Part shown: positions 1 through 51,620 of the stretch, in pieces
Layout of the letters: every line of letters starts with the position of its first letter
Position numbering within the stretch: the first letter of the stretch is position 1
The notes under the pieces: generated by a model
The model's input: the letters and a program-made list of their open reading frames with translations, nothing else
The model's database searches: none
Told to the model about the DNA's origin: nothing
Made by a program: the position numbers and the translations under genes
Source of the DNA: a bacterium
Lineage (GTDB): Bacteria > Chloroflexota > Dormibacteria > Aeolococcales > Bog-877
Direction of reading: 5' to 3'
Length of the DNA: 51,620 nt
Assembly: GCA_021785655.1 (NCBI GenBank)
Contig: JAJYET010000014.1
Span: forward strand, 1 to 51,620

Positions 1-716
1 GGGGGGTGCGCGCGGTCGATGGGGTTTCCTTCGAGCTGCAACCGGGCACCATCACCGGGATCATCGGCCCCAACGGCGCCGGGAAGTCCACGGTGCTCAC
101 GGTGGTGAGCGGCTTCATCTCCCCGACGGCCGGCACCATCGAATTTCTGGGCCAGGACGTCACCCGGATACCCATGCACCGCCGAGCCCAGATGGGCCTG
201 GTACGAACCTTCCAGATCGCTCGGGTCTTCGAGGGGCTCACGGCGATCGAGAACCTCATGGTGGCCGTCCCCCAGCAGAAGTCACTCACCGTGAAGGGGC
301 TCCTGGGAGGAAAGCGCTACTGGCAGTCCGAGGAGAAGGAGATCCTGGAACGGGCCTGGGCGCTCATGAACACCTTCGGGATGGCGGACAAGGCGAACGA
401 GAAGGCCGGCCGCCTCAGCGGAGGCCAGCGCCGGGCGGTGGAGATCATGCGAGCGCTGATGATGCGCCCCAAGCTTCTCCTGGTCGACGAGCCGATGGCC
501 GGCCTGAACCCCAAGCTGACCCGCGAGCTGGAGGAGGTCTTCCTGACCCTGCGCCAGCAAGGGCTGAGCATATTGATCATCGAGCACGAGCTGGACACGG
601 TGGAGCGGATCTGCTCCGAGGTGCTGGTCATGGCCTGGGGCAAGGTGATCGCCCGGGGCGAGATGGCGGAGCTCCGCACGCGCAAGGAGGTTCAGGACGC
701 CTATGTCGTCGGCTGA
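1..716 (+). CDS. Branched-chain amino acid-type ABC transporter ATPase (LivG-like), 5' truncated by window edge
   Basis: ATP-binding subunit of a Liv/HAAT-type importer; it would hydrolyse ATP on the cytoplasmic face to drive uptake of an amino acid, aromatic acid or similar compound. The visible part has Walker A GPNGAGKST (about residues 21-29 from the first in-frame GTG at 6), signature LSGGQRR, Walker B LLLVDEP and the switch His in IIEHELD. The first visible residues already lie inside the ABC fold, so about 15-20 residues and the true start are upstream of the window. The long insert after Walker A (residues about 75-110) is typical of LivG rather than LivF. It overlaps the next ATPase gene by 14 bp. 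Family assignment is firm; the substrate is not known. Confidence 0.92.
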   Translation, partial: GVRAVDGVSFELQPGTITGIIGPNGAGKSTVLTVVSGFISPTAGTIEFLGQDVTRIPMHRRAQMGLVRTFQIARVFEGLTAIENLMVAVPQQKSLTVKGLLGGKRYWQSEEKEILERAWALMNTFGMADKANEKAGRLSGGQRRAVEIMRALMMRPKLLLVDEPMAGLNPKLTRELEEVFLTLRQQGLSILIIEHELDTVERICSEVLVMAWGKVIARGEMAELRTRKEVQDAYVVG

Positions 717-1464
717 GACGCCCGCCCTGGAGGTCAGGGACCTGGTCGCCGGGTACGGCGACTACCCCGTGGTGGACGGAGTCAGCCTCGCCGTTCCCCA
801 CGGGAAGGTGGTGGCGGTGGCGGGCCCCAACGGAGCCGGCAAGAGCACCCTGCTCAAGGCGATGCTGGGCCTGGTCCGGGTCCTCTCCGGGAGGGTCCTG
901 CTGGAGGGGGAAGACGTCACCGGCGCCGCGCTGGAGCGGCTGGCCCGGCTAGGAGTGGGATACGTGCCCCAGCTGGACGATGTCTTCGACTCCATGAAGG
1001 TGATCGAGAACCTGGAGATGGGTGGGTACCTCTGCGATCGAGCCGAGCGCCAGCGGCGGATCGAGCAGGTCCTGGAGATCTTCCCGGTCCTGCGCGGCAA
1101 GCTCCACCGCTATGCCGAGACCCTCAGCGGCGGCGAGCGCAAGATGACCGCCATAGCCCGGGTCCTGATGCTGGATCCCAAGGTCCTGGTCCTCGACGAG
1201 CCCACGGCCAGCCTGAGCCCGGAGATGTCCCGGGTGGTGCTGGAGGAGCAGGTCCGCCCCCTCAGCCGGCTGGGCAAGTCGGTGCTGCTCGTGGAGCAGA
1301 AGGCGGTGGCGGCGCTCGAGGTCGCGGACTGGGCCTGCCTCCTGGTCCGGGGGAAGGTGGAGGTTTCCGCGCCCGCCGCCGAGGTGCTGGCAGACCCCAA
1401 CATGCGCGAGATCTTCCTGGGGCGCGCTCCCGCGGCCACGGCCGAGGTGGCCGGCTCGGAGTGA
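703..1464 (+). CDS. Branched-chain amino acid-type ABC transporter ATPase (LivF-like)
   Basis: Second ATPase of the Liv-type importer, 253 aa, the usual length for LivF. Walker A GPNGAGKST lies at residues 41-49, followed by signature LSGGERK, Walker B VLVLDEP and a C-terminal LVEQKA switch region. The ATG at 703 sits inside the end of the LivG-like gene, so the two are translationally coupled. The pair normally works with two LivH/LivM permeases and a periplasmic binding protein, which must lie left of the window. Because the next genes encode acid-activating and decarboxylating enzymes, I infer the cargo is the substrate of that pathway, possibly an aromatic acid, rather than leucine or valine. 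Confidence 0.9.
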   Translation: MSSAETPALEVRDLVAGYGDYPVVDGVSLAVPHGKVVAVAGPNGAGKSTLLKAMLGLVRVLSGRVLLEGEDVTGAALERLARLGVGYVPQLDDVFDSMKVIENLEMGGYLCDRAERQRRIEQVLEIFPVLRGKLHRYAETLSGGERKMTAIARVLMLDPKVLVLDEPTASLSPEMSRVVLEEQVRPLSRLGKSVLLVEQKAVAALEVADWACLLVRGKVEVSAPAAEVLADPNMREIFLGRAPAATAEVAGSE

Positions 1465-3113
1465 ACGGGGCCGAGGCCTTCCTGGAGGCGCTGCGGAGCC
1501 ACGGGGTCGACACCTTCTTCGGCCTCCCCGGGTCCACCGAAGCACCCCTGCTCGAGGCACTTCGCCAGGCGGGGGATATCCGCTACGTGCTCAGCCTCCA
1601 CGAGGGAGTGGCCACCGCGATGGCGGATGGGTACGCCAGGGCCTCGGGGCGGGCCGGGGTTGTCGGCCTGCACACCACCGTGGGGACGATGAACGGCATG
1701 AGCCAGCTGTTCAACGCCGCCAGGGACGGGGTCCCGGTGGTGATGACCGCCGGTCACAAGGACCGGACGGTCCTGGCGGAGGACGGGTTCTGCTCCTTCC
1801 CGGACCTCGCCGCCCTCCTCCGCCCGTTCACCAAGCGCTCGCACCAGACCCTCTCCGCAGAACAGATCGGGCCCGACCTGGCGAGGGCACTGACCGCAGC
1901 CACCACGGCGCCCACCGGTCCGACCTTCCTGGCGGTTCCCGAGGATCTCATGGCGGCTACTCTGGAGCGGCCCCTGGACGCCACCCGGCTTCCGGGCGCG
2001 ACTCACCGGTCTAAGCCCGCCTGCGACCAGGCGCAGCTGGACGCCGCTGCCCGGCTGCTGCTCTCCGCCCGCCGGCCGCTCATGGTCCTGGGCACCGCTG
2101 CGGCCACGGCCGTTGAGCCGGCCCGCCAGCTCGCCCGCCAGTTGGGCATGGCGGTGGTGGTGGCGGACCTCACCGATCTGGCGCGGGCCACCTATCCCAC
2201 CAGCTCACCGGAGTTCCTCGGAGCCTATGGGGATCAAGGGGAGGCGCTCGAGGGATGCGATCTGGTGCTGGCGGTCGGCTGCCGGATGTTCTATCCCTTC
2301 TCCGGCCGGCTGCGTCCTCGTCTGCCGGACGGCGCTCGCCTGCTCCACGTCCATCCTGACCCCGGCCTGCTCGGGTTGAACCTCCCCACCGAGATGGCCA
2401 TCGCCGCCGATCCCGGGGCCTTCCTCGGGGGAGTTCTCCGGGCCTGCCTGGCCCTGGAACCCGGCACCGTGGCGGCTTCCGAGCGCCGGAGCTGGCTGGA
2501 GGAGATGGCCCGGACGCGGTCGGCGGCGCTGGGCCGCGAGCTGGATGCCTCGCGCGGCCGGACCCCCATGGGGGTCTCCGAGCTGGCCGCCGAACTCAAG
2601 GTCGTCATGCCCGCCGGCTCTCTACTCGTGGAGGAGGGGGTGCGGGCCTCGCGGCTCATCCTCCGCCATCTGGGCATCCCTCGGGAGGGGGAGCTCTGGC
2701 GGAGTAGCGGGGGTGCCCTTGGCTGGGGCCTCCCGGCGGCGGTGGGGGCGAAGTTGGCCCAGCCCGATCGGCCGGTGGTTCTCCTGGTCGGGGACGGGAC
2801 CCTGCACTTCTCGGTGCAGGCGCTCTGGACCGCGGTCACCGAGAAGGTCGGGCTGGTGGCGGTGGTCCTGGACAACGGCGGCTACCTGGCGGTCAAGCGG
2901 GCTATCGAGAACCTTCTCGGAGTGGCGGAGGACCCGAGGGAGCATCCGGGAACCGAGCTCCCCGGGATCGACCACCTGGCTGCAGCCCGGGCCTATGGAG
3001 CCAAGGCAGTCGCCGCCGGCAGCGCCTCGGAGGTGGCCGAGGCGGTCCGCGAGGGATTGGCTGAGGGCGGGGTCCAGCTGGTGGTGGCACCGGTCGCCCG
3101 GATCCGCCCCTAG
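1461..3113 (+). CDS. Thiamine diphosphate-dependent enzyme, benzoylformate decarboxylase-like
   Basis: 550-aa member of the ThDP decarboxylase/acetolactate synthase superfamily with the three usual domains. The N-terminal PYR domain carries Glu48 (LHEGVA), which would activate the cofactor; the C-terminal PP domain has GDGT with the following NGG metal and diphosphate motif. Ser25 in GLPGSTE and His71 in GLHTT match the Ser26 and His70 catalytic pair of Pseudomonas benzoylformate decarboxylase, and LGWGLPAAVG resembles the same family. The second catalytic His of that enzyme (His281) is not evident. A 2-oxo acid decarboxylase acting on an aryl glyoxylate-like substrate is the best guess; a carboligase cannot be excluded. 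It starts with GTG, overlapping the previous stop by 4 bp (GTGA). Confidence 0.85.
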   Translation: MNGAEAFLEALRSHGVDTFFGLPGSTEAPLLEALRQAGDIRYVLSLHEGVATAMADGYARASGRAGVVGLHTTVGTMNGMSQLFNAARDGVPVVMTAGHKDRTVLAEDGFCSFPDLAALLRPFTKRSHQTLSAEQIGPDLARALTAATTAPTGPTFLAVPEDLMAATLERPLDATRLPGATHRSKPACDQAQLDAAARLLLSARRPLMVLGTAAATAVEPARQLARQLGMAVVVADLTDLARATYPTSSPEFLGAYGDQGEALEGCDLVLAVGCRMFYPFSGRLRPRLPDGARLLHVHPDPGLLGLNLPTEMAIAADPGAFLGGVLRACLALEPGTVAASERRSWLEEMARTRSAALGRELDASRGRTPMGVSELAAELKVVMPAGSLLVEEGVRASRLILRHLGIPREGELWRSSGGALGWGLPAAVGAKLAQPDRPVVLLVGDGTLHFSVQALWTAVTEKVGLVAVVLDNGGYLAVKRAIENLLGVAEDPREHPGTELPGIDHLAAARAYGAKAVAAGSASEVAEAVREGLAEGGVQLVVAPVARIRP

Positions 3114-3132
3114 GCGGGAAGGAGGAAGCAGG

Positions 3133-4905
3133 ATGTTCGGAGTCGACTGGAGGCTTTCTGAGCGCCGCTACCAGTTCTCGGAGGAGGCCGCCTTCCGAGT
3201 GCCGCTGGCGGACGGAAACCACCTCCAGGGGGTCCTCTTCCGCCCCCGCACCGACGAGCCGGTGCCGGTCCTGCTCAGCGTCCACGCCTACAACAACGAG
3301 TACCAGACGGCGCCCATCCGCCCCACCGGGTTCGGCTACCAGCGGGGCTGGATCGAGGCGGGGGACCCCACCTTCTTCGCCCGGCGGGGGTACGCCCACG
3401 CCATCCTCAACGTTCGCGGGATCGGCGCCTCCAGCGGCGAGTTCCAGGCCATGGGGCGGCGCGAGGTGCTGGACGTGGCCGAGGCGATCGAGTGGCTCGC
3501 GGGCCAGCCCTGGTGCAGTGGCCAGGTGGGGATGTTCGGGGTCTCCTACTTCGCCTCCATCCAGATCCACGTGGCGATGCTGCGTCCGCCGTCCCTGCGG
3601 GCCATCTTCGCCCCCTTCGGACTCACCGACTTCTACCGGGACATGTGGTACCACGGAGGGATCCTCAACCACCGGTTCCTGCTCCAGTGGAAGGACAAGT
3701 TCGACAACGTGCGCTACCAGAGCTCGGTGCGTCGGCAGCTGGGCGAGGATTCCTACCGTGTGGCGGTGGCCAAGGCGCTGGCCGACGAGGAGATCGCCGA
3801 GGTGCCCCAGCTGGTGGAGGCCCTGCGCGACCCCGTGGGCGGCAATGGACTGGTGGCCGACATCGTGCTGCAGCCGTTGGACTGCCCCTTCCATGAGGAG
3901 AGGCGGGTCGACTACCGAGCCACTGAGGTCCCCGCCTACCTGGGGGCCTGCTGGGGGCTCTTCGGCCTCCACCTGCCGGCGGCATTTCGGAGTTTCGAGA
4001 GCTGGCGCGGCCCCAAGAAGCTCCTGGTCGGGCCAGCGCTCTACCTCGATCGCCCCTTCTACCAGCTGCACCTGGAGGCCCTGCGGTGGTTCGACCACTG
4101 GCTGCTGGGCAACGACACGGGGTTCATGGAGGAGGCGCCGGTCAGGCTCTTCCTGCCGGGCGCTGACACCTGGTTGGAGGCGGCCAGCTGGCCACTCCCG
4201 CAGACCCGGTGGACCCCCTTCCTGCTCCATGAGCAGGGGCTCTTGTCCGAGCACGAGCTCTGGCCCGGCGAGCACTCCACGGGCTTCGAGGACTCGCCGT
4301 TCGGCCACGGTGAGGCGGTGTTCCTCTCCCCGCCCCTGGTCGAGGAGACCGACATCCTCGGCCCGATGACCCTGGACCTGCACCTCAGCACCACCGACCG
4401 CGAGGCCCTGGTCTTCGCCTCGGTCTTCGACCGCTTCCCGGACGGCAGGGAGGAGGAGCTGACCCGCGGCTGGCTTCGGGCCAGCTCCGCGGAGCTGGAT
4501 CCCCAGCGCTCCCGCCCCTGGCGGCCCGAGCCACTGCTCAAGGCTCGCCGACCGCTGGAGCCCGGCGAGGTCTACCGCCTTCAGGTCGCCCTGGCCCCCG
4601 GCGCGCGCCGCATGCGGCCGGGGGAGCGGCTGGGTCTGCGCATCAAGGCCGCGGACGACGAGCTCCCGCCGGACGCCATCCGGGGCGCTGGGTACGGGCA
4701 TCTCCAGCGGTCCACCGCCGCCCGCCTCCGGATCCACCACAGCGAGGCCCACCCGTCGACCCTGAACGTCCCGGTGGTGCGGGGCAACGTGCTGGGAACG
4801 TTCCTCTCCGGCGGCCAGCTGCCGCCAGCGGTGGGGCCCCTGCCCATGGCCAAGTTCCGCCAGCCGAAGGGGGGCGCGGGGAGCGGCCCCTCCTCACCAT
4901 CGTGA
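3133..4905 (+). CDS. CocE/NonD family hydrolase (X-Pro dipeptidyl-peptidase S15-like)
   Basis: 590-aa alpha/beta hydrolase of the CocE/NonD type, a family of esterases and acyl hydrolases. The nucleophile elbow is GVSYFA (Ser near residue 139), NVRGIGASSGEF is the conserved strand before it, and the last 200 residues form the jelly-roll PepX C-terminal domain. I chose the ATG at 3133 because AAGGAGG lies 8 bp upstream; the open frame continues further left but only as an antisense-like shadow inside the previous gene. The usual triad Asp (GWYD) and His (GPWSH) positions read CWGLF and GPALYLDRP here, so the triad is not canonical. Hydrolysis of an ester or amide in the pathway is inferred. 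Confidence 0.82.
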   Translation: MFGVDWRLSERRYQFSEEAAFRVPLADGNHLQGVLFRPRTDEPVPVLLSVHAYNNEYQTAPIRPTGFGYQRGWIEAGDPTFFARRGYAHAILNVRGIGASSGEFQAMGRREVLDVAEAIEWLAGQPWCSGQVGMFGVSYFASIQIHVAMLRPPSLRAIFAPFGLTDFYRDMWYHGGILNHRFLLQWKDKFDNVRYQSSVRRQLGEDSYRVAVAKALADEEIAEVPQLVEALRDPVGGNGLVADIVLQPLDCPFHEERRVDYRATEVPAYLGACWGLFGLHLPAAFRSFESWRGPKKLLVGPALYLDRPFYQLHLEALRWFDHWLLGNDTGFMEEAPVRLFLPGADTWLEAASWPLPQTRWTPFLLHEQGLLSEHELWPGEHSTGFEDSPFGHGEAVFLSPPLVEETDILGPMTLDLHLSTTDREALVFASVFDRFPDGREEELTRGWLRASSAELDPQRSRPWRPEPLLKARRPLEPGEVYRLQVALAPGARRMRPGERLGLRIKAADDELPPDAIRGAGYGHLQRSTAARLRIHHSEAHPSTLNVPVVRGNVLGTFLSGGQLPPAVGPLPMAKFRQPKGGAGSGPSSPS

Positions 4906-5915
4906 GCGCGCCCCTGGGGCTGATGCTCCACACCGGAGACATGCCCTACCCGGAGATCGAGCGGTACGCCCAGGAGGCGGAGCGGTCCGGGTACGAGCAG
5001 CTCCTGCTCACCGAGGAGTCGGGGAAGGAGGCCTTCTCGTTGCTGGCGGTTCTGGCCGGGCGCACCAGCCGGATCCGGCTGGGAACCGGGATCGTGAGCT
5101 TCTACACCCGGACCCCGACCCTCCTGGCCATGGCCGCCCGCTCGCTCGCCGAGCTCTCCGGCGGTCGCTTCGGGCCGCTGGGGCTGGGGACCGGGGGGAT
5201 CGGCTTCATGCGGCGCGGCCACGGGGTGGAGTTGGAGCTCCCGGTGGCGCGAGCCCGTGAGTCCGTGGAGATCGTGCGGAGCCTCCTCAACGAGCCCCGA
5301 ACCAACTATCCGGGGCGGTGGTTCAAGGTGGACGACTTCCACCTGCGCGAAGGGCCTCTCCCCCAGGGACAGGGGGTGGACATCTGGCTGGCGGCGCTCG
5401 GCCCCCAGATGGCGACCATGGCCGGGAAGGTGGCCGACGGGCTGATCACCAACTGGCTGATTCCCGAGTCGCTGGCCGAGTTCCGCCAGCTGGTGGCCGC
5501 TGGGGCGGCCAAGGCCGGTCGCGACCCGGGCAAGGTCGCCCTGGCCAGCCTGACCATGGTCTGCGCCGACCCCGGGGACGAGGAGGCCGTCATGGCAGCG
5601 CGGCGAGGGGTGGCCTTCTACTGCGCGAGTCCGCACTACCACCACATCGCCGACCTGGCTGGCCTGAGGGGAGACGCCGAGCTCGTCTTCGAGGCCTGGG
5701 AGGCGAGGGAGTTCGACCGCGCCGCCCATCTGGTGAGCGACCGGCTTCTAGAGCGGTTCACCCTCACGGGGTCCGACCAGGACTCCAGCCGCCGCCTGCG
5801 CTGGATGATGGCCGAGGGCGTCATGCCGGTCATCTATCCCCTGCCCCGGCGCTCCCGGATGGTGGAGGACCATTTCTCGATCCTGCAGCGAGCCAGGAAC
5901 TGGGCGGAGGAGTGA
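4902..5915 (+). CDS. Luciferase-like (LLM class) flavin-dependent oxidoreductase
   Basis: 337-aa TIM-barrel protein of the bacterial luciferase superfamily, which uses reduced FMN or F420 to oxidise or reduce small organic substrates. Visible signatures are the N-terminal GLMLHTGDMPYPE strand, TGIVSFYTRTPTLLAMAA, the GLGTGG loop, and LAALGPQMATMAGKVADG near residues 160-180. It starts with GTG overlapping the hydrolase stop by 4 bp and ends in a GTGA overlap with the ligase gene, so it is in the middle of the coupled operon. F420 versus FMN use cannot be decided by eye. I infer a monooxygenase or reductase step on the same substrate as its neighbours. Confidence 0.87.
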   Translation: MSAPLGLMLHTGDMPYPEIERYAQEAERSGYEQLLLTEESGKEAFSLLAVLAGRTSRIRLGTGIVSFYTRTPTLLAMAARSLAELSGGRFGPLGLGTGGIGFMRRGHGVELELPVARARESVEIVRSLLNEPRTNYPGRWFKVDDFHLREGPLPQGQGVDIWLAALGPQMATMAGKVADGLITNWLIPESLAEFRQLVAAGAAKAGRDPGKVALASLTMVCADPGDEEAVMAARRGVAFYCASPHYHHIADLAGLRGDAELVFEAWEAREFDRAAHLVSDRLLERFTLTGSDQDSSRRLRWMMAEGVMPVIYPLPRRSRMVEDHFSILQRARNWAEE

Positions 5916-7579
5916 CATTGGACGGAGTGGTCCCCTTCCCCGCCCCGGAGGCTGCCCACTACCGCCGCCTCGGATACTGGGAGGATCGGCCCCTCTGGGA
6001 TGCGTTCCAGGAGTGCTTCACCTCCTTCGCGGCCAGCCCGGCAGTCCTATCCCAGGGCGAGGTGTGGACCTTCGCTGAGCTGGCGGCGGGCACCGAACGG
6101 CTGGCGCTCAACCTCTTGGACCTGGGGCTGGGGCCACGGGCCCGGGTGGTGATGCAACTGCCCAACTGCGTGGAGTTCGTCCTGCTGTACTTCGCCCTGC
6201 AGCGGTTGGGGGCGATCCCTCTGCTCGCGCTACCCGGGCACCGGGAGTACGAGATCGGGCACTACGTGGAATTCATCGAGGCGGTTGCCTACGCCGCTCC
6301 CCCCCGGCTGGGAGAACTGGATTGCCTCGCCCTGGGAGCCAAGCTGCGCACCGAGAGCCCGGGCCTCCGGCTGGTGCTGCTCCAAGGGGCATCCCCTGGT
6401 GGGGACGAGGTGGTGGGGATCCGGGAGCTGCTGGAACGCGAGCCGCGTTCCGCCCCGGGAGCGCTTCGCCACCTGGAGATCGACCCCACTGATCCCTGCG
6501 TCTTCCAGCTCTCGGGAGGCACCACCGGGATCCCCAAGGTGATCCCCCGGACCCACAACGACTACCTCTACAACAGCCGGCTGATCGCCGGGGTTAACGA
6601 CATCCGGCCCTCCGACCGCCTCCTGGTGGCGGCTCCCATCGGGCACAACTTTCCCCTCGCTTCGCCGGGCATCCAGGGCTTCTTCCTCAACGGGGCCGCG
6701 GCCGTGCTGGCTCCCAGCCCCCGCACCGAGGTGGCGCTTCCCCTCATCGAGCGTCACGGCGTGACCCACCTGGAGGTGGTCCCCGCCATGATCCTGGCCT
6801 GGTTGGCCGACGGAGGTCCCTCCCGACACCGGCTGGACTCGGTCCGGGTGGTGAACAGCGGGGGCCAGAAGTTCCAGCCCGAGACCAAACTCCGTACCGA
6901 GGCCGCCTTCCCGAACGCCAAGGTCCAGGAGGTCTTCGGGATGGCCGAGGGACTCCTGATGATCACCCGCCTCGACGACCCCGAGCAGGTGAGGTGGGAG
7001 ACTGCCGGGAGGCCGATCTGCCCCGACGATGAGGTTTGTCTGGTGGACGAGGATGGCCGGGAGGTCCCGGACGGCCAGATCGGCGAGCTGATCTGCCGTG
7101 GCCCCTACACCCTGCGCGGCTACTACCGGGCGCCAGAGGCCAACCGCCGCTCCTTCACCCCGGAGGGGTTCTACTGCTCCGGGGACCTGCTCCGCCGCCA
7201 CCCCTCGGGCAACTACGTGGTGGAAGGGCGGAAGAAGGACCTCATCAACCGCGGGGGAGAGAAGATCAGCGCCGAGGAGGTGGAGGACATGCTCCTCTCC
7301 CATCCCGAGGTGGCCAACGTGGCCTGTGTTCCCATGCCCGATCCGATCCTGGGGGAGCGGATGTGCGCTTTCGTGCAGCCGCTCGGTCCCAAGGCACCAT
7401 CCCTGGAGCAGCTCACCTCCCTGCTGCGAGACCGGGGCCTGGCCCGTTTCAAGCACCCGGAACGGATGGAGGTGGTGGCGGAGCTGCCACTCTCCCCGTT
7501 CGGCAAGGTTCAGAAGAGCGTTCTGGCGCGGCGCGCCGCCGAGCTCGCCGGACAGCCAACGGAGGCAATCAAAGGATGA
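5912..7579 (+). CDS. Aryl-AMP ligase, 2,3-dihydroxybenzoate/salicylate-AMP ligase type (first copy)
   Basis: 555-aa ANL-family adenylate-forming enzyme; it would activate an aryl carboxylate with ATP. The P-loop region QLSGGTTGIPKVIPRTHNDY is of the EntE/DhbE type, followed by GMAEG, the hinge-region GRKKDLINRGGEKISAEEVE and the catalytic C-terminal Lys in PFGKVQKS. The GTG at 5912 overlaps the previous stop (GTGA) and gives a start MTLDGVVPFP that matches the paralogue at 9631, so I prefer it over the long upstream frame. No aryl carrier protein or condensation gene is nearby, so transfer to CoA or a catabolic role fits better than siderophore synthesis. It resembles the salicylyl-AMP ligase type known from actinomycete salicylate degradation, but that is inference. 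Confidence 0.88.
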   Translation: MTLDGVVPFPAPEAAHYRRLGYWEDRPLWDAFQECFTSFAASPAVLSQGEVWTFAELAAGTERLALNLLDLGLGPRARVVMQLPNCVEFVLLYFALQRLGAIPLLALPGHREYEIGHYVEFIEAVAYAAPPRLGELDCLALGAKLRTESPGLRLVLLQGASPGGDEVVGIRELLEREPRSAPGALRHLEIDPTDPCVFQLSGGTTGIPKVIPRTHNDYLYNSRLIAGVNDIRPSDRLLVAAPIGHNFPLASPGIQGFFLNGAAAVLAPSPRTEVALPLIERHGVTHLEVVPAMILAWLADGGPSRHRLDSVRVVNSGGQKFQPETKLRTEAAFPNAKVQEVFGMAEGLLMITRLDDPEQVRWETAGRPICPDDEVCLVDEDGREVPDGQIGELICRGPYTLRGYYRAPEANRRSFTPEGFYCSGDLLRRHPSGNYVVEGRKKDLINRGGEKISAEEVEDMLLSHPEVANVACVPMPDPILGERMCAFVQPLGPKAPSLEQLTSLLRDRGLARFKHPERMEVVAELPLSPFGKVQKSVLARRAAELAGQPTEAIKG

Positions 7580-8583
7580 TCATCGACGCCTACTCTCACG
7601 TCTGTCCGGCTCGACTCACGGACGCCATCGGCAGGGAGTACCCGAGTGCGGAGGCGGCGGCGCTTGACGGCAAGCCGCTCCTCCGGGACGCCGGGGAGCG
7701 GATCCGCTTCATGGACGAGGTGGGGGTGGACGTCCAGGTGCTGGTGCTGGTCCGGCCCCCGATGTGGTTGGGGATGCCGTCCGAGGTGATGTACCGGATG
7801 ATGCGCGAGGCTCATCTGGGGATCACCGCCATGGTCGAGGCGCATCCCGACCGCTTCATCGGCACCGCGGTGGCGCCCACTTGCGACGACCGGGTGCTGG
7901 AGGAGCTGCGCTTCGCCTGGGATGAGCTGGGCCTGGTCGGTGCCGAGATCTTCTCCAACGTGGAGGGGCAGCCGCTGGACTCGCCCCACATGTGGCCGCT
8001 GTACGAGGAGGCGGAGCGCCGTTCGATGCCGCTCTGGATCCACCCCCAGCACACCTCCTACCTCTATCCCTGGATCAAGGAGTCGCTGCTGGACAGGAGC
8101 CTGGGCTGGCCCTTCGACACCTCCCTGGCGATGCTGAGGCTGGTGTACGGAGGGGTGATGGAGAGGTTCCCCAACCTGAGAGTCATCACTCACCACCTGG
8201 GCGGGATGATCCCCTACTACGGCGCCCGGCTGGCTTCCTTCGACACCGAGATCGCCGAGTACCGGAGCCGTAACCTCACCGGGGGCCCGGCAGTGGACCT
8301 CAAGGCCCCGGTCACCGAGTACCTGCGCCGCTTCTACAACGACACCTCGATCAACTACAGCCCGGCCACCCTCAGCTGCGGGCTGGACTTTTTCGGCGGC
8401 GAGCACGTTCTCTTCGGGACCGACTTCCCCATGGGCTCGGTGGACGGCGGGGCAGGCACCCGGGAGGCCCTGCGCGCCATCCAGGACTGCCCGCTCGCGC
8501 CTGGGGTGAGGAGCCAGATCCTGGAGGGAAATGCCCGCCGGCTTCTCCTGGAGGCAGCCCCCGCACTTCCCGCCCTGCGATGA
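7576..8583 (+). CDS. Amidohydrolase family 2 (ACMSD-like) metalloenzyme
   Basis: 335-aa amidohydrolase-2 TIM barrel, the fold of aminocarboxymuconate semialdehyde decarboxylase and related aryl-acid decarboxylases. Likely metal ligands: MIIDAYSH near the N-terminus (the usual HxH is reduced to YSH), His in IHPQHTS, His in ITHHLGG and Asp in GTDFPMG. The ATG at 7576 overlaps the ligase stop (ATGA). In this context it may decarboxylate or hydrolyse an intermediate of aromatic ring metabolism. Loss of the first His of the HxH motif is seen in some decarboxylases of this family and argues against a classic hydrolase. The exact substrate cannot be read from the sequence. Confidence 0.83.
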   Translation: MIIDAYSHVCPARLTDAIGREYPSAEAAALDGKPLLRDAGERIRFMDEVGVDVQVLVLVRPPMWLGMPSEVMYRMMREAHLGITAMVEAHPDRFIGTAVAPTCDDRVLEELRFAWDELGLVGAEIFSNVEGQPLDSPHMWPLYEEAERRSMPLWIHPQHTSYLYPWIKESLLDRSLGWPFDTSLAMLRLVYGGVMERFPNLRVITHHLGGMIPYYGARLASFDTEIAEYRSRNLTGGPAVDLKAPVTEYLRRFYNDTSINYSPATLSCGLDFFGGEHVLFGTDFPMGSVDGGAGTREALRAIQDCPLAPGVRSQILEGNARRLLLEAAPALPALR

Positions 8584-8670
8584 GGGCCCAGACCGCCCGG
8601 CACGGGCAGCCATATCATGGTGGGGCCGCAGCGGGAGCAGGGGAGGCCCCGCCGGACCTCGGAGAGGAGC

Positions 8671-9546
8671 ATGGGGTCGATGGCCAGCGATAGCGCGAGG
8701 GTGGCTGAGGAGCTGGTCCGCCTCGGCTTCTCCAGCTACGAGGCCCGCACCTACCTGGGACTGCTGCTGGCGGGGGAGAGCACCGGCTACAAGATCTCCA
8801 ACCAGACCGGGGTACCGCAGCCCAAGGTCTACGAGACACTGCGGCGGCTGGTCGAGGAGGGGGCTGCCATCCAGGTCAACGCTCGCCCAGCCCGCTACGC
8901 CGCGGTGCCTCCGCCCGAGCTCCTCAGCCGGCTGGAGCGGGACTTCCGCCGCCGGCTGGAGCAGGCACGGTCAGGGCTCGATGAACTGCCGACCTCGGGA
9001 GACGGAGTGGGAAGCCTCCTGGTCAGCCGTCTCTCCAGCATCGCCACCGCCCTGGAGCGCACGCGGGAGGCGATCGAGGGAGCGAGGGTTAGGGTTTACC
9101 TCCATGCCGGGCGCGAGGAACTCCGCCCCCTGGCACCGGCCGTGAGCCAGGCCGCGGGCCGAGGGGTGGAGTTCGTGCTGGTGCACTTCGGGTCGCTGCC
9201 CTTCCCCACCCCGCCGGGCCGGGCGGTGCGCCATGCCAGCACCGAGGGGGCTGTCTACTCGTCACGGGCGGTAAGGCACCTGGCGGCGGTGGTGGATTCC
9301 CGATGGGGCCTCTGGGTGCTGGCGCGCAAGGGCCAGCCGGACCAGGGCTTCTTCGCCGAAAGCCCGCTGCTGGCCAGCCTGGTGAAGACCTACATCCGCC
9401 ACGACCTCTTCGTCCAGCGCATCTACGCCGACTTCCCCAGCGAGCTGGAGGAGCAGTACGGTCCAGGGCTGCTCAGCCTGACCGAGTTCTCCGGGGAGGA
9501 CCCCTCCGAGGAGGCCCTTGAGGAGGCGGCCGACCAGGTGGGCTGA
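8671..9546 (+). CDS. TrmB-family transcriptional regulator
   Basis: 291-aa regulator. The N-terminal winged helix-turn-helix (about residues 12-80) includes LGFSSYEARTYLGLL and SNQTGVPQPKVYETL, which are characteristic of TrmB; a short coiled segment (RLERDFRRRLEQ) precedes a C-terminal phospholipase-D-like effector domain. I prefer the ATG at 8671, which has GGAGAGGAG just upstream, over an in-frame ATG at 8617. TrmB proteins sense sugars or other small ligands. Its place between the two ligase genes suggests it controls this catabolic operon. Short inverted repeats just downstream, ahead of the second ligase, could be its operator. Confidence 0.85.
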   Translation: MGSMASDSARVAEELVRLGFSSYEARTYLGLLLAGESTGYKISNQTGVPQPKVYETLRRLVEEGAAIQVNARPARYAAVPPPELLSRLERDFRRRLEQARSGLDELPTSGDGVGSLLVSRLSSIATALERTREAIEGARVRVYLHAGREELRPLAPAVSQAAGRGVEFVLVHFGSLPFPTPPGRAVRHASTEGAVYSSRAVRHLAAVVDSRWGLWVLARKGQPDQGFFAESPLLASLVKTYIRHDLFVQRIYADFPSELEEQYGPGLLSLTEFSGEDPSEEALEEAADQVG

Positions 9547-9555
9547 GTGGGAAAG

Positions 9556-9607
9556 CTACCCACCGAGGTAGGTATCCTGGGGGACGCGCCCTGGTGGACC
9601 GGGCGCG
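9556..9607 (+). promoter_or_regulatory. Inverted repeats before the second aryl-AMP ligase
   Basis: Two inverted repeats lie in the gap after the TrmB-like gene: CTACC/GGTAG (9556-9560 and 9567-9571) and CGCGCCC/GGGCGCG (9585-9591 and 9601-9607, 9-nt loop). They may be a regulator-binding site or a weak attenuator; no T-tract follows. Function is inferred from position only. Confidence 0.35.
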
Positions 9608-9630
9608 GAGTCAGAGGAGTGTCAAAGCCC

Positions 9631-11208
9631 ATGCCGCTCGACGGAGTAGTCCCGTTCCCCGAGGAGTTCCAGCAGCGCTACCGCGAACGGGGGTATTGGG
9701 AGGACCGGTCCATGGACCAGGTCTTCCGCGAGGCCTTCCAGCGCCATGGCGACCGCATCGCCCTGGTCTTCGGCGACGAGGGCATCACCTACCGGGAGCT
9801 GGCGGAGCGCTCGGAGCGGCTGGCGGGCTACCTGTGGGCGGAGGGACTGCGGCCGCTGGACCGGGTGGTGGTGCACCTGCCCAACACGCCGGCCTTCGTC
9901 TACCTGCACTTCGCCCTCCAGCGGATCGGGGTCCTGCCGATCATGGCCCTGGCCGCCCACCGGCGTTACGAGATCGACCACTACGTGCGGCTGGCGGGAG
10001 CCAGCGCCTACTTCGGGACTGACCCGAGCCTGGCCCTGGAGATCCGGGAGCTGCATCCGGGGTTGCGGCTGTTGTTGACCGGCGGCGAGCTGCTCCACCC
10101 CCCGGCCGCCCCATCCGCCCCCGCGGTGGACGTGGACCCCACGGATCCCTGCGTGCTGCTTCTCTCCGGGGGCACCACGGGGATCCCCAAGCTGATCCCC
10201 CGCACTCACAACGATTACGTCTACAACACCAAGGCCGCCTGCACCGCCCAGGAGATCTCGGCGGAGACCGTGCAGCTCTGCGTGCTCCCCCTGGCCCACA
10301 ACTACCCCCTCGCCTGCCCCGGCATCCAGGGGGTCTTCCTCCACGGCGGGAGGGTGGTTCTGGCCTCCGGTACCCGCCCCGGACAGGTGCTGCCGCTCAT
10401 CGAACGGCACCGGGTGACCCACGTGGGCGGAGTGCCGGCTCTCTACATCCGCTGGCTCGCCGATCCCCTGGCCCAGAGCTGTGACCTCTCCTCGGTGACC
10501 CTCTTGCAGTCGGGAGGCCAGCGGCTGCAGCCCGAGGTGCGTCGGCAGCTGGCCCGCGCATTCCCCAACTCCTTCGTCCAGGAGAACTTCGGCATGAGCG
10601 AAGGGACCTTGTTCTTCACCCGGAAGAGCGATCCCGACGAGGTCAGGATGGAGACCGTCGGGGTGCCGGTGTGCCCCGATGACGAGGTCCGGCTCACCGA
10701 CGAGGAGGGGCGGGAGGTCGCCCCGGGAGAGGTCGGTGAGCTAACAGTGAGAGGGCCGTACACCCTGAGGGGCTACTACCGGGCTGAGGACTACAACCAG
10801 CGGGTGTTCACCCCGGACGGCTTCTATCGCTCGGGCGACCTCATGCGCCAGCACCCCTCCGGCGCCTACCTGGTGGAGGGCCGGATCAAGGATCTCATCA
10901 ACCGCGGGGGCGAGAAGATCAGCGCCGAGGAGGTGGAGAACCTCATCCTGACCCACCCCGCGGTCCGCAACGTGGCCTGCATCCCTCTCCCCGACCCCGT
11001 GCTCGGGGAGAGGATGTGCGCCTGCGTCATCCTCAAGGAGGGAGCCGAGCTCGATCTCGCCGGCCTCTCGACCCACCTCATGGACCTCGGGCTCGCCAAG
11101 TTCAAGCTTCCCGAGCGGCTGGAGATGGTCGACCAGTTCCCCCTCTCCACCTTCGGCAAGGTCTCGAAGAAGCAGCTGGCGGATCAGTTCGCCCCCAAGG
11201 GGGCCTGA
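9631..11208 (+). CDS. Aryl-AMP ligase, DHB/salicylate-AMP ligase type (second copy)
   Basis: 525-aa ANL-family ligase, clearly paralogous to the protein at 5912: both begin with MxLDGVVPFP and a GYWEDR motif. It has LLSGGTTGIPKLIPRTHNDY, GMSEG, the hinge-region GRIKDLINRGGEKISAEEVE and catalytic Lys in TFGKVSKK. The chosen ATG (9631) follows an AGAGGAG at moderate spacing; an in-frame GTG at 9619 is an alternative. It is about 30 residues shorter than its paralogue, mainly in the middle. Two such ligases in one operon suggest two related aryl acids, or an activation step repeated after ring modification. It ends 2 bp from the convergent amidohydrolase gene. Confidence 0.87.
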   Translation: MPLDGVVPFPEEFQQRYRERGYWEDRSMDQVFREAFQRHGDRIALVFGDEGITYRELAERSERLAGYLWAEGLRPLDRVVVHLPNTPAFVYLHFALQRIGVLPIMALAAHRRYEIDHYVRLAGASAYFGTDPSLALEIRELHPGLRLLLTGGELLHPPAAPSAPAVDVDPTDPCVLLLSGGTTGIPKLIPRTHNDYVYNTKAACTAQEISAETVQLCVLPLAHNYPLACPGIQGVFLHGGRVVLASGTRPGQVLPLIERHRVTHVGGVPALYIRWLADPLAQSCDLSSVTLLQSGGQRLQPEVRRQLARAFPNSFVQENFGMSEGTLFFTRKSDPDEVRMETVGVPVCPDDEVRLTDEEGREVAPGEVGELTVRGPYTLRGYYRAEDYNQRVFTPDGFYRSGDLMRQHPSGAYLVEGRIKDLINRGGEKISAEEVENLILTHPAVRNVACIPLPDPVLGERMCACVILKEGAELDLAGLSTHLMDLGLAKFKLPERLEMVDQFPLSTFGKVSKKQLADQFAPKGA

Positions 11209-11210
11209 GC

Positions 11211-12059
11211 TCAGCCCACCTTGGGGGTCTGGTCCGCCTCCTCCCCGAACAGCAGGCGCCGGGAGTTGGTGTAGAGGATCTTGCGCTTGACCTCCTCCGG
11301 AAGGTCGATCTCCTCGAAGTCGCGGAGCCAGCGCTGGGCCGTCATGACCGGGGCATCGGTGCCGAACAGGACCCGATCGGGGAAGATCCCCTTGGCGTAC
11401 TTCCAGACGGTATCCGGGATGTACTTGGGCGACCACCCGGAGAGCTCCAGGTAGCAGTTGCGCCGGATCCAGGTCACCGAGATCGCCTGGTTGACCCAGG
11501 GGAACCCGAAGTGGGCCAGGATCAGTCGGAGGTTGGGGAAGTCCAGGGCCACCTCGTCCAGGTGGGTGGGGTCGCCGTACTGCATCCTGCCACCAGACTG
11601 GTTGTGGCCAGTGTGGACCAGGACCGGGATGCCGAGCTCCTCGGCCTTGGCCCAGAGGGGATAGTGGGCGCGGTCGTTGGGATAGAAGTGCTGGGTCGGG
11701 GGATGGAGCTTGAGGCCACGCATTCCCAGGTCCCGCACCGCGTGCTCCAGCTCCTCGACCGCCAGCTGATGCTTGTTGGGGTCGACGCTGGCGAATCCCA
11801 CGAAGCGGTCGGGGCGCTGGGCCACCAGGGCGGCGACCATCTCGTTGGGGACCTTCCATCCGTGGGTGGTCTCGCAGTCGAAGGCCAGAAGCGCGGCCAG
11901 CTCGACCCCGGCCTCGTCCATGGAACGGACCATGTCGTCCACGGTGATGGGCTGGCCGTCAAAGTTGAAGGTCTTGCGGGCATGGCCCCAGAACCACTCC
12001 GGGGTCACTGCCAGCACCTCCTCGGTATACGGGTGCACGTGGATGTCAATGGATTTCAA
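11211..12059 (-). CDS. Amidohydrolase family 2 protein
   Basis: 282-aa amidohydrolase-2 barrel with the full metal-site set: DIHVHP at the N-terminus, GLKLHPP, VHTGHNQ, LILAHFG and GTDAPVM. Unlike the family member at 7576 it keeps the HxH motif, so it may act as a true hydrolase or as a decarboxylase. It starts with TTG at 12059 preceded by GGGGAG; no better start is visible. It is the last gene of the minus-strand operon that begins with the molybdenum hydroxylase, 44 bp after the SDR. The substrate is unknown; its neighbours suggest aromatic or heterocyclic compound breakdown. Confidence 0.83.
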   Translation of the reverse strand: MKSIDIHVHPYTEEVLAVTPEWFWGHARKTFNFDGQPITVDDMVRSMDEAGVELAALLAFDCETTHGWKVPNEMVAALVAQRPDRFVGFASVDPNKHQLAVEELEHAVRDLGMRGLKLHPPTQHFYPNDRAHYPLWAKAEELGIPVLVHTGHNQSGGRMQYGDPTHLDEVALDFPNLRLILAHFGFPWVNQAISVTWIRRNCYLELSGWSPKYIPDTVWKYAKGIFPDRVLFGTDAPVMTAQRWLRDFEEIDLPEEVKRKILYTNSRRLLFGEEADQTPKVG

Positions 12060-12103
12060 GGCCTGCTCCCCAACTTCCCCTTCGGTTCACTGCAACTTGG
12101 CCG

Positions 12104-12868
12104 TCAGGTGGAGGCACTGTAGCCGCCGTCCACCACCACCACCTCCCCGGTGACGAACCGGGTTCCCTCGATCAGCGCCACAACCACCTCGGCCACATCA
12201 TCTGCCGTCGCCACCCTGCGCAGAGGGGTGTGGGCAGCGCGCCGTTCCATCAGCCGGTCGTAGTTCTGCCCCAAGGTCTGCTCCATCCACTCGCCCAGTA
12301 CCCATCCCGGGGCGACGGCGTTGACCCGGACCTCTGGCGCCAGGGCGCGAGCAAGCGTCCGGGTGAGGTTGGCCACCGCGGCCTTGCTGGCGGCGTACGG
12401 GAGGGGCTGGGCGCTGGGGCGCAGTCCGGCGATGCTGGACATGTTCACCACCGCCGCCCGCTCTGATCGCCGCAGCATCGGCAGGACCGCCCTCGTCACC
12501 TGGAAGAGGCCGCGGACGTTGACCGCGAAGACCCGGTCCCACTCCTCGAGCGCCATCCCCTCCAGATCCTCCGGTGGCGCCTCTATGGTGATCCCGGCGT
12601 TGTTGACCAGGGCATCGAGCCCCCCGAACTCCCGCTCCACGGCCGCAGCCAGCTCGCGTACCTCCATCTCCTGGCTGACGTCGGCGCGCACCAGGAGCGC
12701 GGAGGCCCCCTGCTCTCGGACCAGCTCGGCGGCCTCCTGGGCTGGCCCCTCGGCCCGGCTGTAATTGATGGCCACGTCATACCCGAGGCGGGCCAGGGCC
12801 ACCGCGCTGGCCCGCCCCATCCCCCGGGAGCCGCCGGTCACGAGCGCCGTCCTCCGCCCCCCGCTCAC
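12104..12868 (-). CDS. Short-chain dehydrogenase/reductase (FabG-like)
   Basis: 254-aa classical SDR. The NAD(P)-binding GGSRGMGRA lies at the N-terminus, NNAG near residue 90, then the catalytic Ser in NMSSIAG and YAASK, and the C-terminal family motif ends in VVVDGGYS. It would oxidise a hydroxyl group or reduce a keto group in the cytoplasm. It starts with GTG at 12868, overlapping the stop of the OsmC-like selenoprotein candidate (GTGA), so it is translationally coupled to it. A role in fatty-acid synthesis is unlikely here, as no other fab gene is near; it more likely serves the same oxidative pathway as the Mo-hydroxylase. Confidence 0.9.
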   Translation of the reverse strand: MSGGRRTALVTGGSRGMGRASAVALARLGYDVAINYSRAEGPAQEAAELVREQGASALLVRADVSQEMEVRELAAAVEREFGGLDALVNNAGITIEAPPEDLEGMALEEWDRVFAVNVRGLFQVTRAVLPMLRRSERAAVVNMSSIAGLRPSAQPLPYAASKAAVANLTRTLARALAPEVRVNAVAPGWVLGEWMEQTLGQNYDRLMERRAAHTPLRRVATADDVAEVVVALIEGTRFVTGEVVVVDGGYSAST

Positions 12869-13416
12869 TGAGGCCCCTCCCCAGCGTCGAGCTCCAGCGG
12901 GGCGCCGTTGAGGCTGACCTCAAGCGTGGTCGGGACCTCCACCTTGAAGGTCTGGCTGGCGTGGCAGGCGCGCTCTGCGTGGCGGCAGAGCTCGGCCACC
13001 TGGGACGGGGGTGCGGGACTATCCACCCGGAGCTGGAAGGAGACCTGCTGAAAGGCCCCCGGCGGTCCTCCGAGATCGTACTTGTCGGCCAGGCTGAATT
13101 CGGCGCGGACGTCCGCCGCCGCCGCCCGGATCTCCACTCCGTACAAGGGCGAAAACTTCGCCACCTGGGTGAGCATTCAGAACGCCGCCCCAGCCAGCAG
13201 ATACTGCAGAGGCCGGGGCGCAGAGCCCGTCCCGCCCCCGTCCGAGGGCTCGTCCGACTCCAGCGTGAACGTGCCCACCCGCCCCACCATGTGCAGGTCC
13301 CGATCGATGTGTGCCACCGCTCGCTGGGTGATCACGGGACGCAGCTCAGCCTCCTCCCGTGTCCGGCGGTAGGCGGCGAGCATGCGCTCCGGGTCGACGA
13401 TGGGGAGATCACTCAT
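12865..13416 (-). CDS. OsmC-family protein with in-frame TGA at the catalytic Cys: candidate selenoprotein
   Basis: Read through one TGA (13177-13179), the frame is continuous for 183 residues, a normal OsmC/Ohr-like length. Upstream is GGGTGSAPRPLQYLLAGAAF and downstream MLTQVAKF...LYGVEI, the usual pattern around the first redox Cys of the family; TGA takes exactly that position (residue 80). The second redox Cys is kept at residue 151 (RACHASQTF). OsmC proteins reduce organic peroxides with such a thiol pair. The ATG at 13416 has GGAGGTG upstream and overlaps the Mo-hydroxylase stop (ATGA); the end overlaps the SDR start (GTGA). A stem-loop with SECIS features follows the TGA. Selenocysteine is an inference; a nonsense mutation or sequencing error is the alternative, but there is no other decay. 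Confidence 0.78.
13144..13167 (-). promoter_or_regulatory. Candidate bacterial SECIS element downstream of the in-frame TGA
   Basis: On the minus strand the RNA folds as CAGG, bulged U, GGCGAA, loop GUU, UUCGCC, CUUG: six clean pairs above the bulge and four below (one G-U). The apical loop starts with G and lies 20 nt after the UGA. A G at the start of a small loop, a bulged U in the stem and this spacing match what is known of SelB-binding SECIS hairpins (E. coli fdhF type). It lies within the coding sequence, as bacterial SECIS elements do. Confidence 0.68.
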
Positions 13417-15719
13417 CGGGATGCACCTCCGAGGTGGCGCCAGAGCTTCTCCGGCGTGAATGGGGGGTCCATGAGCCCCGCCCCGAGGGGGGTGAGGGCG
13501 TCGGCGAGAGCGTTGGCCACGGCTGCCGGGATGGCGATGCAACCGCTCTCGGCCACCCCCTTGGTCCCCAGGGGGCTCAGGGGCGAAGGGGTCGGCCGGA
13601 ACTCGGTAACTATCTCCGTACCGATGTCTGGGAGGGTGGGCACGGCGTAGCTCAGGAAACTCTCCGTGAGCGCCTGGCCGTCGGGGTCGTGGAGCACCTC
13701 CTCGAAGAGCGCTGCCGCGAGCCCCTGGACGCTGGAGCCGATCACCTGCCCCTCGGCCAGGAGGGGGTTGACGACGGTCCCGGCATCGTCGACGGCCACT
13801 AGCCGGTCCACCTCCACCCAGCCGGTCTCGGGGTCCAGCTCCACGGTGGCGACGCAGGCGGAAGAGCCGAAGGCCAGGCCGGGCAGCGTGAAGCGACCGC
13901 CGCCTCGGAGTTCGGGAAGGTCTTCCAAGGTCTGGTTTCGCGCCGCCGCCGCCAGCTCCTGGAGTCCCACCCCGTCTCCCCCAGTGGATGGCACCACCCT
14001 ACCGGCCCTCCACTCCAGCCCCTCTTCCGGGATGTCCAGGAGGTGGGCTGCCCAGGTGACGCAGCGGCGCCGGAGCTCCTCCAGAGCGAGGAGGACCGCC
14101 GAGCCACCGACCGTCACCGAGCGACTGCCGAAGGTGCCGACCCCGAGGGGAACCTCGCGGGAGTCCCCGGAGCGCACCTCGATGCGGCCAGGATCCACAC
14201 CCATGGCGTCCGCGGCGATCTGGGCGAACGTCGTGGCGTGGCCCTGACCGTGATCGCTGGAGCCGGGCAGGAGGACAATTCGACCGTCTTCCCCCAGGAC
14301 CGCCGCCGCGGTCTCCCAGCCGCTGTTCCCGCTCGACTCGACAGTCAGCGCCAGCCCCACTCCCCGCAGACGCCCTTCGGAGCGGGCACGATCTCGCCGC
14401 TGGAGCTCAGCGCCCCACGAGGAGAGTTCCAGCGCCCGGTCCAACAGGCCCGGGTAGTCCCCGGAGTCGTATTCCGTGCCGAGGACGGTGCGGTAGGGGA
14501 AGTCGGAGGCCGCCACCAGGTTGCGGCGCCGGATCTCCACCGGGTCCAGGTTCAGGCGGGCCGCGGCCAGGTCCATCATCCGCTCGATGAAGTAGGCGGC
14601 CTCCGGACGCCCCGCCCCCCGATATGGCCCCGTCGGGACCTTGTTGGTGGCCACCCCGACGACGGATACCTCCGCCGCCGGGATCCGATAGGCGCCGGTC
14701 GCGAGGCTGGTGGCGGTGAGTGACACGACTGAGGTGTGCCCCAGGTGGTAGGCCCCGGCGTCGGCAAGGAGCTGCAGGCGCAGCCCACGGATGACTCCGT
14801 CCCGGCCCAGGCAGAGCTCGGCGTCCGCGTCCATCCCCCGGCCCTGGTAGGCGGCGAGGAAGTTCTCCGAGCGGGTTTCCACCCACTTCACGGGGCGCCG
14901 GGAGCGCATCGCCAGGAAGGCCGCCACCACGTGTTCCGGTGCCAGCCCACCCTTGCTCCCGAAGGCCCCTCCGACGTCCGGGACCACCACCTGGACCCGC
15001 TCCTGCTCCCACCCGAGGAGCTGGGCCAGCTGCACCCGAGGGCGGTGGGGGTCCTGCGATGAGCACCAGAGCGTGAGCCGCGCCCCATCCTCAGAGGCGA
15101 CCGCCAGGCAGCCGCGGGGCTCCATCGGCGCCGCCTGGAGCCGGGGGATCGAAAAGCTTGCCGAGACCACCGCGTCCGAGGCGGCGAATGCGTCATCCAC
15201 CGCTCCCCCCGAGCGCCTCCAGCGGAAGAGGACGTTGTCTGGGACCCCGGAGTGGACGGCGGGCCCGCCAGAGAGCGCCGCCCGGAGGCCGCCCACCGCC
15301 GGTAGCGGCTCCAGGTCCAACTCCACGAGGTCGCTGGCATCCTCGGCCACCGCGCGGGAGTCAGCCAGCACCGCGGCCACGGGCTCGCCCTGGAACCGCG
15401 CCTCCTCCCAGGCGAGCACCGGCATGGGCACGGGTGCCACGACGAAGTCCGGCGGCATGGCGATCGTGCTGAGGGGCAGGTGACGCAGGGATTGCGGAAG
15501 GTCGGCGGCGGTGATGACGGCCAGCACTCCGGGAACGGCCAGAGCTCGAGCCGGGTCCACCGCCCGGATCCGGGCGTGCGGCAGCGGGGAGCGGATGAAG
15601 GCCACAAAGGCACTCCCGGGCGCGGCGAGATCGTCGAGGTAGGCGCCCCGCCCCTGGACCAGCCGCTGGTCCTCACGGCGTCGCTCCGGACGGCCGACCC
15701 AAGTTCCCGTCAACTCCAT
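13413..15719 (-). CDS. Molybdenum hydroxylase large subunit (xanthine dehydrogenase/CoxL family)
   Basis: 768-aa molybdopterin-binding subunit of the xanthine oxidase family, which hydroxylates aromatic heterocycles or aldehydes using water. It shows RGAYLDDL at the N-terminus, the Mo-cofactor contact Gln in SSQDPHRPR, VGGAFGSKGG, the active-site loop PYRGAGRPEA and the catalytic Glu in KGVAESG. The AYRCSFR loop of form I CO dehydrogenase is absent, so it is not a true CoxL. The length is full. The FAD and 2Fe-2S subunits normally encoded next to it are missing from the window, so partners must come from elsewhere. It starts the minus-strand operon and is coupled to the OsmC-like gene by an ATGA overlap. 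Confidence 0.88.
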   Translation of the reverse strand: MELTGTWVGRPERRREDQRLVQGRGAYLDDLAAPGSAFVAFIRSPLPHARIRAVDPARALAVPGVLAVITAADLPQSLRHLPLSTIAMPPDFVVAPVPMPVLAWEEARFQGEPVAAVLADSRAVAEDASDLVELDLEPLPAVGGLRAALSGGPAVHSGVPDNVLFRWRRSGGAVDDAFAASDAVVSASFSIPRLQAAPMEPRGCLAVASEDGARLTLWCSSQDPHRPRVQLAQLLGWEQERVQVVVPDVGGAFGSKGGLAPEHVVAAFLAMRSRRPVKWVETRSENFLAAYQGRGMDADAELCLGRDGVIRGLRLQLLADAGAYHLGHTSVVSLTATSLATGAYRIPAAEVSVVGVATNKVPTGPYRGAGRPEAAYFIERMMDLAAARLNLDPVEIRRRNLVAASDFPYRTVLGTEYDSGDYPGLLDRALELSSWGAELQRRDRARSEGRLRGVGLALTVESSGNSGWETAAAVLGEDGRIVLLPGSSDHGQGHATTFAQIAADAMGVDPGRIEVRSGDSREVPLGVGTFGSRSVTVGGSAVLLALEELRRRCVTWAAHLLDIPEEGLEWRAGRVVPSTGGDGVGLQELAAAARNQTLEDLPELRGGGRFTLPGLAFGSSACVATVELDPETGWVEVDRLVAVDDAGTVVNPLLAEGQVIGSSVQGLAAALFEEVLHDPDGQALTESFLSYAVPTLPDIGTEIVTEFRPTPSPLSPLGTKGVAESGCIAIPAAVANALADALTPLGAGLMDPPFTPEKLWRHLGGASR

Positions 15720-15856
15720 GGCACTCCGACTGTTCCGGGGAAGCGCCGGTCAGGCCATGGCGGGCCGACGAGAACCTACCGACGCTAGTGAGTAGGATTT
15801 TACGGCCAACCCACCCCGCGAATGGGGTGCCCGGGTGCCAGAGCCAGGGGTCGACT

Positions 15857-16240
15857 TCAGGGGGCCTGGCGCTGGGGACCGGCCCAGGACGAGGGTCGCC
15901 GCCCCGGCTCCTCTCGCAGCGAGCGCAGAGCCCGGCGGCCATCGCTGCCGGGCAGGAGCAGATTGGTGATCAGCTCCACCACCATCAGGAGCAGGAGGTA
16001 AACCGTCTCCCCAGGGAACAACAGGGCCGCTCCCGCCCACACCACAGACTCCGCCAGCGGCCCGATCAGCCAGACGCTCCGCAGCTGATGCGGCTTGGCC
16101 CTCTCGACGGCGAACTTCCAGCCCAGCCCGGGAAAGTGGAAGGAGGGGCGGGGGTGCAGTCCAGCCAGCCGCAGCCGCACGTAGTGGGACCCCTCGTGGA
16201 CCACCAGTGCCACCACCAGAGTGAGCCAGAGGACCGTCAC
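15857..16240 (-). CDS. Small membrane metalloprotease-like protein (site-2 protease/M50-like)
   Basis: 127-aa membrane protein. A first hydrophobic helix carries VVHEGSHYV, an HExxH zinc-binding motif, at residues about 14-18; two more hydrophobic segments follow, and ITNLLLPGSDG near residue 95 resembles the second site-2 protease motif (N...LDG) that supplies the third zinc ligand. It is much shorter than most M50 proteases and has no PDZ or CBS domain, so it is a minimal core. It starts with GTG at 16240 behind GGGAGG. The substrate is unknown. It could also be a non-proteolytic relative; the two motifs make a protease more likely. Confidence 0.6.
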   Translation of the reverse strand: MTVLWLTLVVALVVHEGSHYVRLRLAGLHPRPSFHFPGLGWKFAVERAKPHQLRSVWLIGPLAESVVWAGAALLFPGETVYLLLLMVVELITNLLLPGSDGRRALRSLREEPGRRPSSWAGPQRQAP

Positions 16241-16419
16241 CGCCCGTCCCTCCCCCAGGAGATCGGGTGCCGCATGAACTCTCCTCCTGGCTCCAGGTTA
16301 TGACGAAGTGCAAGTCGGCGCGGCGAGGGAATTGCGGGCTCAGCCGGATGAGAACACCTGCTGCACGAGGGTCCGAGGGCCCGGTCCCGGGAGGGGCGGT
16401 CCCCTGAGACCTCGCGTCG

Positions 16420-16938
16420 CTAGTTGAGGCAGCTCACCCGGCGGCCCGGTGCCAGGAAATGTCCGTTCGGCTCGGCGTTGCTCCCCACGATGTCCACCAC
16501 CCGGCCGGAGCGGGCGTCCAGTGCCACGAGGAAGAAGACCACCCGACCGCTGTTCTGGAAGCACGGGGCGCCCCTGGGTCCGCCCGACACCGTCCTCAGC
16601 CCCCAGGGCGGGACCGCGTCGAACACCCAGCACGGGTCGCAGGTCAATTGCAGGGACAAGTCCGTGTACGAGAGGAGGGCGGCTCGGTTCAGGGCCCACC
16701 CCGCGCCGAGCTGGAGCACCGCCTCCGCCTGGGCGGCGGTGAAGCGGTCCAGCCTAGGCTCCGGTCCAGAGGGCGGCCCCAAGTGAATGCTGGCAGCCGC
16801 GAGCTGGCGTTGGGTCAGGCTCAGGACGGTCGGCGGCCCCGGCTTCGAGATCGTGAGGTAGAGGCCCAGCGCGCCGGCGGCCAGAACCAGGCCGGGCACC
16901 ATCTTCCAGAGCGCGCCGCTCGGCCAGGTGGCGCTCAC
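16420..16938 (-). CDS. Hypothetical protein with N-terminal membrane anchor
   Basis: 172-aa protein I do not recognise. Residues about 12-30 (MVPGLVLAAGALGLYLTI) form a single transmembrane or signal-anchor helix, and the rest would face outside. The outer part contains three or four cysteines (CDPCW, APCFQ, VSCLN) that could form disulfides, and a helix-rich segment LTQRQLAAASIHL. ATG at 16938; codon use looks like that of the neighbours. It lies between the minimal metalloprotease and a 270-bp non-coding stretch, with the same orientation as the protease gene, so the two may be co-transcribed. Confidence 0.6.
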   Translation of the reverse strand: MSATWPSGALWKMVPGLVLAAGALGLYLTISKPGPPTVLSLTQRQLAAASIHLGPPSGPEPRLDRFTAAQAEAVLQLGAGWALNRAALLSYTDLSLQLTCDPCWVFDAVPPWGLRTVSGGPRGAPCFQNSGRVVFFLVALDARSGRVVDIVGSNAEPNGHFLAPGRRVSCLN

Positions 16939-17209
16939 GGCATCAGCTCCGCGACCTGCGGTGGCTGTCCGGGGTCCCCCATGACCCCGCAGATTCTACC
17001 CCTGCACTGGCGACGAGGCGGGCTTTGGAGGCGACCATGGACCGGCACCATCGCCGGCCCGAGGGGAGATCGGGGGTGGCTGTGGCTGCCAGCGTGGGAA
17101 GGCCATGATGACCTGACGCAGGGCGAGCGGAGCGCGTCGCGGCGTGGAATCGCCTCGAGCGCGCTTCCCGTTACCCGGCCGGGCCGGAGGCGCCCGGGCC
17201 TGGTTTAGT

Positions 17210-18088
17210 TCAGGCGGATCTTTCCCTCAGCCCCAGCTGGCGGGCCAGCTCTTCCAGCGCCTCCAGGTGGCCATCCACCCCTCCGAGGCCGGCTCCCATC
17301 GTGTTGACCGACACGTGGCTCGCTCCGGCCCGCTCCCACGACCCCACCTGGTCGACCAGCTTGTCCAACTCGCCGGGGCGCAATGACACCCTCCCCTCCA
17401 TACTCAGGCTATTGGGGTCGCGCCCGGCGCTCTCCGCCCCGGCCGCGACTTCTGCCCGCGCCTCATCCAATCTGGGGCCGGGCGGCACCTGCGGGAACCA
17501 GCCGTCCCCCATCCGTCCCGCCCTTCTCAGGGCGGGGGAAGTCTGCGCCCCGAACCAGATGGGGATGGGCCGCTGCAGCGGGGCCGGGGCCAGCCCCGCA
17601 CCGGTGACCCGCTCGAAACGGCCCCGGTGGGTGACCGCCCCGCCGGTCCACAGTTCTCGAAGCAGGGGGACCTGCTCCTCGAGCATCGCCCCGCGGGCAC
17701 GGAACGGCTTGCCCAGCGCCTCGTACTCGACGGCGTTCCAGCCCAGGCCGACCCCCAACCGGAGGTGGCCGCCGCAGAGGAGGTCCACCTCCGCCGCCTG
17801 CTTGGCAACCAGGGCCGTCTGCCGCTGGGGCAGGATGATGATCCCGGTCACCAGCTCCAAAGTGCAGATGGCCGACAGGTAGCCGAACAGCACCATCGGC
17901 TCGTGGAAGGTGGTGCGAATGTCGTACGGGCCGCTCCAACCCTGGTGGACCGTGGGGTCCGCCCCCAGAACGTGGTCGTAGGCGAGGAGGTGCTGGAACC
18001 CGAGCCGCTCTACGCCAGTCGCGTAGGCGCGGATGTCCGCAGCCTGGGAGCCGATCTCAGTCTGCGGGAAGACCACCCCTATTCGCAT
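17210..18088 (-). CDS. Luciferase-like oxidoreductase, F420-type family
   Basis: 292-aa LLM-class protein starting MRIGVVFPQTEIG, as in the probable F420-dependent oxidoreductase family. Supporting motifs are LLAYDHVLG near residue 42, ELVTGIIILPQRQTALVAKQ, the GVGLGWNAVEYEALG loop near residue 125 and IWFGAQTSPALRRAGRMGDGW near residue 190. The ATG at 18088 is preferred; the open frame upstream runs into the divergent MscL gene and is not coding. It is a single gene, transcribed away from mscL. The substrate is unknown. It is not closely similar by eye to the luciferase-like protein at 4902, so it is not a recent duplicate. Confidence 0.85.
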   Translation of the reverse strand: MRIGVVFPQTEIGSQAADIRAYATGVERLGFQHLLAYDHVLGADPTVHQGWSGPYDIRTTFHEPMVLFGYLSAICTLELVTGIIILPQRQTALVAKQAAEVDLLCGGHLRLGVGLGWNAVEYEALGKPFRARGAMLEEQVPLLRELWTGGAVTHRGRFERVTGAGLAPAPLQRPIPIWFGAQTSPALRRAGRMGDGWFPQVPPGPRLDEARAEVAAGAESAGRDPNSLSMEGRVSLRPGELDKLVDQVGSWERAGASHVSVNTMGAGLGGVDGHLEALEELARQLGLRERSA

Positions 18089-18181
18089 GCCAACCTGTCT
18101 ACCACACCCGCCCTTGTACTCGCTGGGGATGGCCTGGGCTAGACTCCCGCAGAGCGTCCGCCGACAAAGGGGAGAGATGAG

Positions 18182-18583
18182 TTGCGTGGCTTCAAGAACT
18201 TCCTGCTCCGGGGCAATCTGGTCGATCTCGCCATCGGCTTCGTCATCGGCGCGGCCTTCACCGCCCTCATCCAGGCCCTGGTCAAGGGCCTGATCACGCC
18301 GCTGCTGGCCGCCCTGGCCGGGCAACCCGACTTCTCGGCGCTGTACTTCACCCTGAACCACTCGCGGTTTCTGTACGGGACGGTGGTCAACGCCCTGCTC
18401 AGCTTCGTGCTGGTGGCGGCTGTGCTGTACTTCCTAGTGGTACTGCCGTTCGAGTCGCTGCTGGCTCGGCTCCGCCCGGCGTCCGTGGCCGCCACCAAGA
18501 CCTGCCCCGAGTGCCTCAGCTCCATTCCGCTGGAAGCTCGGCGCTGCGCCTATTGCACCAGCACACAGGCCAGCCCGAGCTGA
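18182..18583 (+). CDS. mscL: Large-conductance mechanosensitive channel MscL with C-terminal zinc ribbon
   Basis: 133-aa protein. The first 95 residues are MscL: MRGFKNFLLRGNLVDLAIGF, then the pore helix, DFSALYF loop and second transmembrane helix (about residues 62-86). It opens under membrane tension to release solutes during osmotic down-shock. The C-terminus has CPEC...CAYC, a four-Cys zinc ribbon in place of the usual helical bundle; MscL with such a tail is known in high-GC groups. The start is TTG at 18182 with GGGGAG about 8 bp upstream; the nearby ATG is out of frame. It is divergent from the luciferase-like gene. Confidence 0.87.
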   Translation: MRGFKNFLLRGNLVDLAIGFVIGAAFTALIQALVKGLITPLLAALAGQPDFSALYFTLNHSRFLYGTVVNALLSFVLVAAVLYFLVVLPFESLLARLRPASVAATKTCPECLSSIPLEARRCAYCTSTQASPS

Positions 18584-19104
18584 GGCCCTCCGTGTCGAAG
18601 TGGCCCGAGGCAGGGGCTCGGCCTGAACGGCTGAGTTCACAGAGGGCGGGGCGAGAGGACCGTTCATGGTCGCCACCCCCGTCGCGATGGACCCAGCTGG
18701 ACAGCTGGGTACCGAGGTTCCCCGAGCGGGGCCGGATGCGGCACCACAGGCCGCAGCACGAGCTGTGGATCCTGCAGGACTACGGAACTTCGAGCAGGTC
18801 CGGCAAGGGCACGCTGTGGCCCCTAGAGGCAGGACAGCTCAAGGACCACCGAGTCGCGGCGGAGGCGAGAGCGGGGTGCGACTGCCGGACCGGCCCAGGG
18901 GCAGGCGCCCGGAGGGAGATCCCCGGGGCTCCGGCCACCTTCTGGACCGGACCGGAGACACCATGGGAGCTACGGGCCGTGAGCGACCGGACTCGACCCT
19001 CCCGGGGGTCCCTCCCAGCGGGGCCCAGCCACCCCAGCCCTCAGCCCGGCGGTTCCCGGCTCCTGATCAGCGCTGCGGCCGCCGGCACCACTCCCGGGTA
19101 GCGT
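18584..19104. other. 521-bp stretch with no recognised gene
   Basis: Several open frames cross this stretch on both strands, but none has a convincing start with a ribosome-binding site or a recognisable motif. I see no tRNA, riboswitch or strong hairpin with a T-tract. It separates mscL from the convergent DUF2180-like gene. Confidence 0.4.
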
Positions 19105-19302
19105 TCAGCCCTCCACCGGCCACTGCGCGTGGCAACGCGGGCAGAGGATCACGAAGTGGGACCGCCCTCCCCCTGCCATGCCGGTGGGCTCAGTGATCCG
19201 CCGTTGCTCGGCATGCTCCAAGCAGACCCCGGCTCCGCAGTCTTGGCAGATGGCCACCGCCACCCGATCGAGCCCCTGCTTGCTGTCGTCCATGCAGTTC
19301 AT
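19105..19302 (-). CDS. Small zinc-binding protein, DUF2180-like
   Basis: 65-aa protein beginning MNCMDDSKQGLDRVAVAICQ and carrying CQDCGAGVCLEH and CPRC. The Cys/His pattern resembles DUF2180 proteins, a treble-clef or ribbon type of unknown function. The ATG at 19302 is preferred over an upstream in-frame start because AGGAGG lies 7-8 bp before it. It stands alone between the MFS gene (same strand, 127 bp away) and a non-coding stretch. A role as a small metal-binding adaptor is possible, but nothing in the sequence shows more than zinc binding. Confidence 0.68.
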   Translation of the reverse strand: MNCMDDSKQGLDRVAVAICQDCGAGVCLEHAEQRRITEPTGMAGGGRSHFVILCPRCHAQWPVEG

Positions 19303-19429
19303 TACGCGTCCTCCTAGTTCCCTGTCCAGAGCTGGTATCACGACCACGGTGTGCGGCTACCTTCGCCGAGGGTCCGGGCGGCACTCGGCGGAGCCCGCAG
19401 ATGGACGCCGGACTGGGATGACACGGCCT

Positions 19430-20797
19430 TCAGCTCCGCGGGGTTTCGAGACGGGCCACGTTCTGCCCATAGACCCACTCGGGGTGGTCCTTCCAGGCGG
19501 GAGGGCGGCTGCGGTGACCGGGATCCGTCTCCCTCATCGCAATGAGCACCAGCAGCCCCGACGCACCCATGAGCGCCACGATGCTCCAGAAGGCGGCCGA
19601 GAGCCCGAAGATGGCGGCCACCCCACCCAGCACCACAGGGCCTATCGCGTAGCCGCCGTCGCGCCACAGCCGGTAGACGCCGAGCGCGCCACCGCGCCAG
19701 GCGGGGTCGGCTACGTCGCCCACCGAGGCGATGAGATTGGGATACACCAGCGCCATCCCCACCCCCATCGCCGCGGCGGCCACCATCCAGGGTCCCAGTC
19801 CAGAGACGAGCTGGGTCAGCAGCACCCCCGCCCCGACCGTGAAGATCCCCGAGGCGATCGGCAGCCGCCGCCCGATCCTGTCGGCCAGGGCTCCGGTCGC
19901 GACCTGGCCCACTCCCCAGACCCAAGCGTAGACCCCGACCAGGAGCCCCACCTGGAGAAGGTCGAGACCGCGCTGGAGGAAGAACAGGGGAAAGAAGCCG
20001 ATGACCAAGCTGTCGGCGAACTTGTTGAGGAATCCGCCCCAGCAGACGGCGACCATGGTGCGATCCCGCCAGCTCATGTAGGCGGCCAGCCGCCTGAGCC
20101 CGGGTGCGGGCGGCGGATTCGCAGGCGGCCCGCCGGGCTCTACCCGGGAAGCCCCCGCGGGGGGCCGCCCGGTCTCAGCCCTGGCGAAATGCAAGGTCTC
20201 CCGGGTGGGCCAGATGGTGAGGGCGGCGCCCAGGCCGACGATCGCCAGCGCGAAGAGGTAGGGCACAGGACGAAGACCGAGACCGGCGACCAGGCTGCCG
20301 GCCACGAACCCTCCAACCCCGACCCCTATGTACCCCGTGGCCTCGTTTACCCCGACCGCCAGGCCGCGGTTGACGGGACCGACCAGGTCGATCATGGCTG
20401 TGACCGACATGGTCCAGGTGAGTGCCTGATTGACGCCGAGGAAGAGGTTGGCGACCAGGACCCACACCCAGCTCTGGGCAAAGATGATCAAGAGGGCATA
20501 GGGGACGGCAAAGCCCCAGCCGGCCAGCAGGAGAAGTCGCCGCCCGCGGCGATCCGAGAGGTGGCCAGCAACCAGGTTCATGGTGGCCTTGACGATCCCG
20601 AAGGCGGAGATGAAGGATACGGTGTAGAGGACCGAGGTGATGCCGAAGGCATGCTCTGCCAGAGGCGGGAGCGCCACCCTCTCCACCCCGATGGTGGCAC
20701 CGACCAGCAGGGTCAGGACAGCGAGAATCGAGAACTGGAACCAGTTGCGGCGCAGACCCAACTCCGGAACACCCGTCAGGGGGATGGGGGCACTCAT
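19430..20797 (-). CDS. Major facilitator superfamily transporter
   Basis: 455-aa integral membrane protein with about 12 hydrophobic helices in two halves joined by a long Pro/Gly-rich cytoplasmic loop (about residues 210-240). MFS loop motifs appear as GHLSDRRGRR after helix 2 and GALADRIGRR in the second half. It could export or import a small molecule. It is encoded 49 bp downstream of an ArsR-rhodanese regulator on the same strand, so the two may form an operon; that would suggest a role in export of a toxic or sulfur-related compound. The substrate cannot be read from the sequence. Confidence 0.85.
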   Translation of the reverse strand: MSAPIPLTGVPELGLRRNWFQFSILAVLTLLVGATIGVERVALPPLAEHAFGITSVLYTVSFISAFGIVKATMNLVAGHLSDRRGRRLLLLAGWGFAVPYALLIIFAQSWVWVLVANLFLGVNQALTWTMSVTAMIDLVGPVNRGLAVGVNEATGYIGVGVGGFVAGSLVAGLGLRPVPYLFALAIVGLGAALTIWPTRETLHFARAETGRPPAGASRVEPGGPPANPPPAPGLRRLAAYMSWRDRTMVAVCWGGFLNKFADSLVIGFFPLFFLQRGLDLLQVGLLVGVYAWVWGVGQVATGALADRIGRRLPIASGIFTVGAGVLLTQLVSGLGPWMVAAAAMGVGMALVYPNLIASVGDVADPAWRGGALGVYRLWRDGGYAIGPVVLGGVAAIFGLSAAFWSIVALMGASGLLVLIAMRETDPGHRSRPPAWKDHPEWVYGQNVARLETPRS

Positions 20798-20846
20798 CTA
20801 CCGCCGGCCCTCCCCCGCCGGCACTCCACCGGTCGACCCGCGGACT

Positions 20847-21512
20847 TCATGCCGCCCCGACTTCGACCGAGCCTCCGTCCAACAACCACTCGGGGTACCC
20901 CAGCTCCAGGCGTGAGGCCCTGAGTCCGGCGGCGCGCAGCCGGCGGACCGCCTGGTTGGCAAAGGCGCAGTAGGGACCCCGGCAGTAGGCCAGGATCTCC
21001 CGGCCCGGTGGGAGTTCGGGCATCCGCTCCTCCAGCTCGTCGAGCGGGATTGAGATGGCTCCCCCGATGTGGCCCGCAACGTACTCCGAGCGGGGTCTCA
21101 CGTCTAGGAGCAGGACGTCACCGGCCGCCACGCGCCGCCGGGCCTCGGCCTGCCCCACCGGCTGCATACGCTCCCCTTCGTCGAATTCCTGGTCGACGAC
21201 CATGGCCACCTCGGGCAACTCCGCGGCGGCCACATCGCGGAGCAGGATCCAGAGGCGCATGACCCTGGAATCGGCCAGCCGGTATCGCACCTGGACCCCC
21301 TGCCGACGTCGCCTGACCAAATGCGCCTGGTGCAGGACCTGGAGATGCTGCGAGGCGTTGGCGACGGACAGCCGGACTTCCCTGGCTAGCTCTTCAACCC
21401 CCCGCTCACCCTGGGAGAGGACATCCAGCATCTCGAGCCGGTGCCCGTTCCCCAGCGCTTGGCCGACCCGCGCCAGCTCCTCATATAGGTGGTCCTTAAA
21501 TTCTCCATTCAT
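20847..21512 (-). CDS. ArsR-family regulator fused to a rhodanese domain (copy 1)
   Basis: 221-aa fusion. Residues about 10-95 are an ArsR winged helix (RLEMLDVLSQGERGVEELA, then NASQHLQVLHQAHLVRRRR); residues about 115-215 are a rhodanese domain with DVRPRSEYVAGHI and the active loop CRGPYC, catalytic Cys177. Such fusions are thought to sense or process reactive sulfur or oxyanions. A metal-binding CxC motif of ArsR type is not seen in the HTH part, so a sulfane-sulfur or redox signal through the rhodanese Cys is likelier. ATG at 21512, no strong ribosome-binding site. It may control the MFS gene 49 bp downstream. Confidence 0.88.
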   Translation of the reverse strand: MNGEFKDHLYEELARVGQALGNGHRLEMLDVLSQGERGVEELAREVRLSVANASQHLQVLHQAHLVRRRRQGVQVRYRLADSRVMRLWILLRDVAAAELPEVAMVVDQEFDEGERMQPVGQAEARRRVAAGDVLLLDVRPRSEYVAGHIGGAISIPLDELEERMPELPPGREILAYCRGPYCAFANQAVRRLRAAGLRASRLELGYPEWLLDGGSVEVGAA

Positions 21513-21743
21513 CGCTTGAAGAGCATATCATGAACTGTGGCTTGGTCGCCGGCGCTCTGTGGCGCGGGGCGTGAACTCCGCCGCCCCGATCCCGTGGGTT
21601 GGTCGCAGCTGGAGCCGAGCCCGATGGCGGAGAGCGGAACGAACTGGGCCCTGATCCCGGCCGCTGCCAGCGGCCGATTTCAGCTGGGTCAGATCACCAC
21701 TGTCTGGGTAGGGGCCCCCGGCACGGCACCGTGTGGTCCGGCG

Positions 21744-22958
21744 TCACCAGCCCACCGCGGTGGGGAGCCGGCGGCCGCGTTGCGCGCTCCAAAGGTAGGC
21801 ACGCTCGAAGGCCAGCTTGGCGAGCCGCCATCGGCGGCCCTCAGACACCCTCGGGATCCGGTTGCGCGGGGGCCGCACCGGGTCGACGGCCATGTAGATA
21901 CCGCGGTCCCCCATGTCCATCACGCAGCGCGCCGAGAGCGGGGCGCTGGACGCCTCCCTGCCCTCCAGGCGGGCCGCGATGTCGCAGGCCGCCATCACCG
22001 CCATCTGCTCTGTCATGTGCCCGGTCTTGGGGAAGTTCACCGCCACCTCGGTCTCGTCCGCGGGGGGCAGGGCCACCGCCACCCCCACCGCGTAGACCCC
22101 GTCCAGTGCCGCCTGCCGGAAGTGGGCATCGACCGGCACGAACCCCTTGGCGTTGGCCAAGCCGGGAGTGGCGGCGACCACCGGGACCCCGGCCAGCGGG
22201 GGGATGACGATAGACAGCACCGAGGGCAGCGGAGCGCCGGCGCCGACCTCCACCGCGTCATCGGAGATCTTGGTGATGGCGGCCGACGTCCGGTAGGCGA
22301 TGTCGCGCTCCTCGAAGGCGCCTTCGAGGAGCTGGCGGATGCGCCCGGCCCCGCCCATTCCCATGTGGCCGAGGAAGGGCTCGGGAGTGACGAAACTCAG
22401 CGGGACCAGGTGGCGGAGCCGGCGCCGGCGCAGCAGGTGGTCGAGCTCGAACGCCAGCTCGTAGGCGGGGCCGAGGCAGCTGGCGCCCGGGGCGGCGCCG
22501 ATCACGACCGGGCCGGGCCGGACCAGCAGGGTGCGGATGGCGCCCGCCAGCTCCTCGGCCTCAGCCGGCGACATCGGCGAGTGGCCGGGCCCGTCACCCG
22601 GCCCGAGGCCGGGGACAGCCTCGTTCGCGCTGCGGTGCCCAGTCGCCACCACCAGGAAGTCGTACGGGTGCTCAACGCCGTCCGTGGCGACCACCTTGCG
22701 CGCCGGATCGATGGCGGTGACCGCGGCGGGCACGAAGCTGATCCCCTGGGACTTCAGTGGACCAGCCAGGTCGAAGGAGATCCTGTCCAGGCTGCGCTCC
22801 CCGGTGGCCACCCAGGTGAGGGAGGGTACGAAGGTGAACCGCCGATCCCTGGCGATGAGGGTGATCTCGGCTCGCTCCGGGGAGAGCCGACGGCGCAGCT
22901 CCGAGGCCACGGTTAGACCCCCGAAGGAACCTCCGATCACCACCACCCTCACCGCCAC
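21744..22958 (-). CDS. FAD/NAD(P)-dependent oxidoreductase, sulfide:quinone reductase-like
   Basis: 404-aa two-dinucleotide-binding-domain flavoprotein. The N-terminal FAD motif is VVVIGGSFGGLTVASEL, a second glycine-rich segment lies near residue 150 (VVIGAAPGASC), and the C-terminal FAD contact reads KGFVPVDAHFRQ...GVYAVGVAVALPP. The order, length and KTGHMTEQMA segment near residue 320 resemble sulfide:quinone oxidoreductases and flavocytochrome-c sulfide dehydrogenase relatives. The candidate Cys in APGASCLG could serve the redox site; a second conserved Cys is not clear, so sulfide as substrate is unproven. It follows the DsrE gene by 22 bp and is probably in one operon with it and the ArsR-rhodanese gene. 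Confidence 0.8.
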   Translation of the reverse strand: MAVRVVVIGGSFGGLTVASELRRRLSPERAEITLIARDRRFTFVPSLTWVATGERSLDRISFDLAGPLKSQGISFVPAAVTAIDPARKVVATDGVEHPYDFLVVATGHRSANEAVPGLGPGDGPGHSPMSPAEAEELAGAIRTLLVRPGPVVIGAAPGASCLGPAYELAFELDHLLRRRRLRHLVPLSFVTPEPFLGHMGMGGAGRIRQLLEGAFEERDIAYRTSAAITKISDDAVEVGAGAPLPSVLSIVIPPLAGVPVVAATPGLANAKGFVPVDAHFRQAALDGVYAVGVAVALPPADETEVAVNFPKTGHMTEQMAVMAACDIAARLEGREASSAPLSARCVMDMGDRGIYMAVDPVRPPRNRIPRVSEGRRWRLAKLAFERAYLWSAQRGRRLPTAVGW

Positions 22959-22980
22959 AACAACGCCTCCCCCGCCACCT

Positions 22981-23334
22981 TCAAAAGCTCAGGATCCGCT
23001 CGGCCCAGAGTGTCCAGTCGGCGGCCTGCTCGAGGGAGCCCCGCAACGCCCCCTCGACCAGCGACTGGTCCGCCACCCCCCGAGCGTCCATGCAGGTGCC
23101 GCAGCAGCTGACCTCGCCTCCGTGGCGGAGCACGGACAGGACCATGCGGTCGAGATGGTAGTAACCGTCCGGGACCTTCTGATTGGACACCGCGCACCCC
23201 ACCGCGTCCCCGAAGAGGAAGACCCGCACCTCGACCCCCTCTCTCCGGACCAGCGCCCCCGCCATCCGGAGCCCGTTCCACGACCTCTCGGTGCCGTAGG
23301 GCGGGTCATTGAGGACCACCAGCACCCGGGTCAC
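22981..23334 (-). CDS. DsrE-family protein
   Basis: 117-aa protein of the DsrE/DsrF-like fold: VLVVLNDPPYGTERSWNGLRMA at the N-terminus, FLFGDAVGCA, and SCCGTCMDARG carrying the likely sulfur-binding cysteines. DsrE-type proteins bind and relay sulfane sulfur in the cytoplasm. The GTG at 23334 overlaps the stop of the upstream ArsR-rhodanese gene (GTGA), so the start is well supported. The context of a rhodanese regulator upstream and an SQR-like flavoprotein downstream fits a sulfur-transfer role. The three cysteines near residues 85-90 are where such proteins normally carry persulfide. Confidence 0.85.
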   Translation of the reverse strand: MTRVLVVLNDPPYGTERSWNGLRMAGALVRREGVEVRVFLFGDAVGCAVSNQKVPDGYYHLDRMVLSVLRHGGEVSCCGTCMDARGVADQSLVEGALRGSLEQAADWTLWAERILSF

Positions 23335-24032
23335 GCAGCGGTCTCCAGCCCGGTGGAGACCGGGAGTCCGGCCAGGCGCCACTCCGGGAAGCCGTCCTCC
23401 AGCCTCCAGGCGCGCAGGCCGCGCGCCTGGCAGGCCCGCACTGCCTGGGGCGCCAGGACGCAATAGGGCCCCCGGCAGTAGGCGACGATCTCCGGCGCAT
23501 CTGGCAGACCGTCCAGGAAGGCTTCCAGTTCCGTGAGGGGCACCGACCTGGCACCTGGGATGTGCCCTGCCGAGTACTCGTCCAGAGGGCGAACATCCAC
23601 TAGGACGACGGTGCCCGCCCGCAGGCGGGCCTGCAGCTCGTCCCGGCCCACCGGCTCATCCCCGTCCCCGGCCTGGAAGTAGCCCGCGATCAGCCGGGCC
23701 GCTTCGGGCAGCCGGTGGCGGGCCAGTTGCCGGAGAGCGGACAGGAAGCCCACCACCTCCTCGTCCGCCACCCGGTAGAACACCTGCCTTCCGTCCCGCC
23801 TGGCCGCCACCAGGCCGGCAAGGCGCAGCTCCCGGAGCTGCGAGGAGGCGTTCTTCACGTTCACCTGGGCCGCCGCGGCCAGCGCCTCCACACCGCGCTC
23901 GCCCTGACAGAGCATCTCGAGGAGGGCGATCCGGACTGGATTCGCCAGCGCCATGGCCAGGCGCGCGAACTGGACCCGCAGGGCGCGCTCGACCTCTTCT
24001 GGCGCCGGGCTGTCTCGGAGGCTGGAGAGCAC
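23331..24032 (-). CDS. ArsR-family regulator fused to a rhodanese domain (copy 2)
   Basis: About 233-aa paralogue of the protein at 20847: an ArsR winged helix (LANPVRIALLEMLCQGERGVEALA, then NASSQLRELRLAGLV) followed by a rhodanese domain with DVRPLDEYSAGHI and the same CRGPYC active loop. The start is unsure; I take the GTG at 24032, which directly precedes the conserved part. A TGATAATCT -10-like box lies about 10 bp upstream, fitting a leaderless transcript. It heads an operon with DsrE and the SQR-like flavoprotein, which it probably controls in response to reactive sulfur. Confidence 0.83.
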   Translation of the reverse strand: MLSSLRDSPAPEEVERALRVQFARLAMALANPVRIALLEMLCQGERGVEALAAAAQVNVKNASSQLRELRLAGLVAARRDGRQVFYRVADEEVVGFLSALRQLARHRLPEAARLIAGYFQAGDGDEPVGRDELQARLRAGTVVLVDVRPLDEYSAGHIPGARSVPLTELEAFLDGLPDAPEIVAYCRGPYCVLAPQAVRACQARGLRAWRLEDGFPEWRLAGLPVSTGLETAA

Positions 24033-24117
24033 GATCTGTAGATTATCAGGGAATCGCGGCGGCGGCGTCCCCGGCGCAGAGGAAGGGGTCGAGCCGGCCG
24101 TGGCCCGGCCGCCACCC

Positions 24118-24399
24118 TCACAGAGAGTCGGCCACGCCCCCGGGCTCCGTACCCAGCAGCACCTCCAGGCGCCGCTCGAATTCCTCACGACCGATGGCCC
24201 CGCTGGCGTAGCGCTCCTGCAGGATGGCCAGCGGATCCTCCCGGCTGTCTCCCGGACGGGCAGGCCGATCGGGGCCGACCCGGGGGCTGCGTCCTCGCCC
24301 CAGGCTCCACGCAATGAAGCCCAGCACCGCGAGCACCATCAGCAGCGGGATCACCATCATCACCAGCCAGGGCCCTGCCCAACCCGCTCCCATCATCAC
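24118..24399 (-). CDS. Small membrane protein with SHOCT domain
   Basis: Up to 93 aa. An N-terminal transmembrane helix (about residues 10-33, MVIPLLMVLAVLGFIAWSL) is followed by a charged linker and a C-terminal SHOCT motif, DPLAILQERYASGAIGREEFERRL. SHOCT is a short domain found at protein ends, thought to mediate oligomerisation or binding; its biochemical role is unknown. The first codons are GTG ATG ATG, so the exact start may be 24399, 24396 or 24393. It lies upstream of, and in the same direction as, the ArsR-rhodanese operon, but with its own 85-bp gap. Confidence 0.72.
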   Translation of the reverse strand: MMMGAGWAGPWLVMMVIPLLMVLAVLGFIAWSLGRGRSPRVGPDRPARPGDSREDPLAILQERYASGAIGREEFERRLEVLLGTEPGGVADSL

Positions 24400-24889
24400 C
24401 CCCTCAGCCCTCCTGGACCTAACGGGTCAGGATCCATCATCAACCCCCCAGCCGACCTCCAGCCGGCAGTGTCGCGCACCTGGCCCAACTGCCCCAGAGT
24501 GCTGGCAGATTCCTGCTCCGATTCACTCCCGCGCTCCCAGAGGGTGATCCGCCCCCGGCTCCTCCGCCCCTGGTTCGCCCCCCCATTGGCTCCTCCCCGT
24601 GCCATCGCGGCGGCATCCCAGCCCGCCGGATCGTTCACGGTGCTCCCCGTTTCCATCGTAGCGCGCCAGGAATCTGGCCACCCTCGGTTGGTCGTCGCGC
24701 CAGGAGTCAGCCCAGCGCGCGAGCGATGCTGAGCCCTCGACCCTGAGCTCGTAGCTCCGCTCGAGTGGCCCTCGAAGGTCCTGGCGCCAGTTCGAGTTGA
24801 CCAGTCCCGGGCCGCCGTTCACCGGCGTTCGCGCGGGTGAGATTTCAGATCAGCCCTGGGCGCCCTCCAGCCTCTCGATGGTCCCGTGT
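24400..24889. other. Left flank of the integrated element, no recognised gene
   Basis: About 490 bp between the SHOCT gene and the left repeat. A 99-codon open frame on the minus strand (24523-24822) has no motif or strong start signal that I recognise. The segment 24811-24860 aligns without gaps, at the same 12,050-bp offset as the terminal repeats, with 36861-36910 inside the right end of the element (about 36 of 50 bases equal by my count). Confidence 0.4.
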
Positions 24890-24981
24890 AGACGCTCTTG
24901 CTGATCTGGAACAGCTTGATTGGAGCGGGAGACGGGTCTCGAACCCGCGACCTTCTGCTTGGGAAGCAGACGCTCTACCAA
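24890..24981. repeat. Left direct repeat (attL) with the 3' part of tRNA-Gly
   Basis: 92 bp equal to 36940-37031 except one base (24908 G versus 36958 C). It contains the last 61 nt of the tRNA-Gly gene on the minus strand, including the encoded CCA and the anticodon arm, but lacks the 5' part, so no tRNA can be made here. The uninterrupted identity is 73 bp (24909-24981). Target-site duplications of this kind mark integration by a tyrosine integrase at a tRNA 3' end. Confidence 0.9.
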
Positions 24982-24991
24982 TGAGGCCGAC

Positions 24992-25007
24992 ATCGCGCCG
25001 GCGCGAT
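24992..25007. repeat. 16-bp perfect palindrome beside attL
   Basis: ATCGCGCC followed by GGCGCGAT, a gap-free perfect palindrome, 10 bp inside the left repeat. It could be an integrase, excisionase or regulator binding site at the element end. I see no second copy at the right end. Confidence 0.5.
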
Positions 25008-25168
25008 CTCCCTAACAGCGACTTAGACAACACTGCCCCTACGCCACAGCGTCTGCCTATGTAACCCGAAACCGAGCAAACGTTCTGCCAAATGGATGCC
25101 CGCCGGCTCCTCTTCAGTCGACGGCCCGAGGTGGAGCGACGTGTCCAGCGTCGGCAATGCGAGCCGGC

Positions 25169-25582
25169 TCAAGCCCCTTCCCCGAGCCACGCCAGGAAGG
25201 CCGCGGGTGGGTGGATCGGCAAGGTCGAGTCAAGCCCGAGAAGATGGCGGTCTCCCGAAACCAGGACGGCGCGGGCCGCGGCCGCCAAGGCGATGAGGTA
25301 GTCGTCGCCCGGGTCTGGCGATCGAACCAGCGGCGGCTCGTCCGGGTCATCAACCACCCGAGCTTGACGCTCAATCAACCCGACCGCCGCTGCTGCATCG
25401 CCGACGGGGATTCGGCGACGGATCTTGGGGTAGGCCAGAGCCCGCTCCAGCTCAGCCAGGAGAAGAGGAGAGGCAACCATGTCATAGGCACCGTCCAACC
25501 CAGCCCGCAATACCTTCGCCGGCGACCCGTCCGGTGCCAGCAGGGCCGAGATGATGACGTTGGGGTCGAGGACCGCCCGCAC
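25169..25582 (-). CDS. PIN-domain toxin (VapC-like)
   Basis: 137-aa PIN-domain protein, the nuclease fold of VapC toxins, which cleave tRNA or rRNA. It shows the first acidic residue in VLDPNVIISALL (Asp6), an acidic helix LLLAELERAL, and the later acidic cluster SPDPGDDYLIALA with SGDRHLL. It starts with GTG at 25582, three bases after the stop of the antitoxin gene. With the upstream ribbon-helix-helix gene it forms a typical type II toxin-antitoxin pair inside the left end of the element, where it may stabilise maintenance after excision. Confidence 0.85.
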   Translation of the reverse strand: MRAVLDPNVIISALLAPDGSPAKVLRAGLDGAYDMVASPLLLAELERALAYPKIRRRIPVGDAAAAVGLIERQARVVDDPDEPPLVRSPDPGDDYLIALAAAARAVLVSGDRHLLGLDSTLPIHPPAAFLAWLGEGA

Positions 25583-25585
25583 AGT

Positions 25586-25816
25586 TCAGCGCTTGGCGCG
25601 CCGAGTTTGGTGTTGTGCCTCGACGGCCAGTTCCATCGCCTCTCCCTCCGGGAGGTTGTTGCGCGCCCACAGCCGGTCGAGGAGATCAAGACCCAGGTCG
25701 CGCCGAAGGGCGGCCTCGATCACCGCGCTGTCGCCCTGTCCCGTGCGGGCCGCGCGCACCCTCACCGCCCGCAGAACGTCTTCATCGATCGTGAGAGTCG
25801 TGCGAGTCTTTGACAT
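25586..25816 (-). CDS. Ribbon-helix-helix antitoxin (VapB/CopG-like)
   Basis: 76-aa protein starting MSKTRTTLTIDEDVLRAVRV, the strand-helix pattern of ribbon-helix-helix DNA-binding antitoxins, with a C-terminal basic and helical tail that would bind and block the PIN toxin. The ATG at 25816 is only 6 bp from a TAAGAT -10 box, so the mRNA is probably leaderless. An imperfect 11-bp inverted repeat covers this promoter and is the likely autoregulatory operator. It is co-transcribed with the toxin gene. Confidence 0.83.
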   Translation of the reverse strand: MSKTRTTLTIDEDVLRAVRVRAARTGQGDSAVIEAALRRDLGLDLLDRLWARNNLPEGEAMELAVEAQHQTRRAKR

Positions 25817-25821
25817 ATTGG

Positions 25822-25847
25822 CATCTTAGCACCGTTGTGCGCAGATG
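25822..25847 (-). promoter_or_regulatory. Promoter and inverted-repeat operator of the VapBC-like pair
   Basis: CATCTTAGCAC and GTGCGCAGATG, separated by 4 nt, are inverted with 9 of 11 positions matching. The left arm contains the minus-strand -10 box TAAGAT (25823-25828). Antitoxin binding here would shut off the operon. Confidence 0.55.
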
Positions 25848-25949
25848 CAGAGGAGTCGCGACGCCTCGGATCATCCACGGGGGCAGGCGTCCTCGTCGGC
25901 TGCCTAGCGCTTCGCCGCTTCGCCACCCCGGCCGACTGCCAACACGGGA

Positions 25950-26494
25950 GTGCGCGCTGTGAGTGCGTCGGGCCGGGTGCCCCTACCGGTCGAAGTGGGT
26001 CGGCTGCTCGGCCTCGAGGGTGAGACAGAGGTCGAGGTCGGAGTAGGGGGCGTTTCGATGATCCTGCGCCCGACAGTCGTGGGGGGGGCCGCGAGGATGC
26101 GTGGGCCTACACGCCGGAGCCCCCTGCGTTCCTCTCCCGGGCCCACGTGGACTCCAGGGCGGGACGAGTTCTGCAGCTGACTGCGGGAGAGCTGCAGACC
26201 CGCGGGTGCTGGCACCCGGTGGCGGACGGTGACCGCTCGTCCGACTTCTCGGCCTCGCTCTGGAAGGCCCTCGCCGCCACGGACGTCACGGCCAAGGACC
26301 GGGCAGCCATTCTCAAGGCACTGCGCCGGCTCGACAAGAATGAGCAGCATCCGCCGCTGCGGATCAAGAAACGGGCCGGCGACCGAAACCGGCCATGGTC
26401 GGCTCCTGCCACCGGGTCTCTCCGCCTCAGTTTCGAGCGGTTGGACGCAGGACGCGAGCGCATGCTGACTGTGGCGAAGGTCCACGACCGGTGA
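25950..26494 (+). pseudogene. AbrB-type antitoxin/RelE-like toxin locus split by a frameshift
   Basis: The first frame (GTG at 25950) encodes an AbrB/MazE-type fold: VSASGRVPLPVEVGRLLGL, TEVEVGVGG, MILRPT. It then reaches eight G residues (26081-26088). One added G would join it to the second frame, which reads REDAWAYTPEPPAFLSRAHV and goes on to ILKALRRLDKNEQHPPLRIKK and LRLSFERLDAGRERMLTVAKVHDR, a RelE/ParE-like toxin pattern. So antitoxin and toxin parts lie in two frames with no separate toxin start of good quality; GTG at 26147 is the only candidate. It may be a decayed or fused pair, a phase-variable G tract, or a sequencing error. Confidence 0.5.
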
Positions 26495-26592
26495 TCCGGT
26501 GGGGCGAGACCGTAGCCGAGTTCCAAGCGGTGAACGGAGCGCTGCGGCTCTACTCGCGGTCCGGTACGCTCCGTCGCCGCCACGAGGTATAG
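26491..26592 (+). CDS. Very small open frame after the RelE-like locus
   Basis: 33 codons, starting with GTG that overlaps the previous stop (GTGA). The product, beginning MIRWGETVAEFQAVNGALRL, has no family I recognise. The overlap is the only reason to list it; it may be a remnant of the same damaged locus. Confidence 0.25.
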   Translation: MIRWGETVAEFQAVNGALRLYSRSGTLRRRHEV

Positions 26593-26661
26593 GTGTGGCG
26601 TTGGGCACCCTCGCGGCATGTCGTGTCCGGCGCCGGACATGAGGAAACTGCTCCCTGAACG

Positions 26662-27093
26662 TCAGACGACAACAAGTAGGGGCCCACGGGCGACGAGGTG
26701 AACGCGCCGGCCGTCCAAGTGAAGGTCGAGCGGAACCACCACCTCATAGGTGCCGGGTGGCACCCGATCCAGGCCCAAGGACTCGACTGCGGCGGTCCCG
26801 ACCAGCTCCGCCACAGTGATGTCATGATCGGGATCCAGAGGTCCCCACCGGCCAACGCCGGCTATGGGCATCGCGAACCACCCGACGAGATCTGTCTCGC
26901 CCGGACGACAGATGCCTCCGGGCACAGGCTCGCCCCACTCGGCCGCCATGCGGGTGGCGCTGCCCGGCACGCTGATCTCAACTCTGGCCCGAAGGTGTGA
27001 GTCTGACGTCACCCGGGACTTATCCACACGGGTCCGCAGCCGGAAGGGCGCTGCGGTCCCGCCAGACTCCCTGATCGGCGCTACCTCGCCCAT
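26662..27093 (-). CDS. Hypothetical protein, probably beta-rich
   Basis: 143-aa protein that I do not recognise. It has alternating hydrophobic segments (RARVEISVPGSA, GTYEVVVPLDLHLDGRRVHLVARGPLLVVV) suggesting a beta-sandwich, no signal peptide and no membrane helix. ATG at 27093. It is the only plausible frame in a stretch of about 700 bp between the toxin-like locus and the sigma factor gene, and is transcribed away from the sigma factor gene. It could be a phage- or element-specific binding protein; no motif supports a function. Confidence 0.5.
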   Translation of the reverse strand: MGEVAPIRESGGTAAPFRLRTRVDKSRVTSDSHLRARVEISVPGSATRMAAEWGEPVPGGICRPGETDLVGWFAMPIAGVGRWGPLDPDHDITVAELVGTAAVESLGLDRVPPGTYEVVVPLDLHLDGRRVHLVARGPLLVVV

Positions 27094-27282
27094 CGTAGCC
27101 TCCCCCTGGCGAGCGACGGTACCCCGACCCTGGAGGCACCTTTGGTGGCCGCTAATGGCGCGCCTTTGACACTCCAGGTTAGGTTCCGTAGGTGGCCGCC
27201 AGCTTGCGCTCGCCTAACCCGACTCGCCACCCTGAGCCACAAGCCAGTAGGGTATAGGAGCCCCGGCGGCCTATAGGGAGAT

Positions 27283-27837
27283 ATGGAGTCCGCAAGCGGT
27301 TCCCAAACGCCGCCAGCTGCGACGCAGCTGGTGGGGCTTGCCCGCAGCGACTCCCGAGTAGCGGATCTCTACGCCACCCACTTCCCGCAGCTGGTGGCCC
27401 TGGCCACCCTGCTGTCTGGGGGGTCCTCCGGGGGCGAGGAGATAGCTCAGGAGACGTTTGTGATCGCCCTGCGGCTGGAGCGCCAGAACCCTGGCTACCT
27501 AAGAGATCCAGCCTGGCCCTGGCTGCGTGTCACTGCCACTCGCCTAGCGACTCGCTGGCGCCGGCGATACCCGGCCCGCATTGCGGCCCTGGGCCTGTGG
27601 GCGGAGAAGTTGCCGTCTACGCAGCGGCTGCCGGACGAGTCCGTCGACCTAATGCGGGCGGTCGGCAGGCTCCCGTGGAGGATGCGCGTTTGCACGGTTC
27701 TGGCCTACCTCGAGGACCAGAGGACGGCGTCGATCGCTGACGCCCTTGGATGCTCCGTCAAGAACGTGGAGTTCGCCCTTCGCGAAGGGCGGCGTCGCCT
27801 GAGGAAGGACCTCGGCGAGAGCTATGGCTTGAGGTGA
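27283..27837 (+). CDS. ECF-type RNA polymerase sigma factor
   Basis: 184-aa sigma-70 family protein of extracytoplasmic-function size. Region 2 covers about residues 25-95 (YATHFPQLVALATLL, EEIAQETFVIALRL, PWLRVTATRLATRWRRR), and region 4 about 120-180 with LPWRMRVCTVLAYLEDQRTASIADALGCSVKNVEFALREGRRRL. ATG at 27283 with AGGGAG upstream. It is followed after 14 bp by a gene for a single-span membrane protein that probably controls it. A sigma factor as element cargo is unusual and would let the element set its own or host genes under a special promoter. Confidence 0.85.
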   Translation: MESASGSQTPPAATQLVGLARSDSRVADLYATHFPQLVALATLLSGGSSGGEEIAQETFVIALRLERQNPGYLRDPAWPWLRVTATRLATRWRRRYPARIAALGLWAEKLPSTQRLPDESVDLMRAVGRLPWRMRVCTVLAYLEDQRTASIADALGCSVKNVEFALREGRRRLRKDLGESYGLR

Positions 27838-27851
27838 GAGAAGGAGAGTTG

Positions 27852-28769
27852 ATGGGTGAACACTTGGATGATCAGCAACTGCGACTCAGGTTCCAAAAGC
27901 TGGCGGGTGAGATCGCGGAGGGGGTCCACCCGGGGAAGTTGATGGCACCTCCTCGTTCCCCTGTGGCCCTGCTCTCCGGGGGGGCGGCATGGCGGAGGGC
28001 CCGACGTCGAAGGCTCACCCGGCGCGGCGGCGTGGCGGTGGCGGCTGCCGTCGTCTTGCTGAGCGCGGGAGCAGCCTACGCCGCGTCCAGGCTCGTCACG
28101 GTGCCGATCAACGTGATTGTCACCGGGCCAAATGGGCAGGGACTCCCGTCCCCCCTACCGTCCGGGGTCCAGGCGGTCCCGGGAACTCCACGGGTAGTGA
28201 CCTTTGCCCAGGCGCAGGCAGCTGTACCCTACCCGATCTTGGTCCTGCCCCCATCCCTGGCAACGCCAGAGCAGTGGCAGGTAGTCCCACCGACCCGCAC
28301 CGTGAGCGGCGGGCCTGTGTCCCCGGACGAGGTGATGGAGCCCCAGATCTACGTGGTCTACCAACTGGCCAGCGGGGCCACCGTGGATGTGAGCGAGTAC
28401 CCCGGGCGGCCTGGCGTGCCGATGTCCTTCTACGTCAAGTGGTACGGCGCCAGCGGTGTCCACCACGTCACGTTCGACGGCTACCAGCTGGTGTACGACG
28501 ACCTCGGGGGCAGCGTGGCAGACCCATACCTAGTCGCGTTCAAGACGGTAAGCGGGCTCGAGGTGCAACTAGGGCCCGCCCCACCTCTGTCGGATCCCGC
28601 AGGTGCTCTTCCCTCAGTGAGCCTGTCTCAGTTCGAAGTGCTGGTGGCAGCGCTCTCGCCCTCCCCTGCCGCACCCGGTTCGCCGGCCACCTCCCCTCCC
28701 CAGGCCAGCCCCTCCTCGTTAGGTGCAATCGCTCCGAGCGCGACTCCCGCTCCGAGCGCGACTCCGTAG
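27852..28769 (+). CDS. Single-span membrane protein, putative anti-sigma factor or sensor
   Basis: 305-aa protein. Residues 1-55 are cytoplasmic and basic towards the end (WRRARRRRLTRRG), a transmembrane helix follows (about 58-80, VAVAAAVVLLSAGAAYAA), and the rest would be outside. The outer part is beta-rich with no motif I know, and ends in a Pro/Ser/Ala-rich tail with a short tandem repeat (APSATP twice). ATG at 27852 behind AAGGAGAG. Position, topology and the 14-bp gap after the sigma gene suggest an anti-sigma factor, but the zinc-containing HxxxCxxC anti-sigma motif is absent. Confidence 0.65.
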   Translation: MGEHLDDQQLRLRFQKLAGEIAEGVHPGKLMAPPRSPVALLSGGAAWRRARRRRLTRRGGVAVAAAVVLLSAGAAYAASRLVTVPINVIVTGPNGQGLPSPLPSGVQAVPGTPRVVTFAQAQAAVPYPILVLPPSLATPEQWQVVPPTRTVSGGPVSPDEVMEPQIYVVYQLASGATVDVSEYPGRPGVPMSFYVKWYGASGVHHVTFDGYQLVYDDLGGSVADPYLVAFKTVSGLEVQLGPAPPLSDPAGALPSVSLSQFEVLVAALSPSPAAPGSPATSPPQASPSSLGAIAPSATPAPSATP

Positions 28770-28785
28770 GAACGGTCCTCCCAAC

Positions 28786-28811
28786 GGGCCGGCGCCATGC
28801 GGCGCCGGCCC
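28786..28811 (+). terminator. Hairpin between convergent transcripts
   Basis: Perfect 11-bp stem GGGCCGGCGCC with loop ATGC, 16 bp after the end of the anti-sigma-like gene. The following bases are C/T-rich (CCCTCTCCTCC) rather than a pure T-tract. Because the next gene points the other way, it probably stops transcription in both directions. Confidence 0.65.
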
Positions 28812-28955
28812 CCTCTCCTCCTGATCGCCGGCCTCATGGAACCGCCGGTCCCGCTGATCCGGCTCATCTGGGTGTAAGCCGGCTCAGCCAGTGGCAAGCT
28901 CGGAAGGCCCGCCGTGAACTGGCGCGCTCAGAGGGGCCCCTCGGCGGCTGTCCGT

Positions 28956-29180
28956 TCACCCCGGGGCCCGACCCAGTATCGAGTCCGCCCCGGCCACTGC
29001 CGACTCCTTGGTGAGCGCGATCGCGATCTTCCGAAATGTGCCCGGAGCGATGGGCTTCCCCGCCAGGGCCGCGGTGACAGTCGGGGCACTGATGCCAGCG
29101 ACCCGCGCGAGGTCGCTGTTGCCCCACCCCCGCAGTGCCAGCTCGTACCTAAGCCGCCCAGTAGCCACCACGACGCTCAC
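28956..29180 (-). CDS. Small helix-turn-helix protein
   Basis: 74-aa protein with an XRE/Cro-type helix-turn-helix: WGNSDLARVAGISAPTVTAALAGKPIAPGTFRKIAIAL. It starts with GTG at 29180, overlapping the stop of the Rep gene (GTGA), so it is the last gene of the replication and transfer operon. Small HTH proteins at this place in AICEs can act as excisionases or as copy-number or regulatory proteins. I cannot choose between these from the sequence. Confidence 0.75.
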   Translation of the reverse strand: MSVVVATGRLRYELALRGWGNSDLARVAGISAPTVTAALAGKPIAPGTFRKIAIALTKESAVAGADSILGRAPG

Positions 29181-30367
29181 GGAAGGCCCACCTGTGCCTC
29201 GGTGACCACCGTTACCTCTCCCTCAGCCCTCCGCGCTTCTGTGGGTCTTTCGCCAGGCTGTAGGTGCCCTCCCGCCGCGGTGTTCTGGACCCCCTGTGCC
29301 ACCTCGATCCGCCGCCGACGCTTGCGCGCCACGATGTCGGTGAAGGTCTCGCCCTGGCTCTCGAGATAGGCGGAGACTCCGGGTGCGGTCCGCCCCAAGG
29401 CCACGCCGAGTCCCGGTGCAGCCCCCAGAGCGGCCAGGCTGGAGGCGTACCCCACCAGCCCCCGGATGATCCGCAGCTCGTCGGCGGACTGGACCATCTC
29501 CCGCACCAGCGGCGAGGTTGGCGATCCGATCTCGGCCCCGCGGATCGCCGCCCACTCCGGAGCCTCGGGCCAGCGGGCCCGGTTCGAGTCAGCGGCAGGG
29601 GTCCGCAGCGAGAGCCACTGGGTCGCGTAGCGCCAGAGCTCCCGGCGGGCCGCCAGCGCCTCGCCCGGAGTCGAACACCCCATCGAGACCAGCGAGCGGC
29701 GGCGGAACTGGAACTCGACCCGCCAGACAGGCTGGTCCTGGTCCCAGTCCACCCACAGTGCCTGCGGCCACTCGACTCCACGGACCTTCAGCTCCAGGGT
29801 CTTGTCGTAGCAGCGGGCCATCAGGTCACCGCCGCCGAAGACGAAGCCGCTGGCCCTGCGGCCCCTCAGGTGGGCCTGGTCGTAGGCCGGCACGGAGTAG
29901 GTGCGCCGTCGGACGGCCCGGCAGTGGAACTTCTCGAAGTCCTCGATGACCGGAGTCCAGCCCTGAAGGTCACAGTAGAGGTCGAGACGCGACATCCCGA
30001 GAACGGGCTCTTCTCGCGTCACGTTGGCGGCCAGCCACTCGGAGATCTCGGCCGCGGCCTGGTCCGCTCCCCGGGAGTGGAGGTAGGCCGAGTGCGCCTG
30101 GATGAAGACCGGCGGGAAAGGGGCCGGCGCCCCGATCGCCACCTCTATGTTGGGGGAGCTGGCCCAGAACGGGTAGCTCCGCCACCCGTGGGGGCGAAGA
30201 GCCACAGAGAGGGACTGCTCCCCCCAGGTGACCACCTGGGATTCCTTCGAGTGCTGCGCCTCTTGTTTCAACGCCTCGAGGAAGACCAGCAACCCGTCCT
30301 GCAGCTCCCCCCGGACGGAGCAGTGGAGAGTGTCCACCCCGGCGCTCAGGATCCTGAGCTCTGCCAT
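29177..30367 (-). CDS. Replication initiator, Rep_trans-like (rolling-circle type)
   Basis: 396-aa protein with features of Rep_trans-type replication initiation factors: MSRLDLYCDLQGW near residue 130, and MARCYDKTLELK with the probable catalytic Tyr near residue 205, then PVWRVEFQFRRRSL. Such proteins nick the double-strand origin and start rolling-circle replication. The ATG at 30367 overlaps the translocase stop (TGATG); an earlier in-frame start would lie inside that gene. A basic stretch RKRRRR lies near the C-terminus. In an AICE this would replicate the excised circle before or after transfer. The origin is not located. Confidence 0.77.
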   Translation of the reverse strand: MAELRILSAGVDTLHCSVRGELQDGLLVFLEALKQEAQHSKESQVVTWGEQSLSVALRPHGWRSYPFWASSPNIEVAIGAPAPFPPVFIQAHSAYLHSRGADQAAAEISEWLAANVTREEPVLGMSRLDLYCDLQGWTPVIEDFEKFHCRAVRRRTYSVPAYDQAHLRGRRASGFVFGGGDLMARCYDKTLELKVRGVEWPQALWVDWDQDQPVWRVEFQFRRRSLVSMGCSTPGEALAARRELWRYATQWLSLRTPAADSNRARWPEAPEWAAIRGAEIGSPTSPLVREMVQSADELRIIRGLVGYASSLAALGAAPGLGVALGRTAPGVSAYLESQGETFTDIVARKRRRRIEVAQGVQNTAAGGHLQPGERPTEARRAEGEVTVVTEAQVGLP

Positions 30368-31593
30368 CACGATGGATCCGAGAGCTCGTCCGAAGGGGGG
30401 AGTGTATTTTCCCACCACTGTGTGACAGGGCCAGTGGTGGGTGAGATCCCCCCGGAACCCCACCTGGCGAGCAGCAGCTCCCGGCTCTCCTCCAGAGAGC
30501 AGTCCACCGCCTGGAACTCCTCTGTGGAGTCCTCCTGCCAGATGGCCCGGCCAGGGTGGGGCGGGAGGATGGCGGCCCGGTCGCTGTCCAGCAGGATGTA
30601 GCTGTTGACGGCGGCCCGGACCCGGAAGGCGACGGTGCCCTGGAGGTTGGCCTTCAGCTGCCCCGGCACCGCCTCGGCGTCCGGGCGCTGGGTGCAGCAG
30701 ACGAGGTGGATTCCCACCGACCGCCCCAGCCTGGCGATCTCACAGAGCCGCCCGCTGGCCGCCTGCTGGGCGGCGCGGGCGGCCCGGTCGTCGCCCAGGT
30801 CGCGGCATGTGAGCTCCGCCACCTCGTCCACCACCACGAGAAGCCGGGGCCAGCTGGGCGGGGCAGCTGAGGTCCCCTTGGCGGACCCAGACCGCACCTC
30901 CGAGAGCCGCCGGTCCAGCTCCCGGCGGACCTGCTCCAGCGTCTCCGCCGCCGCCAAGAGGGTGTCGGCCACCGGCAGGATGGCGTGGGGCAGGTAGCTG
31001 AAGTGGGCCAGCTCCACCCCGCCCTTGAGGTCGATGAGCGCCAGCTGGAGGTCCTCGGGCCCGTGCTCGCGGCAGAGGAAGGTCAGCGCCTGGCGCAGGA
31101 AGACGCTCTTGCCCCCGCCGGTCATCCCCCCCACCAGGAGGTGGGGACAGGAGTCCAGGTCCACCCAGAGGGCGCCCCTGCGCCCGCGGCCCAGGCCGAT
31201 GAGGAGGCGCCCCGGCGGCCGGGGCGAACCGTACATCTCCCGGTAGGAGAGGTGGCCGGGGATGCGGTGGCGCAGCATCTCGGTGACCAGCACCCCCGGC
31301 TCCTCCCAGAGCCGCAGCTCGCACTCGCAGCGTGCCTCCAGGGCCTCCTGGCGCTGGAGCACGTCCCGCAAGGTTATGCCCGGTGGCATCCGCCAGCGCA
31401 GGGTCACGTTCCGGCCCTGCCACTGCGCCCGCCACCTGGCCCGAGGCACAACCACCTGCCCTCGGAGGTTGGCGGCCACCAGCCCGCACTCCACCATCGC
31501 CCGGCGGAGCCTGGCAGCCGCGGACCACCGGCGTCGGTGCATGGTCACCAGGGCCGCGGCCGAGGTCGCGAGCAGGGTCGCCCAGAAGCCCAC
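30367..31593 (-). CDS. FtsK/SpoIIIE-type DNA translocase (TraSA-like), N-terminus uncertain
   Basis: 408 aa from the GTG at 31593. The motor domain has Walker A GGMTGGGKSVF, DLKGGVEL, Walker B LLVVVDEVAEL and the sensor-like THL/CTQRPDAEAVPGQLK. It probably pumps double-stranded DNA from cell to cell, as TraSA/TraB do. Upstream in the same frame, 31594-31731 encodes IAAATPIAALELGW, which looks like part of a membrane helix, yet there is no ATG, GTG or TTG. An ATG at 31732 (TGATG overlap with the previous stop) is the expected coupled start but is in another frame. Either the protein starts at 31593 or one base is lost or gained near 31600-31690. Confidence 0.83.
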   Translation of the reverse strand: MGFWATLLATSAAALVTMHRRRWSAAARLRRAMVECGLVAANLRGQVVVPRARWRAQWQGRNVTLRWRMPPGITLRDVLQRQEALEARCECELRLWEEPGVLVTEMLRHRIPGHLSYREMYGSPRPPGRLLIGLGRGRRGALWVDLDSCPHLLVGGMTGGGKSVFLRQALTFLCREHGPEDLQLALIDLKGGVELAHFSYLPHAILPVADTLLAAAETLEQVRRELDRRLSEVRSGSAKGTSAAPPSWPRLLVVVDEVAELTCRDLGDDRAARAAQQAASGRLCEIARLGRSVGIHLVCCTQRPDAEAVPGQLKANLQGTVAFRVRAAVNSYILLDSDRAAILPPHPGRAIWQEDSTEEFQAVDCSLEESRELLLARWGSGGISPTTGPVTQWWENTLPPSDELSDPS

Positions 31594-31731
31594 GCCCGAG
31601 CTCCAGCCCAGCTCGAGGGCGGCGATGGGGGTGGCGGCCGCGATCCAAGGCGGCAGGCTGGCGGCAGAGCCACCAGCCCACGGCCGAGGGGTCCAGCCGC
31701 TCCCGGGGTCCGGCCACGTAGCGCCCGCCCA

Positions 31732-31977
31732 TCAGAGCGAGGAGACGGCCGGCGACGGGTGCGCCAGGGCAGGCCCCCAGCCGGAGCCGCTGGCGGCGAG
31801 GAAGCCGGAGATCAGCCAGATGGCCAGGAGCAGGGCGACCAGGACCCAGCACCCGAGCCCCCCTCCCCGGCGGCCCCGGACCAGCGCCCGGAGCACGGTC
31901 AGCAGCACCAGAATGCTGAAGACGGCAGCGGCCGCCCCCACCAGAACGGTGAGGGCGGCTGCCAGGAGCCCGGTCAC
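31732..31977 (-). CDS. Small two-helix membrane protein
   Basis: 81-aa protein with two transmembrane helices (about residues 3-30, LLAAALTVLVGAAAAVFSIL, and 46-65, CWVLVALLLAIWLISGFLA) joined by a basic loop RALVRGRRGGG. It starts with GTG overlapping the SSB stop (GTGA) and ends in a TGATG overlap next to the translocase. Short membrane proteins at this place in AICEs (Spd-type spread proteins) help spread of the element through mycelium; whether this one does so is inference from position only. Confidence 0.65.
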   Translation of the reverse strand: MTGLLAAALTVLVGAAAAVFSILVLLTVLRALVRGRRGGGLGCWVLVALLLAIWLISGFLAASGSGWGPALAHPSPAVSSL

Positions 31978-32342
31978 TTCCGGGCCCGGGCCGAGGTCTC
32001 CGCGGGGGCCTCCCGCTTGGGAGGCGAGAGGTAGGTGATCTGGTCGGCCACCACCACCAGCCGGAGCTGGCCGCCCCTCTCCTTCCCCTCGGGGTTGTAG
32101 AAGGTGCCCCGGAGGCGTCCGGTCACCGCCACCCTCGACCCCTTGCCGTTGAACCGGACCAGGTTTCTCGCCTGGATCCCCCAGGTCTCCACCCGGACCC
32201 AGTCCGGCTCCTGGGTCCGGTCCCTGCGCCGCACCGCGCAGAGGAAGCTGGCCTTCACCTGAGGGTCCGGCTTGCCCGCCGCGATGAACTCCTGGACCCG
32301 AACCTCCGACGCCACCACGCCGATGAGCTCCACGTGGTTCAC
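31974..32342 (-). CDS. Single-stranded DNA-binding protein
   Basis: 122-aa OB-fold protein starting MNHVELIGVVASEVRV, with FLCAVRRRDRTQEPDWVRVETWGIQARNL and RVAVTGRLRG in the order expected of SSB; the acidic C-terminal tip of housekeeping SSB is missing. It would coat single-stranded DNA made by the rolling-circle initiator. It starts with GTG at 32342, overlapping the stop of the small upstream gene (GTGA). Confidence 0.83.
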   Translation of the reverse strand: MNHVELIGVVASEVRVQEFIAAGKPDPQVKASFLCAVRRRDRTQEPDWVRVETWGIQARNLVRFNGKGSRVAVTGRLRGTFYNPEGKERGGQLRLVVVADQITYLSPPKREAPAETSARARK

Positions 32343-32497
32343 CGGCTCTCTCCCCGCTGGTCCCGGGCCGAGTCCAGCCCCTTGTCCCAGAGGTCCGGGG
32401 GCCGCCTCTCGGGGCAGAACGCCCACCAGGGCAGCACGCACCCCCGCTCCTCCTCCTCCAGCTCCTCGCTCCGCATCTGCCGCAGGTCCTTGGACAT
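32339..32497 (-). CDS. Small hypothetical protein, first gene of the transfer operon
   Basis: 52-aa protein starting MSKDLRQMRSEELEEEERGC, rich in charged residues, with two Cys. No family is recognised. The ATG at 32497 has a very good ribosome-binding site, AGGAGGTG, and the end overlaps the SSB start (GTGA). The strong promoter at 32546-32573 is about 50 bp upstream. It may be a regulatory or structural helper of the transfer system, but nothing in the sequence tells which. Confidence 0.65.
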   Translation of the reverse strand: MSKDLRQMRSEELEEEERGCVLPWWAFCPERRPPDLWDKGLDSARDQRGESR

Positions 32498-32534
32498 CTC
32501 CGCACCTCCTGTGTGGGCGCTGCTACGCGCCATG

Positions 32535-32589
32535 TGGTCCGTACCATCCTAACAGGTCCGCCAGGAATGTCAAGAGGTGGTGCGGACCA
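32535..32589 (-). promoter_or_regulatory. Promoter of the replication/transfer operon with two GntR-type operators
   Basis: On the minus strand, -35 TTGACA (32568-32573) and -10 TAGGAT (32546-32551) are 16 bp apart. TGGTCCGTACCA (32535-32546) touches the -10 box and TGGTGCGGACCA (32578-32589) lies just upstream of the -35 box. Both are near-palindromes of the site in the GntR gene promoter. Occupancy of both would block RNA polymerase. Confidence 0.75.
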
Positions 32590-32663
32590 CTTCTGAGATG
32601 CGCCTGGCAAGGAGCTGCCTGGCAGCCCGGGGCCCCAAGGGGCCTGCGGTCAGATGCGGGGGC

Positions 32664-33467
32664 TCAGAACCCCTCTGGCACCCTTGGGAAGACCAGCGTG
32701 GTCATGTCCCCCGGCAGGTGGCTCTCGATCACCGCCACCACCTGCTCCTGCTCCCGCATCACCCGGTACAGCTGCAGCACCGGAACCCCGTCCGGCAGCG
32801 CCAGCAACTCTTTGAGGTTGGGGCTGGGCATGGACGCCTCCACCACGTCCTCCCCCTCCTCCGCTGGCAGCCCCCGCAGCTTGAGCAGGTCCGGCAGCCA
32901 CAGGCCGACCAGCTCCTCCTCCCGGACCTCGGCCCTCGCCTCCGCCTCCGGGTGCAGCCACACCCGCGCCAGGATGGGGGCGCCGGTGGCATCGATCCCG
33001 GTCCCCTCCTGGACCAGCACCACCGTGCCCGGGGCCACGTGGAGCAGCTCCGCCACCCAGGGGGTGGCCGGCATCCGCCGCGTCAGGGCGCCCAGGAGCC
33101 CCTGGATCTTGAAGGCCCGCTCCGGCGACGGCTCGGCCACCGGCTCGCCCGCCGGCTGCTCCGCTGGACCCCGCCGGGGCCGGGAGGATCCCACTGCCCT
33201 GGCGTCCACCCGCCGGCGCTCGGCCTTGGGGTCCCGGACGAAGCTGCCCGCCCCGTGCTCGGCCACCACCATCCCCTCCTGCCTCAGCACCGCGAGCGCG
33301 CTGCGCACGGTGGTCCGGGTGACCTGGTATCGGGCCATGAGCTTCCGCTCGGATGGAAAGGCCACCCCCGGGGGCAGCCGCCCCTCCTCGATCTCCCGCC
33401 GCAGCGCCGCCGCCAGCTGCTGGTACAGCGGGTCGGGGCCCTCGCGATCCAGGGAGTACTTGGCCAT
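32664..33467 (-). CDS. GntR-family repressor with UTRA domain (KorSA-like)
   Basis: 267-aa regulator. The N-terminal GntR winged helix has DPLYQQLAAALRREIEEGRL, FPSERKLMARYQVTRTTVRSAL and VVAEHGAGSFV; a basic linker of about 50 residues follows; the C-terminal UTRA ligand-binding domain (about 110-260) ends in LPGDMTTLVFPRV. The ATG at 33467 is 6 bp from a -10 box, so the mRNA is probably leaderless. In pSAM2-type elements a GntR protein (KorSA) holds the element silent. Its own promoter, the transfer-operon promoter and the integrase promoter all contain the same TGGTCCG-type site, which supports this role. Confidence 0.88.
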   Translation of the reverse strand: MAKYSLDREGPDPLYQQLAAALRREIEEGRLPPGVAFPSERKLMARYQVTRTTVRSALAVLRQEGMVVAEHGAGSFVRDPKAERRRVDARAVGSSRPRRGPAEQPAGEPVAEPSPERAFKIQGLLGALTRRMPATPWVAELLHVAPGTVVLVQEGTGIDATGAPILARVWLHPEAEARAEVREEELVGLWLPDLLKLRGLPAEEGEDVVEASMPSPNLKELLALPDGVPVLQLYRVMREQEQVVAVIESHLPGDMTTLVFPRVPEGF

Positions 33468-33473
33468 CGGTAC

Positions 33474-33502
33474 AGCTTATCTGGTCCGGACCAAAATGGC
33501 AA
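33474..33502 (-). promoter_or_regulatory. GntR gene promoter with perfect palindromic operator
   Basis: -35 TTGCCA (33497-33502) and -10 TAAGCT (33474-33479), 17 bp apart on the minus strand. The spacer holds TGGTCCGGACCA (33482-33493), a perfect 12-bp palindrome and the best copy of the proposed operator, which suggests autorepression. Confidence 0.72.
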
Positions 33503-33820
33503 CAGATCGGCCCAGGCACGGAGACTCTCCTCCCTTCCGGCCTGGTCGATGCCTCAAGTGGACAGCCGTGCTTGCGCCCCTCACCCTGGGGCGGCTCTCG
33601 GTCAGCAGCAGACGTGTACTGCCCGATCCCCGTCCGGTGGTCTCGGAGAACGCCGTCGCGCGGTATGCGGAGGCTTTGGGGTTCGAAGAGCAGTGACCCC
33701 CGGGCCGTCCCGGCGTTCCACTTCAGACTCGGTCGTGCCCTCCCTCCGCACGGCCCCGTCGACAGTGAGCGCGCACAACCTAGGGGCGGCGGTGCAACTC
33801 AAGGCCTGTCGTACACTGAG
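33503..33820. other. Intergenic stretch between the GntR gene and the TIGR04255 module
   Basis: About 318 bp. Open frames cross it but have no start signal or motif. A TACACT -10-like box at 33812-33817 lies just before the TIGR04255 gene and could give a leaderless transcript from the GTG at 33824. Confidence 0.4.
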
Positions 33821-34711
33821 GTGGTGATCCTGGGCAGCACGGGGAGCGGGCCCGATCTCCGAAGTGGTCCTTCCTTCGAGCGGCCGCCAGTCGCCGAGGT
33901 GGCGATGGCGGTGTACTTTTCGCCCAGGCTGGTCGTGCCCGCGGCGGAGCTGGCGGGTCTCTGGCAGAAGTGGAGGGACCGTTACCCGCTCGCCGAGGAC
34001 AAGCCTCCCCTCCCACCCCTCCCCCCCCCGGGGCTACAACCCTCAGGGGGCCAGTCCTGGGCGCTCCAGCTCGGGCCCGCGATCCCGAACTTGAGGATGT
34101 GGTTCCTGTCCCGAACTCGAGACCGGGTGATTCAGCTTCAGCCGGATCGACTCGTTCTCAACTGGAGGCGGACAGCCGCCGAGCAGTCGTATCCGCGGTA
34201 TACGGCCCTGGTTCCGGAGTTCCGCAGCCTGCTCGCCGACACCATCGAGTTGTGCCGGGCCCTCGAAAAGCCAGTTCCTCTATGTAGCCAGGTCGAACTG
34301 ACGTACATCAACCCAATCCCTCTCTCCTCGCTGCCGCCACCAGCCGGGCTCGAGCAGCTTCTCTCGCCATGGACGGGCGCAACCACTGACCGGTTCCTGC
34401 CGGCTCCGACATCCATTCAGCTCCAGGCACAGTACCCCATGGTTCCACCACTCAGCCACGAGCCGGTGGGGAGTCTTCACGTATTGGCGGCTCGCGGCGC
34501 CGTACAGCGAATCGCCGAATCTGCTCCGGAGGACGGCTACCTCCTGCAGCTGTTCGCTCGTGGCGCACCGTCGGATGTGAGCGCGGACGGGGCGCAGGCC
34601 CTTCTGGACTTGGCCCACTGGTTGATCGTGAACGGTTTCAGATCGATCACCACTCCACAGATGCATTCCCACTGGGGACTAAGAAGTGAAGAGGTAGCAC
34701 CCGATGAGTAG
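33821..34711 (+). CDS. TIGR04255 family protein
   Basis: About 296-aa protein with the marks of TIGR04255, a sporadically distributed family of unknown function: FERPPVAEVAMAVYFSP near the start, KWRDRYPLAEDKPPLPP, MWFLSRTRDRVIQLQPDRLVLNWRR, YPRY...LVPEF and QVELTYINPIPL. The start may be GTG at 33821 or 33824. It is the first gene of a three-gene unit; the next start lies 8 bp inside its end. Members are often found next to one or two small genes in mobile or variable regions. A defence or toxin-like role is possible but unproven. It is oriented opposite to the transfer operon and so is separate cargo. Confidence 0.78.
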   Translation: MVILGSTGSGPDLRSGPSFERPPVAEVAMAVYFSPRLVVPAAELAGLWQKWRDRYPLAEDKPPLPPLPPPGLQPSGGQSWALQLGPAIPNLRMWFLSRTRDRVIQLQPDRLVLNWRRTAAEQSYPRYTALVPEFRSLLADTIELCRALEKPVPLCSQVELTYINPIPLSSLPPPAGLEQLLSPWTGATTDRFLPAPTSIQLQAQYPMVPPLSHEPVGSLHVLAARGAVQRIAESAPEDGYLLQLFARGAPSDVSADGAQALLDLAHWLIVNGFRSITTPQMHSHWGLRSEEVAPDE

Positions 34712-35174
34712 TTACGCTGTCTCCGCCACGATGGGATGGTCGCCCAGCGCAACCACGAGTCCGACGCGGCCGGTCGGGTTGGATCGTCCTGGAACGGATG
34801 CAGACCCTGGAGCCTCGGCGTTGCCAACTCTTGCCGACACCTGGTTTCTAGCCGTAGAGTCGTTGCGGAAGCTCGGGCGCGGCTGGAACTCATACGACGC
34901 TCTGCCTGTCAGCGAGGTCTCGATACGCAGGGCCACAGACTTCGTCCTGGACTGGGGAGCGACCCTTCCGGCGCCCACGGTGGTGCCCACAGCACCGGGC
35001 GGTGTCGAGTTCGTTTGGGGTGGCGACCATGACCAGGTGGAGCTTGAGTTCCTCCCGGATGGCTCCGTCGGCCTCCTGATCGATGTGAACGGGGAGATTC
35101 GAGAGATGGATCTGCAGTCCCTCGACGATCCCAGAGTCGCTGAGCTTTGGCCGCTGGTGGCTAGCCTGGGTTGA
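34704..35174 (+). CDS. Hypothetical partner of TIGR04255 protein (gene 2)
   Basis: 156-aa protein. The first 45 residues are Pro/Thr/Ser-rich; the rest has LRKLGRGWNSYDALPVSEVSIRRATDF, then VVPTAPGGVEFVWGGDHDQVELEFLPDGSVGLLIDV, a helix followed by beta strands. I recall this pattern from conserved hypothetical proteins found beside TIGR04255 genes. Its ATG overlaps the end of the previous gene by 8 bp and it ends 3 bp before the third gene, so all three are probably translated together. Function is unknown. Confidence 0.7.
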   Translation: MSSYAVSATMGWSPSATTSPTRPVGLDRPGTDADPGASALPTLADTWFLAVESLRKLGRGWNSYDALPVSEVSIRRATDFVLDWGATLPAPTVVPTAPGGVEFVWGGDHDQVELEFLPDGSVGLLIDVNGEIREMDLQSLDDPRVAELWPLVASLG

Positions 35175-35177
35175 TCA

Positions 35178-35597
35178 GTGGGAGGCGGGAGTGCCGATCT
35201 GCCGCCCGACGAGCTGCCTCCAGACCAGGTTGTTTGGCGTCGCGTTGCGCCGCGGCACTTCCCCAGGTCCCTTGCCGAGACCAGGCCGCAAAGCGCCGCC
35301 TTCCAGGACAGCAGTGTTGACGGATCTATGTCCGTCGTCTTGGCCCGATCGGGTCGCGACCCGACTGAGGTGCTCCTGGGCTATGACGGGTATGGCCTGG
35401 TCGCACTGGCCATCTCAGAGTTGTCGGAACTCAAACAGCAAGTCATTTGTGATCCCGTCCCCGAGGAGCCCGATCACGCACTTGTGGTCGGCAAGAAGAC
35501 GAAAGGTACCCGACGCCAGATGTCTACGCTGTGTCGCTGGGTGATCCGACCGCCCGGCGTTATCGGGGGAGAGCCGCCCGGCCCGGTGGCTCCGTGA
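35178..35597 (+). CDS. Hypothetical partner of TIGR04255 protein (gene 3)
   Basis: 139-aa protein with LPPDELPPDQVVWRRV at the start, MSVVLARSGRDPTEVLLGY, GLVALAISELSELKQQVICD and DHALVVGKKTK. The layout (a short hydrophobic core with a conserved HALVVG-like strand) is that of small conserved proteins found with TIGR04255, as far as I recall. It starts with GTG three bases after the stop of gene 2. No membrane helix, signal peptide or catalytic motif is obvious. Confidence 0.65.
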   Translation: MGGGSADLPPDELPPDQVVWRRVAPRHFPRSLAETRPQSAAFQDSSVDGSMSVVLARSGRDPTEVLLGYDGYGLVALAISELSELKQQVICDPVPEEPDHALVVGKKTKGTRRQMSTLCRWVIRPPGVIGGEPPGPVAP

Positions 35598-35864
35598 TGG
35601 CGCCTGCGCTCCTGACACTCCATATGCGCCCTGGTCACGCTCCCGGTTGATCACTGGCGCGATTCCCTCCGGTCAAGTTGCTGCCCTGAGGTCCCGGTGG
35701 GAGCCTCCGATCAAGATCGCGACTCTGGATGGCCGCCGTCGGCGCGACGCCATCCGCGATGGGCACACCGACTCGGATCCGTTCGGGCCAGTCCTCCGAC
35801 AGCACAATGCGCTGCTGTTGCCGTCTCCAGCCGCTGTCAACTGCGCTTCGGGGGCTTCTGCTGC

Positions 35865-36830
35865 CTACCGAGACCCGAGGAGAGCTCTAGCCACGGCTTC
35901 GTAGGCGTCGTCCTGGCTGAGGTGAGCGTAGTGCTCGGCAATCACCTTCTCGGAGGCCCCAGCGATCGCTGCCAGCTGGATGGGATTCATCCCCTTCCGC
36001 AGCATCTCCGTCATCCAGGAGTGCCTCAGCAGGTGTGGATGGACCGCCTTGCCCAGCTGCGCCTCGCGAGCCACGGCGCTGACCATCTGGGCGACCCCCG
36101 ACTCGGTCAGGGGTTCGTGCTCCCCGCCAGACCCCCGCCGGCTCGACGTGAACAGACGGTCGCCTGCCCGATCCCCACCTTGAGCCCGGCCGAGGCGGTC
36201 CAGCCTACGAGCCAGGTCCGGGAGCACCGGAACCAGTCGCTCTCGGTCCCCCTTGCCGTGGACCCTCAGGTAGCTGCGGTTGGCCGTCCTCCGGATGTCC
36301 CCGGCGCTGATTCCGGTGAGCTCCGAGAGCCGAAGGCCACAGTCGGCGAAGAGGCGGATGATCACCTTGTCGCGCTCAGTCCGGGCCGCGTCCTCGAGCC
36401 GATCGATCTCATGTCGGCTGAGGACCTCCTTCTCCCGGCGGGGCTGTTTGGGAAGCTGGGGCCGTCCGGTCACGGGCTCGCCGATACCCTCCGCCCAGTG
36501 AAGCATCTGCCGCACCGGACGCACGTAGGTGTGGACGCTGGCCTTCGAGAGGGGGCGGCCCCGCTCGCTCTGGCGCGACAGTAGGTCGGTCGTGAACCGG
36601 TCCAGCACCAGCTGGCTCAGCTCGGTGGTGGTGCGTATCCCCTCCCGTCGGCACCACGGAAGAAACACTCGCTCCAGTGCGAACCCGTAGGCGTTGTCCA
36701 GGGTCCTGACCGATAGCCCGCGAGCACGGCAGGACGTGAGGTAGTCGGACACCAGAGAGTCGACGGGGGCCGGTTCCCCTGTCGCCGCCGTCTTGGGCCG
36801 GCCGCCCGCTGCTCGCGCCATCGAAGCCAT
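35865..36830 (-). CDS. Tyrosine recombinase/integrase of the element
   Basis: 321-aa phage-type integrase. The N-terminal SAM-like core-binding domain covers about residues 20-115; the catalytic domain has Arg167 (CGLRLSE), Lys193 (HGKGDRERL), His266 and Arg269 (HPHLLRH) and the nucleophile Tyr301 (EHYAHL). The His/Trp normally nine residues before the Tyr is Ala292 here. The gene sits 110 bp from the right repeat, next to the intact tRNA gene, and would catalyse insertion into and excision from the tRNA-Gly 3' end. The ATG at 36830 is 7 bp from an extended -10 box (TGCTATTGT on the minus strand). A partial GntR operator covers the promoter, so integrase is probably repressed with the transfer genes. 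Confidence 0.92.
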   Translation of the reverse strand: MASMARAAGGRPKTAATGEPAPVDSLVSDYLTSCRARGLSVRTLDNAYGFALERVFLPWCRREGIRTTTELSQLVLDRFTTDLLSRQSERGRPLSKASVHTYVRPVRQMLHWAEGIGEPVTGRPQLPKQPRREKEVLSRHEIDRLEDAARTERDKVIIRLFADCGLRLSELTGISAGDIRRTANRSYLRVHGKGDRERLVPVLPDLARRLDRLGRAQGGDRAGDRLFTSSRRGSGGEHEPLTESGVAQMVSAVAREAQLGKAVHPHLLRHSWMTEMLRKGMNPIQLAAIAGASEKVIAEHYAHLSQDDAYEAVARALLGSR

Positions 36831-36846
36831 GTGGATGACAATAGCA

Positions 36847-36858
36847 GATTACGGACCA
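36847..36858 (-). promoter_or_regulatory. Partial GntR-type operator in the integrase promoter
   Basis: On the minus strand TGGTCCGTAATC matches the first nine bases of the operator TGGTCCGTACCA at 32535. It lies in the spacer ahead of the extended -10 box of the integrase gene. Confidence 0.5.
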
Positions 36859-36892
36859 AAACCGCTGTTGATCAGCGTTTGCGCGGGTTAGA

Positions 36893-36914
36893 TTTTGGGT
36901 CTGTTTTGGGTCTG
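36893..36914 (+). repeat. Tandem 11-bp repeat near attR
   Basis: TTTTGGGTCTG occurs twice head to tail (36893-36903, 36904-36914) with a partial third (TTTCGG). The place, between integrase and the right repeat, is where arm-type integrase or excisionase sites are expected; that is inference. Confidence 0.55.
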
Positions 36915-36939
36915 TTTCGGCTTGCTCAAATGGCCCAGC

Positions 36940-37031
36940 AGACGCTCTTGCTGATCTCGAACAGCTTGATTGGAGCGGGAGACGGGTCTCGAACCCGCGA
37001 CCTTCTGCTTGGGAAGCAGACGCTCTACCAA
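36940..37031. repeat. Right direct repeat (attR) overlapping the intact tRNA-Gly gene
   Basis: 92-bp copy of 24890-24981 with one mismatch. It ends inside the D-arm of the tRNA gene, so only the first 15 nt of the tRNA come from outside the repeat; the element supplies the 3' part and keeps the tRNA gene whole. The first 31 bp (36940-36970) lie beyond the CCA end. Confidence 0.9.
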
Positions 37032-37046
37032 CTGAGCTACTCCCGC
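36971..37046 (-). tRNA. tRNA-Gly (anticodon CCC), CCA encoded
   Basis: Read on the minus strand, a 76-nt cloverleaf: acceptor GCGGGAG/CTCCCGC, D-arm GCTC...GAGC with AGTTGGTA loop, anticodon stem TCTGC/GCAGA with loop TTCCCAA (anticodon CCC, reading GGG), T-arm with TTCGAGA, discriminator T and encoded CCA. A -10 box TATACT on the minus strand (37057-37062) lies 10 nt upstream. It is the attachment site of the element. Confidence 0.95.
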
Positions 37047-37113
37047 CCGGCCAGCGAGTATACCGTGGCGGTGTGGTAGCTTCAGGACTGCCCACCACCC
37101 GGAGAGAGCATCC

Positions 37114-37392
37114 ATGATCACCGCCTTCCTCCTCATCAACGCCGAGCGCGAGCACCTCGGGTCCCTCGGCCCGAGGCTGGCCGCCTGCCCGGGGGTGGTG
37201 GAGGTGTACACCACCACCGGCGAGGTCGACTTCATAGCCAAGCTGGCGGTGGCAGACCTGGAGGAGCTCGCCGCCCTGGTCCATGACCGGCTGGCCGACA
37301 TGGACGGAATCGCCGCCACCAGCACCCACCTGGCCATGCGGCGGTACCGGCCGGAGGAGATCAGCGCCGCGTACGACCTCGGGGTCGACTGA
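37114..37392 (+). CDS. Lrp/AsnC ligand-binding (RAM) domain protein
   Basis: 92-aa protein consisting only of the RAM domain of the Lrp/AsnC family: MITAFLLINAE, CPGVVEVYTTTGEVDFIAKLAV and LADMDGIAATSTHLAMRRYR. The DNA-binding part is absent, so it would act as an amino-acid-binding regulator subunit or partner of a full Lrp. ATG at 37114 with GGAGAGAG upstream. It is divergent from the tRNA-Gly gene and convergent with the VIT gene, 4 bp away. Stand-alone RAM proteins are common in high-GC bacteria. Confidence 0.86.
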   Translation: MITAFLLINAEREHLGSLGPRLAACPGVVEVYTTTGEVDFIAKLAVADLEELAALVHDRLADMDGIAATSTHLAMRRYRPEEISAAYDLGVD

Positions 37393-37396
37393 GCTC

Positions 37397-38104
37397 TCAG
37401 AGCCCGGCCGCCCCCACCAGGTGGCCGATGCCCGCCGTCACCGCCATGGCTAGCGACCCGCCCGCGAGCACCCGGATGGCGCCCCGCCTCCAGCCGGCGC
37501 CTCCCGCGATCGCGCCCAGGGCCCCCAGCACCCCGAGGGCCACCAACGCCACTCCAGCCAGCACGACCGCGCGTAGGGAAACGGGCGTGAGGAGGGCGGC
37601 TAGGACCGGAAGGAGCGCCCCCCCAGCGAAGGCCGCGGCCGAGGAGGTGGCCGCCTGGACTGGTCGGGCCCGCCCCTGCTCCGTGATCCCGAGCTCGTCA
37701 CGGGCGTGGGCCGCCAGGGCATCGTGGCTCATCAGCTGCCTTGCCACCTCGGTGGCAAGCTCCGGCGTCACCCCGCGCTGGACGTAGATGGCCGCCAGCT
37801 CCGCCAGCTCCCCCACTGGGTCGGTGCGGAGCTCGAGGCGCTCGCGCCCCAGATCCGCGTGCTCGGCGTCGCGCTGCGTGGAGACCGACACGTACTCCCC
37901 CGCGGCCATGGACATGGCGCCCGCCACCAGGCCCGCGATCCCGGCCGCGAGCACCTGCCCGGACCCGGCGCTGGCGGTGGCGACCCCCAACATCAGGCTG
38001 GCGGTGGAGACGATGCCGTCGTCGGCGCCCAGCACCGCAGCCCGCAGCCACCCGGTCCCCCCGCTGCGGTGGGACTCCAGTCGCTCCGCTGGGTCGGCGG
38101 CCAT
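37397..38104 (-). CDS. VIT family (CCC1-like) iron/manganese transporter
   Basis: 235-aa membrane protein of the VIT1/CCC1 family, which moves Fe2+ or Mn2+ across membranes. Typical features: WLRAAVLGADDGIVSTASLMLGVA in the first helix, AGAMSMAAGEYVSVSTQRDAE, a cytoplasmic helical part with E-rich and H-containing segments (about residues 85-145), and three C-terminal helices. ATG at 38104. It stands alone between the RAM gene and the nucleotidyltransferase fusion. The metal direction, export or storage-like, cannot be read. Confidence 0.88.
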   Translation of the reverse strand: MAADPAERLESHRSGGTGWLRAAVLGADDGIVSTASLMLGVATASAGSGQVLAAGIAGLVAGAMSMAAGEYVSVSTQRDAEHADLGRERLELRTDPVGELAELAAIYVQRGVTPELATEVARQLMSHDALAAHARDELGITEQGRARPVQAATSSAAAFAGGALLPVLAALLTPVSLRAVVLAGVALVALGVLGALGAIAGGAGWRRGAIRVLAGGSLAMAVTAGIGHLVGAAGL

Positions 38105-38181
38105 GGGCGCCCGATGAGCTATTGCCGCTCCCCCCAGGGTGCGACCATGATGTGCGCCGCGCCGGGCTGGGACGCCACCAG

Positions 38182-40698
38182 CTACCCCACCTCCCCCAGC
38201 GCCTGTGCCACGAGCGCCTGCACCTCGCCACTTGAACTGCCGAGGGCGTCCCGGCAGGCGTCTCGCGAGCGCCCCGAGGCCAGGACGCGGTAGCGGGGGG
38301 CGTCGGGATCCGGCAGAACCAGCACCCAGCCTCCGTCGACCGCAACCTTTATGCCGTCGGTGAGGTCGACCGGCCGGCCGCGGTGCGCCTCCACCAGCAG
38401 CCGCATCACCTCTCCCTTCACCTCCCAGGGGCAGAAGACCTCGTCCTCCAGATGGGCGCCAGCCGGCAGCCGGCGGCGGAGCTGGGCCACGTTGGAGCCG
38501 TCCTCCACCACCAGCCGCAGGGTGTTCATCACTGTGTAGAGCGCGTCGTAGGCGGCCAGGTGGGCGGGCCAGACGAAGCCTCCCAACCCATCCACCCCCA
38601 GCACCGCACCCTGCCGCTCCGCTGCGCGCACGACCGCACCGACGTCGGCGCGCGTGCGGTTAAGGCGTCCCCCCTGGCCCTCCACCACCTGCTGGAGCCG
38701 CCAGCTGGCCGAGACCGGGGCCACCACCACCCCCCCGGGCTCGGCCCGGAGGGCCAGCAGCGCCAGCATGCAGGCGGCCTCATCGTGGTCCAGCGCCTGT
38801 CCCTCGTCGTCCACCAAGGAGAGCCGCTGTCCCGGGGGGTCGATTCGGACTCCGAGGGCGGCGGTCACCGTGCGGGTGATGCTCGCCGCCTGGCGCAACT
38901 CCTCCTCTTGGTCCCGGGGTACCGGCGAGGAGTTGGCCTCCTCGTCGAAGCCGGACCGCAGGGAGACGGTCTGCACACCAGCCTGGTGCAGCAGTCGCGG
39001 CAAGACCAGGGAGGCGGAGCCGAAGGCGAAGTCGACCAGCACCCGGGGGTGCGCGGACCGAACGCGCTCCAGGTCCAGGGCGGCGAGGATGTGGCGCTCA
39101 TAGGCGGCCTGCACCCCCTCTGGATAGGAGATCTCCACGATCTCCCGGGGCACCACCCGGCGGAAGTCCTCTCGGAAGAAGGTGTTCTCCAGTCGGCGCT
39201 CCTGGCGACGGTCCAGAGTCACCCCCTTTTCGTCCATGACCTCGATGTCTGCGGACCGGCTGTCGAGCGGAGAGGCCATGATGTGGACCGCGCCCGCGGC
39301 GGCCGAAAACCTGGTGAAGTGGGCCGTTATCGGCACCGGGAGCTCACTGAGGTCGACCACCATCGCGCCGGCCGAGAGCATCCCCGAGATCATGGCCCGC
39401 TTGATCATCCTGGAGCCGGGGCTTCGGTCCCGGCAGATCGCCAGCTCGGCGCCCCGGGGTTGGGTGGCGGCCCAGGCCGCTCCCAGGCGGGCGCACCACT
39501 CCGGGGTCAGCTGGACGTTGATCAACCCGGTGATTCCCGCCGAGCTGAAGAGGGCCGAACGCCAGGCGCCGGCCCAGATCACCGACTCGTGGACCACCGA
39601 CCCCGGTTCGATCTCCTTCCCCGGCCAGATCCGGACCCCCTGCTCCACGACCGAGCGAGCGCCGATGGTGCACTCGTCCCCGACCACGCTGCCGTCGTCG
39701 AGGAGGACTTCGGGCTTGATCGTCGCCCCGCTGCACACCACCGCCTGGCGGAGGCGGGAGCGCTCCCCCAGGTAGACCTGGGGCCAGATGACGCTGTTGC
39801 TGACCTTGGCGCCCCCGTCCACCACCGAGAAGCGGTCGAGCACCACCGGGCCGTTCAGAAAGGCGCCCTCTCCCACCACCGCATCACGGCCGATGAAGGC
39901 CGGCCCCTCGATCTGGGCGGAGGCGGCCAGCTCGGCCCCCTCGCTGATCCACTGGGACTCCCCCACCTGGCGGCCGGCGATCTCGCACTCCACCCGCCCC
40001 TCCAGAGCGTCCCAGTTGGCCTGCAGATAGCTCTGGACGCTGCCGATGTCGCACCAGTAACCGCGCCCCACCATGGCCCACAGGGAGTCGCCCTGCCGGA
40101 GCATCTCGGGGAAGACGTCCTGGGACCAGTCGCAAGGACGGTCGGCCGGGATGTAGTCCAGGACCTCGGGTTCGATCACGTAGATGCCTGTGTTCACCTG
40201 GTCGCTGAACACCTCGCCCCAGGAGGGCTTCTCCAGGAAGCGCTCGATCCGACCGTCCGCGGAAGTGACCACCACCCCGTACTCCAGGGGGTTGGCGACC
40301 TTGGCCAGGACCAGAGTGGCGTGGGAACCCCGCTCCGCATGGAAGGCCAGCGCCTGGGTCAGGTCGATGTCCGTCAGGGCGTCACCGCTGATAACCAGGA
40401 AGGTGTCGTCGAGGAGGCTGGAGGCGTTCTTCACGCTCCCGGCCGTGCCCAGGGGCCTGTCCTCCACCGCGTACTCGAGGCGCATGCCCAGTTCGGCCCC
40501 GTCCCCGAAGTAGTCGCGGATGCTGGCGCCGAGGTATTGCAGGGTGATGACCACCTCGGAGACCCCGTGCCGCCGGAGCAGGCGGAGAACATGCTCCAGA
40601 CATGGGCGGCCGACCACGGGGACCAGCGGCTTGGGGCGGCGGCTGGTGAGTGGGCGCAGGCGGCTCCCTTCACCGCCGGCCATGACCACCGCCTTCAA
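38182..40698 (-). CDS. Nucleotidyltransferase/phosphomannomutase-like fusion (mannose-1-phosphate guanylyltransferase type)
   Basis: 838 aa. Residues about 1-235 are a sugar-nucleotide pyrophosphorylase domain ([47 protein letters not shown]); 250-370 are left-handed beta-helix repeats; the rest is a phosphohexomutase-like domain. In that last part the catalytic motif reads [11 protein letters not shown] instead of TASHNP, and the metal loop DGDGDR is replaced by IDPPGQR, so mutase activity is doubtful; such altered domains are common in these fusions. It starts with TTG at 40698 behind GGGAGG. Likely function: GDP- or other NDP-sugar supply for cell-surface polysaccharide. Confidence 0.85.
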
Positions 40699-40747
40699 GG
40701 AAGTCCTCCCTCGACCGACCGGGCCGGGGCTTCTCCAGCCGTGGTGA

Positions 40748-41848
40748 TCATACGAAGCCGCGTCGGAGCTGGTGGCGCCGCCAGGCCCACATGAGCAGGA
40801 TCACCAGCCCGGCGGCTGCCGCCGTGACCAGCGAGGTGAGGACAAGCTCCATGGAGCCGGCCCTGCCGGAGTACTGCGGGGGGCTTGGCAGCGGCTGCAG
40901 GTGATGTCGGTACAGGCCCGCGGGGGTGACCGCCAGGACGTTCCCGCGGGGGTCGCTGGAGAGGACCGGGCCGAGGGTGGAGACCTGCAGCGCGCTGGAA
41001 GTCCCGGGCAGTTCGGCTCGGTACCAGGAATAGCCCCCGTCCGGCGTCAGCAGGGTGCCGAAACCGGAGGTGGCGAGGTAGGCGGCCGAGCCGCTCACCG
41101 CCACCAGCCCGTTGATCCTGGGAACTCCCGAGATACCTCCTGCCGGCAGCACCTGGAAGACGGCCTGCCATCCGTTCCGGTAGAGCCCCCAGACCACCCC
41201 ACTTCGGGCTGCGGCCAGGATGACCCCGTCGGCGAGCTCCGTGAGCTTCGCGCCCGGGCCCATCTGGGGCGATCCGCGGCTCGGCACCAGTCTCCCGCCG
41301 GGACGCAGAAGGTACTCGCCGGAGCGCTCGGCGATCACGAAGGGGTAGGCGGACGAGGCCGGGGGAGCGACGGCCACGGGGTTTCCTCGGCCGCCGGCTA
41401 CCGGGTGCGGTAGCCCGGGCGGCCTCCACTGGTAGATCCCGCTCGTGGTGATCGCCACCACCCAGGGGCTTGTACCAGGCCCGACCGCCATCCCCAGCGG
41501 CCTACCTGACAGGTAACCGAGCCGACGGGAGTGGTCGGAGTCGACCTCCACCAGCTCGCCCGAATTGGTCTGCACCAGTCCGGAGCCCCCGGGCAGCGAG
41601 GCCACGAAGGCGGCGTCGGGCAGCGCCAGGCCCCGGTAGCGGCCGGTGAGCGGCCACAGCCAGCCGGCGCCCCCGTGGACAATCGCGAGGGTGGGTGAGC
41701 TCGAGCCAGCAGCGATCTGGGTCAGACCCCGCGGAGCCCCGGGCACCACCACCCACCATGTCGCGGCCAGCGCCGGTGCCGCCAGCTGGAGGGCGGCGCA
41801 CGAGGCCACCAACAGGGCCAGCAGCACCCGGAGGGCCCTAACCGCCAC
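40748..41848 (-). CDS. Secreted or anchored beta-propeller-like protein
   Basis: 366-aa protein with a signal peptide (about residues 1-29, [20 protein letters not shown]), repeated short beta units with PxG turns and aromatic residues ([19 protein letters not shown]) as in beta-propellers of the sortilin/BNR type, and a C-terminal transmembrane helix followed by a basic tail (about 335-366). It is probably anchored at the outer face of the membrane. Its start overlaps the end of the CPBP protease gene by 11 bp, so the two are coupled. Function is unknown. Confidence 0.68.
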
Positions 41849-42728
41849 CGTAGAGCCCGCTCACCACGGCCGCCAGGATGAAGAAGTCAGCCACAACGTG
41901 CATCACCGCCGCCGGCAGGAGGCTCTTGGCGCGGATGGTCATCCAGCCCCAGAGCCACCCCAGCCCGACCACGATGGGGATGAAGCTCGCTGCCGGGCCC
42001 TCGTACTGGATGGCGAGGTGGCCAACCCCGAAGACCAGCCCCTGGACCACCACCGCCAAGGCCGGGCTGAAGCGCTGCTCCAGGGCCACCTGGAACACCG
42101 CCCGAAACTGCACCTCCTGAGCCACCGCACTGGCGGCGTTGGCCGCCCCGAGCCCGGCCCCGGCACTCCCTGAGAGCGCCAGGAGCGGCACCCCCTCGCG
42201 GCCGAGGAGCGACGCGGGCAGCGCGAACGCCACCAGCAGGAAGGCCAGGGTGCCTCCCGCGGTGAGAACCAGTGCAGCCCGTCCCGGGCGCCCGAGCAGG
42301 CGCAGCCGGGGCCGCCCCGCCAGCATCCAGAAGCCGGCGGCCATCATCAGCGCCAACACGAGCTGGGCGACCCCCGCAGCCACATTGCGGGCAACCGAAT
42401 TGGCGGGACCGATCAGCCCCGGAGCCGGACCGGAGTAGGCCAGCAACCAGAGCCATGTCGAGACCGGGAGCGCCAGGGTCAAAAGGGAGAAGGTGAGCGC
42501 GGTGAGGCGCCGGAGGCTGGGGATGGCGAGAGAGGCGCCCCAGACGGCGCCGAAGTAGGCGCTGAGTCGCCAGGCGAAGGGGTCCACACCCTGCGGATCT
42601 CCGAAGAGGCGCGGCACCAGGAGGACTGCTGCGGCCCCGGCCAGGATGACAGCGAGCTCGACGGACCCCCGCCCCGCCTCGATCGGTCCGGCCCGCCCCA
42701 CTCCACCGGCGCCGGCCTCGCTGGCCAC
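41838..42728 (-). CDS. CPBP-family intramembrane protease
   Basis: 296-aa protein with about eight hydrophobic helices. The C-terminal part has the CPBP (Abi) motifs: AQEVQFRAVFQ (the EExxxR motif, with Gln for the first Glu), GLVFGVGHLAIQ and AAVMHVVADFF. The family includes prenyl-protein proteases of the Rce1 type and many bacterial proteins of unknown substrate. ATG at 42728. It is coupled to the propeller-like gene, which may encode its partner or substrate; that is inference. Confidence 0.8.
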   Translation of the reverse strand: MASEAGAGGVGRAGPIEAGRGSVELAVILAGAAAVLLVPRLFGDPQGVDPFAWRLSAYFGAVWGASLAIPSLRRLTALTFSLLTLALPVSTWLWLLAYSGPAPGLIGPANSVARNVAAGVAQLVLALMMAAGFWMLAGRPRLRLLGRPGRAALVLTAGGTLAFLLVAFALPASLLGREGVPLLALSGSAGAGLGAANAASAVAQEVQFRAVFQVALEQRFSPALAVVVQGLVFGVGHLAIQYEGPAASFIPIVVGLGWLWGWMTIRAKSLLPAAVMHVVADFFILAAVVSGLYGGG

Positions 42729-42751
42729 GCCTCAGCGGGACCGGTCTGGGC

Positions 42752-43345
42752 TCAGGATCCGGAGGAGTCCGGCGCCCCGCCCTCCGCCGGGCGGGTCCCG
42801 TCGTCCGTCACGCTGCCGGGTGCGTACCCGCTGAGAGGGGTGTCCAGCTCCTCGCCCCGCAGACGGTCCACCAGGTCGTACACCTTGTCCTGGACCGTGC
42901 CCGAGAACAGGAAGGCCACCCCCGCCGAGGCCAGCAGGCCGGCCGCGATCCAGCGCTTTGACACTCCCCGACGGGCCGGCCTGGGCGGCTTGACACCCGT
43001 CTTGGCCAGGGTCTTCTCCACCCGCCGGCGGCTCTCAGGGGGGAGCGACCGACTCGCCTCGTACGCCGCCTGGACCACCCTCTCGGCCAGCTCCGAACTC
43101 CTCTCCCGGGCCGCTCCCACTGCCTCCTGGGCCCGGCGCTCGGCCGCCTCGGTGACCGGGTGGACGGTGGTGGCTATCCGATCTGCGATCTCCGGAACCT
43201 GGTGGCTGGCCGCGGCCAGCGCGGGAGCTACGGCATCCCCGGCAGAGCGAACCCGGGCTCCGACAAGCTCAGCGATGGCTCCCGCGGCGTCCTGGGCCGT
43301 GGCTCCCAGCCGTTGCGCCTTGCGCCTCCTGCCCCAGATCCTCAT
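42752..43345 (-). CDS. Hypothetical membrane-associated protein with long helical region
   Basis: 197-aa protein. Residues about 10-115 are Ala/Glu/Arg-rich and probably helical or coiled-coil (AQDAAGAIAELVGARVRSAG, EAAERRAQEAVGAARERSSEL); a transmembrane helix is near 128-146 (WIAAGLLASAGVAFLFSG); a charged tail follows. I chose the ATG at 43345 because GGAGG is well placed upstream, not the longer frame from 43486. The layout resembles apolipoprotein- or YtxH-like stress proteins, but no family motif is certain. Confidence 0.65.
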   Translation of the reverse strand: MRIWGRRRKAQRLGATAQDAAGAIAELVGARVRSAGDAVAPALAAASHQVPEIADRIATTVHPVTEAAERRAQEAVGAARERSSELAERVVQAAYEASRSLPPESRRRVEKTLAKTGVKPPRPARRGVSKRWIAAGLLASAGVAFLFSGTVQDKVYDLVDRLRGEELDTPLSGYAPGSVTDDGTRPAEGGAPDSSGS

Positions 43346-43433
43346 GGCAGAACCTCCAGCTCCCTTTTCCTCTATTCCGAGTGTACTTCCCCGCCAACTG
43401 CGGTGAGCACTGGCACTTCGGTCCCGGACTCGC

Positions 43434-44231
43434 CTATTCCGGCCAGCCCCTGGGCAGGTGCTGCAGGGGCCCATGCCCACCACCAAGCTGTGGGGCCTGC
43501 TCCAGGGCCGCCTGGAGGTAGCGCTTGGCCTCGGCCGCCGCCTCCGGCACCGAGCGCCCCCGAGCCAGCTGAGCGGTCAGGGCGGCGGAGAAGGTGCAGC
43601 CGGTCCCGTGCGTGTGCGGCCCAGGAACGCGGTTCCCCCGCAGCTCGACCACCTGGTCCCCTCCCATGAGAAGGTCGGTCGGCGGTCCCGGGGAATGCCC
43701 CCCCTTGACCAGCACCCAGCGGGGCCCCATCTCCAGCAGCCGACGGCCGGCGGCCGACGCCGAGACCTCATCCACTACCTCCAGTCCCGAGAGGGAGGCG
43801 GCCTCGGGCCAATTGGGGGTCAGCACCTCGGCAAGCGGCAGCAGGCGGTCGCGCAGGGCGTCCACCGCATCGGCCCGGAGGAGGTGATCCCCACTCTTGG
43901 CCACCATGACCGGGTCCACGACCAGGGGGCCCCAGCCGAGCGTCGACAGCTGCTCTGCCACCACCTGGATCAGCTCGGTGGACAGCAGCATTCCCGTCTT
44001 GACGGCTGCCGGGCGCAGATCCCCGTCCAAAGCCGCGAACTGGGCTCTGACGAAGTCTGGGGGCACGGCGTGGACCGCCTCCACCCCCTTGGTGTTCTGG
44101 GCTGTGAGCGCCACCAGGACGCTCACCCCGTACACCCCGGCCGCGGCGAAGCTCTTGAGATCCGCCTGGACCCCGGCACCACCGCCGCTGTCACTTCCCG
44201 CCACCGTCGCGGCGATCGGCACCTGTGGCAT
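43434..44231 (-). CDS. thiD: Hydroxymethylpyrimidine/phosphomethylpyrimidine kinase ThiD
   Basis: 265-aa ribokinase-fold kinase that phosphorylates HMP and HMP-P in thiamine synthesis. Motifs: [22 protein letters not shown] at the N-terminus, [36 protein letters not shown] and the C-terminal [15 protein letters not shown] with the anion hole and catalytic Cys/Asp region. The ATG at 44231 overlaps the transporter stop (TGATG). It is under the same TPP riboswitch as the transporter gene, so uptake and phosphorylation of the pyrimidine moiety are probably controlled together. Confidence 0.92.
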
Positions 44232-45685
44232 CACGAGCGCTCCGGCGCCGGAGCCAGCGCTCGGGCCCGGGGGTGGCGCTCCCGCAACAAGAGGTAGGCG
44301 GCGGCGGCCACCGCCATCCCCACCAGCCCGCTGACGTCGGCAGGCTGGCCCCCGAAGAGGTGAGCCGCGAGCGGGGACACGAAGCCCCATTCGCCCGGTG
44401 GCGGGGGCTCGTTGTAGAAGAGGATCGTGGCCGCCGTCCCGGCGAGGAATGGCACCATGGCCCGCCAGCGGACCCCGCCGTGGTACCAGTAGCCCCGGGG
44501 CCTCACCAGCTCGGCCGGCACGACCTTCCAGCCCCAAAACCGCTGGTCGAGGATCACCACCACCGCCCAGGCCGGAAACCAGACGTAGGTGAGGGTGAGG
44601 AAGTTGACGTAGTTCCCCTGGAAGCCGCTGCCGGCGAAGAGGACGAGGGCGGCGATGGCGCCGCCCACCAGCCCCATCGCCAATGCCGCCGCCCACCTGG
44701 CAATCCGCAGGCCGATGGCGAGCGCGCACAGGGCGGCGGAGTACACGTCAAGGTAGTTCGAGCTCAGCTCGGCGACGAGGATGAAGGCGGCGAAGCAGTA
44801 GGCGAAGGGCAGCGGCACCACCCTGACGATCAGGTTGGGGAGGAGCACCCCCGGGGCGGCCGTCTGGATCGCCGCCCCCAGCAGCCCGCAGAGGACCAGG
44901 GTGACCGCTGTGCCCCCACCAGCCGCCCAGGCGACCCGAGCGCCGCTGGACCGCTGAGGCAGATAGCGTGAGTAGTCCCCGGCGTAGGTGACCCAGGACA
45001 CCACGAGGGCGAAGGTCAGGGTGAAGCCCAGCGCCATGGCGGCGAGGTGGGGGCCGGGAGCCAGTCGGCTCTGCAGGGTGAGGTTCCAGCGCTGCACGGT
45101 GAGCCCGGCCAGCGCCACACAGACCACCAGGAAGGCAGGCGCCTGGAGGTGCTGGAACAACGAGAGGGTGCGGTGGCCGTACACGGCCACCAGCACCGAG
45201 ATGGCCACCATGCCCAGCAGCAGCAGCCCCCCGACCGCCTCCGAGGTGGAGCTGAAGATGGGCAGCGCCCGGACCGTGGTCACGGCCACGGCGCAGTCAT
45301 AGGCGAACCAGCCCACCCCGATCGCCATGGTGAGGAAGCCGCCGACCACCGCTCCCCGGCGGCCGAACACCGCCCTCGAGTAGACGATCTGGGGAGCTCC
45401 GCTCCGGACCCCGGTCACCGAGAGCAGCCCGAGGAGGGCACCCCCCGCGGCCGCCCCGGCCACCAGGGCAAGGCTCGCGTCCCAGAAGCCCAACCCGGCC
45501 GCCGAGATCAGCAGCGCCCCCGCGTACAGCGAGAAGAAATCCGCCAGGGCACCGGCCCAGATGAAGGTGAGCTCACGGGGTCGACCCCTCCGACGGTCGG
45601 CTGGCACCGGTTCCAGCCCCCGGAGTTCGACCCGGAAGACCTCATCCGTGGATTCCACCGTCGGCTGCTCGATCTTCACGCCCAT
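44231..45685 (-). CDS. NCS1 family transporter, probably for thiamine pyrimidine (HMP) or thiamine
   Basis: 484-aa membrane protein of the nucleobase:cation symporter-1 family with about 12 helices. Family signs: [45 protein letters not shown] near helix 3, and [11 protein letters not shown] near helix 6. The start (45685) lies about 50 nt after a TPP riboswitch and the gene is coupled to thiD, so the likely substrate is hydroxymethylpyrimidine or thiamine (CytX-like) rather than cytosine or allantoin. That substrate is inference from context. Confidence 0.85.
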
Positions 45686-45738
45686 GGCCCCATCCTGTTT
45701 CTCACACCTCCCGAACGTCTCGGGGTGGACAGGGCGTG

Positions 45739-45827
45739 GCTTCCCGACGCTGGTGCTAACCAGATCCGGTGTTCAGGGTTGGCGGGTTGCCTCTCAGCGC
45801 CCTGTCGGCGCACCCCTAGCTGAAAGC
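45739..45827 (-). promoter_or_regulatory. TPP riboswitch (THI element)
   Basis: On the minus strand the conserved blocks appear in order: P1 GCTTTC (45822-45827), AGGGGTGCGC, CTGAGAGG, ACCCTGAACACCGGATCTGG, TTAGCACCAGCG and TCGGGAAGC, which closes P1. These are the universal sequence elements of the thiamine diphosphate riboswitch. A hairpin with CACC/GGTG and CCGA/TCGG arms lies between it and the start codon and is probably the expression platform. Confidence 0.93.
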
Positions 45828-45891
45828 AGAGCTTCCGCGGGCAGTATATGCCGATCCCCACCCCGGGGCAGCCCGGGGCGGGCTCGTCGAC

Positions 45892-46107
45892 TCAGCTGCT
45901 GCTGGTGGAGCTGTGGGCGGGGCACGGGGTCTTCGTCGATGGAGTGGGGGCAGACGCCTGGGCGGTGGCGACCTGGGTGCTGAAGACCGAGCTGGTGAGC
46001 TGTGCGGCGCTGGCCACGCGCCTCGAAGCCAGTTGCCCAAGGCCCCAGCCGATCAGCCCGGCCGCAGTCAGCGCCGCTGAGTCGTATGTCATGATCCGAA
46101 TTCTCAT
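45892..46107 (-). CDS. Small protein coupled to pdxH (gene 3 of the unit)
   Basis: 71-aa protein, MRIRIMTYDSAALTAAGLIG at the start, one short hydrophobic helix (about residues 10-25), then a Ser/Thr/Ala/Pro-rich tail with one Cys. The ATG at 46107 has AGGAGGTG at ideal spacing and overlaps the stop of the 45-codon gene (ATGA), which argues that it is translated. No family is recognised. Confidence 0.5.
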   Translation of the reverse strand: MRIRIMTYDSAALTAAGLIGWGLGQLASRRVASAAQLTSSVFSTQVATAQASAPTPSTKTPCPAHSSTSSS

Positions 46108-46241
46108 TCCAGCACCTCCTGACTTTCGAATTCAACACCACCTGAGCCTCCTGAGGCTTGGCCTGAAACAGTCGGTTCAAACTCTCGCACTTGGGGGTTG
46201 GCTGTGGTCAGCCTCAGGAGGTCCTGGGCGTCGTGGCTCAT
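46104..46241 (-). CDS. Very small protein coupled to pdxH (gene 2 of the unit)
   Basis: 45-aa open frame, MSHDAQDLLRLTTANPQVRE at the start, Gly/Ser stretch in the middle (SGQASGGSGG), acidic end. Its ATG overlaps the pdxH stop (ATGA) and its stop overlaps the next start (ATGA). No family is recognised. Peptides of this size next to a flavin enzyme can be substrates or regulators, but no maturation gene is near. Confidence 0.42.
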   Translation of the reverse strand: MSHDAQDLLRLTTANPQVREFEPTVSGQASGGSGGVEFESQEVLE

Positions 46242-46885
46242 GGTTGGAGCTCCCGCACCTGCCATTGGGCGCCGAGCCGCCGGTACTCGACTCGGTGGTG
46301 CAGCCGCCCGGGACCCTCGCGCCAGAACTCCACCACCTCGTATTCGAGATGGTATCCGGCCCATCTCCGGGGTCGCAGCACCTCAGCGCCATCCAGCTCC
46401 AGGGCCAGCCGCTCAACCCATGCCTCCAGCTCGGGACGGCTGGGCGCCGGTCGACTCTGGTGCGAGACCGCGGCCGCCAGCTGGCTGAGCCGGGGACGGG
46501 AGTGGAAGTACGAGTCCACCTTGGCCGCGGGCAGCCGACGCACCTTCCCCTCCACCCGGAGCTGTCGGCGAAGGTTAGGCCAGTGCAGGCAGATGGCGGC
46601 CTGGGGATTCCGCCTCAACTCCATCCCCTTCCGGCTTCCGCCGTCGGTATAGAAGATGACCCCTCCGGGCGTGGCCTCCTTCACCAGGACCATCCGCACC
46701 GAGGGACGGCCATCACTGGTGGCGGTGGCCAGGGCAGCGGCCCACCCTGTGTCGGTGGTCTCCGCCTCGCGCATCCAGCCCAGGAGGAGGGGAATGGGGT
46801 CCAGGTCCGTGGGGCCTGCGGATGGCCTGCCCAGCGTCTTCACCTCAGCGGCGCTCCGGCCCACCGGCACCGCCTTCTCCCACAC
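46238..46885 (-). CDS. pdxH: Pyridoxamine 5'-phosphate oxidase
   Basis: 215-aa FMN enzyme that oxidises pyridoxine or pyridoxamine 5'-phosphate to PLP. Family features: DPIPLLLGWMREAE, MATATSDGRPSVRMVLVKE, GVIFYTDGGSRKGMELRRNPQAAICLHWP near residues 75-105, RQLRVEGKVRRLP, and the C-terminal PdxH signature ending in FWREGPGRLHHRVEY with a short RRL tail. ATG at 46885. It begins a small unit with two tiny coupled genes. Confidence 0.9.
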   Translation of the reverse strand: MWEKAVPVGRSAAEVKTLGRPSAGPTDLDPIPLLLGWMREAETTDTGWAAALATATSDGRPSVRMVLVKEATPGGVIFYTDGGSRKGMELRRNPQAAICLHWPNLRRQLRVEGKVRRLPAAKVDSYFHSRPRLSQLAAAVSHQSRPAPSRPELEAWVERLALELDGAEVLRPRRWAGYHLEYEVVEFWREGPGRLHHRVEYRRLGAQWQVRELQP

Positions 46886-46927
46886 GCAACAGGTGGTCGC
46901 GCGGCGCGGACGGCAGCAGCGGGATGT

Positions 46928-47857
46928 TCACAGCTTCTCCACCGCCACCTGGGGATTGGCCGCAAGCAGGCTCTCCACCTCTGAGTCTGTTGGCAGAGAG
47001 CTGGTCGCCCCGGCACGGGTGGCCGCCAACCCCCCGGCCGCCGACGCCTTCAGGAGGGCGGATTCGACATCGTCACCGCGAGCCAAGGCGGCGGCGAGCG
47101 CGCCACAGAAAGCGTCGCCAGCCGCCACCGAGTCCACCGCCTTCACCGGCAGCGGCGGCACCAGCAGGCGCCGGGTGCCGTCCAGGAAGACGGCCCCTCG
47201 CGCTCCGAGGGTGACCACCACCGACCGGCACCCCCGGCCCATCAGAACCTCGGCGGCACGCGCTGCTCCAGACGGCGAGTCCACCACCACGCCGGTGAGC
47301 TGCCCGGCCTCGTGCTCGTTGGGAGCGCAGACGTCCACCTGGGCGAGGAGGGAGTCCGGGAGGGGCCGGGCGGGAGCGGGGTTGAGGAGGGTGCGGACAC
47401 CGGCCGCGTCGGCCAGATGGAGGGCCTCCTGGACGGCCTCCAGGGGCACCTCCAGCTGGGTCAGGAGGACGCCAGCACCTCGGATCAGAGGCGCGGCGGC
47501 TCGGACCAGCGCCGGGGTGAGTGCCCAGTTGGCGCCGGGCACCACGACGATGGCGTTCTGCCCGGACGCCTCGACGGTGATCTGGGCGACCCCCGTGACC
47601 TCGCCGGAGAGCAGGCTCAGGTGTGATACCTCCAGCCCCTGGCTGACGGCGAACGCCCGCACCCGCTGGCCGAAGTCGTCCTGCCCCAGGCAGCCGACAC
47701 ATGCCGTGGGGACTCCGGCCCGGACGGCCGCCACCGCCTGGTTGTTCCCCTTGCCGCCCGGGACCATCTGAAAATCCGTGCCCAGGATGGTCTCCCCGGG
47801 AAGCGGCATGCGGGTGACCCTGGCCGTGAGGTCGAGGCTGAAGCTGCCCACGACCAC
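46928..47857 (-). CDS. rbsK: Ribokinase-like PfkB family sugar kinase
   Basis: 309-aa PfkB kinase. It shows the N-terminal VVGSFSLDLTARVTRMPLPG, GGKGNNQAVAAVRAG (PfkB signature 1), NPAPARPLP, NEHEAGQLTG, TLGARGA and the C-terminal VDSVAAGDAFCGALAAAL, where the catalytic Asp is kept but the usual GAGD reads AAGD. It probably phosphorylates ribose released by the upstream nucleoside hydrolase. It starts with GTG at 47857; no clear Shine-Dalgarno sequence is seen and no other start is available in frame. Confidence 0.88.
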   Translation of the reverse strand: MVVGSFSLDLTARVTRMPLPGETILGTDFQMVPGGKGNNQAVAAVRAGVPTACVGCLGQDDFGQRVRAFAVSQGLEVSHLSLLSGEVTGVAQITVEASGQNAIVVVPGANWALTPALVRAAAPLIRGAGVLLTQLEVPLEAVQEALHLADAAGVRTLLNPAPARPLPDSLLAQVDVCAPNEHEAGQLTGVVVDSPSGAARAAEVLMGRGCRSVVVTLGARGAVFLDGTRRLLVPPLPVKAVDSVAAGDAFCGALAAALARGDDVESALLKASAAGGLAATRAGATSSLPTDSEVESLLAANPQVAVEKL

Positions 47858-47937
47858 GACATACGGTTGGGGCGGTCGCGGGGCCGAGGTTCCTCCGGTC
47901 GGCGGGGCGTCTCCCCCGAGGCGGGGGGTGGGGCCGG

Positions 47938-48876
47938 TCAGAGGAGGGCCCCTCGCACCAGGTCCATGAACCGTCCGCGGTCCGCCCGAAGCACCACCTC
48001 GCAGTTGGGTGCCAGGCCGGTGACCCGCAGGTGGTCGACGACCGTCTGCCCGCTGGTGACAGCGCCCCTGGTCTCCACGGCCACGGCCAGCCGCCGGCTC
48101 TCAGTGACGAGAGTGGGGTCGAGCGCGACCGCCATGGCCAGGGGGTCGGGAATGCAGATCCCCTCGGTGCGTCCCTCGGTGATCGCCCGCCGGCGCGACA
48201 CCTGCTGGATCCCGACGCAGAACTGCGCCAGAGGGGTGCCCAGCTCTCGGAGGGACTCCAGTTCCTCCTCGCTGAAGGTGGCATCCGCCTGACACACGTC
48301 CCAGCCCACCATGGTGATGTGCAGGCCACTGCGGAAAACAATCGCAGCCGCTTCCGGGTCCACCCAGATGTTGAACTCGGCGACCGGGGTGACGTTGCCG
48401 GGGCCCCGGCCGGTCCCGCCCATCATCACGCAGCGCCGGACGCTGCGGGCGAAATCCGGGTCGGTAAGGCAGGCGAGGGCCACGTTGGTGAGCGGTGCCA
48501 GGGTGACCACCACCAGCTCGCCCCGGTGTTCCCGGGCCGCCCGCAGAAGTGCCTCCACGGCGGGCTCTGGGGATGGGATCCGATCTCGCAGCGGCAGACC
48601 GATGTCTCCCAGCCCGTCTCCTCCATGGATCTCCGCCGCTGTGGCCAGCTCCCGCAGCAGCGGGCGGGCCGCGCCGGGGTGGACGGGAACTCCCGCCCCG
48701 GAGATCTCCACCGTGTAGAGGGCGTTCTGGACCACGTTGTGGAGAGAGGTGTTGCCGGCCACGGCCGTCACCGCCACCACCTCCACCCGGGGGTCGCGCA
48801 GGGCCAGGACCAGCGCCACGGCGTCGTCCGTGCCCACGTCGGTGTCGACCACCAGGGGGATCCGCGGACTCACCAT
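47938..48876 (-). CDS. Nucleoside hydrolase (inosine-uridine preferring type)
   Basis: 312-aa enzyme that splits ribonucleosides into base and ribose. The N-terminal calcium site is VVDTDVGTDDAVAL; further motifs are AVAGNTSLHNVVQNAL, LVVVTLAPLTNVALAC, MMGGTGRGPGNVTPVAEFNIWVDPEAA and the substrate loop near the C-terminus. I chose the ATG at 48876 (GGGAG upstream), the frame being open further left. Its products feed the ribokinase encoded next. It is part of the LacI-controlled operon. Confidence 0.9.
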   Translation of the reverse strand: MVSPRIPLVVDTDVGTDDAVALVLALRDPRVEVVAVTAVAGNTSLHNVVQNALYTVEISGAGVPVHPGAARPLLRELATAAEIHGGDGLGDIGLPLRDRIPSPEPAVEALLRAAREHRGELVVVTLAPLTNVALACLTDPDFARSVRRCVMMGGTGRGPGNVTPVAEFNIWVDPEAAAIVFRSGLHITMVGWDVCQADATFSEEELESLRELGTPLAQFCVGIQQVSRRRAITEGRTEGICIPDPLAMAVALDPTLVTESRRLAVAVETRGAVTSGQTVVDHLRVTGLAPNCEVVLRADRGRFMDLVRGALL

Positions 48877-48931
48877 GCGCCGCTCCCGCGGCGCCGGGGC
48901 CCCTCGGGGGCCCCGGCGGGACGCCAATGGG

Positions 48932-50269
48932 TCACGCGCCGGACTCGCCTGAGGCCACCTCGATGCTGGCTCCGGCCCCGGTCTCGACGCCGCCGATGAA
49001 CCAGGCCACGGCTCCCAGCAGTCCGATGGCCCACACCACTGCAGAGAAGATGGTGAACCCGGTGAGGCTGTAGCTCTGGGTCATGTAGATGGTGACGATG
49101 TAGAGGCCGATACTCACGAAGCGCACCACCGCGGTGTAGGTTCCCCGCACCTTGGTGGGCCACACCTCGCCCTTCAGCGTGTCTTCGGTGAGATAGCTGA
49201 CGTTCACGAAGAGGTTCAGCACGACCAGGAGCAGGAAGAAGAGCGCGGCCGAGGCGGCCCACGCGCCGGTGGTCATCGACAGCAGCAGCGTGACCACGAA
49301 GGAGCCGCCATATCCAAGAAGCAAGAGCATCTTGCGGCTGAGGCGATCGGCCCAGAAGGCGAAGAAGCCAGAGATGAACCCGGTGAGGGTGGCGGTGAGA
49401 AGGATCGCCGCCGAGAGCTTGGGGAAGTGGGCCGGACCGAGCACGTAGGTCATAAGCCCGAAGCCTGCGGTGCCCGCGAACGCCGTGGCCGTAGTGGCGA
49501 AGAGCCGGAGCCACATGGGGACGCGGCGGGCCGCTCCCGAGGCGTTGGCGGAGGCGCTGGCGGCGGCGGCCGCCTCCTCGCGGGCGCGGTACTGCTCGGC
49601 TCCGTAGAAGCGGTCGATCTGCTCGCGGGCACGCTCCTCCTGCCCGCGGCTCCGCAGCCAGCGGATGGACTCCGGGGTCTTGGTCCTGGCGAGGAAGAGG
49701 ATCGCCAGGACCACGAGGAAGGTGATGGCGATCATGCCACGCTGGAAGGCCACCCCCTTGTAGGCACTGAGGAGGGAAACCACGGCCAGCAGCAGGCCGC
49801 CAAGGTTGATGCCGTTGATCTCCAGCATCATGGTCTTTCCCCGATGGCGGTGGGGCATCACCTCATGCGAGGCGGTCATGATGGTGTTCATCTCGCCGCC
49901 GGCGGCGAAGAGCATGATCGCCAGGAAGGCCAGGATCATCCAGTAGGTGAAGCTAAACGCCAGCCCGATGGCGCCGATGCCGTAGAGAGCCATGGTCAGG
50001 TAGAAGGTCGTGCGCCGACCCACCCGGTCGGAGAGCGGACCGGCCACGGCGATCCCGATGATCAGCCAAATGGGCGACCAGGAGAGCAACAGGGAGCGCA
50101 GGCTGACCGGCATCGCCACCCAGCCAGTGGCGATGGTGGCCATCCCGAAGATGTAGGCCTCCAGCACCATCCCCAGGACGAAGGAGGTGAAGTTCCAACT
50201 GTCCGTCGGGCCCCAGCGCTCCTCGGTTTGGGCGGTGGACCCCTCGCGCGCGCCCGCAATCGTGGCCAT
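48932..50269 (-). CDS. MFS transporter, sugar/nucleoside-type
   Basis: 445-aa membrane protein with 12 helices. MFS motifs: GPLSDRVGRRTTFYL after helix 2 and ADRLSRKMLLLLG in the second half, plus PESIRWLRSRGQEERA in the central loop, as in sugar porters. The central loop is Ala/Glu-rich. ATG at 50269, one base after the LacI stop. With nucleoside hydrolase and ribokinase downstream, a nucleoside or ribose importer is the likeliest role. Confidence 0.85.
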   Translation of the reverse strand: MATIAGAREGSTAQTEERWGPTDSWNFTSFVLGMVLEAYIFGMATIATGWVAMPVSLRSLLLSWSPIWLIIGIAVAGPLSDRVGRRTTFYLTMALYGIGAIGLAFSFTYWMILAFLAIMLFAAGGEMNTIMTASHEVMPHRHRGKTMMLEINGINLGGLLLAVVSLLSAYKGVAFQRGMIAITFLVVLAILFLARTKTPESIRWLRSRGQEERAREQIDRFYGAEQYRAREEAAAAASASANASGAARRVPMWLRLFATTATAFAGTAGFGLMTYVLGPAHFPKLSAAILLTATLTGFISGFFAFWADRLSRKMLLLLGYGGSFVVTLLLSMTTGAWAASAALFFLLLVVLNLFVNVSYLTEDTLKGEVWPTKVRGTYTAVVRFVSIGLYIVTIYMTQSYSLTGFTIFSAVVWAIGLLGAVAWFIGGVETGAGASIEVASGESGA

Positions 50270-50270
50270 C

Positions 50271-51362
50271 TCAGAAATCCTCCCTGCTCCGAACGTCTTC
50301 GCCGCCCCTTGGGGCGATGCCAGATGATGCCAGGGTCGCCGCCTGCCCGGCTACCGCTCGAGGTGGGGCAGCGGTGCTCTCGCGCACCACCAGCTCCACA
50401 GCAAGGCGCTTCGGTGCCGGCGCCTCCTCCCCGCGCAGGAGACCGACCAAGAGGTCGACCGCCACCCGGGCGAGGTCTTCCAGCGGTTGCCGGATGGTGG
50501 TCAGCGCCGGGACCGCATACCGGCCCAGTTCGATGTCGTCAAAGCCCAGCACCGAGATCTGAGCGGGGACCCCCAGGCCGGCCGAGCGGAGCGCCGAAAT
50601 CGCCCCCAAGGCCATGAGGTCATTGGCACAGAAGATGGCCGTGAAGTGGCGGCCGGAGTGGATGAGTTCCTGGGCGGCCTGGTGTCCAGAGCTCTCGGTG
50701 AAGTCACCGCGAGCCGGAGGGCCGGGGTCGATCCTCGACTGGCGCATCCGGTCCCGGTAGCCCTCCCACCGCTCGGTCGTGACCGAGAGCTGAGCGGGGC
50801 CGGAGATGTGCGCGATCGCTCGATGGCCGAGACGCAGCAGGTGGTCCGTGGCCATCCATCCTCCGGCCCGGTGGTCGGCCTGGACCGAGGCGGCGCTGGC
50901 CCCCGCGGCCGCCCGGTCGAGGGCCACGATCTTCATCCCCGACCCCACTCGGCGTCGGATCTCATCGGCCGTGATGGCCAGGCCCATGACGACGACCCCC
51001 TGGATCTGGCGGCTGGCCAGCATCTCCAGGTACTCCGCCTCAGCCGCCGGGACGCCCTCCGTGTTGCACAGCAGGACCGTCTTCCCGTGGTGGCGGGCCC
51101 GCAGTTGCACTGCCTTGACCAGGGCCGGAAAGAAGGGGTTGGCAATGTCCGGCAGCATGAGGGCGAAGGAATCGCTCGCCCTGAGGGCCAGGCTTCGAGC
51201 CACCACGTTGGGTCGGTAGCGAAGTCGAGCAGCGCTCTCTCGAACCCTGGCCACCGTGCCGGGGCTGATGTCCCCGATGCCCCGTAGCGCTCGGGAGACG
51301 GTGGAGGGGGAGAGTCCGGTCGCTCGAGCCAGGTCATATATGGTCGTCGTACCCCCGGCCAA
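50271..51362 (-). CDS. LacI-family transcriptional repressor
   Basis: 363 aa from the TTG at 51362. The N-terminal LacI HTH has TTTIYDLARATGLSPSTVSRAL and hinge RYRPNVVARSLA; the periplasmic-binding-protein-like core has FALMLPDIANPFFPALV, GVVVMGL, FCANDLMALGAISAL and VLGFDDIELGRYAVPALTTIRQP. I chose the TTG because GGGAGGGGAGG lies directly upstream and because a LacI operator is found further upstream, which would otherwise be coding. It probably represses the operon that follows (transporter, nucleoside hydrolase, ribokinase) until nucleoside or ribose binds. Confidence 0.87.
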   Translation of the reverse strand: MAGGTTTIYDLARATGLSPSTVSRALRGIGDISPGTVARVRESAARLRYRPNVVARSLALRASDSFALMLPDIANPFFPALVKAVQLRARHHGKTVLLCNTEGVPAAEAEYLEMLASRQIQGVVVMGLAITADEIRRRVGSGMKIVALDRAAAGASAASVQADHRAGGWMATDHLLRLGHRAIAHISGPAQLSVTTERWEGYRDRMRQSRIDPGPPARGDFTESSGHQAAQELIHSGRHFTAIFCANDLMALGAISALRSAGLGVPAQISVLGFDDIELGRYAVPALTTIRQPLEDLARVAVDLLVGLLRGEEAPAPKRLAVELVVRESTAAPPRAVAGQAATLASSGIAPRGGEDVRSREDF

Positions 51363-51603
51363 GCCTCCCCTCCCAGCAGTCCCACCCTGCTCCCGCAACC
51401 GGTTGCAGGGGATGCTAGGGGGCAAGACTGCGGCTGTCAAGGGGTGGCACGGGGGGCACGGTCATCGGCCGAGTCGGTGGGTTACCGAGGGCCGGGGTCA
51501 CGTCCCGTATGTTGGTGTAAATAGCGGGACCCGATCTGGCCCTGAGAAGGGGCAAGAGAGGGCCACCGTGCCACCGACCCTTTCCACAGACCAGGAGGAC
51601 ACG
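51363..51603. promoter_or_regulatory. Divergent regulatory region with a LacI-type operator
   Basis: About 240 bp between the repressor gene and the rightward gene. GCAACCGGTTGC (51395-51406) is a perfect 12-bp palindrome with the central CG and flanks typical of LacI-family operators. GTCCCG/CGGGAC arms (51502-51507, 51535-51540) flank a TAAAT-rich segment that may hold the promoter of the rightward gene. Confidence 0.68.
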
Positions 51604-51620
51604 ATGACCCCTGCAAGCAT
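51604..51620 (+). CDS. Start of a rightward gene, cut by the window edge
   Basis: ATG at 51604 with AGGAGG (51593-51598) at a good distance; only MTPAS and two further bases are visible. It is divergent from the LacI repressor gene and probably belongs to the same regulon. The product cannot be told. Confidence 0.55.

What the first reader, a model, noticed from the sequence alone, without database searches (positions are those of the whole stretch)
13144..13167. SECIS-like hairpin with bulged U and G-first loop right after the TGA
The minus-strand RNA has a six-pair upper stem, three-base loop GUU, bulged U and four-pair lower stem, with the loop 20 nt after UGA. Known SelB-binding hairpins need a small G-first loop, often a bulged U, and a UGA-to-loop distance of about 16-37 nt. 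This is independent support for recoding, since the underlying codons are not constrained to fold this way.
Basis: partly seen in the sequence, partly recalled or inferred. Interest (0 to 1): 0.75.

Follow-up and report, generated by a model that had tools for sequence, protein, structure and literature searches.

The report
Selenocysteine insertion hairpin in OsmC-like gene
The hairpin just after an in-frame stop codon is a genuine bacterial signal for inserting selenocysteine, conserved by paired mutations in some 30 related genes; it makes this gene a member of an already described selenoprotein family, in a poorly studied bacterial lineage.

Summary
On its own it is weak evidence, since 37% of all TGAs in this 70% GC window pass generic SECIS rules. 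Comparison settles it. In 33 TGA-bearing homologues the 6-bp upper stem is 90% paired and every pair shows compensatory double changes (0/500 shuffles). In 24 Cys homologues the hairpin is absent. The lower 4-bp stem is not conserved. The genome has selA-selB-selD, tRNA-Sec and a second selenoprotein gene, a formate dehydrogenase alpha subunit with a G-loop hairpin. The protein exceeds the cut-off of the curated family NF041052 "OsmC-related (seleno)protein", and OsmC-like UxxT selenoproteins were published in 2005. So UGA recoding through a bacterial SECIS is very likely, but the kind of system is known. Additions here are the strong covariation, a natural control (a Cys member, branching among the Sec proteins, without the hairpin), a Dormibacterota-type host, a conserved operon with a molybdenum hydroxylase, and loss of Ohr's catalytic Glu, which questions a simple peroxidase role.

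The parts
12865..13416 (-). OsmC-like selenoprotein gene (183 aa with Sec80; ATG 13416-13414 overlaps the TGA stop of the upstream gene; stop TGA 12867-12865 overlaps the GTG of the next gene)
   Evidence: Read-through translation; Pfam OsmC 47.2 bits, cut-off 27.5; NCBIfam NF041052 OsmC_like_Se 137.5 bits, cut-off 95; predicted fold pLDDT 93.8 matching OsmC/Ohr structures
13177..13179 (-). in-frame UGA = Sec80 at the peroxidatic-Cys position, motif U-M-L-T (UxxT)
   Evidence: TGA at the same column in 33 distinct homologues, TGC/TGT in 24 Cys homologues
13148..13162 (-). SECIS core: 6-bp upper stem GGCGAA/UUCGCC with apical loop GUU (loop 13156-13154)
   Evidence: 90.3% of cells paired across 31 distinct rows, 6 of 6 pairs with double compensatory changes
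13163..13163 (-). bulged U, nucleotide 17 counted from the U of UGA, the same number as U17 of E. coli fdhF
   Evidence: column 17 is T in at least 90% of Sec homologues, but the codon (Leu/Val) could explain that too
13144..13167 (-). whole hairpin including the 4-bp lower stem CAGG/CUUG; lower stem specific to the close relatives
   Evidence: lower stem paired in only 61.3% of cells
12964..12966 (-). codon of the invariant putative resolving Cys151 (HAERACHA)
   Evidence: Cys151 invariant in the 25 aligned Sec and Cys proteins
13413..15719 (-). upstream operon neighbour: molybdenum hydroxylase large subunit (xanthine dehydrogenase/CO dehydrogenase family)
   Evidence: Pfam MoCoBD_1/2 and Ald_Xan_dh_C; adjacent to OsmC in L026-L029, L126, L127
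12104..12868 (-). downstream operon neighbour: SDR oxidoreductase
11211..12059 (-). downstream operon neighbour: amidohydrolase (Amidohydro_2)

Best explanation
The hairpin is a bacterial SECIS element inside the coding region of an OsmC-like selenoprotein gene. The ribosome meets UGA at codon 80; SelB-GTP carrying Sec-tRNA(Sec) binds the small G-first loop about 20 nt downstream and delivers selenocysteine instead of terminating. The product is a 183-aa OsmC-fold protein with Sec80 in place of the peroxidatic Cys and an invariant partner Cys151. Shown computationally: hairpin, covariation, Sec/Cys swap, Sec machinery, family membership. Inferred: SelB binding, actual Sec insertion, and a redox role through a Se-S bond between Sec80 and Cys151. 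The substrate is unknown, and a classic Ohr peroxidase is doubtful because Ohr's catalytic Glu position holds Leu70.
For: TGA at the same codon in 33 distinct homologues from several families of one phylum. Upper stem covaries at all six pairs, 90.3% paired, 30 double-changed cells against a shuffled mean of 7.4, 0/500 shuffles, and sliding the partner by 1-3 columns destroys it. About 16 pair-type changes on the protein tree keep pairing. The loop keeps a G at its first or second position. The closest Cys homologue, L071, branches among the Sec proteins and has no hairpin (MFE -0.6). Cys set: no conserved hairpin. Synonymous-codon z: Sec mean -1.64, Cys +0.10, Mann-Whitney p = 4.7e-7. Genome has selA-selB-selD (C40:78992-83147), SelB with winged-helix domains 2 and 3 and tRNA-Sec with anticodon TCA. 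Second selenoprotein in the same genome: formate dehydrogenase with UGA in NQARI-U and hairpin CCCC-GGUCU-GGGG. All 27 sampled TGA-OsmC genomes have selA. NF041052 passes its cut-off.
Against: Generic SECIS rules are met by 37% of all TGAs in this GC-rich window, so the fold alone proves little. Two of 33 Sec homologues miss the strict rules of my script, one just by energy (L048, -7.3 kcal/mol). selA occurs in 323 of 400 phylum genomes, so co-occurrence adds little. No protein or mass-spectrometry evidence. Two relatives (G008, G066) have lost the Sec segment.
Confidence: 0.96

Rival explanations
1. The TGA is a true stop followed by re-initiation at the adjacent ATG (TGA-ATG), giving two separate polypeptides; the hairpin is incidental.
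For: In the window and its closest kin the codon after TGA is ATG, and an ORF of 103 aa starts there.
Against: In most homologues the codon after TGA is CTG, CTC or CTT (Leu), ACG or GAG, not ATG. The OsmC domain spans both sides of the TGA, and the Sec column holds Cys in relatives. The stem covaries only when TGA is present.
Confidence: 0.02
2. The hairpin is a by-product of GC-rich codon usage and conserved protein sequence (A-K/R-F-S/A-P); no RNA function.
For: Generic hairpins of this type are common in this genome (37% of TGAs). The synonymous null gives equal stability in 2.5% of draws.
Against: Compensatory changes at all six pairs include amino-acid changes that go together (Lys-Ser with A-U/A-U, Arg-Ala with C-G/G-C) and variants with quite different codons that still pair (L067, L075, L080, L091). 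Cys homologues lack it.
Confidence: 0.015
3. Pseudogene or sequencing error: the TGA is a disabling mutation.
For: Two relatives carry copies that lost this segment.
Against: The same TGA is found in 33 distinct homologues from independent genomes, with high protein conservation on both sides.
Confidence: 0.005

Closest known systems
OsmC-like selenoprotein family (Zhang et al. 2005, PMC1088965; GOS survey PMC2398784; review table PMC13188914, UxxT) / NCBIfam NF041052 OsmC_like_Se
   Same: OsmC fold, Sec at the peroxidatic-Cys position, UxxT motif (here U-M-L-T), bacterial SECIS just downstream, Cys homologues known; score over the curated cut-off.
   Different: Published examples are marine metagenome sequences (3 in 2005, 5 in 2008). 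Here the host is a Dormibacterota-type genome, and the gene sits in an operon with a molybdenum hydroxylase, an SDR and an amidohydrolase. The original sequences could not be compared directly.
E. coli fdhF SECIS
   Same: U at nucleotide 17 from UGA, followed by a short stem and a small loop holding G-U.
   Different: Upper stem longer before the loop, loop GUU (or A-GUU-U if the top pair opens) instead of GGUC, G at nt 24 instead of 23; lower stem not conserved.
Ohr/OsmC peroxidases (e.g. XfOhr, PMC5962072)
   Same: Fold, peroxidatic and resolving chalcogen residues (Sec80, Cys151).
   Different: Catalytic Glu, 10 residues before the peroxidatic Cys in Ohr (Glu51/Cys61), is Leu70 here and nearly invariant Leu in the family; identity to solved Ohr/OsmC chains about 20%.

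Membership tests
Bacterial SECIS element (model in PMC13188914) | apical loop of 3-9 nt on a 4-16 bp upper stem | tested here: met
   3-nt loop, 6 bp
Bacterial SECIS element (model in PMC13188914) | G in the first two loop positions, usually followed by G or U | tested here: met
   loop GUU; read as A-GUU-U it fits the N1-G-[G/U]-N-N2 pattern
Bacterial SECIS element (model in PMC13188914) | 16-37 nt between UGA and loop | tested here: met
   20 nt; 18-20 nt in all homologues that pass
Bacterial SECIS element (model in PMC13188914) | MFE at most -7.5 kcal/mol | tested here: met
   -11.8 to -16.2 kcal/mol
Bacterial SECIS element (model in PMC13188914) | structure conserved by covariation in UGA genes and not in Cys genes | tested here: met
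Bacterial SECIS element (model in PMC13188914) | binds SelB and directs Sec insertion | not testable with these tools
   SelB with winged-helix domains 2 and 3 is encoded; binding not tested
OsmC_like_Se (NF041052) | profile score over the curated cut-off of 95 bits | tested here: met
   137.5 bits with the TGA read through; 129.1 bits in the whole-genome search
OsmC_like_Se (NF041052) | Sec (UxxT) or Cys at the peroxidatic position, and a resolving Cys | tested here: met
   Sec80, Thr83, Cys151
Ohr peroxidase | catalytic Glu 10 residues before the peroxidatic Cys | tested here: not met
   Leu70, nearly invariant; Ohr triad from PMC5962072
Sec-using organism | selA, selB, selC, selD present | tested here: met

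The most novel reading that the evidence does not exclude
The Sec-OsmC proteins are not peroxidases but a separate selenol-based redox or chalcogen-transfer activity that works with the molybdenum hydroxylase encoded directly upstream, and the gene family swaps between Sec, Cys and segment loss as that pathway changes.
Probability: 0.1. Interest if true: 0.55.

Novelty: new member of a known kind. Interest (0 to 1): 0.35.

Why it matters
The gene is mis-read by plain ORF finding (a 103-aa fragment starting at the ATG after the TGA). With 33 natural variants, its SECIS gives a clear covariation set for defining what SelB recognises in a lineage far from E. coli: the upper stem and G-first loop are kept, the lower stem is free. 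The Cys member without a hairpin is a natural control. It adds an uncultured Dormibacterota-type lineage with two predicted selenoprotein genes.

Tried and rejected
Rfam, gathering threshold over the window and E-value mode over 13100-13200: no SECIS family matches; the hits at 13100-13200 are chance. Viral contigs: no relative. Plasmids: only distant OsmC proteins, at most 32% identical. The first synonymous-codon null used codon frequencies pooled from the hairpin region and is conservative; it was repeated for the window gene with window-wide usage. The generic SECIS rule as evidence was rejected because 37% of all TGAs pass. The TGA-ATG re-initiation idea was rejected because ATG is not conserved after TGA. 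The recent selenoprotein-neighbourhood paper (PMC12013261) is not held, so whether it already treats this family or its operon is unknown to me.

Full report
Observation. The minus strand from the TGA at 13179-13177 reads UGAAUGCUCACCCAGGUGGCGAAGUUUUCGCCCUUGUACGG. It folds as described: CAGG(U)GGCGAA-GUU-UUCGCCCUUG, -11.8 kcal/mol for 31 nt, z -3.0. The loop begins 20 nt after UGA. Coordinates 13144-13167 are exact.

How unusual is it alone? Not very. Scanning all 1019 TGAs on both strands of this 70% GC window, 37% have a hairpin meeting generic bacterial SECIS rules and 7% one as strong. Redrawing synonymous codons gives equal stability in 2.5% of draws and the same 6-bp stem in 0.3%.

The gene. 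Reading TGA through gives a 183-aa protein with a Pfam OsmC domain spanning both sides of the TGA. It matches NCBIfam NF041052, OsmC-related (seleno)protein, with 137.5 bits against a cut-off of 95. AlphaFold2 gives pLDDT 93.8 and Foldseek matches OsmC/Ohr structures with probability 1.00. Sec80 sits at the peroxidatic-Cys position and Cys151 is invariant. Thirty-six of 47 putative ORFs picked in the window end in TGA, including the genes on either side, so TGA is an ordinary stop here.

Homologues. Close relatives in the genus and family, the class and the phylum give 33 distinct TGA-bearing sequences, and 24 with Cys plus one with Ser at that column. The 42 nt from TGA align without gaps. 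The upper stem (columns 18-23 with 27-32) is paired in 90.3% of cells against 70.7% in shuffles. All six pairs show double changes and the covariation score is 0.482 against 0.161; 0 of 500 shuffles reach the pairing, the double-changed cells or the score, and slides of 1-3 columns destroy it. RNAalifold independently predicts exactly this stem. Variants include GGCGCG/CGCGCC, GACGCG/CGCGUC, UGUGCG/CGCACA, UGUGCA/UGCACA and GGCCG/CGGCC. The lower 4-bp stem is paired in only 61% of cells and is not a conserved feature. In the Cys sequences the same columns are paired in 32.6% of cells, equal to shuffles, and no consensus structure is found. A protein tree built without the hairpin columns needs three Sec/Cys changes; the Cys protein L071 branches among Sec proteins and lacks the hairpin. 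Branch supports there are moderate, so the direction of that change is inferred.

Machinery. The genome carries adjacent selA, selB and selD at C40:78992-83147 and a tRNA-Sec with anticodon TCA at C40:43815. SelB has winged-helix domains 2 and 3. A second selenoprotein gene, a formate dehydrogenase alpha subunit, has TGA in NQARI-U-HSATVPGL followed by the hairpin CCCC-GGUCU-GGGG 18 nt after UGA. All 27 sampled genomes with a TGA-OsmC have selA; since 323 of 400 genomes have it, this is consistent rather than decisive.

Mechanism. SelB with Sec-tRNA binds the G-first loop while the ribosome waits at UGA and inserts Sec80. The bulged U lies at nucleotide 17 from UGA, as in E. coli fdhF (sequence; the role of that U in SelB binding is from general knowledge). 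SelB binding and Sec insertion are inferred. For the protein, a Se-S exchange between Sec80 and Cys151 is inferred from the OsmC fold. Ohr enzymes also need a Glu ten residues before the peroxidatic Cys (PMC5962072), and here that residue is a nearly invariant Leu, so a classic hydroperoxidase is not established. The operon with a molybdenum hydroxylase, SDR, amidohydrolase and a nearby acyl-adenylating ligase is kept in the nearest relatives and partly beyond.

Novelty. OsmC-like UxxT selenoproteins with bacterial SECIS elements were reported from the Sargasso Sea in 2005 (PMC1088965), again in the GOS survey (PMC2398784), are listed in a 2026 review (PMC13188914), and have a curated family. 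This is a new member of a known kind. What the work adds is strong covariation evidence, the Sec/Cys control, and the host and operon context. The host label Dormibacterota-type rests on the record title of a same-genus relative (L029 = G016).

Noticed in passing
L138 = around G000:C21:31837-32589 (TGA at C21:32257): Second selenoprotein gene in the same genome: formate dehydrogenase alpha subunit with UGA in NQARI-U and a SECIS-like hairpin with loop GGUCU, close to that of E. coli fdhF.
   Followed up: yes
L062/L066 (G008:C121) and L065 (G066:C12): Two relatives carry OsmC copies from which the segment holding the Sec codon and SECIS is deleted; G066's also looks frameshifted. Possible pseudogenes or assembly faults.
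   Followed up: partly
L112 (G121:C24:226881-227270): A homologue with Ser (AGC) at the Sec position still has a strong G-first hairpin, one nucleotide off the usual register; a relic SECIS or chance (synonymous p about 0.01 in 25 tests).
   Followed up: partly
window 9547-15719: Conserved gene cluster: molybdenum hydroxylase, Sec-OsmC, SDR, amidohydrolase and a convergent 2,3-dihydroxybenzoate-AMP-ligase-like enzyme; pathway unknown.
   Followed up: partly
window 5318-7579 and 9547-11208: Two 2,3-dihydroxybenzoate-AMP-ligase-like proteins, both well below that family's cut-off, flank a TrmB-like regulator gene (8617-9546).
   Followed up: no
window 45725-45827 (-): TPP riboswitch above the gathering score.
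   Followed up: no
window 24932-24987 (-): Partial tRNA-like match (33 bits, model positions 9-63).
   Followed up: no
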